Shown here one piece after another: positions 1 to 50,628 of a DNA stretch of 50,628 nucleotides (the stretch's first letter is position 1; each line of letters starts with the position of its first letter). The notes below the pieces were generated by a model. It was given only the letters and a program-made list of their open reading frames with translations, was not told the DNA's origin and did no database searches. The stretch covers positions 1-50,628 of the forward strand of contig JAPLTG010000014.1 in assembly GCA_026398255.1 (NCBI GenBank), read 5' to 3'. Position numbers and translations under genes: made by a program. Source of the stretch: Verrucomicrobiota bacterium. GTDB taxonomy: Bacteria > Verrucomicrobiota > Verrucomicrobiia > Chthoniobacterales > Terrimicrobiaceae.

Positions 1-162
1 CTTTTTGTAGATGTCGTAGGCCCAGGTGTATTTCAGGGGCAGGATGTTGAAAAACATGGTCTGACGACCATTGATGACGCGCTTGGCGGCGTAGGCGGCT
101 TCGGCCTTGGCGCTGTCGAGGATGAATGTGCGGTCTCCGAGCGAGATAGTTGTGGTGGCCAT
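1..162 (-). CDS. nrdB: Ribonucleoside-diphosphate reductase small subunit, N-terminal part (runs off window)
   Basis: Reading leftwards from an ATG at 162, 54 codons are open to the window edge. The segment ending in NILPLKYTWAYDIYKK matches the start of the class I RNR beta subunit core (R-x-NGRQTMFFNILPLKY-W-AY), the radical-generating subunit that reduces ribonucleotides together with NrdA. The metal ligands and tyrosyl-radical site lie beyond the edge and cannot be checked. The gene stands alone behind a 291-bp upstream region carrying an NrdR box, and nrdR itself is about 3 kb away, which supports the call. No good ribosome binding site is seen. Family assignment rests on a short N-terminus only. 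Confidence 0.75.
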   Translation of the reverse strand, partial: MATTTISLGDRTFILDSAKAEAAYAAKRVINGRQTMFFNILPLKYTWAYDIYKK

Positions 163-312
163 GATGGGTAATGTTTGGGTTATTTAGTTTAAGGGTTCCG
201 CCTCCTAGAAAACCATGATTCCTTCAACTAGGCGGCGCAAGTGGGGGAGTTGTTTATCAAGTCCCCGCATCTAGTCAAAAAAATACCACCGATTGGCGTA
301 AAAAAAATCACG

Positions 313-330
313 ACCACTATATATTGTGGT
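313..330. promoter_or_regulatory. NrdR box upstream of nrdB
   Basis: ACCACTATATATTGTGGT is an 18-bp near-perfect palindrome that fits the known NrdR operator core (CACWATATATWGTG). It lies about 150 bp upstream of the nrdB start, and nrdR is encoded at 2842-3333. NrdR normally binds two boxes about three helical turns apart; I see only one strong box, and any second site near 283-300 or 345-360 is very degenerate. The rest of 163-453 holds an imperfect inverted repeat (CCGCCT near 199, AGGCGG near 229) and no gene. Confidence 0.75.
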
Positions 331-453
331 TTTCCCCGAAAGTCCCACAAGCAAGTCTCGGGCCAATTTTACTTCATTAGTTTGCTGTAGTTTGGGGAAA
401 CTTAGTGCTGAAAGTCGGCGTGACAATTAGCCCGTCGAGAGGATAGTCGGGGC

Positions 454-1491
454 ATGGAAATCCTAAAAACCCTCGCGGTCGCGCTCAGTCTTGGCACGCT
501 GGCTGGGCTGAATCTCTACCTCACGGTATTCGTCACTGGGTTGGCCGTGCGGATGGATTGGGTGGCGCTGCCGGCGCCGCTTCAGGGGCTCGAGGTGCTC
601 GCTCATCCGCTGGTGCTCGCGGTCGCCGGAGTGCTTTTTTTGATCGAGTTTTTTGCCGACAAAATTCCGTGGATCGATACGGCCTGGGACGCGGTGCACA
701 CCTTCATTCGCCCGGTCGGGGCGGCCGCGCTGGCTGTGGCCGCGATTGGCGAGGCGCATCCGGTTTTTGAAATCGTAGGCGTGCTTCTGGCAGGCGGCAT
801 GGCCTTCTCCGCGCACGCGGCGAAGGCAGGAACTCGCGTGATCGCGAACGCATCGCCGGAGCCTTTTTCGAATATCGGCTTAAGCTTGGGCGAGGACATC
901 TTGGTGCTGGGCGGACTTGCTTTGGTAGCTTGGAATCCGCTTCTGGCCTTGTTCTGCTCGGTTCTCATGGTGGCATCAGCACTTTGGTTCCTGCCAAAAA
1001 TCGTGCGCGGCGTGCGCGCGAACCTCTGGTTGGCTTGGATGAAACTCCAGTCGCCGCCGGATTCGGAAAAACCCGCCGCGCCCTTAGCGAGCCTGCCTGA
1101 GCGGTGGGATACGCTCCTTCGCCGAATGAGTGCCAGCAAGTCCGCGATCGAGTGGGCCTTGCCGTGTATCAGCCGACGGGGCGATAAGTTGCCTGCCAAT
1201 CTTTCCGGTTGGATCGTGAGTTTGGCCGACCAGCCTGCGGAAATTTATTTCATCGGCCGCACTTGGCGCGGCGGAATCCTTGCCGCGCTTGATATCCAGG
1301 GGGCGACCATTGAATTTCACGATGGATTTCTGGCCTCGAGAATTGAAATCCACCATCGCGACGGACAGCCCAAGCAAGGGTTTTCCTTCAATGCATCACT
1401 CTCGAAATCCACTCAGGAAGTGGCTTCTCGATTGATAGACGATGCCAGACTTGCTTCCAACCCACTTGGGTTGGCACCGAGGCTCACCTAG
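454..1491 (+). CDS. DUF4126 family membrane protein
   Basis: 345 residues. The first ~185 are hydrophobic with about five or six predicted membrane segments (around 5-30, 50-65, 85-115, 145-180) and carry the DUF4126 pattern: an N-terminal L-x-AGLN-Y segment, then D-KIPW-D-AWD--HTFIRP-GA. The ~150-residue C-terminal part is soluble and I do not recognise it; it may be a lineage-specific extension. Function of DUF4126 is unknown. A purine-rich GAGAGGA lies 13 nt before the ATG. The stop codon overlaps the stop of the convergent gene within a shared CTAG at 1488-1491. Confidence 0.75.
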   Translation: MEILKTLAVALSLGTLAGLNLYLTVFVTGLAVRMDWVALPAPLQGLEVLAHPLVLAVAGVLFLIEFFADKIPWIDTAWDAVHTFIRPVGAAALAVAAIGEAHPVFEIVGVLLAGGMAFSAHAAKAGTRVIANASPEPFSNIGLSLGEDILVLGGLALVAWNPLLALFCSVLMVASALWFLPKIVRGVRANLWLAWMKLQSPPDSEKPAAPLASLPERWDTLLRRMSASKSAIEWALPCISRRGDKLPANLSGWIVSLADQPAEIYFIGRTWRGGILAALDIQGATIEFHDGFLASRIEIHHRDGQPKQGFSFNASLSKSTQEVASRLIDDARLASNPLGLAPRLT

Positions 1492-1892
1492 CGTTTCGGC
1501 AGATTCACACGCGGCGGCTGAATGACAATTTTCTGAGTCATCAGGGAAACGTCTTCATTCTTGTTCCCGCTAGCCAAGTGCTGATCGAAAACCGCTGCAG
1601 CCTGCGGGCGAGACATGATATCGGAAAGATTCAGCAACTCGAGCCTCTCGGTGTAATCGCGAAAGTCCAAGCGGACCTTGCCAATCGTCAGCAACTGAAC
1701 GACCAAACTCATCACATTCGTGTTCGAGTGGCCAACCTTGAGGATGAATTCGTCGATTTTTGTGGCGAGGGAGACGATTTTTGGCGGAACGGGCTCGCGG
1801 GTGCCTTGATCAATCAAAAACATTTCATCACGAATCATGATTTCCTTGGAAGTCTTGGGCGGCTTGATGCCGGTATTGGTAGGAGTGCTCAT
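1488..1892 (-). CDS. Hypothetical protein, 134 aa
   Basis: No family recognised. The protein is soluble, with no signal peptide or membrane segment. It begins with a proline/threonine-rich stretch; the middle is predicted helical (about residues 38-75) and the C-terminus is basic. Reasonable composition, a clear ATG and the absence of any better frame on the other strand support it as a real gene. It converges with the DUF4126 gene, sharing the last four bases, and lies 60 bp downstream of the HIT gene on the same strand, so it could be the last gene of the nrdR operon. Confidence 0.5.
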   Translation of the reverse strand: MSTPTNTGIKPPKTSKEIMIRDEMFLIDQGTREPVPPKIVSLATKIDEFILKVGHSNTNVMSLVVQLLTIGKVRLDFRDYTERLELLNLSDIMSRPQAAAVFDQHLASGNKNEDVSLMTQKIVIQPPRVNLPKR

Positions 1893-1952
1893 GGTATTTT
1901 AAAAAAATCTAATTTTTGCAGCGCGGTAATCAAGGCCCTCATCGCCATAAAG

Positions 1953-2288
1953 CTAACCGGGCGGCCAAGCAAGTTGACGACCGCCAAGAAGGTGAACGTG
2001 GAGATGAGGGACCGTTTCGCCGCCGTTTGATCCGTTGTTTATGACGATTCGATAGCCGTCGGCAAGTTTTTCCAATCGGGCGATTTCTGCGGCCAAGAAC
2101 AGAAGGTGGCCTAGAAGCGTGGAGTCGGCTTGGGAAGCGGCTCCGACGCGCTCGAGGGGTTTTTTTGGAACAATCAAAATATGCACGGGAGCCTGCGGAG
2201 CGATGTCTCGAAAGGCGAGGCACTGGTCATCCTCGAAGACGATGTCGGCGGGAATTTGGCGAGCGATGATTTTTTCGAAAAGCGTCAT
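1953..2288 (-). CDS. HIT (histidine triad) family protein, HINT/PKCI type
   Basis: 111 residues. It starts FEKII-R-IPADIV-ED--CLAF-DI-PQAPVHILIVPKKP, the usual HINT N-terminus, and ends with the histidine triad HLHVHLLGGR that binds the nucleotide phosphate. HINT proteins are small nucleotide phosphoramidases or hydrolases in the cytosol. I chose the ATG at 2288 because it matches the family start and overlaps the stop of the preceding gene as ATGA; upstream in-frame codons belong to that gene's region. Third gene of a tightly packed nrdR operon. Confidence 0.9.
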   Translation of the reverse strand: MTLFEKIIARQIPADIVFEDDQCLAFRDIAPQAPVHILIVPKKPLERVGAASQADSTLLGHLLFLAAEIARLEKLADGYRIVINNGSNGGETVPHLHVHLLGGRQLAWPPG

Positions 2289-2845
2289 GCGAGGCGAAGG
2301 TTGAGTTCCTCCTTGCGGCGGGATTGATCGATTTCCGAGCGGACAAATTGAACGATCTCGCCAGTGAGTTCCGAGCAATCAGAGCGCCAGACCTTCGCGC
2401 CGCGGAGCAGCTTCACACAGGCGTGGAGGTCGCCGAGTTCCACCTGCTGGGCGGGAGAGTCGGGGATTTCACGCAAGCGGACGCGGAGCAATTCGAAAAA
2501 CGCCAACTCAAATCCATTGCCCGCGCGGCGTGCGAGGTCGGAGAGCGAGATGCGCACAGGCGGCGGGAGGGTTTGGAAACAACGGGCGACATCCGAGTAA
2601 CCGATGACTTGCAGCACGGATTGGACGGCTTTTTCAAGTCGGGGAATCGTCACGATGTTGTCCTCGAAATCCTGTTGCAGGAAGCTCGAGATGCTTTCGG
2701 TGACATGGTTCGTGAGCCACCATTTTTTGTAGCCTGCGCTTTCGGCGGCACGAACCACGGCAGAAGAAAGCCACGCGCGGTCATAGTTCATCACGCTGCC
2801 ATCATGGAAACGCACGAGCGGGAAATTGTCGCGGAGTGCAATCAC
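2285..2845 (-). CDS. ATP-cone-like protein encoded with nrdR
   Basis: 186 residues. The first ~95 follow the ATP-cone layout: V-FHDGSV--Y--AWLSSAVVRAA, a middle helical part, then a segment beginning IVTIPRLEKAVQSVLQVIGY that parallels the paired helices at the end of ATP-cone domains. The last ~80 residues are helical and unrecognised. ATP cones sense the ATP/dATP ratio in NrdA and NrdR. The gene overlaps nrdR upstream and HIT downstream by ATGA, so the three are probably translationally coupled. This suggests a role in deoxynucleotide control, but the domain match is by eye and weak; it could be an unrelated small protein. Confidence 0.6.
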   Translation of the reverse strand: MIALRDNFPLVRFHDGSVMNYDRAWLSSAVVRAAESAGYKKWWLTNHVTESISSFLQQDFEDNIVTIPRLEKAVQSVLQVIGYSDVARCFQTLPPPVRISLSDLARRAGNGFELAFFELLRVRLREIPDSPAQQVELGDLHACVKLLRGAKVWRSDCSELTGEIVQFVRSEIDQSRRKEELNLRLA

Positions 2846-3333
2846 GCCTTGAAAAGCTCCCGTTGATCCGGCGTGCGTGCAACGCGTTTTTCCAGCGACT
2901 CGATCTCGTCAATAAAATCGCCGACCTCCTGAAACTCCCGGTAAACCGAGGCGTAGCGGACATAGGCGACCGGATCGATCGTATGCAGGCGGCTCATCAC
3001 ATGGGCGCCGAGTTTTTTCGAACTGATCTCGCGGTCTTGCTGAGCCTCAAGTTCCTGCAGGATGTCCTCCACAGCGCGCTCCATTTGCTCAAGACTGATC
3101 GGGCGTTTTTCGCAAGCTTTGACGATGCTCGAGAGAAGCTTCTGACGATCGAGGGATTCCCGGCGCCCGTCGCGTTTCACGACCCGCATTTCATTGTGCT
3201 CAAGAACCTCGTAAGTCGTGAACCGCGTCTCGCAACCGAGACACTCGCGCCGCCGGCGAATACTCACTCCGTCCTTCGAGAGCCGGGAGTCGATCACCTT
3301 GTCGTCAATTGTTCCACACTTGGGGCAGCGCAT
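2842..3333 (-). CDS. nrdR: Transcriptional repressor NrdR
   Basis: 163 residues, the usual NrdR length. The N-terminal zinc ribbon shows MRCPKCG and ECLGCETRFTTYE, giving four cysteine ligands. The ATP-cone follows (RVVKRDGRRESLDRQKLLSSI to VAYVRYASVYREF). NrdR represses ribonucleotide reductase genes when (d)ATP is bound. A matching NrdR box lies at 313-330 before nrdB. First gene of the operon with the ATP-cone-like protein and HIT, joined by a 4-bp overlap. The 170-bp region upstream (3334-3503) probably holds divergent promoters; I see no NrdR box in it. Confidence 0.95.
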   Translation of the reverse strand: MRCPKCGTIDDKVIDSRLSKDGVSIRRRRECLGCETRFTTYEVLEHNEMRVVKRDGRRESLDRQKLLSSIVKACEKRPISLEQMERAVEDILQELEAQQDREISSKKLGAHVMSRLHTIDPVAYVRYASVYREFQEVGDFIDEIESLEKRVARTPDQRELFKA

Positions 3334-3503
3334 ATATGTTGTGTCGAATTCCGGATGGCGGGAAAATCGACACTACATCTTGTGAGGTCAATTTTATTTT
3401 CGGGAACTCGAAATTTCCGTGAAAAACCAAGGCACAATGGCTCGGAAAAGAAGTTGCAGCGATTGGATTTTTTCTTGAGGATTTTGAGCAACCTCTCAAC
3501 GCC

Positions 3504-3866
3504 ATGAACATCTCCAGCGCCAGTTCCGCTTCCGCTCAATCCATCGCCGCAATGGAGCGTTCGCGCGCGAGTTCCACGGCCGCCGAAGCCCGTCGCTCGG
3601 CGGAACAAGCCACAGCGGCGCAGGTTCAAACCAAGCGCGCCGTCCAGCAGGCGACCGCCGCGCCGAGGGAGGAAAATCGCATCTCACCCGACATCCGCCA
3701 AATCACCAAGAGTGAAGTTCGGCGGGGATCGGAGGAAAACCGTTCCGAAAATGTCCGTCGCATCGGCGAGCAAATGGCGGCGAAATTCCGCGAAGTCGCG
3801 CGCCGTTCAGAGGGTGTCCGCGCCACAGGCAACCGCGAGCGGGAGAGTTTTTCGGCCGTCGCCTGA
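3504..3866 (+). CDS. Hypothetical Ala/Ser/Arg-rich protein, 120 aa
   Basis: Low-complexity and hydrophilic: the N-terminal half is rich in Ala, Ser and Gln, the C-terminal half in Arg and Glu. No signal peptide. The first 17 residues (NISSASSASAQSIAAM) vaguely recall YjfB-type putative motility proteins, but this is too weak for a name. It may form a helix throughout. It is divergent from nrdR. An alternative reading of the region is non-coding, so confidence is modest. Confidence 0.45.
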   Translation: MNISSASSASAQSIAAMERSRASSTAAEARRSAEQATAAQVQTKRAVQQATAAPREENRISPDIRQITKSEVRRGSEENRSENVRRIGEQMAAKFREVARRSEGVRATGNRERESFSAVA

Positions 3867-4002
3867 AAACTCGCCGTCCGGGTGGATTGACCACAACCGA
3901 ATGCCGGGGCAGGCGTGAGGTAGAGCAACCGAAGGTTGGCCCTGAAGGGGCGAGACGAGCGGGAGCGAGCGAGTCAAAGGACACAGAGAGCACAGAGGCT
4001 GC
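3867..4002. other. Intergenic region with short hairpins
   Basis: Between the Ala-rich gene and folK. Two adjacent small hairpins are visible, CAACC-gaa-GGTTG at 3926-3938 and directly after it a GCCC/GGGGC pair. There is no T-run, so neither is a convincing intrinsic terminator. The following stretch is a G/A-rich imperfect repeat (GAGCGGGAGCGAGCGAG) similar in style to the repetitive stretch at 43860-43921. Confidence 0.35.
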
Positions 4003-4500
4003 CTAGAAATCTGCGACTGGTGTGGGCTTGGACTGGGCGGAAGTTTTTTTGAGAAGCTCCGAGATTTTTTTGAGTTGGCCGGGGAGGATTCGGTCGGGTG
4101 CTATATCGGCAAGTGGAGTTAGCACAAATCCTCGCTCGGGGATTCGCGGATGCGGAAGGGTCAGCTCGGGCAGGGTGAAGGAGAGGTTATCGTAGTAAAG
4201 AATGTCGAGGTCGATCGTTCGCGGCGCATGGTGGCCGTGATTTGAGGGGCGGCCGAGGATTTGCTCGAGGCCCTGGAGTTTTTCCAACAGATCGAGTGGT
4301 GGAATCGTGCAGGCGAGTTCGATGGCGGCGTTGAGGAATGCGGGCGAGCCGGGCGGGCAATCGACCGGCTCGGTTTCGTAAATTCGCGAGCAGAGGAAAG
4401 GCCCGCGATCCTCGTGGAGGGCGAAGAGATGGCGGCGGGCGGAGCGGAGGTTTTCGAGGCGGTCGTCGAGGTTGTAGCCGAGCGCGATGCCGACCCTCAT
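4003..4500 (-). CDS. folK: 2-amino-4-hydroxy-6-hydroxymethyldihydropteridine pyrophosphokinase
   Basis: 165 residues, the normal HPPK length. Diagnostic segments are ALGYNLDDR (GSN-like start), the RTIDLDILYYD motif that carries the catalytic magnesium-binding aspartates, and LPHPRIPERGFVLTPL. The enzyme transfers pyrophosphate from ATP to the pterin in folate synthesis. It overlaps dapB by 4 bp and is the last gene of the dapF-dapA-dapB-folK run, an unusual pairing of folate and diaminopimelate genes. Confidence 0.95.
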   Translation of the reverse strand: MRVGIALGYNLDDRLENLRSARRHLFALHEDRGPFLCSRIYETEPVDCPPGSPAFLNAAIELACTIPPLDLLEKLQGLEQILGRPSNHGHHAPRTIDLDILYYDNLSFTLPELTLPHPRIPERGFVLTPLADIAPDRILPGQLKKISELLKKTSAQSKPTPVADF

Positions 4501-5255
4501 TTCAAGCCGAGCACATCCTGCATGTCGTAGAGGCCGGGCTTTTGGCCCTGAGCCCAGCGCGCGGCGCGGAGAGCGCCTTTGGCGAAGGTGTCGCGACTGG
4601 AGGCCTTGTGGGTCAACTCCACGCGCTCGCCGACCACGCGCTCGCCGACATTCGCGTAGATCACCGTGTGGTCGCCGACGACATCGCCGCCTCGGACGGC
4701 GTGCATGCCAATCTCGGTTTTCTGGCGTTCGCCGACCATTCCCTCGCGGCCGTGCATGACATTTTTGTCGTAATCCAACTCGCGGGCCTCGGCGAGGATT
4801 TCGGCGAGGCGGCGCGCGGTGCCGCTCGGGGAGTCCTTCTTGAGGCGGTGGTGCATTTCCACAACCTCGAGATCGAAGTCCGGCCCGAGGATTTCGGTGG
4901 CCTTGCGGGTGAGCCAGAAGAGGGTGTTCACGCCCACGCTGAAATTCGGCGCGAAGACGACGGGTATTTTTTTCGAGATTTCGGAAATCCGGGCGCGGTC
5001 GGCGTCATTATGGCCGGTGGTTCCAATGACGAGGATTTTCCCGGCGGCGGCGCAGGCTTCGGCGACAGCCACGGTGGAATCCGCGTGGGTGAAATCGATC
5101 ACGGCGTCGCCCGCGGACAGGGCAGCGGCGAGGTCGTCGCCGACATCGAGGCCAGCGGAGAGTTCAAATGAGGCGGGATCGGCTTTGGCGCAGGCGATGA
5201 GGGCCTGGCCCATGCGGCCCCTCGCGCCGTTGATGATGACACGCGTGGGATTCAC
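4497..5255 (-). CDS. dapB: 4-hydroxy-tetrahydrodipicolinate reductase
   Basis: 252 residues. The N-terminal nucleotide-binding loop is INGARGRMG, followed by DAVIDFTHADST and IGTTGH. The substrate and catalytic motif is present as HHRLKKDSPSGTA. It reduces the DapA product with NAD(P)H in the lysine and meso-diaminopimelate pathway. Overlaps dapA upstream and folK downstream by 4 bp each, which implies translational coupling. Confidence 0.96.
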   Translation of the reverse strand: MNPTRVIINGARGRMGQALIACAKADPASFELSAGLDVGDDLAAALSAGDAVIDFTHADSTVAVAEACAAAGKILVIGTTGHNDADRARISEISKKIPVVFAPNFSVGVNTLFWLTRKATEILGPDFDLEVVEMHHRLKKDSPSGTARRLAEILAEARELDYDKNVMHGREGMVGERQKTEIGMHAVRGGDVVGDHTVIYANVGERVVGERVELTHKASSRDTFAKGALRAARWAQGQKPGLYDMQDVLGLK

Positions 5256-6127
5256 AGGCCGAGTTTTTCGAGGGTTTCGACGAGGCGCTTGCGGTTGGCC
5301 TCGGTCATTTCGCAGAGCGGGAGGCGAACTTCGTCCGACATTTTGCCGAGGCGGGCGAGGGCGAATTTCGTTGGCACTGGGTTCGGCTCGATGAAGAGGT
5401 CTTTGAAAAGCGGGTAGTATTTCGAATGGATCGCTAGGGCCTTGGCGGGTTCGCCCGCGAGATAGTGGCGGACGAGGTTGGTGACCTCGGCAGGGATGAG
5501 GTTCGAGGCCACGCTGATCACGCCCACGGCTCCGACTGAAAGGAATGGCAGGGTGAGCGAGTCATCGCCGGAGAGGATTTCGAATTCGGGCGGGAGCGCG
5601 GCGCGGAGTTGGTTGACTCGCTCGACGCTGCCGCCGGCTTCCTTGATGGCGACGATGTTTTTGAAATCCCGCGCGAGTCGGACGGTGGTCTCCACGGAAA
5701 TCTCGATGCCGCAACGGCCAGGGATGCTGTAAAGGACGAGCGGGATTTTCACCGACTGCGCGATGGCGGCGAAGTGGCGGTAGAGGCCCTCGGGGCTGGG
5801 CTTGTTGTAATAAGGAGCCACGAGCAGAGCGGCATCGGCGCCGGCTTTTTCGGCGGCTTGGGTGAGGTCGATCGCCTCGGTGGTGGAGTTCGATCCCGTG
5901 CCAGCAATGACTTGGCATCGGCCAGCGGCAGTTTCGATGGCGACCTTGATGACGCTCAGGTGCTCGTCGTGATCGAGAGTCGGCGACTCGCCTGTGGTTC
6001 CGACGGGAATGATTCCCGAAATGCCGCCAGCGATTTGATCCTCGATGAGGGCTTTGAAGGCGGGGATGTCGAATTGGCCGTCACGAAATGGAGTGACGAG
6101 CGCGGTGTGGGCTCCTGCGAATGACAT
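5252..6127 (-). CDS. dapA: 4-hydroxy-tetrahydrodipicolinate synthase
   Basis: 291 residues from ATG 6127, which gives the family-typical start SFAGAHTALVTPF; the frame stays open upstream but that part is antisense-type sequence over dapF. Motifs: GTTGESPTL, the conserved tyrosine segment LYSIPGRCG, and the Schiff-base lysine in IVAIKEAGGS. It condenses pyruvate with aspartate semialdehyde. It lies 13 bp after dapF and overlaps dapB by 4 bp. Confidence 0.96.
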   Translation of the reverse strand: MSFAGAHTALVTPFRDGQFDIPAFKALIEDQIAGGISGIIPVGTTGESPTLDHDEHLSVIKVAIETAAGRCQVIAGTGSNSTTEAIDLTQAAEKAGADAALLVAPYYNKPSPEGLYRHFAAIAQSVKIPLVLYSIPGRCGIEISVETTVRLARDFKNIVAIKEAGGSVERVNQLRAALPPEFEILSGDDSLTLPFLSVGAVGVISVASNLIPAEVTNLVRHYLAGEPAKALAIHSKYYPLFKDLFIEPNPVPTKFALARLGKMSDEVRLPLCEMTEANRKRLVETLEKLGL

Positions 6128-6140
6128 GGTGCGGGGATGG

Positions 6141-6953
6141 TTACAGGGAAATGACTCCGTCGAAAACAAAATCCGCCGGGCCGGTGAGCTTGGCCGAGGC
6201 GAACGAGCCGTCGGCGTCTTTGGTGAAATCGACTCGCATCGTGTCGCCTCCGCGCACGGTGACATGAACCGGCGACGCCGCGCCTGTGGCCAAGGCATGG
6301 AGCAGGGCGGTGGCGCAAACTCCGGTGCCGCAGGCGAGCGTTTCGCCTTCGACGCCGCGCTCGTAGGTGCGGAGGACAAGGTGGTTTTTTTCGAGGGCTT
6401 GGGCGAAATTGGCGTTCGTTCCCTTCGGCGCGAAAGCCTCGTGGCGGCGGATCGTGCGGCCGAGGTTTTGGACATCCACTTTTTCGACATCACTGACAAA
6501 AACCACCGCGTGCGGGACGCCGGTGTTGAGGAAATGGATTTCGTGGCTGGCACCGCCGAGATCGAAAACCTGCGGGGCGCGGTGGTCGGTCGGGCGGCCC
6601 ATATCGAGCGAGACGAGATCGCCTTCGAGCTTGGCCGTGATCACGCCGGCCTGGGTTTCGAAGCTCAACGACGCAGGTTTTTCCGGCATGAGACGGGCGG
6701 AGTAGCGCGCGAAGCAACGGGCGCCATTGCCACACATTTCGGCCTCGCCGCCATCGGCGTTGTAGTAGCGCATGCGGAAGTCGGCCTGGCCCTCAGCGGG
6801 CTCGACGGCGAGCAAACCGTCAGCCCCCACGCCGCGGTGGCGGTCGCAGAGGCGGGCGATGGTTTTTCCATCCAGTGAAAATTGGCGCGAGCGGTTGTCG
6901 ATCACGACGAAGTCGTTCCCCGCGCCGTTCATTTTGGTGAAGCGAAGTTCCAT
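6141..6953 (-). CDS. dapF: Diaminopimelate epimerase
   Basis: 270 residues. MNGAGNDFVVID at the start and the two catalytic cysteine segments EMCGNGARCFAR and ACGTGVCATAL identify DapF, which converts LL- to meso-diaminopimelate. First of the dap cluster. The secreted nuclease-like gene ends 45 bp upstream on the same strand, so co-transcription with it is possible. Confidence 0.96.
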   Translation of the reverse strand: MELRFTKMNGAGNDFVVIDNRSRQFSLDGKTIARLCDRHRGVGADGLLAVEPAEGQADFRMRYYNADGGEAEMCGNGARCFARYSARLMPEKPASLSFETQAGVITAKLEGDLVSLDMGRPTDHRAPQVFDLGGASHEIHFLNTGVPHAVVFVSDVEKVDVQNLGRTIRRHEAFAPKGTNANFAQALEKNHLVLRTYERGVEGETLACGTGVCATALLHALATGAASPVHVTVRGGDTMRVDFTKDADGSFASAKLTGPADFVFDGVISL

Positions 6954-6998
6954 GAAGGCGGTGACATTTAGCGGCCCGCAAGCCTCCGCGCAATCGGC

Positions 6999-7679
6999 TT
7001 AGTTGAAATCGATGCTCAGGCCGTTGAGACCGTCTTGGAGGATTTGTCCGCCGATCTCGGATTCGTAATCGACATACTCCCGCTCGGGAACGGCGGTTTC
7101 CGTTGGGGCTAGAACGCGCGAGGTTCCCGCGAACGCGCCAACTTTTTGGCGGATGGCATTGGCTTGAAGGCGGCGCAGGCCGTCCTTGAAGGACTTAGCG
7201 CGGGAGGCGTCGGGGTAATCGGCCGGCATGCCAAAAGCGCGTGCCCAGCCGGAACGGACGAGTTCCTCGGAGAGGTTTTTTTTGCCCACGAGGATAACGG
7301 CGTAGTTTCGCGGTTGTCGGGAATTTCCGCGAGCATCTTCCCATTTCGTTAGGACCGTGAACTGGCCCGCGAGGAACTTTTTAGAGAATTCCTTGGCTTT
7401 CTCCCCGGCCGCAACCACGGCGGTGTCTTTCGCAAGGCCGAAATCCTCCATCTGGTCGGCGATGCGCTTGGGAAATGAGGTATCGGTCTCCGGGCAGTCC
7501 ACGAAATAAAGCCGAAAAATGTGATTTTTCCCTTCGTGGAGGACATGGAAACTATCGCCGTCCATGTATTGATCCGGCGCAAGGCGGCATTTTTCCAGCG
7601 TCTGCCACTCGCCGGCGACGGCATTTCCAAGAACGAGAAAAAAGCAAACGATGACTGCGTGGGGAAATTTCCTAAACAT
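6999..7679 (-). CDS. Secreted thermonuclease (SNase)-like protein
   Basis: 226 residues with a signal peptide (FPHAVIVCFFLVLGNAVAG, cleavage near residue 22). The SNase fold is suggested by YMDGDSFHV followed by FRLYFVDCPETD, where Arg, Asp and Glu match the calcium and catalytic positions of micrococcal nuclease, and by ELVRSGWARAF. A later region resembling the arginine-bearing loop is less clear. Probably acts outside the inner membrane on nucleic acids, but activity cannot be read from the sequence. Many Verrucomicrobiota carry diverged SNase-like proteins. Confidence 0.7.
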   Translation of the reverse strand: MFRKFPHAVIVCFFLVLGNAVAGEWQTLEKCRLAPDQYMDGDSFHVLHEGKNHIFRLYFVDCPETDTSFPKRIADQMEDFGLAKDTAVVAAGEKAKEFSKKFLAGQFTVLTKWEDARGNSRQPRNYAVILVGKKNLSEELVRSGWARAFGMPADYPDASRAKSFKDGLRRLQANAIRQKVGAFAGTSRVLAPTETAVPEREYVDYESEIGGQILQDGLNGLSIDFN

Positions 7680-7820
7680 GGGGTGTGCGGACCCTGCGCT
7701 ATCGATTCGGGGTTATCAACTCGCAAATTTCCTGCATCTGGCGCGCTTTCCCAGTCGAATAGTTGGCAGTAAAAATTATTTACTTCTCTAGTGCTGGTGC
7801 AACTCTACCCACCCAAATAA

Positions 7821-9161
7821 ATGTCGAAAGCACCGAAAGACATCTTTCAGAAATGCCGCGATTACCGCGACACGGCTGATGCGCGAGCGCAGGGATTCTA
7901 CCCCTACTTCCGATCCATCGAAGAACCACATGGCAATTATGTGATCTGCGAAGGCGAGCGGAAGATCATGATCGGGTCGAATAACTACCTCGGCCTGGCT
8001 CAAGATCCCCGCGTGGTCGAGGCGGCCTGCGAGGCGATTAAAAAATACGGCTCCGGCTGCACAGGGTCCCGCTTGCTGAACGGAACGATCAAGCTCCATG
8101 TGGAACTTGAGGAGGCACTTGCGGATTTCCTCGGGCGCGATGCGGCGATTCTTTTTTCCACCGGATTTTTTGCCAACCAAGGCGCACTCATCGCCCTGAC
8201 CGAGGATGGCGACGCCATCCTGTGCGATCGAGAGAACCACGCGAGCATCATCGACGGCTGCAATTTCGCCCCGGGAAAGCTGATTCCTTTTCGCCATAAC
8301 TCAGCCAGTTCCCTCGAAAACCGCCTCAAGCGCCTGCCCGATGAAGCCGGGCGCGTTGTGATTCTCGATGGCGTCTTCAGCATGTCCGGCGACATCGCAG
8401 AACTTCCCGAAATCAATGCCGCCGCAAAACGCCACCATGCCGCGATGTATGTGGACGAGGCCCATTCGCTCGGCGTGCTCGGCCGTCAGGGTCGCGGCGC
8501 CGTGGATCATTTCGGCCTCAATGATGAGGTGGAAATCGTGATGGGCACCTTCTCAAAATCCCTCGGCTCCATGGGAGGCTTCATCGCTGGCGATGCCCAG
8601 ATGATCGAGTATTTGAAACACCGCGCCCGGTGTTTGATTTTCACCGCCGCCCTAGCTCCAGCGGTCGTCGGAGGCGTTAAAAAAGCCCTTGAGCTCATGC
8701 AGGAAGAGACCTGGCGCATCGATCAACTTTGGAAAAACACCCGCAAGATGCACGAGGGTTTCAAGCGCATTGGATTCAAGATCGGCACCACGCAGACGCC
8801 GATCGTTCCCATCCTCATCGGCAGCGAGGCGAAGGCCTTCATCTTTACCCAGCGCCTCTTTGAAGAGGGAGTTTTTGCCACACCCGCAATCTACCCAGCC
8901 GTTCGTTACGGCGAGGCCATCGTTCGCACGAGTTTCATGGCCACACACACCGACGAGGACCTCGATCGCGTGTTGGAGATTTTCGAAAAACTCGCCCGTG
9001 AATTGGGAACCTTCGACGACCCCGCTTATGCCAACCCCGGCCGACGCAAAAACATTTTCGATTTCCGATTGCCAGACTCCGTCGCGGAGGAAGCTGTTCG
9101 AGAGAACGGCGGAAGCCATTCACAAAACGGATCCGGTCTTCACGCCGCCCTTTCCCGGTAG
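7821..9161 (+). CDS. Serine palmitoyltransferase-like alpha-oxoamine synthase (PLP)
   Basis: 446 residues of the KBL/AONS/SPT fold. Features: GFYPYFR and SNNYLGLAQDPRV near the N-terminus, YGSGCTGSRLLNGT, the DEAHSLG motif (PLP ring contact) and the Schiff-base lysine in GTFSKSLGSMGG. The GFYPYFR--E start and GCTGSR-LNGT resemble bacterial serine palmitoyltransferases more than BioF or Kbl. It would condense serine with an acyl thioester to give 3-ketosphinganine. A C-terminal tail of ~45 residues is extra. The overlapping downstream GNAT gene supports a lipid role. 8-amino-7-oxononanoate synthase remains possible; no other biotin gene is in the window. ATG 7821 has no clear ribosome binding site. 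Confidence 0.75.
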   Translation: MSKAPKDIFQKCRDYRDTADARAQGFYPYFRSIEEPHGNYVICEGERKIMIGSNNYLGLAQDPRVVEAACEAIKKYGSGCTGSRLLNGTIKLHVELEEALADFLGRDAAILFSTGFFANQGALIALTEDGDAILCDRENHASIIDGCNFAPGKLIPFRHNSASSLENRLKRLPDEAGRVVILDGVFSMSGDIAELPEINAAAKRHHAAMYVDEAHSLGVLGRQGRGAVDHFGLNDEVEIVMGTFSKSLGSMGGFIAGDAQMIEYLKHRARCLIFTAALAPAVVGGVKKALELMQEETWRIDQLWKNTRKMHEGFKRIGFKIGTTQTPIVPILIGSEAKAFIFTQRLFEEGVFATPAIYPAVRYGEAIVRTSFMATHTDEDLDRVLEIFEKLARELGTFDDPAYANPGRRKNIFDFRLPDSVAEEAVRENGGSHSQNGSGLHAALSR

Positions 9162-10173
9162 CATCGCGAAATTCCTCGCGCCGGACTCCACCTTCAACCG
9201 GCGGCACGGCACCATCACGGCTTTTATAGCCGAGCGCGATGGTCGCCCCATCGGTCGCATCGCGGCGATCGTGAACCGATCCCACAACGCCTACCACCAA
9301 GACCGCACAGGGTTTTTTGGGTTTTTCGAGTGCGTGAATGAACCCGCCGTGGCGCGGGCCCTTTTTGAAAAAGCCTCGGCCTTCCTGCGTGCAGCGGGCT
9401 TGGAGACCATTCGAGGCCCCTACAACCCCAGCATCAACGACGATTGCGGCGTGCTCCTAAACGGCTTCGATAAACCAACCATGATCGGCCTGCCGTGGAA
9501 TCCCGACTACTACCTGCACCTGCTCACCGACCTCGGTTTCAACAAAGCACGCACGCTTTATGTGATGGACCTCGCGATGCACCGCCTTGACCCGCCGGAG
9601 CGCTTCGTCCGAATCATCGAGCGCCTCAAGAAACGCGCCAATCTCACCATGCGCCCCTTCGATCTCACCAAGATCGAGCAGGAGCTCGAAATCGTCCGCC
9701 GGGTTTATAACGCCACACTCGAGCGGAATTGGGGCTTTGTGCCGATCGGCATGGAGGATCTGCTCGACTCCGCCGAGGACATTCGCGCCATTGCCGACCC
9801 CCGGCTTCTCCTCATCGGCGAGTCCAACGGCGAGTCCGCGGGCGTGGCGATCGTCCTGCCAAACTTCAATGAAATCCTACACGCCGCCCGAAACACCCCC
9901 CACTGGCTCCGGTTGGCCCATATTTTTCTCCTGATGAAAACTCGCAAAATCCGGACCTGCCGCCAGACCGTCCTCGGCGTTGTCCCGGAATTTCGCGACC
10001 GCGGCCTCCACGCCTGGCTCGTCCACGAGCAATTCCGCGAAGCCAAGCAACTCCATACCCACGCCACCCTCGGCTGGCTCGAGGACACCAACGCCGAAAT
10101 CATCGAAATCTGCCGTGTGGTCGGCGGCGAGACCGACCGCGAGTGGGGAATTTTTGAAAAGCGACTCGCCTAA
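9028..10173 (+). CDS. GNAT-fold acyltransferase-like protein, candidate bacterial ceramide synthase
   Basis: 381 residues from ATG 9028; no other ATG, GTG or TTG in frame gives the conserved N-terminus (KLFERTAEAIHKTDPVFTPP). The frame overlaps the upstream synthase by 134 bp. Conserved pieces: GRIAAIVNRSHN, TGFFGFFEC, RGPYNPSINDDCG and a C-terminal GVVPEFRDRGL like the GNAT acetyl-CoA loop. This family is commonly found beside serine palmitoyltransferase genes, and a GNAT-type protein is the known bacterial ceramide synthase, so N-acylation of a long-chain base is a fair inference. Membership in that exact clade is unproven. Confidence 0.65.
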   Translation: MPTPADAKTFSISDCQTPSRRKLFERTAEAIHKTDPVFTPPFPGSIAKFLAPDSTFNRRHGTITAFIAERDGRPIGRIAAIVNRSHNAYHQDRTGFFGFFECVNEPAVARALFEKASAFLRAAGLETIRGPYNPSINDDCGVLLNGFDKPTMIGLPWNPDYYLHLLTDLGFNKARTLYVMDLAMHRLDPPERFVRIIERLKKRANLTMRPFDLTKIEQELEIVRRVYNATLERNWGFVPIGMEDLLDSAEDIRAIADPRLLLIGESNGESAGVAIVLPNFNEILHAARNTPHWLRLAHIFLLMKTRKIRTCRQTVLGVVPEFRDRGLHAWLVHEQFREAKQLHTHATLGWLEDTNAEIIEICRVVGGETDREWGIFEKRLA

Positions 10174-10176
10174 TGA

Positions 10177-11508
<1,332 letters not shown>

Positions 11509-11516
11509 GCAAACAA

Positions 11517-12221
11517 GTGAGCGCCGTTGTCCCCAAGCATGTCGCCATTATTATGGACGGCAACGGCCGTTGGGCTCAGGAGCGTGGTCTCCCGCGCATC
11601 GCAGGCCACGAGGCGGGCTCGAAATCCATCGAGCGCTGCGTCCAAGCCTGCCTCGACACCGGCGTTCAATACCTGACCCTCTACGCCTTTTCCTCGGAGA
11701 ACTGGAAACGCCCCGCCTTGGAGGTCAACGCCCTTATGCTCCTGTTGGAAAATTTCCTCAATCAAAAGCGCGATGAAATGGTCCGCGAGGGCATCCGCCT
11801 CCACCACATCGGCCGCATCCAAGAACTCCCCTCCGTCTGCCAGCGCAAGCTCCGCGAAGTCATGGACGCCACTGCGGCAAATACCAAGCTCCACTTCGTC
11901 CTCGCCCTGAGCTACAGCGGCCGCGCCGAGATTGTTGATGCCGTGAAATCCCTCGTCCGCGACACCGCCGCAGGCACCGTGAGCGAAGCCGACATCACGC
12001 CCGAGTTGATCGCCTCGCGCCTGAACACAGCCGGGATGCCCGACCCCGACCTCCTCATCCGCACCTCCGGCGAGATGCGCATTTCGAATTTTCTCCTCTG
12101 GCAACTCAGCTACACGGAAATCCATGTGACCAAAAAATTCTGGCCCGATTTCCAGAGGGAGGATTTCCTCGCCGCGCTCGAGGACTACGCTGGCCGCTCC
12201 CGCCGGTTCGGTGGCGTCTGA
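11517..12221 (+). CDS. uppS: Undecaprenyl diphosphate synthase
   Basis: 234 residues. HVAIIMDGNGRWAQERG carries the pyrophosphate-binding and catalytic aspartate, GHEAGSKS follows, and the C-terminus has the usual DLLIRTSGEMRISNFLLWQ. It makes the C55 carrier lipid for cell-wall synthesis. The start is a GTG at 11517, 8 bp after the purA stop; no closer ATG lies before the conserved domain. The frame is open further upstream but only over purA. Confidence 0.95.
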   Translation: MSAVVPKHVAIIMDGNGRWAQERGLPRIAGHEAGSKSIERCVQACLDTGVQYLTLYAFSSENWKRPALEVNALMLLLENFLNQKRDEMVREGIRLHHIGRIQELPSVCQRKLREVMDATAANTKLHFVLALSYSGRAEIVDAVKSLVRDTAAGTVSEADITPELIASRLNTAGMPDPDLLIRTSGEMRISNFLLWQLSYTEIHVTKKFWPDFQREDFLAALEDYAGRSRRFGGV

Positions 12222-12278
12222 GCTGCGCCCGCACTTTCCGCTTTCTCGCCTTGGGCGAACCCGATTGAATCCCGCGCC

Positions 12279-15200
12279 ATGTCTGAATTGTCCAAGGCCT
12301 ACGAGCCCCAGTCCGTCGAAGAAAAATGGTATTCCTGGTGGATCGAGCACGGCCACTTCACCGCCGACCCCGCCTCGCCGAAGCCCGCCTACTCGATCGT
12401 CATCCCGCCGCCGAATGTCACCGGCGTTCTCACGCTCGGCCATGTGCTCAACAATACACTCCAGGACATCCTCGCCCGCCACGCCCGCCAGACCGGCCAC
12501 GAAGTCCTCTGGCTCCCCGGCACCGACCACGCCGGCATCGCCACGCAGACCGTCGTCGAGCGAAAGCTCCGCAAGGAGGAAAAGAAAACCCGCCATGACC
12601 TCGGCCGCGACGAGTTCCTAAAGCGCGTCTGGGAGTGGAAGGACAAGCACGGCGGCATCATCATCAACCAGCTCAAAAAACTCGGCTGCTCCTGCGATTG
12701 GACCCGCGAGCGCTTCACGATGGACGACGCCTACGCGCGCAAAGTGCAGGAGGTTTTCGTTGATCTCCACGCGAAGGGCCTCATCTATCGCGGCAAGCGC
12801 ATGGTGAACTGGTGCCCCGTCTCCCTCACCGCGCTCAGCGACGAGGAAGTCATCCCGAAAACCCAGAAATCCTTTTTCTACCACTACCGCGTCGAGGTGG
12901 TGGAAAAACCCGGGACCTTTCTCGAGATCGCCACCACCCGTCCCGAGACGATCATGGCCGATGCCGCCGTGGCCGTAAATCCCAAGGACCCGCGCTACGC
13001 CGCGCTCATCGGCCTCCATGTCCGCCGTCCCCTCCCCGCCAATGTCGAAGCGCTCCTCCCGATCATCGGTGACGAGGCCGTCGATTTCGAATTCGGCACC
13101 GGCGTCCTCAAAGTCACCCCCGCACACGACAAGACCGACTACGAGATCGGCCTCCGCCACAACCTCCCCGTCATCGACATTTTCAACCCCGACGCGACCT
13201 TGAACGAACTCGCCGGCGAGGAATTCGCCGGTCTCGACCGCTTCGAAGCCCGCACCGAGGCCGTGGCCAAGCTCACGGAACTCGGCCTCCTTGTAAAAGA
13301 GGAGCCGCATGAAAACAATGTCGGCTTCAGCGAGCGCGCCGATGTGCCGATTGAACCCCGCCTCTCGGAGCAGTGGTTTTTGAAATATCCGAAAACCGCC
13401 GAAGCCCGCGACGCCGTCCGCAACCACCTCATCCGCTTCTTCCCCGACCGCTGGGAAAAGGTATACGACCACTGGCTCGAAAACATCCAAGACTGGTGCA
13501 TCTCCCGCCAACTCTGGTGGGGCCACCGCATTCCCGTTTGGTATAACAAAAATGTAGGACAGGCGTCCCGCCTGTCACCCGATAACGCTCACGGGCGGGA
13601 CGTCCGTGCTACATACCCACAGATCCACTTCGACGAGCTCGGCGAATTCCAAATCACCCAACGCCACCTCCCCCATTGGGAACTCGAAGGGGCGACCTAC
13701 TCCGTCACCTTCCGTCTCGCCGATTCCCTCCCCGAATCCAAAGTTACCGAACTCCGCCAAGAGCGCGAACTCTGGCTCGCCAACCCTCCACAGAATCTTA
13801 CCGAGGAAGACCACAAAGCTTTCCATCTTCTCTTCAGCAAAAAAATCGAGGAATGCCTCGATGCCGGCATGGGCTCGTGCCTTCTTAAAGAAGATGCCGC
13901 CTCCAAAATCGTCGAAAACGCCCTGCGCCACTTCGACGGCGAACGCTACGAACTCCGTGCCTGGTCCGTGATGCCGAACCATGTCCATGTCGTCTTCACT
14001 CCCAAGGCCAGTCATGAATTGAAAGAAATCCTCCATTCTTGGAAATCCTTCACCGCCCACGAACTGAACAAACTCACCGGAAAGACCGGCCAAGTCTGGC
14101 TCAACGAAACCTACGACCACATCATTCGCAACGACGAGGAACTCTGGCAAACGATCAACTATGTCGAATCCAACGCCGCACGGTCCGGGCTAAAAAACAT
14201 CCGCCAATCAAACAACCTGAATGTAGGACAGGCGTCCCGCCTGTCGCCCGAAACCAATTGCGGGCGAGACGCCCGCACTACATCCTTCGTCTGCCAAATC
14301 GATTCCCCAGGCGAGGGGTGGGTTCAAGACTCCGATGTGCTCGACACCTGGTTCTCCTCGTGGCTCTGGGCGCACGAGACGATGGACGCCGCCGCACTCA
14401 AAAAATTCTTCCCGACCAGTGTGCTCGTCACCGGTCCCGATATCATCTTCTTCTGGGTTGCCCGCATGATCATGGCGAGCCTGGAATACACGGGGAAAAT
14501 TCCGTTCCGCGATGTCTACTTCACCGGAATCATCCGCGACAAACAGGGCCGCAAGATGTCGAAAAGCCTCGGCAACTCGCCCGACCCGCTCGACCTCATC
14601 GCGAAGTTCGGCGCGGATGGGATTCGCTTCGGTCTCCTTCGCACTGCGCCGCAAGGGCAGGACATCAAATTCGACGAGCAGCAAATCGTCGAAGGCCGCA
14701 ACTTCTGCAACAAGCTCTGGAACGCCTGCCGCTTCCGGCAAATGCAAGGCCCGCTCGACCCTCAAGCCGATCCATCCAAGCACGAACTCTCCCTCTTCGC
14801 CCAAGACCTCCTCGCCCGTCTCGACGCCACCATCCGCCGCGTCAACGAGGGCTACGAGGCCTATAAATTCAGCGACATCGCCCAGGCACTCTACGACTTC
14901 GTTTGGGGCGATTTCTGCGACAGGTTCATCGAAGTCGCGAAATCCGACTTTGCCACCGACACACCCCGCCGCGCCGGCACGCTGGCCACGCTGGACTACA
15001 CGATCAAGCGCATCCTCCAACTCCTCCACCCCTACGCGCCGTTTATCACCGAGGAACTCTGGAGCGGCCTCGGCTTCGGCACCGAAAGCATCATGTTCAG
15101 CGGTTGGCCCGAACCCGCCGCCTTCGCCGCCGACCCGCGCTCCGAAGCCGTCTTCACCGCCGTCTCGACCAGCCGCAACCTCCGCGCGACCTACGGCATC

Positions 15201-15668
15201 CAAGGCAACCGCCGCCTCCCATGGCAACTCGCTCCCGCCGCCGATTGGGTAAAAAACGAACTCCCCGTTCTCTCGAACCTGCTCTACGCCGAGTCGATCA
15301 CGATTGTCGAATCCGCCCAGGAGGGTCCTGCTTGTCAGGACCGGAGCGACTCCCGCAACCACACCGATCCGGCGCTGACAAGCAGCGCCCTCCTCGCAAA
15401 GCGCGGAGCTCACGCCGCCTGCCCCACCGACATCGGCACGATCTACCTCCCACTCGAAGGCATCATCGACGCCGCCACCGAGGCCAAGCGCCTCGACGGC
15501 GAAATCCAAAAAGTCGAAGCCGAGATCGAAAAAGTCGCCAAAAAACTCTCGAGCGAAACCTTCGTCCAAAACGCCCCTGCCGAAGTCGTCGCCGACCACC
15601 GCCAGCGCCAGCAAGATTGGATCGCCAAACTCGCAGAACTCCAAAAAGCCCGTGCGTCCCTCGGTTGA
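12279..15668 (+). CDS. valS: Valyl-tRNA synthetase carrying an in-frame RAYT domain and REP insertions
   Basis: 1129 residues, about 250 more than usual. Synthetase parts are all present: GHVL signature at residues 54-57, the CP1 editing region, QLWWGHRIPVWY before residue 425, DVLDTWFSS after residue 669, KMSKS at 759-763, anticodon-binding domain and C-terminal coiled coil. Between residues ~425 and 669 lies an unrelated RAYT transposase domain framed by two REP units, 732 bp or exactly 244 codons, so the frame is kept. A second REP (15320-15393) adds roughly 34 residues near 1014-1047. Removing both gives ~850 residues, a normal ValRS. No stop or frameshift is visible, so this is either a tolerated insertion in an essential enzyme or one of two valS copies. 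Confidence 0.93.
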   Translation: MSELSKAYEPQSVEEKWYSWWIEHGHFTADPASPKPAYSIVIPPPNVTGVLTLGHVLNNTLQDILARHARQTGHEVLWLPGTDHAGIATQTVVERKLRKEEKKTRHDLGRDEFLKRVWEWKDKHGGIIINQLKKLGCSCDWTRERFTMDDAYARKVQEVFVDLHAKGLIYRGKRMVNWCPVSLTALSDEEVIPKTQKSFFYHYRVEVVEKPGTFLEIATTRPETIMADAAVAVNPKDPRYAALIGLHVRRPLPANVEALLPIIGDEAVDFEFGTGVLKVTPAHDKTDYEIGLRHNLPVIDIFNPDATLNELAGEEFAGLDRFEARTEAVAKLTELGLLVKEEPHENNVGFSERADVPIEPRLSEQWFLKYPKTAEARDAVRNHLIRFFPDRWEKVYDHWLENIQDWCISRQLWWGHRIPVWYNKNVGQASRLSPDNAHGRDVRATYPQIHFDELGEFQITQRHLPHWELEGATYSVTFRLADSLPESKVTELRQERELWLANPPQNLTEEDHKAFHLLFSKKIEECLDAGMGSCLLKEDAASKIVENALRHFDGERYELRAWSVMPNHVHVVFTPKASHELKEILHSWKSFTAHELNKLTGKTGQVWLNETYDHIIRNDEELWQTINYVESNAARSGLKNIRQSNNLNVGQASRLSPETNCGRDARTTSFVCQIDSPGEGWVQDSDVLDTWFSSWLWAHETMDAAALKKFFPTSVLVTGPDIIFFWVARMIMASLEYTGKIPFRDVYFTGIIRDKQGRKMSKSLGNSPDPLDLIAKFGADGIRFGLLRTAPQGQDIKFDEQQIVEGRNFCNKLWNACRFRQMQGPLDPQADPSKHELSLFAQDLLARLDATIRRVNEGYEAYKFSDIAQALYDFVWGDFCDRFIEVAKSDFATDTPRRAGTLATLDYTIKRILQLLHPYAPFITEELWSGLGFGTESIMFSGWPEPAAFAADPRSEAVFTAVSTSRNLRATYGIQGNRRLPWQLAPAADWVKNELPVLSNLLYAESITIVESAQEGPACQDRSDSRNHTDPALTSSALLAKRGAHAACPTDIGTIYLPLEGIIDAATEAKRLDGEIQKVEAEIEKVAKKLSSETFVQNAPAEVVADHRQRQQDWIAKLAELQKARASLG
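13552..13614 (+). repeat. Left REP unit of the valS-internal RAYT element
   Basis: 63 bp from ATGTAG to CTACAT. It contains the perfect hairpin GACAGGCG-tcc-CGCCTGTC and a downstream GGGCGGGACGTCC arm that can pair back to the first half. It has the same length and orientation as the unit at 14221-14283. Read in the valS frame it encodes a peptide beginning VGQASRLS. Confidence 0.85.
13615..14220 (+). mobile_element. RAYT (REP-associated tyrosine transposase, Y1_Tnp/HUH) domain inside valS
   Basis: The valS reading frame here encodes a complete-looking Y1-type transposase: an N-terminal LPHWELEGATYSVTFRLADS, the HUH-type metal motif MPNHVHVVF (His568 and His570 of the valS product) and a tyrosine segment ETYDHIIRNDEEL with Tyr612 as likely nucleophile, then YVESNAARSGL. 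RAYTs bind and mobilise REP hairpins. It has no start codon of its own at its left end and no stop, so it can only be made as part of the synthetase unless an internal start is used. A REP unit flanks each side. Confidence 0.88.
14221..14283 (+). repeat. Right REP unit of the valS-internal RAYT element
   Basis: 63 bp, ATGTAG to CTACAT, in direct orientation to the left unit. The first 25 bases are the same as in the left copy apart from the base after CCTGTC; the second half (CGGGCGAGACGCCCG) is itself a strong palindrome. It too is open in the valS frame. Confidence 0.85.
15320..15393 (+). repeat. Paired-hairpin REP inserted in valS 3' part
   Basis: 74 bp bounded by GGAGGG and CCCTCC. It has two perfect hairpins, GGTCCTG-cttgt-CAGGACC and GGCGCTG-acaag-CAGCGCC, facing each other. 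The two arms also pair with one another except for swapped GC/AT pairs. It is a different REP class from the RAYT flanks. In frame it adds a Gly/Ser/Asp-rich peptide between the anticodon domain and the C-terminal coiled coil. Confidence 0.8.
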
Positions 15669-15746
15669 TCCAGCGATTTCACCGACACAGGTTTTATGGA
15701 TCCACTTCCTGCGAAACTTTTGCGCTCCTTCAGTGTTTGATACGCC

Positions 15747-16079
15747 ATGAAGAATGAGTTTCCCGAAAATGACGGCCTATGGAATTTGCTGGGACAGGCC
15801 AGCCAGCACCAAGCCTCGCCCTTCTTTTCGCGCAATGTGCTCCGATCCATCCGCCAGTCCGCTCACGCTCCATCGCCTTGGTTTATTCCACGCTGGCTTA
15901 CGCCGGCGGCCTTCGCGGCGCTCATCTTGGGTTTTGTTTTCGCTCTGAACCAATCCCCTTCCCGCCAAGCGGCATCTGACCTGCCAAGTGATCTCGCGAC
16001 CTACATCGATGAGGCCGCCGGTCTCTACCAAATCGTCCCACTCACTGAATTCACGCCCGCCCATTTGGCAGGCCTCTGA
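15747..16079 (+). CDS. Hypothetical membrane-anchored protein, 110 aa
   Basis: Residues 1-48 are soluble and basic, one membrane segment follows (about 49-66, PAAFAALILGFVFALN), and a short acidic C-terminus (SDLATYIDEAAGLYQIV) would lie outside. The layout resembles small anti-sigma-like or regulatory membrane proteins of this phylum, but no motif proves it and no sigma factor lies beside it. It starts 78 bp after valS. Confidence 0.55.
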   Translation: MKNEFPENDGLWNLLGQASQHQASPFFSRNVLRSIRQSAHAPSPWFIPRWLTPAAFAALILGFVFALNQSPSRQAASDLPSDLATYIDEAAGLYQIVPLTEFTPAHLAGL

Positions 16080-16166
16080 CCCAGCCTCCGTATTGGGGGA
16101 GAAAACCTGATTTCTTCTCGGGCCTACCCCTCCCCTCCATCTTCTCAAGAGGCTACGCCGTTTTAA

Positions 16167-16236
16167 TTGCAAGTTTTTTGCATTTTTAATTGATCGAGCC
16201 CCATTGTCTCTATTAATGCAAATTATATGCAATTAA
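16167..16236. promoter_or_regulatory. TGCA direct-repeat operator candidate upstream of the COG0523 genes
   Basis: In an AT-rich 147-bp gap, TTGCA occurs at 16167 and 16178, and TGCAA at 16217 and 16228: two pairs, each spaced 11 bp (one helical turn). The second pair lies in a near-palindrome, TTAATGCA at 16213-16220 and TGCAATTAA at 16228-16236, that covers the start codon at 16227. COG0523 GTPase genes are often controlled by a zinc sensor such as Zur, so a metalloregulator site is a reasonable guess; the sequence does not match a Zur consensus I know. Confidence 0.4.
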
Positions 16237-17489
16237 GAGATGACTCTCGAAACCCTGTTAAACCGGCGTCTCCGCTTTTCAAAAAGCTCCCCGTCACCGT
16301 TCTCTCCGGATTCCTCGGAGCCGGAAAAACCACGCTCCTCAACCATGTCCTCAACAACCGCGAAGGCCGCCGCGTGGCGGTCATCGTGAACGATATGAGC
16401 GAGGTCAACATCGACGCGGAACTCGTCCGCGACGGGGGCGCTGAGCTCAGCCGCACGGAAGAAAAACTCGTTGAGATGACCAATGGCTGCATCTGCTGCA
16501 CCCTGCGCGACGACCTGCTCAAGGAAGTATCGCGCCTCGCCGAGGAGGGTCGCTTTGACTACCTGCTCATCGAGTCCACAGGCGTCTCCGAACCGCTGCC
16601 CGTCGCGCAAACCTTCACCTTCGCCGATGAAAACGGGAAGAGCCTGCAGGAAGTCACGCGCCTCGACACGATGGTTACGGTCGTGGACGCCTCCAATTTC
16701 CTCGAGCACTACGAGGCCGGCGAATCACTGAAGGAAAAAAACGCCGCCCTCGGCGAAGAGGACGAACGCACCATCTCCGACCTTTTTATCGATCAAGTGG
16801 AGTTCGCCGATGTGATCCTTGTTAACAAAACCGATCTCATCGACAAAGAGCAACTCGAGGAACTCCGCGCCATTCTCCACCACCTGAATCCCGGCGCGGA
16901 AATTATCGAAAGCACCCGCGGCCGCGTAGATCTCGCCAGCATCCTCGACACCCGCCGCTTCGACATGGAAAAAGCCCAAGCCTCCGCAGGCTGGCTCCGC
17001 GAGTTGAACAACGAGCACACGCCCGAGACGGAGGAATACGGGGTCGGTAGCTTCGTCTTCCGAGCCCGCCGCCCCTTCCACCCGCAGCGCTTCTGGGACT
17101 TCATCCATACCGAACGCCCCGGCCTGCTCCGCTCGAAAGGTTACTTCTGGCTCGCCTCGCGCAACACCATGATCGGCCTCTGGTCGCAGGCTGGAGGCAG
17201 CGCGGAATACCGCCCCGCTGGTTTCTGGTGGGCCGCCGCGCCGAAATCCAGTTGGCCCGATGACGACGACACCTGGCGTTCGATCATGAAAGATTGGCAG
17301 GAACCCCACGGCGACCGCCGCCAGATGCTCGTTTACATCGGCCAAGACTTCGAAAAGGAAAAACTCCTCGCCGAGCTGGAAGCCTGCCTGCTCGACGACC
17401 GCGAACTCGCCATGTGCGAGGAGAAGTGGGAGAAATTCCGCGACCCCTTCCCCGCGTGGGTTGTTGAGCCAACAGACCACGAACATTGA
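16227..17489 (+). CDS. COG0523 family GTPase (CobW/ZigA-type metal chaperone)
   Basis: 420 residues. Walker [16 protein letters not shown], the metal-binding CxCC motif in [13 protein letters not shown], the G-loop segment VNKTDLID, and a C-terminal CobW domain (about residues 270-400). The last residues end DHEH. COG0523 proteins hand zinc or other metals to target enzymes. ATG 16227 is the only possible start before the Walker A motif; it lies inside a candidate operator. A second COG0523 gene begins 13 bp after the stop, so the two form an operon. Confidence 0.9.
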
Positions 17490-17502
17490 ACCACTGAACA
17501 AT

Positions 17503-18438
17503 ATGACACCGCTCATCGTCATCGTAGGCTTTCTCGGAGCTGGGAAAACCACCTTCCTCCAAAAGCTCGTTCCTGCCCTCGGAGCCGAGGGTCTAACCCC
17601 CTCGCTTCTGATCAATGACTACCAAAACGCCCGAATCGACGCCGAGCGGTTCCGTGGAGTCATTGACGAAGTCACCACGCTGAATGGCGATTGTGTCTGC
17701 TGCGGGTCGCGCGACGAACTCCTCGCGGCGCTGGAGCAATTCGAGCACCGATCCGGCCGCGTTCTTCTCCTCGAGACCAACGGCACCACGGATTCCGAGC
17801 AACTCCTCGAAACCCTCGCCTTCAACAAAAATCTCAAACGCTTCACTCCGCCGATTCAGCTCTCGATCATCGACGGTCAGCGCTGGCAGCGCCGCTTCTG
17901 GCACAACGCTCTCGAACGCGACCAGGTCCGCACCGCGACCCATCTTTTCATTTCGCGCACCGACATCATCGCGCCGGAACGCCTCGCATTCGTGGAAAAA
18001 TCCCTCGCCGAACTCGGCATCCATGCCCCTGTGACCGACCCGGCATCCTTCGCCCGAGAAATCGCCACGCTGCCCGAGTTGCACGAATCAGCCCACCATC
18101 ACGCCGAGGAACACCACCATCACGGAGAGGCTCACCATCACCACCATGCGGAACACCACTTCGCCTCTTGTGAAATTCCTCTCCCGGCATTTGTGAAAAA
18201 GCAGGCCTTCGAGGAATTCCTGAATTCCCTCCCCGAAGAAGTCCTGCGCGCCAAGGGCCTCGTCGTCCTCTGCGAAGAGCCCGGCGAATTCCAGATCTTC
18301 CAAAAAGTCGGGCACGATGGCGCGGTGCAATTTTTCCCCATCGGCCAGCACCCCACCCTACGCGACCCCGTGGCCCTCTTCATCGGTCCGCATCTTCCCC
18401 TCGAATCCCTCCGAGAAAAGATCTCCGCCCTTTCCTGA
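17503..18438 (+). CDS. Second COG0523 GTPase with histidine-rich metal-binding stretch
   Basis: 311 residues from ATG 17503; the frame is open upstream but the usual start [19 protein letters not shown] follows this ATG. The CxCC motif is present as GDCVCCGSRDELL. A linker around residues 193-222 is almost all His, Glu and Ala (about 15 histidines), a typical metal store or relay in this family. The G-loop is FISRTDII rather than NKTD, so GTP recognition may be altered. It differs clearly from its neighbour, so it is not a recent duplicate. Confidence 0.88.
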   Translation: MTPLIVIVGFLGAGKTTFLQKLVPALGAEGLTPSLLINDYQNARIDAERFRGVIDEVTTLNGDCVCCGSRDELLAALEQFEHRSGRVLLLETNGTTDSEQLLETLAFNKNLKRFTPPIQLSIIDGQRWQRRFWHNALERDQVRTATHLFISRTDIIAPERLAFVEKSLAELGIHAPVTDPASFAREIATLPELHESAHHHAEEHHHHGEAHHHHHAEHHFASCEIPLPAFVKKQAFEEFLNSLPEEVLRAKGLVVLCEEPGEFQIFQKVGHDGAVQFFPIGQHPTLRDPVALFIGPHLPLESLREKISALS

Positions 18439-18479
18439 TCGGCCACGATTTTTTCAAGGCCTGCCGGAGCAGAGTGGTT

Positions 18480-19694
18480 TTACTTCAGCAGCATCTTCCA
18501 AGCCGAGGACTCCAAAGCCGCTCGCAGGCTGGTCAGATTTTTTTTGGAGACGGATTTCAACTCGGGGGGAGTTTTTCCCCCGGCGAGGAAGTGGTTCAGC
18601 GCCGTTAGAAAAAGCGGGGCTTGCTCGTCGGGCGGGAGCTCGATGTCATCGGGAAATTCCGCATTGAGAATCCAAGTGCCCGACTCCGAGCAATGGGTCA
18701 ACTCGACAGCCCAATGAAAAATATTTTCCAACGGATCTCCCGAGTAGCGACGCGCGACCATGGCCAAGACGGCTTCGCGACTTTCGAGATTGAGAAGGAG
18801 AGCGAGGAGAAACCGATGGTCGGGATCTTCGATGCTCGACCGCATACCCACCAAGGCGTCGCGGCGGATGATTTCCAAAAGGGAGGGAAGCACCGGCTTG
18901 GCCAAGGCACCGTGTTTTTTGGAAAAAGCCGCCCACGCCAGATCCCAGGCGCCAAGATTCCGAAGATGGCCCATGGCATTTTGGAGAGTGAAAAATCCAC
19001 GCTCGAAATCGAGTGTCCCGATCATTTTCAGAATCAGGCTGGAATACTCCGGTGACGCGGTGTGCTCGAGCACATCGAGGAGTTGCTTTCGGCGAAGAGT
19101 CAGGAAATCCCCTTGAACCGGATCGATCGCCAGATGCGGCGGAAGGTAGGTGAACTGCGGTCCCGTTCCAGGATCGGATTGGGTGCGAATCACAATCGTC
19201 ACCGAGGGAGTTTCCAGATGGAAGAGGGAGTGGATGCACGAGCGACCGGACACGATCGGCACGGTGTCGCCCCGCTCCAGAAGCTGGGTTTCTTGGAGCT
19301 TCAAGTCGCCCACGCGGAAGTGCGCGGTGATGGATTCGGCGTTCTCGAAAACATAGCGCGAGTGAATGCTCGAGCCCTCGAGCACTTGGAAGGCCCCGGA
19401 GAATTCGTGCTGGTGAATGTCGGTGGTTCCGTCGAGCCAGAAGAGGGCCTGAATATAAAACTTCGGGTTGTCGTAAACGATGAGTTCGGGCTGTCCAAAT
19501 CCGGAGGACGATTGATGCGGCTGATCGTCGTGAAGAAGAAAATCGCGAGTTAATTTCTCCAGATCGACATGGCGGGAGGCTGGCTTGGCTTCGAGCGCCT
19601 TGACGGCGATCTCAGGAAAAGCCGCCAAGGAAAAATTCACCTTCTTCCAACGAGTGTAGACCGAGTTTCCCAGCTCCGCGAAATAGGCATCCAT
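18480..19694 (-). CDS. Cupin-like hypothetical protein, about 404 aa
   Basis: I chose ATG 19694 because GGAAGAG lies 8 nt upstream; a GTG at 19739 would add 15 residues. The N-terminal half has a cupin-like metal motif, TTDIHQHEFSGAFQVLEGSS, followed by ERGDTVPI and a later conserved-looking histidine in RSCIHSLFHLE. The C-terminal half (about 210-404) is helical and unrecognised, perhaps repeat-like. No signal peptide. It may be a metal-dependent oxygenase or binding protein; I cannot name a family. Overlap with the open frames on the other strand is antisense noise. Confidence 0.6.
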   Translation of the reverse strand: MDAYFAELGNSVYTRWKKVNFSLAAFPEIAVKALEAKPASRHVDLEKLTRDFLLHDDQPHQSSSGFGQPELIVYDNPKFYIQALFWLDGTTDIHQHEFSGAFQVLEGSSIHSRYVFENAESITAHFRVGDLKLQETQLLERGDTVPIVSGRSCIHSLFHLETPSVTIVIRTQSDPGTGPQFTYLPPHLAIDPVQGDFLTLRRKQLLDVLEHTASPEYSSLILKMIGTLDFERGFFTLQNAMGHLRNLGAWDLAWAAFSKKHGALAKPVLPSLLEIIRRDALVGMRSSIEDPDHRFLLALLLNLESREAVLAMVARRYSGDPLENIFHWAVELTHCSESGTWILNAEFPDDIELPPDEQAPLFLTALNHFLAGGKTPPELKSVSKKNLTSLRAALESSAWKMLLK

Positions 19695-19740
19695 CCGCCA
19701 ACTCTTCCGCACACCCGCCGGAGGAACAAGAAGAACCACC

Positions 19741-20541
19741 CTACGATTTCGGGAGCGTCACTTCGAGGCGGCCATTTTTGTATTCCATCTTCATCTGGTC
19801 CACCCGCACCGGCCCGGGGAGCGTGAGGGATTGAGTGGAACTCGAGGCACTGAATGAGGTGAGGCCACCCGCGCCGGCTTTCTGGTCCTGCTTGGTGGTG
19901 ATGGTGACGAATCGGTCGTTATCCACATTCACGCTCACATTTTTTGCCTGCGCCTCCGGAATGGCGGCACTGAGGATGTAGCGGTCGGCTTCCTCCCGGA
20001 GTTCAAATCCTCCCGCCACGCCCCCAATCACGCCCGCGAGGCCGGATTGGTTCAGGAGTGATTGGAGCATGTCGATGCCGCTTCCGCCGGAGGAGGATTT
20101 CGCCATTTGATTGAACTGCCCCATCATCGCCGCCGCTTGCTTGAGCATGTCGTCGCGCATCGCATCGAAATTATCGAGTCCCTGAAATGCGTCGCGGAAC
20201 GGATCAGGTGCCGACGCCGTGGAGGGCGCGGGGCCACCCTTGGGAATGGTGATGACCATCTCACCGCTATCGCGCTGGATGCCCAGCGGCGCGTCGGGAA
20301 CGGCAGCGGGGAGTTGCAGGCTCTGATCGTATCGGGGCTCCTTCTCGCCGCCGCTCGTTTCCAGCAAAAGCCGCCGACCCGCGAGGCGGACATTCACCGG
20401 AGTTTTCTCGGGAACTCCGAGCCGAACTGTGTAGGCCGAGTCGGTTTCCGTGAGGTTCATCGAGGAACTCAACACCGGCGCGGCCTGGAGCGTCCAAGCG
20501 GACAGAGCGAGACAGACAAGAAATGCATGGGATTTTTTCAT
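19741..20541 (-). CDS. Exported protein with two degenerate Hsp20/alpha-crystallin domains
   Basis: 266 residues with a signal peptide (HAFLVCLALSAWTLQA, cleavage near 21). Residues ~30-105 follow the small heat-shock pattern (ETDSAYTVRLGVPE, a GRRLLLETSGG strand, SLQLPAAVPD, GEMVITIPKG). A linker of ~75 residues rich in Met, Gln, Asp and Gly follows. A second copy (~180-266) has EEADRYILSAAIPEAQAKNV, a strand and GRLEVTLPKS at the end. Small heat-shock proteins are normally cytosolic, so a tandem exported form is unusual and may act as a periplasmic holdase. The cupin-like gene follows directly. Confidence 0.7.
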   Translation of the reverse strand: MKKSHAFLVCLALSAWTLQAAPVLSSSMNLTETDSAYTVRLGVPEKTPVNVRLAGRRLLLETSGGEKEPRYDQSLQLPAAVPDAPLGIQRDSGEMVITIPKGGPAPSTASAPDPFRDAFQGLDNFDAMRDDMLKQAAAMMGQFNQMAKSSSGGSGIDMLQSLLNQSGLAGVIGGVAGGFELREEADRYILSAAIPEAQAKNVSVNVDNDRFVTITTKQDQKAGAGGLTSFSASSSTQSLTLPGPVRVDQMKMEYKNGRLEVTLPKS

Positions 20542-20574
20542 GGCGTTAAAATGACAAAGCCGTTGGGCAATTGT

Positions 20575-20910
20575 TCAATTTCTTTTGAAGGCAATCATCA
20601 ACCAGCCGATCAGGAAAAGAACCCCTCCTATGGGTGTAATCGCCCCGAGCCAGCGCAGGTTTGTCACCGCGAGCAGGTAGAGAGTCCCTGAGAAAATCAC
20701 CACCCCGGCAGTCCAAACCCACACGACGACAGGCCGTTTCTCTGCGGCCCAAAGCGCGGCGACCGCATGGACGAGGTGGTAGAGGACGGCCGTCTGCCAG
20801 ATGGCTGTGGTGCCGTAGGATTCGAGGAGGTTTTTCAGGCTGTGGGCCCCAAAGGCTCCGAGGCTCACCCCCAGAAAACCCAAAATGGCAGCGAAGCAGA
20901 TAGTGGTCAT
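20575..20910 (-). CDS. DUF423 family small membrane protein
   Basis: 111 residues with four membrane segments and the DUF423 signature near the N-terminus: LGFLGVSLGAFGAHSLKN, then WQTAVLYHLVHAVAAL. Function unknown. ATG 20910 was chosen because the family begins directly with the first membrane segment; the longer frame would run into the divergent transporter gene. Confidence 0.88.
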   Translation of the reverse strand: MTTICFAAILGFLGVSLGAFGAHSLKNLLESYGTTAIWQTAVLYHLVHAVAALWAAEKRPVVVWVWTAGVVIFSGTLYLLAVTNLRWLGAITPIGGVLFLIGWLMIAFKRN

Positions 20911-22801
20911 GGAGCCATGCTTGCACAGGAATCCTGGCCGCGACAACATCCCGCTCGTGGGTCCGATCCTTCTCACCATTTTGGCCAGCTCGTTCCTGTG
21001 CTACTGGCTTGCGGAACGCTTCTACGGTTCGTTTCTGGAGCGCACCCTTGGAGTGGATCCGAAAAACCAAACCCCCGCCGTCTCGCAGAACGACGGCCGC
21101 GATTTTGTCCCAGCCAAGCCCTATGTGCTCTTCGCTCACCACTTCGCGGCGATCGCGGGCGCGGGGCCAATCGTGGGGCCCACCCTGGCGCTGGTTTACG
21201 GCTACCTGCCGGCGCTGATCTGGGTGGTCATTGGCGCAACCCTCCTCGGTGGCGTGCACGACATGGTTACGCTTTTCATTTCTTCGCGGGAACAAGGCCG
21301 CTCCGTGGCCGACATCGCGAGGACTTATCTCGGCCCGACAGGCTATATATTAATCGTCAGTTTTTTGGTGATCGGGCTCCTGATGATCACGGCGACTTTT
21401 CTGAACCTCAGCGTCACCGCCCTGACCAGCATGTATCCCGCCGAGAAGGTCGGTATCGAGCCAGCCACGACAGAACAACTCGCCGCCGCGCTCCAAACTC
21501 CCGCCGATGCTCTTGGCATGCATCCCTTCCATCACGGCGACGGCCTGCCGACGGTGGTGAAGGTGGAGAACGGCCAGCCCGTCCTCATCGCGAAGATCGG
21601 CGGCATCGCCTCGACCAGCGTGCTGTTCATCACACTCTGCGCCCCGATTTTGGGCTGGATGATCTACAGGCGCCGCACTCCGGCGTGGCTCAACTACTCG
21701 ATGGCCGCCGCCCTTTGCGCGGCCTCGGTCTGGCTTGGCATTATCCATCCAGTTGTCGTTTCAGCCGACACCTGGCGCGTCCTGATGACGGCTTATGTAG
21801 TCCTCGCCTCGGCGATTCCCGTGTGGCTGCTCCTCATGCCGAGGGATTTTGTAAATGTCCAAATCCTCTATGCGGGCATGATCGCCGTTGTCGTGGGACT
21901 CGTCGCGGCAGGATTCAGCGGCCGGTTTCCAGAAATACCCCTCGCCCCCCAAAATGCCGCAGAGATGATTCCGGCATGGGACCCGCAGACGGGACTCCAA
22001 TATGTCGGGATGCTCTGGCCGATGCTCTTTATCACGGTCTCCTGCGGAGCGATCAGCGGCTTCCACTGCCTCGTCTCCAGCGGAACAACCGCGCGTCAAC
22101 TTTCCTGCGAAAGCCATGCGCGCAAGGTCGGCTACCGCTCGATGCTTCTCGAGTCGATGCTCGCCGTCTCGATCATCCTCACGCTGCTCGTCGGAATGGA
22201 TTGGGAAAACTACCGACTCATCACCTACGGCGAAAAAAATCCCATCCTCGCCGTCTCACTCGCCACCGGCACACTCGTCCACACGGCCTTCGGCCTCCCG
22301 CTCTGGGCCGGAACGGTTCTCGGCATCCTGCTTCTGGAGGGCTTCGTCGTCACCACGCTCGATGTCGCCGTTCGATTGAACCGCTACCTCCTCGAGGAAA
22401 TCTGGAAATTTGTTTTTAAAAACCCGCACCCGATTCTCGCCAGCGCATGGTTCAATACCTCGCTTTGCGTGGGCCTCATGTATCTCATCTCACGCTCCAA
22501 TTCCCTCCCGATGCTTTGGCAGGTCTTCGGCTCCGCGAACCAGATGATGGGCGCCATCGCGCTTTTGGTCGCCTCCGTGTGGCTCCGAGACCACGGCCGC
22601 CGCTGGGCTTTCACCCTCATCCCGGCCATCCTGATGTTCGCCACCACGCTCGCTTCGACCTCGATCTCGCTCTGGAAAAACACCCAACTCGGCAACTGGC
22701 CCCTCGTCGCCACTTGCGGGGTCTTGATCCTACTCGGCATCGGCCTCGCGGCTATCGGAACCCGAATTTTCCTCGCCCCGCAACGGAGCACCCCGATTTG
22801 A
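20885..22801 (+). CDS. cstA: CstA family carbon-starvation/peptide or pyruvate transporter
   Basis: Up to 638 residues with about 14-16 membrane segments. CstA blocks are seen: AHHFAAIAGAGPIVGPTLA, GATLLGGVHDMVTLFIS, GAISGFHCLVSSGTTA and FGSANQMMGAIAL. CstA-type proteins import pyruvate or peptides. The start is uncertain: ATG 20885 would overlap the divergent DUF423 gene; ATG 20909 and GTG 20957 (just before the first membrane segment) are as likely. The region around residues 165-185 has an inserted soluble loop rich in Ala, Thr and Pro. Confidence 0.9.
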   Translation: MAAKQIVVMEPCLHRNPGRDNIPLVGPILLTILASSFLCYWLAERFYGSFLERTLGVDPKNQTPAVSQNDGRDFVPAKPYVLFAHHFAAIAGAGPIVGPTLALVYGYLPALIWVVIGATLLGGVHDMVTLFISSREQGRSVADIARTYLGPTGYILIVSFLVIGLLMITATFLNLSVTALTSMYPAEKVGIEPATTEQLAAALQTPADALGMHPFHHGDGLPTVVKVENGQPVLIAKIGGIASTSVLFITLCAPILGWMIYRRRTPAWLNYSMAAALCAASVWLGIIHPVVVSADTWRVLMTAYVVLASAIPVWLLLMPRDFVNVQILYAGMIAVVVGLVAAGFSGRFPEIPLAPQNAAEMIPAWDPQTGLQYVGMLWPMLFITVSCGAISGFHCLVSSGTTARQLSCESHARKVGYRSMLLESMLAVSIILTLLVGMDWENYRLITYGEKNPILAVSLATGTLVHTAFGLPLWAGTVLGILLLEGFVVTTLDVAVRLNRYLLEEIWKFVFKNPHPILASAWFNTSLCVGLMYLISRSNSLPMLWQVFGSANQMMGAIALLVASVWLRDHGRRWAFTLIPAILMFATTLASTSISLWKNTQLGNWPLVATCGVLILLGIGLAAIGTRIFLAPQRSTPI

Positions 22802-22808
22802 TCCCGAC

Positions 22809-23171
22809 CTACTCGCCGCGATAGGAACACCGCGCGAACGGTGTCTCGTGAATCACAATCTCCGCGAGGCCGGGAAGCTGCGGCTCCAATTTTTTCCAAA
22901 GCCAATCCGCCATCAACTCAATCGTCGGATTTTCCAAACCCGGCATATCGTTGAGGACCGAGTGGTCGAGTTGTTGAATGATCGGCTTCATCGCCCCGCT
23001 GATGCGCGCGTGGTCGTAAACCCAACCCGTCTCCGGATCGACCACCCCCTCGACCGTGATTTCAATCTTGAAAGTGTGACCATGCATGAGGCGGCACTTG
23101 TGCCCCTCCGGCGCCTTCGGCAAAAACTGCGCAGCTTCGACAACAAAATCTTTAGTAAGGCGGGCCTTCAT
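22809..23171 (-). CDS. queD: 6-carboxy-tetrahydropterin synthase / 6-pyruvoyl tetrahydropterin synthase family
   Basis: 120 residues. The QueD motif CxxxHGH is present as CRLMHGHTF (catalytic Cys, zinc His), with QLDHSVLND and NPTIELMADWLW further on, and a Glu in VIHETPFARC that closes the active site. QueD starts 7-deazaguanine (queuosine) synthesis from dihydroneopterin triphosphate. It converges on the transporter gene with 7 bp between stops. No other que gene is in the window. Confidence 0.92.
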   Translation of the reverse strand: MKARLTKDFVVEAAQFLPKAPEGHKCRLMHGHTFKIEITVEGVVDPETGWVYDHARISGAMKPIIQQLDHSVLNDMPGLENPTIELMADWLWKKLEPQLPGLAEIVIHETPFARCSYRGE

Positions 23172-23231
23172 AGTTGCGGTCTTTTATATCCGCGCCGAGG
23201 GATCGATTGGGAGTCCTTTATCTCGCGGAGA

Positions 23232-23693
23232 CTAAAAATGGGAAGGTGGATGCATGGAGCGATTATCCCGGATTTTTTCTCTCACGGAGGCACCAAGACA
23301 CGGAGGCTCAGAATCTAAGTTGCCATTGATGGTTCGAGTGATGCCGTCACGCATGAGCGCTTCGCCAAAGTTCAGCAGGTAGCCCAACTTGAGACCGGTT
23401 AACCGGAGATAGGTCAGCAACTGCTTTTTGTGGGCAGGAGTGACTCGTTCGATTGACTTCAATTCCACAATGACCAGTTTCCCGACGATGAGATCAGCGC
23501 GGAAGCCTTCGCTGAAAGTCTCTCCTTGGTATTCGATTGGCACAGAAACTTGCCTCTGGACTACCAAGCCGCGTCGCTCGAGGGCGCGAGCCAAGGTCAC
23601 TTCATAGACAGTCTCGAGCAAACCGGGACCAAGATTTCTATGCAAATCCACGGCCGAATCCACGATGATGCTCCCGATCTCATTCTCGCTCAT
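23232..23693 (-). CDS. GxxExxY family protein (PD-(D/E)xK-like)
   Basis: 153 residues. The family name motif is GPGLLETVYE, followed by FRADLIVGKLVIVELKS, which looks like the D-x(n)-ExK core of a restriction-endonuclease-like fold, and YLRLTGLKLGYLLNFG. The last ~25 residues are read from an inverted repeat and may not be native. The gene lies almost exactly between two 25-bp inverted repeats. Function of the family is not established. Confidence 0.88.
   Translation of the reverse strand: MSENEIGSIIVDSAVDLHRNLGPGLLETVYEVTLARALERRGLVVQRQVSVPIEYQGETFSEGFRADLIVGKLVIVELKSIERVTPAHKKQLLTYLRLTGLKLGYLLNFGEALMRDGITRTINGNLDSEPPCLGASVREKIRDNRSMHPPSHF
23279..23303 (+). repeat. Inverted repeat, left copy, in the 3' part of the GxxExxY gene
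   Basis: 25 bp beginning CTCTCACGGAGGCACC; it matches the reverse complement of 23696-23720 at 23 of 25 positions. It lies inside the coding end of the GxxExxY gene. Confidence 0.85.
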
Positions 23694-23695
23694 CT

Positions 23696-23720
23696 CCGTG
23701 CCTTTGTGCCTCCGTGAGAG
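23696..23720 (-). repeat. Inverted repeat, right copy, just upstream of the GxxExxY start
   Basis: 25 bp ending TGCCTCCGTGAGAG, two bases before the GxxExxY start codon. Together with the left copy it encloses the gene in about 440 bp, as a small mobile cassette or a long foldback transcript would. Confidence 0.85.
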
Positions 23721-23734
23721 CCTTTCTTTTCCCC

Positions 23735-26527
23735 CTACTTCGCTTCGGCAACCAACTGCCTCAACACAAACGGTAGGATGCCACCGTGGCGGTAGTAGTC
23801 GACTTCGATGGGGGTATCGATGCGGAGTTTGACTTGGTGGGTCTCTTTGGTGCCGTCTTTGCGGGTGATGTGGAGGGTGACATCTTGGCGGGGTTGGATG
23901 CTGTCGCTGAGGCCGGTGATGTCGTAGGTTTCGGTGCCGTCGAGGTTGAGCGATTGCGCGCTGATGCCTTCAGGGAATTGGAGCGGGAGGACGCCCATGC
24001 CGACGAGGTTGGAGCGGTGGATGCGTTCGAAGCTTTGGGCGACGACGGCTTTGACTCCGAGGAGGCGGGTGCCTTTAGCGGCCCAGTCGCGACTGGAGCC
24101 GGTGCCGTATTCTTGTCCAGCGAAGACGATGAGCGGGGTGCCGGCGGCCTGATATTTCATGCAGGCGTCGTAGATGCTCATTTGCTCGCCGGTGGGCTGG
24201 TGAATCGTGAGACCGCCTTCCACGCGGGTGCCGTCGGCTTTGGCGGGGATCATGAGGTTTTTGATGCGGACATTGGCGAAGGTGCCGCGGGTCATGACGC
24301 GGTCATTGCCACGGCGGCTGCCGTAGCTGTTGAAATCCACCGCTTCGATGCCGTTTTCGACGAGGTATTTTCCAGCGGGCGAGCTGGCTTTGATGGCGCC
24401 GGCGGGCGAGATGTGGTCGGTCGTAACCGAGTCGCCGAAGATGCCCATGGGGCGGGCGCCAGTGATGTCGGAGATGGTTCCGGCGGACATGCCGAAGTTT
24501 TCGAAGAAGGGCGGTTCCTGGATGTAGGTGCTCTTGCGGTCCCAATCGTAGATCTGCCCGACGCTGGATGGCACTTCGTTCCACTTGGGGTTCTGGTCTG
24601 CGAAGCCGGTGTAGAGTTTTTGGAAAACCTCGGGCTTGAGGGCGGCCTGCATCTCGTTGCGAATTTCCTCGAGGCTTGGCCAGATGTCTTTCAGGAAAAC
24701 ATCAACGCCGGTGCTGTCCTTGGCGATGGGTTCCTTGGTGAGGTCGATGTCCACGCGGCCGGCGAGCGCGTAGGCGACGACGAGCGGGGGCGACATGAGG
24801 AAATTGGCGCGGATGTTTTGGTGAATGCGGGCCTCGAAGTTGCGGTTGCCCGAGAGGACGGCTGCGGTGACGAGGTCGTTTTCGACGATGGCGCTTTCGA
24901 TCTCGGGTGCGAGAGGGCCGGAGTTGCCGATGCAGGTCGTGCAGCCGTAGCCGACGATCTGGAAGCCGAGCTGGTCGAGGTAAGGCTGGAGGCCGGTGGT
25001 CTCGAGGTAATCTTTCACAACGCGGGAGCCGGGCGCGAGCGAGGTCTTGACGGCGGGATCGACTCGGAGGCCGCGGCTGGCGGCTTTTTTCGCGAGGAGG
25101 CCGGCGCCGATCATCACGCTCGGGTTGCTGGTGTTTGTGCAGCTCGTGATGGCGGCAATCAGAACTGAGCCATTGCGGAGGTGGAGGTCGCCTTTGGTAT
25201 GGGCGGCTGTGATGGCATCCGGCGTCGGGCGATCATTGACCATTTCGGCCTCGTCGGCGCTTTGCGAGCCGTTGCGTTTGACGGCAGCTGTCTTGGAGAG
25301 GTCGTTCGCCGCCTTGCCGTAACCGCCCTCGGCAACGGATTTCGTGAGCAGGCTGGTGAAGGTGTTTTTGAGATCGGGGACATTGATGCGGTCCTGCGGG
25401 CGCTTGGGACCAGCGACGCCTGGCTGGACGGTCGAGAGGTCGAGGTCGATATCGACGCTGTAGGCGATGTCACCTTTTTTCGGCATGCCAAAGAGGTTTT
25501 GGGCCTTGAAATAATTCTCGAACGCGCGGCATTGTTCGGGCGTGCGGCCGGTGGCGGCGAGGTAGTTGACGGATTCGGCATCGACAGGGAAGAAGCCCAT
25601 TGTGGCGCCGTATTCGGGAGCCATGTTTGCGATGGTCGCGCGGTCGGTGAGCGGGAGTGTGACCGCGCCCTCGCCGTAGAATTCAACAAATTTTCCAACC
25701 ACCTTCGCAGCGCGGAGGAGCTGGGTGACATGGAGGGCCAGGTCGGTCGCGGTCACGCCTTCGCGCAGGCGGCCAGTGAGGTTCACGCCCACGACTTCTG
25801 GCGTTAGGAAATAGACAGGCTGGCCGAGCATTCCCGCCTCGGCTTCGATGCCGCCCACGCCCCAGCCAACGACCCCGAGGCCGTTGATCATGGTCGTGTG
25901 GGAATCGGTGCCTACGAGCGTGTCGGGGTAGTAGAGATCGCCCGCGCTGAGCACGCCTTTCGCCAGATACTCAAGGTTCACTTGGTGCACGATGCCGATG
26001 CCGGGAGGCACGACGCCGAAAGTTTGGAATGCTTGCTGGCCCCATTTGAGGAACTGGTAGCGCTCGCGGTTGCGCTTGAATTCCATATCGAGGTTGAGCT
26101 GGAGCGCATTCGCCGAGCCGTAGAAATCAACTTGCACCGAGTGGTCCACGACAAGATCGACGGGCACGAGGGGCTCGATGATGGCTGGGTTGCCACCGAG
26201 GCCTTTCACCGCTGTGCGCATGGCGGCGAGGTCCACCAGGAGCGGCACGCCAGTGAAGTCCTGCAAGACAATGCGGGCGACGACGAAAGGAATCTCCTCC
26301 TCGGCGGGGGCCTTCGCATTCCAGTTTGCGAGCGTCTGGACATCACGCGCTTGGACTTTTTTCCCGTCGCAGTTGCGGAGCACGGACTCGAGGACGATGC
26401 GGATGCTAACGGGGAGTTTGGAAATCGGGCCGACGCCTGCTTCTTCCAGAGCGGGTAGAGAGTGGAGTTGGCCGGTTTTTCCGTTACCGAGATCGAAGGA
26501 ACGCAGGGTGTTGAAGGGTGGTTTCAT
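23735..26527 (-). CDS. acnA: Aconitate hydratase A
   Basis: 930 residues, full length. The iron-sulfur ligands are in [15 protein letters not shown] and [14 protein letters not shown]. The N-terminal [14 protein letters not shown] and the C-terminal swivel-domain [16 protein letters not shown] are typical. It interconverts citrate and isocitrate in the TCA cycle. ATG 26527 gives the usual start and has AGGG about 8 nt upstream; the frame is open 24 codons further but these are not conserved. Divergent from pckG, with a shared 120-bp control region. Confidence 0.96.
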
Positions 26528-26647
26528 GCTTAAACCCTGAATCCAAGCAGTTCGGCAGCCCCTTCGCAATCCCGTTTGCGAGTCAAACAAGGGCTTCACC
26601 CCGTTTTTCTTGTGAGGTCATTTTGATAGGTGGAAACTCAATCCATC

Positions 26648-28495
26648 ATGAAAAACGAATCCATTCCGCACACCGGCGCGCCGAAACCGAATAACGCCAT
26701 CATCCTCGCCTGGGTCGAGGAATTCGCCGCCCTCACACGCCCCGAGCAAATCTTCTGGTGCGATGGCTCCGAGGAAGAGGACAAGGCCATGCGCGAGGCA
26801 ATCGTCGCCTCGGGCGCCGGTCAGTGGCTGAACCCCGACAAGCGCCCGAACTCCCTGCTCGTCCGCAGCGATCCCCGCGATGTGGCGCGTGTGGAGGAAC
26901 GGACCTTCATCTGCTCTCAATCGAAAAGAGACGCCGGCCCGACGAACAACTGGGAGGCGCCCGACAAGATGAAAGCACGCCTCCAAGGCCTGTTCGATGG
27001 CTGCATGCGCGGCCGCACTCTGTATGTGATTCCCTTCAGCATGGGCCCCGTCGGCTCGCCGATCGCCCAATACGGCATCGAACTCTCCGACAGCCCGTAT
27101 GTGGTCGCGAACATGAAAATCATGACGCGCGTGAGCCCTGAGGTTTACGCCCAGATCGAAAAATCCGGCGTCTTTGTGAAATGCCTGCACTCGGTTGGTT
27201 GCCCGCTGGTGCCCGGCCAGAAGGATGTCGCCTGGCCATGCAACCCGCCCGAGACCTACATCACCCATTTCCCCGAGGAGCGTCTGATTATGAGCTTCGG
27301 CTCGGGTTACGGCGGCAACGCCCTGCTTGGCAAAAAATGCTTCGCCCTCCGCATCGCTTCCGCCATGGCCCGCGACGAGGATTGGATGGCTGAGCACATG
27401 CTCGTGCTCGGCGTGAAGTCCCCGGACGGCGAAAAAACCTATGTCACCGCCGCATTCCCGAGCGCGTGTGGCAAGACGAACTTCGCCATGATGGTCCCGC
27501 CGGACTCGATTAAAAAACAAGGTTGGGAGATCACCTGCGTGGGTGACGACATCGCCTGGATCAAGCCCGGCCCGGACGGCTTCCTGCGCGCGATCAACCC
27601 CGAAGCAGGCTTTTTCGGCGTGGCTCCCGGCACCTCGTATTCGAGCAACCCGATCGCCATGGACTCGATCAAATGCGACACCATTTTCACCAATGTCGCC
27701 CTCACCGACGACGGCGATGTCTGGTGGGAAGGAATGACCAAGGAGCCTCCCGCGCATCTCATCGATTGGCACGGCCGGGACTGGTCGCCAGGCCAGACCG
27801 ACAAGGACGGCAAACCCGTTCTCACCAGCCACCCGAACAGCCGCTTCACGGCGCCAGCAAGGAATTGCCCGGTGATCGACCCAGAGTGGGAAAACCCCGC
27901 CGGCGTGCCAGTCAGCGCGATCATCTTCGGCGGGCGCCGCTCCACGACGATGCCACTCATTTTTCAGTCCTTCAACTGGTCGCACGGCGTCTATCTCGGC
28001 GCCACGATGGGATCCGAGATGACCGCCGCCGCCGCCGGCACGCTCGGGCAAGTCCGCCGCGACCCGATGGCCATGCTGCCTTTCTGCGGTTACAACATGG
28101 GCGACTACCTCACCCACTGGCTCCAGATGCGGAAACTCATCAAATATGTGCCCCGCATTTTTCATGTGAACTGGTTCCGCAAAAGCCCCGAGGGCAAGTT
28201 CCTCTGGCCTGGCTACGGCGAGAACGCCCGCATTCTGAAATGGATGGTCGAACGCTGCCGCCCCGGCGCCCACGCGCTAGAAACCACCATTGGCTGGCTC
28301 CCCGACTACGAGGACATCGACATGGAGGGACTCGAAAAAACGGTCACGCCCGAGGTTTTCGCCGAAGCCCAGAAAATCGACACCTCCGAGTGGCACCGCG
28401 AACTGCTCCTGCAGGACGAGCTTTTTATCAAACTCTACAGCGAACTCCCAAAAGACCTCATCTTCCAGCGCGAGCTGCTGATGTCGCGGCTGTAA
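26648..28495 (+). CDS. pckG: Phosphoenolpyruvate carboxykinase (GTP)
   Basis: 615 residues. GTP-type PEPCK signatures: [23 protein letters not shown], the kinase-1 loop [24 protein letters not shown], and the lid region that follows. It converts oxaloacetate to PEP for gluconeogenesis. I prefer ATG 26648 to the GTG at 26630. Its position opposite acnA links TCA cycle and gluconeogenesis. Confidence 0.96.
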
Positions 28496-28535
28496 AAAAC
28501 ATCGCCTTAAAAACCCAGACGCCGATTTTCCAACC

Positions 28536-28766
28536 ATGGCCATCTACACCTACGAGACGATTCCCTCAGCGCCGGATCAGCCTGTGCGCACTTACGAGAT
28601 TCGCCAGAGCATGAAGGACGCCGCACTCACGAGCCACCCCGAGACCGGCGAACCAATCCGCCGCGTGATTACTGGCGGGCTCGGCATCATGACTTCAGGC
28701 AAGGGCGGTGCTTCTGCGACTCCATCCAGCGGGCATGGATGCGGCGCGGGCTGCGGCTGCGGTTGA
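28536..28766 (+). CDS. FmdB-like small protein without the zinc cysteines
   Basis: 76 residues. The frame of an FmdB zinc-ribbon protein is recognisable (MAIYTYET, then YEIRQSMKDAALT, then GEPIRRVITGGLGI) but both CxxC pairs are replaced, by IPSAP and HPETG. Four cysteines appear instead in the C-terminal tail GHGCGAGCGCG. It probably folds without zinc in the usual site, or binds metal through the tail. Lies between pckG and the methyltransferase gene. Confidence 0.7.
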   Translation: MAIYTYETIPSAPDQPVRTYEIRQSMKDAALTSHPETGEPIRRVITGGLGIMTSGKGGASATPSSGHGCGAGCGCG

Positions 28767-28777
28767 ATCCTTGATTC

Positions 28778-28809
28778 GGCACGAAGCGGGCTTCATCGTG
28801 CCAGCCCGC
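28778..28809 (+). promoter_or_regulatory. Two overlapping hairpins just before the cfa start codon
   Basis: GGCACGA (28778-28784) pairs with TCGTGCC (28796-28802), and GCGGGCT (28786-28792) pairs with AGCCCGC (28803-28809). Each stem is 7 bp and perfect, but they interleave with no spacer, so only one can form at a time. The second ends one base before the cfa ATG at 28811, leaving no visible ribosome binding site exposed. It could be an attenuator or translational switch, or the tail terminator of the upstream gene. Confidence 0.4.
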
Positions 28810-28810
28810 A

Positions 28811-30040
28811 ATGTTTTTCCGACGCCTAGTTCTTAATAGTTTCGCCAAGCTTCAATCCGGCCGCATGGAGGTCCTGTTGCCCGATGGCGCGAGGGGTGTC
28901 TACGGCGGTCTCGGCTCCGGCGTCGAAGCCCGCATCGAGGTGCTGGACGAAAATTTCTTTAAGCGCTGCGTGCTCCACGGCCCAATCGGTTTCGCCGAAG
29001 CCTACATGGCAGGCGAGTGGACGACGCCCGATCTCGTCAAGGTCATCGCGTGGTTCATTCTTAATTCCGATGAGGCCGAGGCCCTGCAAACCCGCACCCG
29101 GCGCGGCACCGGAGCCTTCAATCTCCTGAATTTCGCCAACCGCCTCCTCCACCTCCGTCGGCCGAACAGCCGCCGGATGAGCCGTGAGAACATTCGCGAG
29201 CACTACGATCTCAGCAACGAGTTCTTCCAACTCTGGCTCGACCCGACGATGACCTACTCGAGCGCGTATTTCGAACGCGCCGACGAACCGCTCGAAGCCG
29301 CCCAGATCCGCAAATACGACAAGCTCTGCCGCCGCCTCCACATCGCCCCGACCGACAGCGTGCTCGAGATCGGGTCCGGCTGGGGCGGCTTCAGCATGCA
29401 CGCCGCGAAGACCTATGGTTGCCGCGTCACCACCGTCACCATCTCCCAGCAGCAATTCGACGAAGCCTCGCGCCGTATCCAAGCCGCCGGTCTCGGCGAA
29501 AAAATCCAACTCCTCCTCTGCGACTACCGCGACCTGCGCGGGCAGTTCGACAAAATCGCCTCGATCGAAATGCTCGAAGCCGTAGGCGACAAATATGTCG
29601 ATGGCTACTTCGCGAAAATCGACCAACTCCTCGCTCCGCGCGGCCTCGCCGGCCTCCAGGCGATCCTCTGCCCCGACAACCAATACCCCATCCTCCGCGA
29701 CGGCGTGGACTTCATCCAGAAGCACATTTTCCCCGGCTCGCTCCTCATGTGCAACGCCCGCATCGCCCAAGCCCTCCGCACCTGCGGCGACCTGAATCTT
29801 TTCGACTACGAGGACATGGCGCCGCACTACGCGCTCACGCTCAAACGCTGGCGCGAGACCTTCGAGGAAAAACTCGATGCCGTCCGCGCGCTCGGGTTCG
29901 ACGAGATTTTCCTCCGCAAATGGCGCTACTATCTGGCCTACTGCGAAGCCGCCTTCGGCACGCGCCACATCACGGTCGCCCAATTCGTCCTATCCCGCCC
30001 CGACAACCTCGCCATCCCCTCGGCGATTTACTCGATCTAG
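28811..30040 (+). CDS. cfa: Cyclopropane-fatty-acyl-phospholipid synthase family methyltransferase
   Basis: 409 residues. After an N-terminal lipid-binding region come REHYDLSNEFFQLWLDPTMTYSSAYF and the SAM-binding loop VLEIGSGWGGFSMHAA, then TVTISQQQFDEA and EMLEAVGDKY. The C-terminus has the usual RWRETFE and YLAYCEAAF. It adds methylene from SAM to unsaturated acyl chains, though some relatives make other modified fatty acids. Followed by a hairpin-rich intergenic element. Confidence 0.93.
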   Translation: MFFRRLVLNSFAKLQSGRMEVLLPDGARGVYGGLGSGVEARIEVLDENFFKRCVLHGPIGFAEAYMAGEWTTPDLVKVIAWFILNSDEAEALQTRTRRGTGAFNLLNFANRLLHLRRPNSRRMSRENIREHYDLSNEFFQLWLDPTMTYSSAYFERADEPLEAAQIRKYDKLCRRLHIAPTDSVLEIGSGWGGFSMHAAKTYGCRVTTVTISQQQFDEASRRIQAAGLGEKIQLLLCDYRDLRGQFDKIASIEMLEAVGDKYVDGYFAKIDQLLAPRGLAGLQAILCPDNQYPILRDGVDFIQKHIFPGSLLMCNARIAQALRTCGDLNLFDYEDMAPHYALTLKRWRETFEEKLDAVRALGFDEIFLRKWRYYLAYCEAAFGTRHITVAQFVLSRPDNLAIPSAIYSI

Positions 30041-30097
30041 CCCGAGCTCCGGAGTTTCAAAAGTCGTTCCCAAGCCCCGTTCGCTTGCGATGCGCTA

Positions 30098-30475
30098 AAA
30101 ATAGGACCGCCGTGGGCTTCCCCCTCCAAGAGGTCGCCTTACGGCGGCGTTCCCGGGTTGCCCCGGGACTCTTTTATCCTTGGGACCATCCATGTCGCAC
30201 TCCCCAGTGCTTCATGGCGGTGGTCCTATAGTTTCCCATAGTTCACTTACCCCGTGCAGGGGCCGCTGTGGTCACTCCTCCCAGAGCTAGCAGCGGTGCC
30301 CCTGCAAATTTTTTTCATTTACCCAAAGTCTCTTTACATCCCTCTTATTTTAAAAATTCCTCCAAGTCTTTGCGCTTTTCTCGGGCAAAGCGTGCGGGCG
30401 GCTTTGCCGCTGATTTGGGTCGTTTCGGCGAAACAACCCTACCATTTTTTCGATGGGCGTGGACGCACAATCTCC
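30098..30475 (-). repeat. Element T1: hairpin-rich repeat downstream of ARP1
   Basis: About 378 bp, highly similar to 35367-35745. Conserved stems: CCGCCGT 30107-30113 with ACGGCGG 30141-30147; a CCATG/CATGG pair around 30190-30215; a 13-bp stem 30256-30268 with 30291-30305; a GCGGC-ttt-GCCGC hairpin and a GTTTCG-g-CGAAAC hairpin further right. One stem is better paired on the minus strand, where a G-U wobble replaces a mismatch, so the element is probably the 3' UTR of ARP1. The whole gap 30041-30475 contains no convincing gene; short frames on either strand are by-products of the repeat. Confidence 0.7.
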
Positions 30476-33400
30476 TCAAGGCGCTGACGGAGCAGCGCCC
30501 TCCAAGTTCGTTTGTGTAGTGAAATTTTTTTTCTTCCTCCACATCCACCATGCCCCGCCGAGGAGGAGCAGGATGCCGGTGGCATAGGTTTCGGGCTCGG
30601 GGACGGGGATGATGTGGTAGCCGCTCAGGCCGGAGTTGAAACTGGTTGGCTGGAATCCAAGGTCGTAGCCGCTGCCGAGGAAGCTGTCGCCGCCGCCCAC
30701 CGCGCCGCTGTGGAACCTGATTTTCGCCAGCGCGGCGTCGCTGAGGTCCGGGCCGAAATAGACTTTGTCGGTGTCGTTGCCAGTTCCCCCACCCCATAGC
30801 GTCGCGCCGGTCCAGTTGTAGATGTCGAGCGTGAAGGTTCGTGCTGGTGCCGTTGAGGGTGATGTTCATTCCGTTGATGGCGTCGTCCGCGCTCACGAGC
30901 AGCGTGCCGCCGTTGACTTGGACGGTATTGTTGGATCCGAGGGCGTTGGCGTTGGCGGCGTTGAGCGTGCCGGTGGCGATGACTGTCGACCCGTTGTAGG
31001 AATTGCTGCCGCTCAAAATAAGAGTGCCGTTGCCGATTTTGGTCACGCCGCCGTTGCCGGCGACCGCGCCGGAAACCGTGAGCGTGTCGCCGGCGTCAAC
31101 ATCCCAAGTGGCATTGTTCACCGTGATCGCACCGCTCAGGGTGGCGCTTTGGGTGGCGAGGACATTGTAGACCGACATGGCGTTTGTGATAGTGCCGGTG
31201 GTGTCGAGTTTCAGGAGCGAGGTGCCGTTGGTCTGCGTGATCGTGCCAGTGCCGGCAGCGGCGGCGTTGCCGATCACGAACGTGCCGGTGTTGAGCGTGG
31301 TGCCGCCAGAGTAGGTATTGCTGCCGGAGAGGGTGAGGGTGCCGCTGCCGGATTTTGCCAGATTTCCGGAGCCTTGCACGACGCTGGAGATGGTGGTGTT
31401 GGTGGAGGTGTTGGTGGTGAGGGTGAATCCCGTGCCGAGGGAGAGATTGCCGCCAGTGCCTGCTATGGCACCGATTGTCATGTTATTGCCGATGGCGAGC
31501 GTGCCGGCTGTGATGGTTGTGAGGCCGGTATAGGAGTTGGTGCCGTTAAGCGTAAGGGTGCTTGTGTTGCTCTTGGTGAGGTTGCCAGTGCCGGTGATGT
31601 TTTGGGAAATTGTGGAACTGGCTGTGGAGTTGTAAGAAAAAGTGCCGTTGTTGGTAAAGGCCAGGGATGCGGAGAAGGTCGGAGTGGAAGACCCGCCGAA
31701 TTCCAACACACCATTGTTTATGGTGATACCTCTGAGTGTGGGTGATGCAGTAACAAGCACCTTTCCCGTTCCATTTTTTGTGATGGCATATGACCCCCCG
31801 ACTGCCAGCAACAGGTCGGCGGTCGCATTGCTGCCGCTGGCCACATTCAAAATCAAGCCACCGTTAGCGGTTTGGTCATTGTAAAAGCCGCCATTTGCAG
31901 AGGTGAGCTGGTTTTGAGCACCCCCATTTGTGTTGATGGTGAAAAATTGACCGAATTGAATCCAACCGTTGAGACCATCATTCAGCAAGGTTCCACCTCC
32001 GTTGCTGTCGAAGTTGACAGTATTTCCATGGAAAACAGGGGTGTTTGAGCCCACCCAACCTATCTGCAGAGTGGATCCGTTGTTGATGTTGACTGTGTTG
32101 TTACTGCCAAAAGCATTACCTCCCGGCGCCACCAATCTTAAGGTTCCCGCGTTGACGGTCTTGGCCCCCGTGAAGGTGCTGGAGGAATTGATCGTCAAGG
32201 TGCCGCTGCCATTTTTGGTTAATCCGAAACCCGCCCCCGCGATGTTCCCGAGCACGGTCAGGTTCCCGGCATTCACCGTGATGGTGCGCGAGGCGCCCAT
32301 CGTCACATTGCCGGTGCCGAGGTTTAGGTCCCGCGTTCCGGTAAATGTGAAGTCGCCGTTCCAGTTTTGCGTATTGTTTTTGGTGAGGGTGATGGCGGCG
32401 CCGCTGGTGTTGTCGATCGTTCCGCCGGTGATCGTGAAGGTGCCGTTGCCGAGTGCGGTGGCACTGTTGATATTCAGCGTGCCGGAATTGAGGGCCGTGG
32501 TTCCATTGTAGGTGTTCGCGCCGGATAGGGTGAGGGCGTTGTTGCCGGTCTTGGTGATCCCTGCCGAACCAGAAATGGCACCTCCGATGGTGATGTTGCC
32601 TGAGGCGGCGTTGATGGTCGACCCGATGTTGATGGCAAGGTCGGTGTTGATGGTTTGGAGGTTGGAGGAGTTGTTGGTGATGGTGCCTATGAGGGCCAGC
32701 GGGGTGCCGCCGCTGGCGCCCGCCGAGCCTGCGCTGGCATTGAGTGTGTAGGCCCCCGCTCCCGAAGCGAAGGTGATATTGGTGACAGTGGTGAGCGTTC
32801 CGTTGCCGATGTTGTTCGTGGCCGTGCCGCCTGCGCCGGTAAAAACAAGGTTGTTGTTGTTGTTCGGAACCGTGTTTTCGGTCCAATTGCTGCCCGTATT
32901 CCAGTTGCCCGTGCCGGTGTTCCATGTCGAGTTGCCGGCCAAGGCGGTGTAGGTAAGGCGGATCGTGCCGCCGGAGGGGTTTAAGAAGCTCCAGGTGCCC
33001 GTGCGGTTCTCGGCGGCGATACCGAAGCTATCGAAATTTGTGGTGAAATTTCCGGAATTGAAAACGCCCGAGAGGCTCGCGGCGCTGATGATGTCCCAAG
33101 AATAGATGCTGCCATTGTTCCATCCTGTGGGTGTGCCGTTCAAATAAACCGTGAAGGGGCTGGCGGCCGTGTTGTTCAGGGTCAAGGCCCCGCTGGCCGT
33201 GATCTGGTCATAGTCCGTGCCGGCCACGGAGGCGTTCACATTTCCGATCGTCAAGGCAAAGCCGGACCCGGCATTGAGCGTGAGCGAGGCGGCGTTGGCT
33301 TTGCCCACTGTGGTGACTGTGGAGTTCGTGCCCACCGAGATGACGCCGCCGGAGTTGAGCGTGAGGGCGCTGGAGGTGATGTTTCCCGCGAGTTGGAGCG

Positions 33401-35249
33401 TGCCGCCGCTGACGGTAGTGGCTCCGTTGTAGGTATTCGCGGTTCCCAAGAGGGTGAGCGTGCCGGTGTTGTTTTTCGTAAGGGAACCGGCGCCCGTGAT
33501 GTTGCCCGAGAGCGTTTGGTTTGCTGTGCTGGAATAGACCAACGCTCCGCTGTTGGAGATAATGGCGGAGTAGCTCCCCCCGCCGAGAAGGCCAGCCCCG
33601 CCGATCTGCAGGGTGCCGGCGCTGATGGTGGTGGTGCCGGTGTAGGTGTTGTTGCCGGAGAGGGTGAGGTTGCCTGCGCCGCTTTTGTTGAGATTGCCGG
33701 TGCCGATGGTGATGTTCCCTGAGGCGATGGTGTCGCCGATCGAGTTGAATGTGAGATTGAAGGTGCCGCCGATCCCCCCCGAGAGGGTAAGCCCTGCCCC
33801 GGAGTTTGTGGCGATGGTGGTGGCTTGGCCAAGGGTGATGGCGCCAGCCCAAGAGTTGTTGCCAGTGTAGCTCCGAAGGGCGGCCCCATTCTGGCCATTC
33901 CAACTGGCGGAGGGGCTGCTATTCAGGGTGAGTGCTTCGGCACCCACGGAGATGTTACCTGTGAGAAGAATCTGGGAGTTGTTGTTGACCTGGGTGCCAT
34001 TGGCAGTGCTGCCGAAGGCATTCGAATGGCCGGCAATGGTCGTGGCGCTCCATCGGGAGTAGGTGATGCCGGTGTATGTGTTGTTTCCCGAGATTTTCCA
34101 GACATCGCCGGCTACCGCTTGAACATTGAGGCTGCCACCCCCACTATAGATGCCAGAAAGCTCGTTGAAATTCGCCCCACCACCGGCATTGCCTTGCAAA
34201 TAGAAGCTTTGGGAGGTGGAGGTGACATTTCCTGACAAGGTGAGCGGTGCATTCCTGGAGGTAATGTAAACACCTGCACCAGTTAGCGAAATCGAGCGGT
34301 TGGAACTTGCCGCAGTGTTTCCCGTGTAAGTAAAAGTGGGCGAGCTCGCGCCGACTCCCAAAGAGATGGAGGAACCAGCCCCCACCGCGGAAGCCACCCC
34401 GGCATTCGCGATCGAGTTGAAGGAAAGCCCCTCGGTGGCACGATCCACGATGAGATTTCCCGTGAAGGTGTTGAGGCCTGTGAGGGTTGTCACGCCGGCG
34501 GTGGTATCCACTTTCAAATCGCCGGTGCCGCTGATGATGCCGCCCAAGGTCAGGTTGCCCATGGCAGTCGCCGCTCCGATTGTGCCGCGCGTGTTCAGCG
34601 TGATGTTATTCGAAAGGGTGTAGCTCGTGCCGGCTGCGGAATCGAGGATCACACTCGAAGAGTTCACAACGACGGAGCTGGTGCCGAAGGTGGAGTTGTT
34701 GCCGACCCTTAGCGTTCCGGCATTCAGAGTGGTCGAGCCAGTGTAGGTATTGTTGCCCGAGAGCGTGAGCGTGCCGGTGCCGTTTTTCGTGAGGCCAGCG
34801 GAGCCTGTGATCGCCGAGGAGATGGTATCGGCGGCGTTGTTCACGGTGATTGTGGGTGTTGTGCCGCCGAGGGAGATGGTGCCGCCAGAGAGGACGATCG
34901 CACCAGATTGGGATCCGAAGGTGAGGGAGTTTGCGCTCACTGTGCCGGAGACGGTGATCGTGCCGGCGGCGAGGCCTGCCGAGGCCGTTCCGAAATTCAG
35001 CGCGTCCGAGGTGGTGGTGGTAGTCGTGCCGGACATGACATTGACTCCCGTCGCGGAAGTGCTCCAGCCTTGGGTGGAATTATTTGTGGTGGGTGCCGCC
35101 CAAGTGCCGCCGGCCGTGCCAAAGCCGGATGTGGAGTCGTTGGAATCCCAATAATAAGTCACCGCGTGCAGACCCGGCGCGATGAGCAAAGTCAATGCCA
35201 GAGCCGCTACGCGGGCGGGCATGAGTTGAGGGAGAAGGGGGATCTTCAT
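30345..35249 (-). CDS. ARP1: giant autotransporter-associated beta-strand repeat protein, sorting signal frameshifted
   Basis: 1634 residues as it stands. Signal peptide MKIPLLPQLMPARVAALALT with cleavage after GLHA. The rest is repeats of the type GTGTLTLSGNNTYTGSTTLNAGTL (TIGR02601-like), which fold as a beta-helix, with a non-repeat block around GNVNASVAGTDYDQI. The C-terminal PEP-CTERM signal is present in the DNA but in another frame from about 30838 on, so this frame ends in unrelated residues. ARP2 has about 36 residues at this point that ARP1 lacks, so a ~100-bp deletion not divisible by three, rather than one base, probably broke it. Likely an extracellular or surface protein that can no longer be anchored. 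Confidence 0.85.
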   Translation of the reverse strand: MKIPLLPQLMPARVAALALTLLIAPGLHAVTYYWDSNDSTSGFGTAGGTWAAPTTNNSTQGWSTSATGVNVMSGTTTTTTSDALNFGTASAGLAAGTITVSGTVSANSLTFGSQSGAIVLSGGTISLGGTTPTITVNNAADTISSAITGSAGLTKNGTGTLTLSGNNTYTGSTTLNAGTLRVGNNSTFGTSSVVVNSSSVILDSAAGTSYTLSNNITLNTRGTIGAATAMGNLTLGGIISGTGDLKVDTTAGVTTLTGLNTFTGNLIVDRATEGLSFNSIANAGVASAVGAGSSISLGVGASSPTFTYTGNTAASSNRSISLTGAGVYITSRNAPLTLSGNVTSTSQSFYLQGNAGGGANFNELSGIYSGGGSLNVQAVAGDVWKISGNNTYTGITYSRWSATTIAGHSNAFGSTANGTQVNNNSQILLTGNISVGAEALTLNSSPSASWNGQNGAALRSYTGNNSWAGAITLGQATTIATNSGAGLTLSGGIGGTFNLTFNSIGDTIASGNITIGTGNLNKSGAGNLTLSGNNTYTGTTTISAGTLQIGGAGLLGGGSYSAIISNSGALVYSSTANQTLSGNITGAGSLTKNNTGTLTLLGTANTYNGATTVSGGTLQLAGNITSSALTLNSGGVISVGTNSTVTTVGKANAASLTLNAGSGFALTIGNVNASVAGTDYDQITASGALTLNNTAASPFTVYLNGTPTGWNNGSIYSWDIISAASLSGVFNSGNFTTNFDSFGIAAENRTGTWSFLNPSGGTIRLTYTALAGNSTWNTGTGNWNTGSNWTENTVPNNNNNLVFTGAGGTATNNIGNGTLTTVTNITFASGAGAYTLNASAGSAGASGGTPLALIGTITNNSSNLQTINTDLAINIGSTINAASGNITIGGAISGSAGITKTGNNALTLSGANTYNGTTALNSGTLNINSATALGNGTFTITGGTIDNTSGAAITLTKNNTQNWNGDFTFTGTRDLNLGTGNVTMGASRTITVNAGNLTVLGNIAGAGFGLTKNGSGTLTINSSSTFTGAKTVNAGTLRLVAPGGNAFGSNNTVNINNGSTLQIGWVGSNTPVFHGNTVNFDSNGGGTLLNDGLNGWIQFGQFFTINTNGGAQNQLTSANGGFYNDQTANGGLILNVASGSNATADLLLAVGGSYAITKNGTGKVLVTASPTLRGITINNGVLEFGGSSTPTFSASLAFTNNGTFSYNSTASSTISQNITGTGNLTKSNTSTLTLNGTNSYTGLTTITAGTLAIGNNMTIGAIAGTGGNLSLGTGFTLTTNTSTNTTISSVVQGSGNLAKSGSGTLTLSGSNTYSGGTTLNTGTFVIGNAAAAGTGTITQTNGTSLLKLDTTGTITNAMSVYNVLATQSATLSGAITVNNATWDVDAGDTLTVSGAVAGNGGVTKIGNGTLILSGSNSYNGSTVIATGTLNAANANALGSNNTVQVNGGTLLVSADDAINGMNITLNGTSTNLHARHLQLDRRDAMGWGNWQRHRQSLFRPGPQRRRAGENQVPQRRGGRRRQLPRQRLRPWIPANQFQLRPERLPHHPRPRARNLCHRHPAPPRRGMVDVEEEKKFHYTNELGGRCSVSALRRLCVHAHRKNGRVVSPKRPKSAAKPPARFAREKRKDLEEFLK
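30476..30838 (-). pseudogene. Out-of-frame PEP-CTERM tail of ARP1
   Basis: In the frame shifted from the main ARP1 reading frame, the sequence encodes FTLDIYNWTGATLW, then VGGGDSFLGSGYDLG and the PEP-CTERM sorting signal PVPEPETYATGILLLLGGAW followed by RKKK. ARP2 carries the same tail in frame. PEP-CTERM signals are processed by exosortase. The last residues (EGAAPSAP) come from a REP-type hairpin at 30480-30499. Confidence 0.8.
30480..30499. repeat. REP-type hairpin at the ARP1 end
   Basis: GGCGCTG-acggag-CAGCGCC followed by CTCC: the same hairpin as at 35750-35769 and as the right half of the valS REP at 15371-15389. Read on the minus strand it supplies the final codons and the stop of the PEP-CTERM frame. 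Confidence 0.75.
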
Positions 35250-35353
35250 TACTGGAAGGGGCGGTTGTTACTATTTCAAAAAGAAAAAAATGTTATGTGC
35301 GATCTATTTCTTAATCCCAATGCCGATTTTGGCAACCTGGCCATTTGGCCAGG
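35250..35353 (-). promoter_or_regulatory. Upstream region of ARP1 with TGGCCA palindrome
   Basis: About 100 bp upstream of ARP1 are clearly similar to 43444-43547 upstream of the ARP3 stump, so this is the conserved control region of the family. It ends in CCTGGCCATTTGGCCAGG at 35336-35353, a perfect inverted repeat with 8-bp arms and a 2-bp centre, about 87 bp before the start codon. No sigma-70 boxes are obvious. Confidence 0.6.
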
Positions 35354-35366
35354 GTGGGCTTTGGGA

Positions 35367-35745
35367 TAAATAGGACCGCCGTGGCCCCCCCCTCCAAGAG
35401 GAAACCACACGGCGGCGGACTCAGGTTGCCCCGGGAATCTTTGATCCTTGGGACCACCATGTCACCCTCCCCAGGGCTTCATGGCGGCGGGCCTAAAGTC
35501 TTACCCATAGACCACTTTACCCCTTGCAGTAACCGCTGCGGACACTCCTCCCAGAGCTAGCAGCGGTGCCCCTGCAAAATTTTTTCATTTACCCAAAGTC
35601 TCTCTGCATCCCTCTTTTCTTAAAAATTCCTCTAAATCGTCGCGCTTTTTGCGGACAAATCGTGCGGGCGGCTTTGCCGCTGATTTGGGTCGTTTCGGCG
35701 AAACAACCCTACCATTTTTTCGATGGGCGTGGACGCACAATCTCC
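35367..35745 (-). repeat. Element T2: hairpin-rich repeat downstream of ARP2
   Basis: Second copy of the T element, about 379 bp. Stems: CCGCCGTG 35376-35383 with CACGGCGG 35408-35415; CCACCATG with CATGGCGG near 35455-35495, which pairs fully only with a G-U wobble on the minus strand; TTGCAG 35524-35529 with CTGCAA 35572-35577 enclosing CCGCTGC 35533-35539 with GCAGCGG 35560-35566. Loops differ from T1 while arms are kept. It fills the gap between the ARP1 promoter and the end of ARP2, which holds no gene. Confidence 0.7.
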
Positions 35746-38700
35746 TTAAGGCGCTGACGGCGCAGCGCCCTCCAGGTTCGTTTGTGTGGTGAAATTTTTT
35801 CTCTTTCGCCAGAGCCACACTCCACCGCCTAGAACGAGCAGGAGGCCGGTGGCCCAGGTTTCGGGCTCGGGGACGGGGATGATTTGATTGCCCCAGGCGG
35901 GTGTGAACCCTGTCGCTTCCAATCCTAAATCGAAGCCGGTGCCTAGGAAGCTGTCGCCACCGCCCACCGCGCCGCTGTGGAACCGGATGTTCGCCAGGGT
36001 TACATCGCTGAGGTCCGGGCCATAATAGACTTTGTCGGTGTCGTTGCCGGTTCCCCCATTCCACAGCGTCGTGCCGGTCCAGTTGTAGATGTCGAGCGTG
36101 AAGGTGCTCATGACAAAGTTATCGAACATGATGGATACGCTGCCATCTCCCAGGTCGATGATGGAGTTTTTGCTCAAGGTTAAGTTATCCACCAATCCGC
36201 TGTAGGTTCCGTTGTCGTTCGCGCTCACGAGCAGCGTGCCGCCGTTGACTTGGACGGTATTGTTGGATCCGAGGGCGTTGGCGTTGGCGGCGTTGAGCGT
36301 GCCGGCGTTGATGACTGTCGAACCGTTGTAGGAGTTCGAACCAGAGAGGATCAATGTGCCGTTGCCGTTTTTGGTGACTCCGCCGTTGCCGGAGACCACG
36401 CCGGAGATGGTGAGTGTGTCGCTGGTGTCGATATCCCAAGTGGCATTGTTCACCGTGATCGCTCCGCTGAGCGTGGCGCTTTGGGAGGCGAGGACATTGT
36501 AGACCGACATGGCGTTTGTGATCGTGCCTGTCGTATCGAATTTCAGGAGCGAGGTGGCATCGGTCTGCGTGATCGTGCCGGTGCCGGCAGCGGCGGCGTT
36601 GCCGATCACGAACGTGCCGGTGTTGAGCGTGGTGCCGCCAGAGTAGGTATTGCTGCCGGAGAGGGTGAGGGTGCCGCTGCCGTTTTTCGTAAGAGCGCCG
36701 GTGCCGCTGATGATGCCGGAGAGGATTTGGTTGCTATTCGAGCCAGCGATGAGGGCTCCGCTGTTGGCGATGTTGCCGGAGTAACTGCCTCCGCCAAGCA
36801 GTCCGGTGGAAGCGATTTCCAAGGTGCTCGAATTGATGGTCGTCGAGCCGGAGTAGGTATTGTTGCCGCTTAGGGATAGCACGCCGGCGCCATTTTTTGT
36901 GAAGCCACTCGTGTTCGTGGAATCCAGCGCACTGGCGAAGGTGACATTGTTTCCATTGGTATCGACGAGGATCACTCCGGTGCTGTTTTTGATACGGGAG
37001 GAAATGTCCGTGGTGATGCCGCCCCCATATTGAAGCCCACCGCCCGTGAAAGTGATGTTGCCCGAGGTTCCCAATCCATTGGCATGGCCCAGGGAAATCG
37101 TTCCGGCGTTGACCGTAGTGACACCGGTGTAGGTGTTGTTGCCACTGAGGGTGAGCGTGCCGTTGCCGATCTTCGTAAGTGCCAGCGTGCCTGCGGTGTT
37201 CTTGATGACGCCGGAGAAGGTGCTCGTGGCATCATTGTCACCGACCGTCAAAGTCGGCGTCCCGCTCACGCCATCCAGCGTGCCGTTACCCGAAAGACCG
37301 TTGATGGTTTCGCTGAAGCCGGCCATTTTGAGGGTGCCAGAGTTGATGATGAGGTTGCCTTTGCCGGCGCCGTTGGAGATTTGTTCGGAGCGGCCAAGCG
37401 TGATGGTGGAATTTGCGGTGCTGATCGTAGTGTTGCCCGCATAGCTGTTGGCAGCACCTGCGTTGTTCAGGGTCAGATTGAGGGTTCCATTGCTCTGGGT
37501 CATTACAGTCAGTCCCGAGATGCCCGAGATCGCACCGGTCACACTGCCTGTCTGCCCGGAGTTTGTTGAATTGAAGATGGCATCGGCCAGATTCGCATTG
37601 ATTGCTCCGGCGATGATGGGATTGGAGGACGCGATGCGAAAGGCCCCCAATTCGGAAGCATCATTCCCTTGAGCGCTGTTCACCACGATGGCATTTTTAA
37701 ATGTGCCGCCCGAGGCCATGTAGATTTGTGACTTGTCGGTGGTGGAGGCCCCCACGGTGACCACGCCTGTTCCGAAAATACCGCTGGTCAAAGCCCCGGG
37801 AGTCCCGGCTCCGATATCTCCACTCGTCCACAGGATTCGGGTGGATGTGGACCCTGTTCCATTTCCCAAAGCGGTGCCGCCGGAGTAGGTGTTTGCCGTG
37901 TTTGTGAGGATGGTGCTGGCCGTGCTGCCTCCAAAAAGTTGGAGTCCCATGCTGCCGGTGAAGAGCTGTGCGCTGGCGGTGCCTGGCATGGCGGTGACGA
38001 TTCTCAGTGTCCCGCCGCTGCCAGCACCGGAGCTGTCCGTGATGGTTCCGGTGGCAGTGGAGAGGCTGCTGATCGTGTTGTTGAAGCCACCGAGATCCAT
38101 GGTAGCGCCTGCGGCCACGCTCACCGCGCTGTTGCCGCCGAAGCTGCTGGTGCTACCCGCCTTGAGTGTGCCGGCGCTGACGGTCGTGGATCCCGTGTAG
38201 GTATTGCTTCCAGCGAGTGTGAGTGTGCCAGTGCCGTTCTTGGTCATGCCGCCCGTGCCACTGATAACGCCGGAGAGGGTTGTGCTCGAATTGGACCCGC
38301 CTGAAGTGAGGGTGTAGGACCCCAGTGCGATGTTGCCTGCACCCGCGATCGAACCCACCGTCTCACTGACACCGAGGTTGAGCACGGCCCCGCTGGAAAC
38401 CGTCACCGCGCTTGTGTCAGCTATGGCACTGCCACCATTAAGACTAAGAGTGCCAGCATTGATCGTAGTGGATCCCGTGTAGGTATTCGCACCGCTGAGC
38501 GTGAGCGTGCCAGCGCCATTCTTTGTCATGCCGCCCGTGCCACTGATAACGCCGGAGAGGGTTGTGCTCGAATTGGACCCGCCTGAAGTGAGGGTGTAGG
38601 ACCCCAGTGCGATGTTGCCTGCGCCCGCGATCGAGCCCACCGTCTCACTGGCACTGAGATTGAGCACGGCCCCGCTGGAAACCGACACTGCACCTGTGTC

Positions 38701-41289
38701 TGAGATGGCGCTGCCACCATTGAGCGTCAGCGTGCCAGCAGAGATGGTTGTCGCTCCGGAGTAGGTGTTGGCTCCACTGAGCGTGAGCGTGCTGTTACCT
38801 GCCTTGGAGAGGCTACCGGTTCCGGAGATAGCCCCGCTGATTGTGATGTTCCCAGCGGTGGCGTTAATTACGCCGGTGGAAGAACCGCCAAACGCCATGG
38901 CCATATTGATCGTCTGGGCATTGGCGGAGTTGTTGGTGATATCTCCTTTCACTGTGAGCGCCGCGCCCCCACTTGCACCGGCTGATCCGGCATTTGCGGC
39001 CAGCGTGTAAGCACCCGCCGAGGCATCAAAGGTGATGCCCGCGATCGATGAGAGCGTGCCGCTGGCAATGTCATTTGTCGCCGTGCCACCGGCACCGGTG
39101 AAAGCGGTGCTCAGATCGGTGACGAGTGCTGGGCTGAAGCCGGATGACCAATTGCCAGTGGTGCCGGACCATGTCGATTGGTTCGAGGCTGTGTAGCTGA
39201 GTGTGATTGTCCCTCCACTCGGGTTGGTGAGGGCCCACAGCCCCGTGCGGTCTCCAGAGGCGATGCCAAAGTTGTTAAAGTTGAGACTGAAGTTTCCGGA
39301 GCTAAATCCCGTTTGGCTTGAGGCGCTGATGATGTCCCAGCTGTAGCTTCCACCATTACTCCACCCCGTAGGCGTGCCGTTGAGATAAATCGTGAACGGA
39401 CTGGCCGCCGTGTTGTTAAGCGTCAATGCACCACTGGCGGTAATCTGGTCGTAATCGACACCTGCCACCGAGGCATTCACATTGCCGATCGTAAAATTGT
39501 ATCCGCCGCCTCCGTTGAAGGTCAGAGAGGAGGCATTGAATTTTGCTGCTGCTGCAGCGGTTCCGGCCGAGATGACTGCTCCGGTATTGATCGTGAGCGC
39601 ACTCGAAGAGAGGTTGCCACTCACGGCCAGCGTGCCGCCGCTCACCGTGGTCGCCCCGCTGTAGGTGTTTTCACCACTTAGTGTGAGTGCGCCCGTGCCA
39701 GTTTTGGTGAGGGCACCCGTGCCGCTAATAACTCCGGACACTGTCGTGTTCGAGTTCGCCCCGCCTGCAGTGAGGGTATTTGAACCCAGCGCAATGTTGC
39801 CCGCACCTGCTATCGAGCCCACTGTCTCGCTGGCCCCCAGATTGAAAACGGCCCCACTGGAGACGCTAACGGCGCTGGAGTCGGAGATCGCACTTCCACC
39901 GCTCACAGTGAGCGTGCCGGCGCTGATGGTGGTGGCTCCGACATAGGTGTTGGCTCCCGAGAGGGTGAGCGTGCCAGAACCGATCTTCGTGAGGGCCAGG
40001 GTGCCTGCGGTATTTTTGATCACCCCAGAGAAGGTGCTCGTCGCGTCATTGTCGCCGACGGTCAGAGTCGGCGTGCCACTCACGCCATCCACCGTGCCGT
40101 TGCTCGAGAGTCCGTTGATGGTTTCACTGAAGCTGGCCATGTTGAATGTGCCGGAGTTGATGATGAGGTTGCCTTTGCCGGCGCCGTTGGCGATTTGATC
40201 GGATTTGCCGAGCGTCAAGGTCGAATTGGTGCCGTTAATAGTTGTGTTTCCCGCGTAGGTGTTGGCGTTCACGGTCGAATTGAGCGTTACATTGAGACCG
40301 CCGCTGCCTTGTGTTAAAACAACCAAGCCCGAGTTGCCAGAGACCACCCCGTTCACGGTGGCTATTCTACCGACGCCATTTTGCGCTTGAAACGTGACAT
40401 CAGCCAGATTGGCGTTGATTGCGCCATTAAGGGTGAGCGGCCCCCCTTCCAACCGGAATGCCCCGAAACTGGCACCGTCTCCCAGCGCGGTGTTCACTAC
40501 AACGGCATTGTTAATTATCGTATTACTAAAGAGATAAAACTGCGCTTTGTCCGTCGCAGCCAAACCGAACGTGATCGCTCCTGTGCCCAGGATGCCATTG
40601 GTTACAACACCTGCGGTCATCGTGCCGATCGTGCCACTTCCAATCCAGCGGGAACCTGCACTACTGGCGCCATAGATCGTTCCGCCAGAATAGGTGTTGT
40701 TCGCGTTGCCAAGAATATTGTTACCAACAAAATTGAGACCCAGGCTGCCGGTGAATAAATTGGTGAGCGTCCCGCTCAGAGCGGTTGAAACCTTCAGGGT
40801 TCCGCCACTGCCTGCTGCAGAACTGTCGGTAATGGCGCCAGCACTTGCATTGGAAAGACTTGATATGGTGTTATTAAAGCCAACGAGATCCAGGACTGCA
40901 CCAGATCCAACAGTGAAGGCGCTGCTGCTGCTCAACCCGGTGGTGCTGCCCGCCTTGAGTGTGCCGGCGTTGATGGTGGTCGCGCCGGAGTAGGTGCTGT
41001 TCCCGGAGAGGGTAAGCGTGCCGGTGCCATTCTTGGTGAGGCCCGCGGAGCCTGTGATCGCCGAGGAAATCGTGTTGGATGCATTGCTGACAGTGATCGT
41101 CGGTGTCGTGCCACCGAGGGAGATGGTGCCGCCGGAGAGGACGACTGCACCGGATTGGGATCCGAAGGTGAGGGAGTTTGCGCTCACTGTGCCGGAGACC
41201 GTGATCGTGCCCGCCCCCAAGCCATAGGAGGCGGTGCCTGTGCCGAAATTCAAGGCATCGGCTGTGGTGGTGTTCGTCGTGCCGGACAT
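35746..41289 (-). CDS. ARP2: giant beta-strand repeat protein with PEP-CTERM tail, 5' truncated
   Basis: 1847 residues from the first in-frame Met; the frame is open to a stop at 41419-41421 but has no signal peptide, so the native start is lost. Dozens of repeats like SGTGALTKNGSGTLTLSGSNTY alternate with longer blocks; two ~330-residue blocks (around 116-450 and 1080-1420) are diverged copies of each other, and a 94-codon tandem repeat lies at 38243-38806. The C-terminus keeps the in-frame signal PVPEPETWATGLLLVLGGGV with RKRK. N- and C-terminal parts closely match ARP1 while the middle differs. Without a signal peptide it should not be exported. Confidence 0.85.
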   Translation of the reverse strand: MSGTTNTTTADALNFGTGTASYGLGAGTITVSGTVSANSLTFGSQSGAVVLSGGTISLGGTTPTITVSNASNTISSAITGSAGLTKNGTGTLTLSGNSTYSGATTINAGTLKAGSTTGLSSSSAFTVGSGAVLDLVGFNNTISSLSNASAGAITDSSAAGSGGTLKVSTALSGTLTNLFTGSLGLNFVGNNILGNANNTYSGGTIYGASSAGSRWIGSGTIGTMTAGVVTNGILGTGAITFGLAATDKAQFYLFSNTIINNAVVVNTALGDGASFGAFRLEGGPLTLNGAINANLADVTFQAQNGVGRIATVNGVVSGNSGLVVLTQGSGGLNVTLNSTVNANTYAGNTTINGTNSTLTLGKSDQIANGAGKGNLIINSGTFNMASFSETINGLSSNGTVDGVSGTPTLTVGDNDATSTFSGVIKNTAGTLALTKIGSGTLTLSGANTYVGATTISAGTLTVSGGSAISDSSAVSVSSGAVFNLGASETVGSIAGAGNIALGSNTLTAGGANSNTTVSGVISGTGALTKTGTGALTLSGENTYSGATTVSGGTLAVSGNLSSSALTINTGAVISAGTAAAAAKFNASSLTFNGGGGYNFTIGNVNASVAGVDYDQITASGALTLNNTAASPFTIYLNGTPTGWSNGGSYSWDIISASSQTGFSSGNFSLNFNNFGIASGDRTGLWALTNPSGGTITLSYTASNQSTWSGTTGNWSSGFSPALVTDLSTAFTGAGGTATNDIASGTLSSIAGITFDASAGAYTLAANAGSAGASGGAALTVKGDITNNSANAQTINMAMAFGGSSTGVINATAGNITISGAISGTGSLSKAGNSTLTLSGANTYSGATTISAGTLTLNGGSAISDTGAVSVSSGAVLNLSASETVGSIAGAGNIALGSYTLTSGGSNSSTTLSGVISGTGGMTKNGAGTLTLSGANTYTGSTTINAGTLSLNGGSAIADTSAVTVSSGAVLNLGVSETVGSIAGAGNIALGSYTLTSGGSNSSTTLSGVISGTGGMTKNGTGTLTLAGSNTYTGSTTVSAGTLKAGSTSSFGGNSAVSVAAGATMDLGGFNNTISSLSTATGTITDSSGAGSGGTLRIVTAMPGTASAQLFTGSMGLQLFGGSTASTILTNTANTYSGGTALGNGTGSTSTRILWTSGDIGAGTPGALTSGIFGTGVVTVGASTTDKSQIYMASGGTFKNAIVVNSAQGNDASELGAFRIASSNPIIAGAINANLADAIFNSTNSGQTGSVTGAISGISGLTVMTQSNGTLNLTLNNAGAANSYAGNTTISTANSTITLGRSEQISNGAGKGNLIINSGTLKMAGFSETINGLSGNGTLDGVSGTPTLTVGDNDATSTFSGVIKNTAGTLALTKIGNGTLTLSGNNTYTGVTTVNAGTISLGHANGLGTSGNITFTGGGLQYGGGITTDISSRIKNSTGVILVDTNGNNVTFASALDSTNTSGFTKNGAGVLSLSGNNTYSGSTTINSSTLEIASTGLLGGGSYSGNIANSGALIAGSNSNQILSGIISGTGALTKNGSGTLTLSGSNTYSGGTTLNTGTFVIGNAAAAGTGTITQTDATSLLKFDTTGTITNAMSVYNVLASQSATLSGAITVNNATWDIDTSDTLTISGVVSGNGGVTKNGNGTLILSGSNSYNGSTVINAGTLNAANANALGSNNTVQVNGGTLLVSANDNGTYSGLVDNLTLSKNSIIDLGDGSVSIMFDNFVMSTFTLDIYNWTGTTLWNGGTGNDTDKVYYGPDLSDVTLANIRFHSGAVGGGDSFLGTGFDLGLEATGFTPAWGNQIIPVPEPETWATGLLLVLGGGVWLWRKRKNFTTQTNLEGAAPSAP
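35750..35769. repeat. REP-type hairpin at the ARP2 stop codon
   Basis: GGCGCTG-acggcg-CAGCGCC followed by CTCC. On the minus strand it encodes the last residues (GAAPSAP) before the stop. Matches 30480-30499 and 15371-15389 apart from the loop. Confidence 0.75.
38243..38806 (-). repeat. 94-codon tandem duplication inside ARP2
   Basis: Two adjacent 282-bp units (38243-38524 and 38525-38806) are nearly identical over their first ~170 bases and similar after that. A third, more diverged relative lies about 1.2 kb further on (39697-39860). The unit keeps the frame, so it changes protein length by whole repeats. Confidence 0.75.
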
Positions 41290-41386
41290 GGCGTTGACTC
41301 CCGTCGCGGAAGTGCTCCAGCCTTGAGTCGCGTTGTTCGTGGTCGGTGCCGCCCAAGTGCCACCAGCCGTGCCAAAGCCCGTCGTG
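41177..41386 (-). repeat. 210-bp direct repeat, copy A (5' end of ARP2)
   Basis: Matches 43169-43378 with two mismatches that I can see. It encodes the mature N-terminal segment TTGFGTAGGTWAAPTTNNAT and the following residues. Upstream of copy A the sequence is unrelated to any ARP gene, so the join at 41386/41387 is a rearrangement point. Confidence 0.9.
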
Positions 41387-41537
41387 GTAGGATTGGGGCT
41401 GCGTAGATGCGGAAAAATCTAAGGAGGGGCATGGCCGACATAGGGGATCGTAGGTTTGGGGGTTATTTATCCATTTCAGGGCTGGGAAAATGCGATGGAT
41501 CCTTGAGCTTCAAAACCAGATCTAGAATTTGAAAACC

Positions 41538-41551
41538 TGGCCAATTGGCTA
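41538..41551. promoter_or_regulatory. TGGCCA palindrome, copy upstream of araC
   Basis: TGGCCAATTGGCTA, one mismatch from the palindrome TGGCCA-N2-TGGCCA found at 35336-35353, 43533-43546 and 43951-43964. It lies between the truncated ARP2 start and the AraC gene, about 270 bp before the latter. Confidence 0.5.
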
Positions 41552-41558
41552 ATTTTCG

Positions 41559-41751
41559 TTATTTGGCGGAGCCTCGTCCACCGATCCTCACCTCGACTGA
41601 GTTGGCTCCCGGCTTTGCTGCGCCGTTGATATCGACCCGGGAAGGTCGCGGCAAACGTGGAGGGCGCTCCCAGGCAAGCAGGCAAAAGAAACAAAAACGC
41701 AAAAATGAGTTTTTGCGTGGAAGGCGTGAGGAGGAGCACAGTGGGTTTCAT
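41559..41751 (-). pseudogene. Remnant of a secreted protein (signal peptide plus short C-terminal piece)
   Basis: From ATG 41751 the minus strand encodes a clear signal peptide (KLIFAFLFLLPACLGAPSTF). After a frame change, VDINGAAKPGANSVEVRIGG and a stop at 41559-41561 follow; this resembles the beta-sandwich end of secreted glycosidases (D-x-G--KPG-N-VEVR). The two ends suggest an internal deletion of a large gene, leaving under 200 bp. Part of the rearranged zone between ARP2 and ARP3. Confidence 0.5.
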
Positions 41752-41817
41752 GCGGGGGGAATTCAGGGAATTCGGTAGAGTCTTGTGACAAGTTGTTATT
41801 GACGCCGAAATTTGTCT

Positions 41818-42696
41818 ATGTCCTATACAACCTTAATTGTGTCTAATTCATCCAAATCTACCTCCCGCGCCGAAGCCGCCACAGAATCCACCTCGAGGCT
41901 ATTGATTGTCTACGACCCCCTCTGGTCCAATCTTCCCGAAAAAGGCCTTCTCCTGCACGAATGCGGATATCTGGAACTAGCAGACAACTGGAATTTCACT
42001 GCGGTCTTCAGCCCTTTTTGGCGCTTGTATTGGAACCCGGATCCCGGCTTTTCGATTGATTTCTCGGGTCAGATCGTGGAGTTGCACTCGGACAACCTGG
42101 TGTTGATTCCCCCGCACTGCTCCTACGATTGCTGGACGAAAAACCCCACCCCGCATTTCTGGATTCATTTCAGCTACCACAAAACGCCAGCGACTCCCCA
42201 AGCCATCGTGTCCAAGCCCTGCGCGGCGGAGTTGGGCGTGATCCAGGACCTTCAGGGAGTCATCAAACAAAGCCGCGCCGAGGAAACACCCGAGCGCGGA
42301 AGGTTGCTCGGAACCGCCTTGGCGCAGATCGCATTATCCCGCACTGACATTGAATGGAAGCAAACCATGCCCACCCATCTTGCCAAACTCCAACGCCACA
42401 TCGACGAGAATTTCGCCGGGGATTTGAGCAACCCCACCCTCGCCAAGTTTGCAGGGACCAGCCTGACCGGCCTGGGACGACTCTTCCATCGCTACCTCGG
42501 GACCAGGGCCGCCCAATATGTCTCCGAGGTGCGAGTGCGAAAAGCCTCCGCCCTCCTCCGAGGAACCAGTCAAAGTATCGAGCAGATCGCCGAGCAGACA
42601 GGCTTCCCGAACCGCTATTATTTCAGCAGAGTCTTCAAAAAAATGACCAGCCACTCCCCGGCGAACTTTCGTGCAAAATACCGCTTCTCGGCTTGA
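41818..42696 (+). CDS. AraC family transcriptional regulator
   Basis: 292 residues from ATG 41818 (a TTG at 41812 is also possible). The N-terminal ~170 residues form a cupin-like sensing domain with repeated aromatic residues (FSPFWRLYWNPDPGF, LIPPHCSYDCW, FWIHFSYH). The C-terminal double helix-turn-helix has HIDENFAGDLSNPTLAKFAG, VRVRKASALLRGTSQSIEQI and the signature GFPNRYYFSRVFKK. Such regulators usually sense a sugar and act on nearby genes; here the candidates are the ARP genes or the polysaccharide block starting at 44333. A CTTGT-g-ACAAG inverted repeat lies at 41782-41792, 25 bp before the start. Confidence 0.93.
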   Translation: MSYTTLIVSNSSKSTSRAEAATESTSRLLIVYDPLWSNLPEKGLLLHECGYLELADNWNFTAVFSPFWRLYWNPDPGFSIDFSGQIVELHSDNLVLIPPHCSYDCWTKNPTPHFWIHFSYHKTPATPQAIVSKPCAAELGVIQDLQGVIKQSRAEETPERGRLLGTALAQIALSRTDIEWKQTMPTHLAKLQRHIDENFAGDLSNPTLAKFAGTSLTGLGRLFHRYLGTRAAQYVSEVRVRKASALLRGTSQSIEQIAEQTGFPNRYYFSRVFKKMTSHSPANFRAKYRFSA

Positions 42697-42763
42697 ACGA
42701 AGACCGGAGACGCGAAATTGGAAACAGAAAAGAAATCTCGCGCAGAGGCACGGTGGGAGGGGC

Positions 42764-42829
42764 TCAAGGAGTGTGGGCGTCCCGCCCACGGGGAGGGAGC
42801 TTTGTGGGCAGGATGCCCACGCTCCTTGA
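42764..42829. repeat. Paired-hairpin REP downstream of araC
   Basis: Outer arms TCAAGGAG 42764-42771 and CTCCTTGA 42822-42829 enclose two perfect hairpins, GTGGGCG-tcc-CGCCCAC and GTGGGCA-gga-TGCCCAC. Same architecture as the valS REPs but a different sequence class. May also act as the araC terminator. Confidence 0.8.
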
Positions 42830-42937
42830 ATTTCTCGGCGTCCCAGCGCCTCGGCGGGAGAAACCCCAAGTTTTTACTCCATTTTACCCCCCGCACGGCA
42901 GAGGACGACCGTGGCTACAATCTCATCTGCGGGGAAT

Positions 42938-43168
42938 TCAGGGCGCCTTTTTCAGAATCCAGGTGGTGCGGGGTGCGTCGCCTAGCGGGAGGTTGTAGGT
43001 AATGTTGTATGTTTTTGAGTCAGGATTGCGGGAGGTTTCCCAGAAATCCTTTCCGTGGACGGTTTGGTCGAGCGCCTGGGTCGCGGGCTCGATTCGGGCG
43101 GCCATTTTTGAAGCAAGTCGATCGAGCAATGGAAGATACTCGTCGTAAAACCGATCTTCGGTGGTGAC
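42938..43168 (-). pseudogene. 3' fragment of an unknown gene
   Basis: About 76 codons ending at 42938, with no start of their own; the frame contains TTEDRFYDEYLPLLDRLASK and ends DAPRTTWILKKAP. Composition is protein-like and it stops abruptly where the ARP3 stump begins at 43169. I do not recognise the family. The rest of the gene is not in the window. Confidence 0.5.
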
Positions 43169-43443
43169 TTTGCGCTCACTGTGCCGGAGACCGTGATCGT
43201 GCCAGCCCCCAAGCCATAGGAGGCGGTGCCTGTGCCAAAATTCAAGGCATCGGCTGTGGTGGTGTTCGTCGTGCCGGACATGGCGTTGACTCCCGTCGCG
43301 GAAGTGCTCCAGCCTTGAGTCGCGTTGTTCGTGGTCGGTGCCGCCCAAGTGCCACCAGCCGTGCCAAAGCCCGTCGTGAGCAAACTCAATGCCAAAGCGG
43401 CTGCGCGGGCAGGCATGAGTTGAGGGAGAAGGGGGATTTTCAT
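43169..43443 (-). pseudogene. ARP3: 5' stump of a third beta-strand repeat gene
   Basis: Starts MKIPLLPQLMPARAAALALS like ARP1, but about 20 residues around the cleavage site are missing, so the signal peptide runs straight into TTGFGTAGGTW. After ~90 residues it breaks at 43168 and continues in unrelated sequence, giving a 153-residue hybrid frame down to 42982. 43169-43378 is copy B of the 210-bp repeat. It probably was the native start of ARP2 or of a lost third gene. Confidence 0.8.
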
Positions 43444-43547
43444 TACTGGAATGGGCGGTTGTTACTTTTTCAAAAAGACAAAAAATGTTGTTTGCGAGCC
43501 ATTTGTTAAGCCAAATTCCGTTTTTGGAAATCTGGCCATTTGGCCAA
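43444..43547 (-). promoter_or_regulatory. ARP-type upstream region with TGGCCA palindrome before ARP3
   Basis: Homologous to 35250-35353 over its full length, including a TTTTTCAAAAAGA stretch and, at 43533-43546, TGGCCATTTGGCCA. Spacing of the palindrome to the start codon is the same as for ARP1 (about 87-90 bp), as expected for a functional operator. Confidence 0.6.
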
Positions 43548-43930
43548 TTATTTGGTGCAGGGATTTGACCACCGAGGGCAGGGAGGGCACGGAGGGGGAG
43601 AATTGAAGGCGGAATTTTGACCGCGAAAAACAAGGGGGACATAAACTGTAAACCGGAACACATGCCAGCGGGCGCTGGCTGGGAACCAAGCAACAGGGCG
43701 GTTGCGCGGTAGGCTGCATAAGCAGCCCGAAGGGTGAGACATCCGGGGGGATGCGAACCAACACTGCCTGCCGCAGGCAGCCCGTAGGGTGACATGAGCG
43801 GGAGTGAACACCCGCGCGATAGCGCCATGGTAAAAGGGAAAGTCAAACGTGTAGCCTAGGGTGGGCAACCGGAGCGAAGCCCAGCAACGAGGCAACCGGA
43901 GCGCAGCGGAGTAACGAGGCAAACCGAAAG
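43548..43930. other. Gene-free, hairpin-rich repetitive stretch
   Basis: Part of the ~890-bp gap 43444-44332. Palindromes: GCCAGC-gggc-GCTGGC at 43664-43679, CTGCCTGC-c-GCAGGCAG at 43764-43780, GCGGG/CCCGC at 43798-43815. At 43860-43921 a GCAACCGGAGCG-AGC unit ending in AACGAGGC is repeated twice. Open frames on the minus strand here have skewed, repeat-like composition and are not credible proteins. It could be an RNA or decayed mobile DNA. Confidence 0.45.
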
Positions 43931-43950
43931 CTGGAGGCCGGAAAGAAAAT

Positions 43951-43964
43951 TGGCCAATTGGCCA
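43951..43964. promoter_or_regulatory. TGGCCA palindrome upstream of the polysaccharide block
   Basis: TGGCCAATTGGCCA, a perfect palindrome, about 370 bp before the start at 44333 and followed by a run of A. Fourth member of the recurring motif. Between it and 44225 I see no gene and no clear promoter. Confidence 0.5.
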
Positions 43965-44225
43965 GGATGAAAAAAAAAAACCGCCCCCTAGAGTTCAACT
44001 CATGCCAAAAATCATACTAGACTCGGTTTTTGAAACAGCCTCCTCGTTGATTTCACAAGCGGCTGCCTTGTTGCGTTTCCTCCCGAAGCCCACGCCGTTT
44101 CAAAGGGCGTCTCCCGATGTTTCCAGCCCAACCCAGACATGAATCCCGCCCCACAAAACAAACCCATCCTTCAAAAAACTCGCCCGTCTCCGGAGCCATC
44201 GGCACCTAGCCCTCTCAAACCTTAA

Positions 44226-44249
44226 ATTTAAAAATAATTATTTTTAAAT
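44226..44249. promoter_or_regulatory. 24-bp perfect AT-only palindrome before the glycosidase block
   Basis: Perfect dyad of 12-bp arms, first half ATTTAAAAATAA, made only of A and T. It lies 84 bp before the start codon at 44333. It may be an operator, a nucleoid-protein site or a bidirectional terminator. A TATACT-like -10 candidate lies about 10-20 bp downstream of it. Confidence 0.5.
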
Positions 44250-44332
44250 CAAACGCTTATATACTCTATACAATGTTTAAAGCAAATCCCTATCCACTCA
44301 ATCCCGTCAACTCTTTCAAAAGGAATTCCCAC

Positions 44333-45985
44333 ATGAAAACACTCTTAGCGATTTTTGCAGTTTCCCTATCGATCCTGCCAGCACGGGCGGAATGGCTGTG
44401 GCCATCCGAGCCGCCGGCGGATTGTCCGGCGGCCAAGTCGGAGGCCGCCACTGGCATTGTCTTCACCGGTCGCCATGCGGAATATACCAATGCCGATACC
44501 TGGTATCCGTCGTGGGGTGCCGATGGCCGGCTCTATTCGCCCTACACCGATGGCGCAGTCAACGGGGTGGGTTCCTTTTCGGGCGGCAAGGATGCGGTCG
44601 TCGGCCATGCGATCATCGCCGGCGACGATCCGCTCAAGCTCCAGGTGCTCGAGCCAGGGACCATCCCTGGCAATCCGGCCCCCTACGGAGGCCGCTACCC
44701 CGGAGGCGCCCTGATGCACAACGGCATCTGGTATATCGGCACCTATGGCCTGGCCAACGGCGACTACGGCCTCAACTGGCCAATCCTGGGTCCTTGCGCC
44801 GGCTTCCACATCTCAAAGGATCTCGGCAAGACTTGGACGCCTTCGCCGCTCTCGACCGAACCCGGAAAGGCCCTGTTTCCCGAGCCAACGAAGTTCAGGG
44901 ATCCGATCAAACTGGGCTCGCCGCACTTTGTCGACTTTGGCAAAAACATGGAGCATTCGCCCGATGGCAAAGCCTATCTGGTCGGCCATGGCACGACCGA
45001 ACGCGACCTGGAAGACCGCAAGGCGAACGCCAGCTGGATCACCGGCGACCAAATCTATCTCTGCCGGGTCGTTCCCAGCCCCGAAACCATCAACAATCCA
45101 GCCGCCTACGAGTTCTTTGCCGGGAACGATGCTGAGGGCAAAGCCATCTGGTCATCCGATTTCGCCAGCATCAAACCGATCCTCGAGTGGGACAACCGCC
45201 TCGGCTGTGTCACCATCACCTACAACGCGCCGCTGAAGAAATACCTGATGTGCGTGACCGATGGCGGCACCACCGAGAGCAAATACAACACCGGCATCTT
45301 CGAGGCCGACCAGATGACCGGCCCTTGGAAGCTGGTTTCGTGGATGCAGGACTTCGGTGAGCAGGCCTACTTTGTTAACATCCCATCGAAATTCATCTCG
45401 GACGACGGCCGGACGATGTGGCTGTGCTACTCGGCCAATTTCTGCAATCACATGTGGGGACGCAAGGCCTACCGCGCCGATCCGCCAGGCAGCGCCTACG
45501 CCATGTGCCTGCAGGAAGTCCGCCTGCTCAAGCCCGGCGAGGCACCGCCTCAGGAAACCCCGCTGACCTCCCGCACCAACCTGGCCCGCGAGGCCAAGGT
45601 GGCCGCCAGCTCAACCCACAAGGATTCTACAGTGGCCGGGCTCACCGACGGCGTGGCCGGCGGCTTTCCCGGCGAAAGCGCCAACGAATGGAGCTCCAAC
45701 GGCGAACGCGATACTGCTTTCGTCCGCCTGGCTTGGGAGCCGCCGGTCACCATCCGCAAGATTACCCTCTACGACAGGCCCAATGATATAGACCAGGTGC
45801 AGGCCGGCCTGCTGGTTTTCTCCGATGGCACCACCCTGCCGGTAGGCGAGCTGCCCGACGATGGCCAGACTGGCACCGAGGTGACTTTCGATCCCAAGAC
45901 CGTTTCCTGGGTCGCCTTCTTCGTTACCAAGGTCAAACCCGGCACGCGCAACATCGGACTCTCTGAAATCACCACGGCCAAGTAA
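44333..45985 (+). CDS. Secreted DUF4185/GH43-like beta-propeller protein with F5/8C-like domain
   Basis: 550 residues from ATG 44333, which has AGGA 8 nt upstream and starts the signal peptide MKTLLAIFAVSLSILPARA. Residues ~25-400 look like a five-bladed propeller of the DUF4185/GH43 type: NADTWYPSWGADGRLYSPYT, GGALMHNGIWYIGTYG, ISKDLGKTW, SPHFVDFGKNM, TGPWKL. Residues ~425-550 resemble a carbohydrate-binding F5/8 type C domain (DGVAGGFP, EWSS, LAWEPPVTIRKITLYDRP). It probably acts on or binds a polysaccharide outside the cell. First gene of the block. Confidence 0.75.
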   Translation: MKTLLAIFAVSLSILPARAEWLWPSEPPADCPAAKSEAATGIVFTGRHAEYTNADTWYPSWGADGRLYSPYTDGAVNGVGSFSGGKDAVVGHAIIAGDDPLKLQVLEPGTIPGNPAPYGGRYPGGALMHNGIWYIGTYGLANGDYGLNWPILGPCAGFHISKDLGKTWTPSPLSTEPGKALFPEPTKFRDPIKLGSPHFVDFGKNMEHSPDGKAYLVGHGTTERDLEDRKANASWITGDQIYLCRVVPSPETINNPAAYEFFAGNDAEGKAIWSSDFASIKPILEWDNRLGCVTITYNAPLKKYLMCVTDGGTTESKYNTGIFEADQMTGPWKLVSWMQDFGEQAYFVNIPSKFISDDGRTMWLCYSANFCNHMWGRKAYRADPPGSAYAMCLQEVRLLKPGEAPPQETPLTSRTNLAREAKVAASSTHKDSTVAGLTDGVAGGFPGESANEWSSNGERDTAFVRLAWEPPVTIRKITLYDRPNDIDQVQAGLLVFSDGTTLPVGELPDDGQTGTEVTFDPKTVSWVAFFVTKVKPGTRNIGLSEITTAK

Positions 45986-46069
45986 ACCCACTAAGGACGG
46001 AATTTAAAAACCACCCTCTCGATCCCCAGCCTACTGCTGGGGATCTCGCTGACGGCAGCGGAATACCTC

Positions 46070-49000
46070 ATGAAAACCCCAATTCACCTCATCCTAGCCC
46101 TCATCGCCACCGCCATCGTTTCCTTGGCGCAAGCTGCAGATTCGATTCCTCTCACCACCACGATCCCGCCCGAGAAAATCGGGGTGGAAGCCTCCAGCTC
46201 ACGCGGCGGCAAGATCGTGCCGGAGAACCTCATTAACGGCAATTGGATAAATAATGGGTTCTATGAAAATAATACCGATTCCAATGCGATGTGGAATACG
46301 ATGTGGCAGTCGGGTGTCAAGCTGCAACCTTCGAGCCCTGCACCAGGACTTCCGGTAGCGAACGCCTGGGTGCGATTTACCTTCAAAACACCGCAATCTC
46401 CCACGCAATGCCTGATTTGGAATTATAACCAGACCGATCTGACCAACGGCGGTTTTCACCGTGCCCAGATCTTTATCACTACCGATGGCAAGTCATGGAC
46501 CCCTGTGCTGGTCAACGGTGCAGACTCTTTCGAGATCCCCAAGGCTTCGGAGGCTCCTTCCGAACCGGTCTCCCTCGTGGTTCCGCTTTCAGGCGGTGCG
46601 ATTTCGGGGTTGGTGATCCTTGCGAAGGATAACTATGGAAGCCACCTTTACGGCCTCTCGGCGGTTAGGTTTGTAACGACGCAAGAGGCAGCCGTGGCCA
46701 GCCTCCCCGTGCCGGACACTCTACAGGTGAAGGGGTTTCCGGTCGCTCATCTGGACCATGGTCAATGGCAGCCGCAGGTCTTGCTGAGCACGGGCACCCT
46801 ACCGGTCTACGAGGCCGTGGAGGCGACTGTGGAATGCGAGGGCAAGACGGAGCGGACCCGATTTGATGCGTCGCCTTATGGCCGAACAAGATTTGCGGCC
46901 AATCTGCCGCCCGGCATGGAGGATAAACGCCTTTCCAACAAACCGCTTAAGGTGACTCTTTCCAGCGGGCGATGGAGTCGCTCGGCGGAGGCGCAGTTGG
47001 AGGCAACTCCATGGCCGGAGTTGGAGGAAGTGATCATCACCTGGAAATGCCACCTCGACATCGGCTACACCCACCCGGTGCCCGAAGTGATCCAGAAATA
47101 TCGCACCGGGGACATGGATCAGATTCTCGCCATGTTCGAGAAAACCAAGGACGCACCGGAGGAAGAGCGGTTTCGTTGGTTACTCCCAGCCTGGGCGATG
47201 GACCTCGTGCTCGACGACCAGCAAACGCCCGAGCGTCGTGCCAAGCTGGAGGAGGCCGTGCGCCAACAGCGCCTCATTTGGCAAGCCATGCCGTATACCT
47301 TGGAAACAGAGGCGGCCGATGTGGAGGAAATCGTGCGCGGTCTTTCCTTTGGATCGCAGCTTTCGCGCCGCTTCGGATTTCCATTGCCCACACATGCCAA
47401 ACAGACCGATATGCCCGAGCAGGCGTGGGCGCTGCCGACGATTCTTAACCATGCCGGCGTGAATTTCCTCCATATCGGAGCCAACTCTGGCAGCAAGCCG
47501 GATTTGGAGTGGGACAAAATTCCCACGCTCTCCTTGTGGGAAGGTCCGGACGGTTCGCGCATACTCCTGGGCTTCTCCAAGGAGTATGGCTGGGAAAGCA
47601 TCACCCCGCCCAAAGGCTGGCGGCATAAGACCTGGCTGGCCTATTTTGTTCGCGGCGACAACGCAGGACCGCCTTCACCACAAACTGTGCAGAGCATTCT
47701 GGCAAAAGCCCGCGAAGCCCTCCCTGGCGTGAAAGTTCGCTTTGGTTATCCCAGTGAATTTGCCGAGGCCATTCTCGCAGAGGAAAAAGCCAACCCGACA
47801 CTGCCGGTCATTCGCGGCGACATGCCCAATACATGGGTTCACGGGCAAATGAGTTCTCCGGAACCGACGAAAATCCACCGGCAGGCCACGGGCGCACTCG
47901 TCACGCTCGGTCAGTTGGATTCCACTCTACAAGCCTTCGGAGTCGCTACGGAGCCAGTCGCCGGGCCACTCGATTTGGGCTATCGCAATGGCGGCTTCTA
48001 CGCCGAGCATACATGGGGCATCAATGGCCTGTATTTCCGTGGTGAGAAACTTTACCAACCCGACTGGCAGCAACGATACGAGGCGGGCGAATACAAGAAG
48101 TTCGACGACACCTACGAGTATCACATGGATTATGGCCGCAACGCCATGAAGGCCGCGCAGGATGGCATCGCCCCCCGCATCGCGGCACTGGCACAAAATG
48201 TCAAGATGGATGGCCCTCGGGTGGTCGTCTTCAATCCGCTGCCGTGGGAGCGCGATGCCCTAGTTTCCGTTGAACTACCTGAAGGATTGATGCTTCCCGA
48301 CGCGAGGCGCTCTGGCAAAACGGTAACCTTCCTTGCAAAAGGCCTGCCCCCGGGCGGCTACAAGGCTTTTGCTGCCAAAGCCGGCGGGGAAGCAATACCG
48401 TTGACCGGTCCGCTGAAGGGCGAGATCAAGACCAAGCACTTCACCGCGCGCTTTGATCTCGAAAAGGGAGGCATCTCCTCGCTCATCGAAAACGCCACGG
48501 GACGCGAACTGGTGAAGCAGGGGGGGCATGTCCTCGGCCAGTTCCTGCATGAGAGGTTCAGCCTGGATCATGTAAAAAAGTTCCTGGGCACCTACCCGCG
48601 AGACTGGGGATGCAGTCCCGATGGCGATTTCGCCAAGGGCGGTATGCCCGGGCCGGACAAGTCGCCCTACGCCGCGATGACGCCCACGGGATGGAAGGCC
48701 ACACACACGCGAACCAGCATTGGCGAGGAAGTCATCCTCACCCCTACCGATACGCTCGGGTTGGCCAAAGGCTATGAACTGCGCTTCTCGTTTCCGGACG
48801 ACCCCGCCTGTGTGGACATCTCGTGGAAGGTCGTGGATAAAACACCGACTCCCATTCCCGAAGGTGGCTGGATTTGCCTCCCCTTCAATGTCCAGACGCC
48901 CTCATTTCGGGTCGGCCGGATTGGTGGCACCATCGACCCCGCCAAAGACATCATCTTCGGTTCCAATCGTAACCTGATGGGTGTCGACCGCGCGATCACA

Positions 49001-49588
49001 GTCCGGTCGGGTGAGAACGGTGCCGGAGTGGCGGCAGCTTCTGCGGACCTGCCATTATGGAGCATCGGCAAGCCGGGGCTTTGGCTTTATGAGCCGTCGT
49101 ATGTGCCAACCGAGCCGGAACTCTTCGTCAATCTCTATAACAACATGTGGAATACAAATTTCCCCCTCTGGATTCCCGGCTCGTGGGAAGCGTCGCTCAG
49201 GGTGTGGCCGGTGCCAGCGGGCGCAACCGAGGAGCAGGCGAACTTCACCCCCTCTTGGGAACTGCGCCAACCCCCAGTAGCGGCCTTCGCAGATGGCAAG
49301 CCCGGTAGTCTCCCGCCAACCCAAGCTGGAATCGCTCTCTCGCGCAAGGGCGTCCGGGTTTCCGCATTCTGCCCCAATCCCGACGGCCCTGGCATGGTGT
49401 TGAGGGTCTGGGAGCAAAGCGGTCAGGGCGGCCCACTCACCGTGACGCTGCCAACCGGAATCAAAGCCACCCAAGCCCAGCCGGTTAATCTCCGCGGAGA
49501 ACCCGCAGGGGAACCCATCCCTATCATCAATGGGCAGTTCACAGTTCCGCTCGGAGCATGGGCGCCGGCCAGCTTTATCCTTCCATAA
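46070..49588 (+). CDS. Secreted GH38 alpha-mannosidase-like protein
   Basis: 1172 residues with a signal peptide (PIHLILALIATAIVSLAQAA). Residues ~25-215 resemble an F5/8C-type binding domain. The GH38 domain starts at EEVIITWKCHLDIGYTHP, with zinc ligands His328 and Asp330; AEHTWG supplies the third His (647). The nucleophile is probably in the ETEAADVEE region but I cannot assign it firmly. A C-terminal beta-rich part follows from FNPLPWERDALV, the usual GH38 continuation. Follows the propeller gene by 84 bp; the two are likely co-transcribed. Confidence 0.85.
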   Translation: MKTPIHLILALIATAIVSLAQAADSIPLTTTIPPEKIGVEASSSRGGKIVPENLINGNWINNGFYENNTDSNAMWNTMWQSGVKLQPSSPAPGLPVANAWVRFTFKTPQSPTQCLIWNYNQTDLTNGGFHRAQIFITTDGKSWTPVLVNGADSFEIPKASEAPSEPVSLVVPLSGGAISGLVILAKDNYGSHLYGLSAVRFVTTQEAAVASLPVPDTLQVKGFPVAHLDHGQWQPQVLLSTGTLPVYEAVEATVECEGKTERTRFDASPYGRTRFAANLPPGMEDKRLSNKPLKVTLSSGRWSRSAEAQLEATPWPELEEVIITWKCHLDIGYTHPVPEVIQKYRTGDMDQILAMFEKTKDAPEEERFRWLLPAWAMDLVLDDQQTPERRAKLEEAVRQQRLIWQAMPYTLETEAADVEEIVRGLSFGSQLSRRFGFPLPTHAKQTDMPEQAWALPTILNHAGVNFLHIGANSGSKPDLEWDKIPTLSLWEGPDGSRILLGFSKEYGWESITPPKGWRHKTWLAYFVRGDNAGPPSPQTVQSILAKAREALPGVKVRFGYPSEFAEAILAEEKANPTLPVIRGDMPNTWVHGQMSSPEPTKIHRQATGALVTLGQLDSTLQAFGVATEPVAGPLDLGYRNGGFYAEHTWGINGLYFRGEKLYQPDWQQRYEAGEYKKFDDTYEYHMDYGRNAMKAAQDGIAPRIAALAQNVKMDGPRVVVFNPLPWERDALVSVELPEGLMLPDARRSGKTVTFLAKGLPPGGYKAFAAKAGGEAIPLTGPLKGEIKTKHFTARFDLEKGGISSLIENATGRELVKQGGHVLGQFLHERFSLDHVKKFLGTYPRDWGCSPDGDFAKGGMPGPDKSPYAAMTPTGWKATHTRTSIGEEVILTPTDTLGLAKGYELRFSFPDDPACVDISWKVVDKTPTPIPEGGWICLPFNVQTPSFRVGRIGGTIDPAKDIIFGSNRNLMGVDRAITVRSGENGAGVAAASADLPLWSIGKPGLWLYEPSYVPTEPELFVNLYNNMWNTNFPLWIPGSWEASLRVWPVPAGATEEQANFTPSWELRQPPVAAFADGKPGSLPPTQAGIALSRKGVRVSAFCPNPDGPGMVLRVWEQSGQGGPLTVTLPTGIKATQAQPVNLRGEPAGEPIPIINGQFTVPLGAWAPASFILP

Positions 49589-49610
49589 TCACCAACCCAC
49601 CAACCCAAAC

Positions 49611-50138
49611 ATGAAAACCACCCCGCAAAACAAACCCACCCGTCAACCTCACTCGCACCTCACCGCATCCATCAGCACCGGGCTATTGATCGCCATGGCT
49701 GTCGTGGCCGCCCTGTTGTTCCTCAGCTCCTATTTTTTATTTTCAAAAAACGCCCCGACTGCGGCGAATTCCGAACCCAAGCCAACCACCGCTGCGACCC
49801 CCGTGGAAAAGCCCCCGGCCCCGCCAGCACCGAAGAGAAACCCTCCGCCAAACACCCCAAACGCGAAGATCAATAAACTCAAAGCATTCGACCTCGACGG
49901 GAACGGCATCTGTCCGCGCGAGGAGTATATGCGGGCCCACTTGCAGCACTTTGATCGATGCGACAAAAATAAAGACGGATTGCTCGATCGCACCGAGTTC
50001 CCCGCGAATGCCATCGGCTATCACGACAAAAACAAAGATACCAAACTGGACCGCGATGAATACCAGGTGCGCTACGACGAACTCTTCCTGATTGAAGACA
50101 AAAACAAAGACGGCGTCCTGTTTGTGGAAGAGATGTAA
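49611..50138 (+). CDS. Membrane-anchored EF-hand protein
   Basis: 175 residues from ATG 49611, 22 bp after the GH38 stop. One membrane segment (about residues 21-44, GLLIAMAVVAALLFLSSYFL) is followed by a Pro/Ala/Thr-rich linker and four EF-hand loops: DLDGNGICPREE, DKNKDGLLDRTE, DKNKDTKLDRDE and DKNKDGVLFVEE. The third has Thr for Gly at loop position 6. The calcium-binding part would lie outside the inner membrane. Its place in the glycosidase block suggests a calcium-dependent scaffold or sensor there, but this is inference. Confidence 0.85.
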   Translation: MKTTPQNKPTRQPHSHLTASISTGLLIAMAVVAALLFLSSYFLFSKNAPTAANSEPKPTTAATPVEKPPAPPAPKRNPPPNTPNAKINKLKAFDLDGNGICPREEYMRAHLQHFDRCDKNKDGLLDRTEFPANAIGYHDKNKDTKLDRDEYQVRYDELFLIEDKNKDGVLFVEEM

Positions 50139-50181
50139 TTTTGGCGATCAGGGTTTGAAGCCGAAGGCCAGCTAGTGCCAA

Positions 50182-50205
50182 GGGACGCCGCGCCGCCGGC
50201 GTCCC
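50182..50205. terminator. Hairpin after the EF-hand gene
   Basis: GGGACGCC at 50182-50189 pairs with GGCGTCCC at 50198-50205. The loop is GC-rich and no T-run follows, so it may be a REP half-unit rather than an intrinsic terminator. The gap 50139-50311 holds nothing else that I can identify. Confidence 0.4.
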
Positions 50206-50311
50206 AAGTTTCAGGCTCGTATGCGCCGTTTCTTGATACAAAGGCGGCATTGCCGTGGAAGCTTTCTAACCTAAAAAGATAACATATAAATTCTTTCCCA
50301 GCCTACCCGCC

Positions 50312-50628
50312 ATGCCCTGGCATCAACTTCAGCCTATTCCCCGCCTTCCCGACTTCGCGCAGAGCGCAAACAAGGATGTCTTCGGTCCGTTGCTCTCCAC
50401 GTCACGGGCCGTCCCTCGAGCAACAAAGCTGTGGCATGCCGCCATGCTGCTGGTGCTGCTGGTGCAACTTCACGCCGCCGACGTGACGAACCTGCGCTGC
50501 GAATACCGCGAGAACCCGCTGGGCATTGACGTGGAAAATCCGAGGCTTTCTTGGATTATTGAGGAGAGAAGTCAGAGGCCAGAAGTCAGAGGTCAGAAGC
50601 AGACGGCGTATCAGGTGCTGGTGGCGAG
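50312..50628 (+). CDS. GH78 alpha-L-rhamnosidase, N-terminal part (runs off window)
   Basis: About 105 codons to the window edge. The GH78 start is clear: VTNLRCEYRENPLGIDVENP, then RLSWII and QTAYQVLVA. It would release rhamnose from polysaccharides or glycosides. A hydrophobic stretch MLLVLLVQLHAA around residues 45-56 acts as signal peptide, so ATG 50444 could be the true start; ATG 50312 gives an unusually long leader. Between RLSWIIEE and QTAYQ the normal short loop is enlarged by a GTCAGAG-type DNA repeat. Confidence 0.8.
   Translation, partial: MPWHQLQPIPRLPDFAQSANKDVFGPLLSTSRAVPRATKLWHAAMLLVLLVQLHAADVTNLRCEYRENPLGIDVENPRLSWIIEERSQRPEVRGQKQTAYQVLVA
50552..50594 (+). repeat. In-frame AGAAGTCAGAGG-type repeat in the GH78 gene
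   Basis: Imperfect copies of AGTCAGAGGCCAGA / AGTCAGAGGTCAGA follow one another and encode RSQRPEVRGQK. Related glycosidases have a much shorter, non-repetitive loop here. Confidence 0.6.

Follow-up and report, generated by a model that had tools for sequence, protein, structure and literature searches.

Why does a bacterial genome carry two nearly identical 210-bp sequences, in the same orientation, on either side of an intact araC-family regulator gene? Could recombination between them switch the export of a surface protein, as the first-pass annotation of this locus proposed, or does the repeat hint at a more ordinary history among related genes? The locus lies in a window of 50,628 nucleotides, the whole stretch of DNA analyzed here, which represents one complete contig of a 2.6-Mb, 44-contig draft genome of a Verrucomicrobiota bacterium. 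The repeat pair is real and mostly ordinary in origin. We favor, with a probability of roughly 0.75, a decaying cluster of PATR/PEP-CTERM paralogues in which one patch was copied from the gene ARP2 into the remnant of a second gene, ARP3, hereafter the stump. On this reading, recombination between paralogues created the direct repeat as a by-product.

Results and Discussion

A near-perfect direct repeat

The two copies, R in ARP2 and R' in the stump (Table 1), align without gaps and are identical at 208 of 210 positions. They face the same way at a spacing of 1,992 bp, which bears out the 210-bp repeats, differing at about two positions, that had been noted earlier. Counted on the minus strand, the mismatches fall at offsets 141 and 174, with none in the first 141 nt. 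This likeness is far above chance: the next best place in the 2.6-Mb genome (C22:8567; 44 contigs) reaches only 84%, followed by ARP1 (34927-35126) at 82%. Outside the repeat similarity ends abruptly and the flanks are unrelated, with a short upstream TGGCCA element as the sole exception. The repeat covers roughly codons 40-110, in the N-terminal part of the ARPs, which belong to the PATR (PF12951/TIGR02601) protein family.

Table 1. Features of the locus, in window coordinates. Strand is given as + or -, with a dot where neither applies.
Feature	Position	Strand	Remarks
ARP1	30345..35249	-	Signal peptide intact; PEP-CTERM out of frame, C-terminal deletion/frameshift near 30840
ARP2 body	35746..41400	-	PATR/TIGR02601 repeat protein; C-terminal PEP-CTERM (VPEP...hydrophobic...RKRK)
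R in ARP2	41177..41386	-	Apparently ancestral copy; 208/210 to R'; carries the base of all five other ARPs at site 141 and of G001C93 and G015 at site 174
ARP2 degenerate own start	41398..41441	-	MSAMPLLRFFRIYAA, then 61-nt frameshifting deletion
TGGCCA promoter-like element	41497..41568	-	Upstream of ARP2; 94% to element on contig C14
Remnant	41562..41751	-	Signal peptide MKPTVLLL...STFA, out of frame with ~20-codon fragment of ~1,180-aa protein (VDINGAAKPGANSVEVRI)
araC-family regulator	41812..42696	+	Intact; Pfam HTH_18 (PF12833, E 2.8e-19) and HTH_AraC
REP-like palindromic intergenic repeat	around 42754..42844	.	More copies on C21, C9, C28 and C17, and in G015
LamG-domain gene 3' tail	42938..43168	-	About 75 codons; upstream ~90% gone; out of frame with stump
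R' in stump	43169..43378	-	Patch, probably copied from ARP2; both ends abut unrelated or differently derived sequence
Stump start	43378..43443	-	MKIPLLPQLMPARAAALALSLL; ATG 43443 and 22 signal-peptide codons, then 17 codons missing in frame when aligned with intact ARPs
EF-hand-type gene 5' remnant	44139..44225	+	First ~28 codons; divergent from stump

Which of the two copies is the older one? At site 141 the ARP2 base is present in five of five other ARPs, and at site 174 in the genus relatives G001 (contig C93) and G015; the stump differs at both. Because these other ARPs carry the ARP2 base, both substitutions look derived in the stump copy, two sites being too few for a strong claim of polarity.

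Could the repeat or its junctions have been created by misassembly of ARP paralogues? A draft in 44 contigs that contains similar paralogues invites this question. However, the joints of the signal peptide to R' and of R' to the LamG tail lack the overlap needed for a false join, the copies differ at two sites, and the intervening block enters R at both ends, where the only other path is a deleted chromosome plus a circle. We therefore consider an assembly artefact highly unlikely.

The stump combines pieces of different ancestry

Intact ARP starts are found in ARP1 (window position 35249), on contig C22 of the same genome, and in two relatives, G001 (contig C93) and G015 (contig C54). All four display a common order: signal peptide and cleavage region (APGLHA in ARP1, APEIHA in C22), TYYWD, and a GFGTAGGTW segment. 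Signal peptides were judged by alignment with these starts, and PEP-CTERM frames by eye from the motif. Aligned with the N-termini of ARP1, C22, G001 and G015, the stump retains the first 22 codons of a signal peptide and then skips 17. The signal peptide ascribed to the stump in the first-pass annotation is thus there in part: its beginning is present, but it lacks the cleavage site and the last part of the hydrophobic region, both found in the intact relatives, and the in-frame N-terminal signal peptide is incomplete.

Beyond the patch, the stump runs into the 3' end of an unrelated LamG-protein gene, with which it is not in frame, giving a product of 153 aa without PEP-CTERM. The LamG tail derives from a family of ~940 aa, with paralogues on C17 (57036-59845) and C13 of the same genome and on C54 in G015. 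Promoter and signal peptide of the stump match ARP1 at 135/154 positions (88%) and ARP2 at 60/126, whereas the patch R' matches ARP2 at 208/210 (99%) and ARP1 at 164/197. Judged from sequence, the stump is a chimera, with a 5' part nearest to ARP1, a patch nearest to ARP2 and a tail nearest to LamG genes. The stump shows the marks of a chimeric pseudogene from paralogue recombination: segments with different closest relatives, abrupt joints and a broken reading frame.

ARP2 has a damaged start of its own

Did ARP2 lose its signal peptide at the repeat, as had been claimed? ARP2 possesses an ATG at 41441, outside the repeat, with 44 nt of signal-peptide start. These match the start of the C22 signal peptide at 27 of 44 positions (61%; ungapped, ATG-anchored, and only 44 nt in length). 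Among the 1,433 ATGs in the window, a score of 27 is reached only by ARP1, the stump and 41441. Between this start and the repeat, 61 nt are absent relative to ARP1 and C22 and the frame is shifted, which leaves ARP2 without an in-frame N-terminal signal peptide. A TGGCCA promoter-like element lies upstream at about the same distance as upstream of the stump. Given this start and the 61-nt deletion, ARP2 most likely lost its signal peptide through a small deletion of its own, and the earlier claim is not supported.

The same findings bear on the main rival to our reading, in which ARP2 and the stump were once a single gene, cut at codons 23-35 when the 1,992-bp block was inserted along with a templated copy of R. 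Stump codons 1-22 and ARP2 from codon ~35 onward indeed make up nearly one gene, and the stump stands divergently beside EF-hand DNA, at the position taken in G001 by an ARP with an intact start. A split would, however, leave the homologous start of ARP2 to chance, at about 1 in 1,400 ATGs, and ARP2 has its TGGCCA element at about the usual distance. A split of this kind seems to us improbable.

The body of ARP2 matches Pfam PF12951 (E 5e-79, 10 PATR stretches) and TIGR02601 (E 2.5e-86), its PEP-CTERM is in frame by eye, and its main frame stays open over some 1,850 codons. With a frame of this length, which counts against our reading, the damage could be recent, or expression could still begin at an internal ATG. 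ARP1, with 8 PATR stretches (E 2.3e-50), likewise has multiple PATR repeats and is the mirror image of ARP2, having kept its signal peptide with its PEP-CTERM tail out of frame. ARP1 and ARP2 also match without a mismatch over two tracts, one of 102 and one of 86 bp, which suggests a wider exchange among ARP sequences. The signal peptide, beta-strand repeats and PEP-CTERM tail of PATR (PF12951)/TIGR02601 PEP-CTERM proteins are all found within this cluster, but in none of its three members in the window are the two ends both undamaged and in frame.

A patch probably copied within a decaying cluster

How could this arrangement have come about? We propose that two or more neighboring ARP paralogues were undergoing deletions. 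The stump would be what is left of ARP3, namely the start of a gene of the ARP1 type that was once divergent from the EF-hand gene as in G001, where an ARP and an EF-hand gene keep full starts in the same divergent layout (in G001 the contig breaks off shortly beyond the start of the ARP). The body of ARP3 and most of the neighboring LamG gene would have been lost, and a patch of 210-213 bp, recently copied from ARP2, would now separate the LamG tail from what remains of the signal peptide. The copying may have been a gene conversion, or the patch may be templated filler added during repair of the ARP3-LamG deletion; we favor neither over the other. ARP2 would have kept its start and lost the signal-peptide core in a separate event, the 61-nt frameshifting deletion. 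The copying mechanism and the order of events are inferred, whereas the identities of the fragments, their junctions and frames, the mixed ancestry of the stump and the polarity of the two substitutions can be read from the sequences. In our best reading the zone is a graveyard, where genes of a cluster of PATR/PEP-CTERM surface-protein paralogues have decayed at many points. The intact araC amid these fragments may be under selection, which counts against this reading.

Similar patchwise homogenization of two linked paralogous outer-membrane genes is seen in omp2a/omp2b of Brucella, where deletions are ascribed to recombination with the partner gene (PMC7050475). The Brucella genes are both nearly full-length and in opposite orientation, whereas one of the pair at the present locus is a pseudogene stump. 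Unlike in omp2a/omp2b, the patch spans nearly all of the ARP homology that remains in the stump.

The DNA between the repeats

The inventory of the block given by the first-pass annotation, a signal-peptide remnant, araC, a REP and the 3' end of a gene, is correct in every item. The ~20-codon fragment behind the remnant's signal peptide matches open frames of 1,186 aa in G009 (E 5e-4) and 1,177 aa in G015 (E 0.02). The best AraC relatives in the genus are 42-44% identical, and two of the three closest homologues were inspected, both of which adjoin rhamnose-type transporter genes (rhaT-like; family assigned by eye). An AraC scan of the genome contigs returned one distant Planctomycetota locus only. 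An orthologous araC locus was considered as the source of the block and discarded in view of this 42-44% identity and of the rhaT-like neighbors in the two cases. Carriage by a mobile element was likewise set aside, no transposase- or integrase-like ORF being seen within the block.

The 72-bp TGGCCA-palindrome element at 41497-41568 recurs at 94% identity at G000:C14:70075-70146, so that it lies upstream of two unrelated genes; the C14 copy precedes a glycosidase-like gene. Similar elements are also found upstream of ARP1 and the stump. A regulon motif or a dispersed repeat are both possible. Across the whole window, Rfam gave zero matches at gathering score; only animal miRNA models at chance level fell on the REP.

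Do the repeats form a switch?

What would a crossover between R and R' produce? Deletion of the 1,992 bp in silico joins the stump start to ARP2 in frame, yielding a protein of 1,901 aa (MKIPLLPQLMPARAAALALSLLTTGFGTAGG...) that ends in the ARP2 PEP-CTERM. Of the earlier claim that such a crossover removes araC and rejoins a signal peptide in frame, the deletion and the in-frame fusion stand; the signal peptide comes without 17 codons. In a 10-residue hydropathy window the rejoined product scores 2.09, versus 2.35-4.07 for the four intact starts, and a weak signal peptide in this product is conceivable.

The first-pass annotation went further and saw in this crossover a switch, comparable to phase variation, that turns ARP2 export on and the regulator off. 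The geometry fits, with copies in the same orientation, 141 nt of unbroken identity and the 1,901-aa product in frame. However, the deletion would be one-way. The repeats are direct, no recombinase was seen in the ORFs that they enclose, and the block would leave as a non-replicating circle. An excised circle that does not replicate is lost from the cell line. The rejoined signal peptide is truncated and lacks the usual cleavage region, and no link of araC to ARP2 emerged. Nor is the arrangement conserved or recurrent: 16 genomes of the genus and 26 of the family, many of them drafts, contain no second 99% repeat pair and no like arrangement, G001 being one relative with an intact gene start. 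Common gene ancestry accounts for the repeat itself. We regard a switch as very improbable.

A population polymorphism of comparable layout argues in the other direction. In Treponema pallidum subsp. endemicum, the tpr paralogues tprF and tprG are fused when the 2.3 kb between two direct repeats of 75 bp are lost, and this deletion is polymorphic within one strain; the authors cite polymerase slippage (PMC7112178). As at the present locus, direct repeats enclose about 2 kb within a paralogous family, and loss of the intervening DNA creates a chimeric gene. In Treponema both forms are observed in one strain, whereas here the undeleted form is the only one known; the repeat measures 210 bp here versus 75 bp, and the product here has a damaged signal peptide. 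The deletion in tprF/tprG was read by its authors as ongoing loss and not as a controlled switch (PMC7112178). For bacteria, literature searches provided nothing usable on direct-repeat deletion rates or templated insertions.

The repeat could still be a passive substrate for a one-way deletion of 1,992 bp. There is a very slim chance that RecA-mediated deletion occurs in the living population, in which case ARP2 would be exported by way of the shortened signal peptide, possibly cleaved between GTA and GG, and AraC would be lost. If true, this one-way surface variant would be a modest example of such variation. As we read it, the locus illustrates, for one bacterial genus, how genes for PATR/PEP-CTERM surface proteins decay and swap segments. 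It also calls for caution, as a near-perfect direct repeat and an in-frame fusion can arise as by-products of paralogue recombination and not as a switch.

Observations on neighboring and related loci

The ARP gene of G015 (L088 5948-9763, G015:C54) is split into two open frames, which suggests widespread decay of ARP genes in the genus. An ARP start remnant in G008 (L056, G008:C333:3846-3971) adjoins a glycosidase-like gene. A breakpoint common to this remnant and the stump was considered and rejected: the 17-nt match fits better, by eye, as a degenerate continuation after GFGTA. The EF-hand-type gene occurs twice in the window, as the 5' remnant at 44139-44225 and as an intact copy at 49530-50138, 5.4 kb apart; its similarity to lanmodulin is weak (33.5 bits versus a cutoff of 135). 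Positions 43651-43921 hold a dispersed intergenic repeat whose short modules measure ~32 and ~43 nt, without Rfam match, which is found in many places across the genus at up to 94% identity between species.
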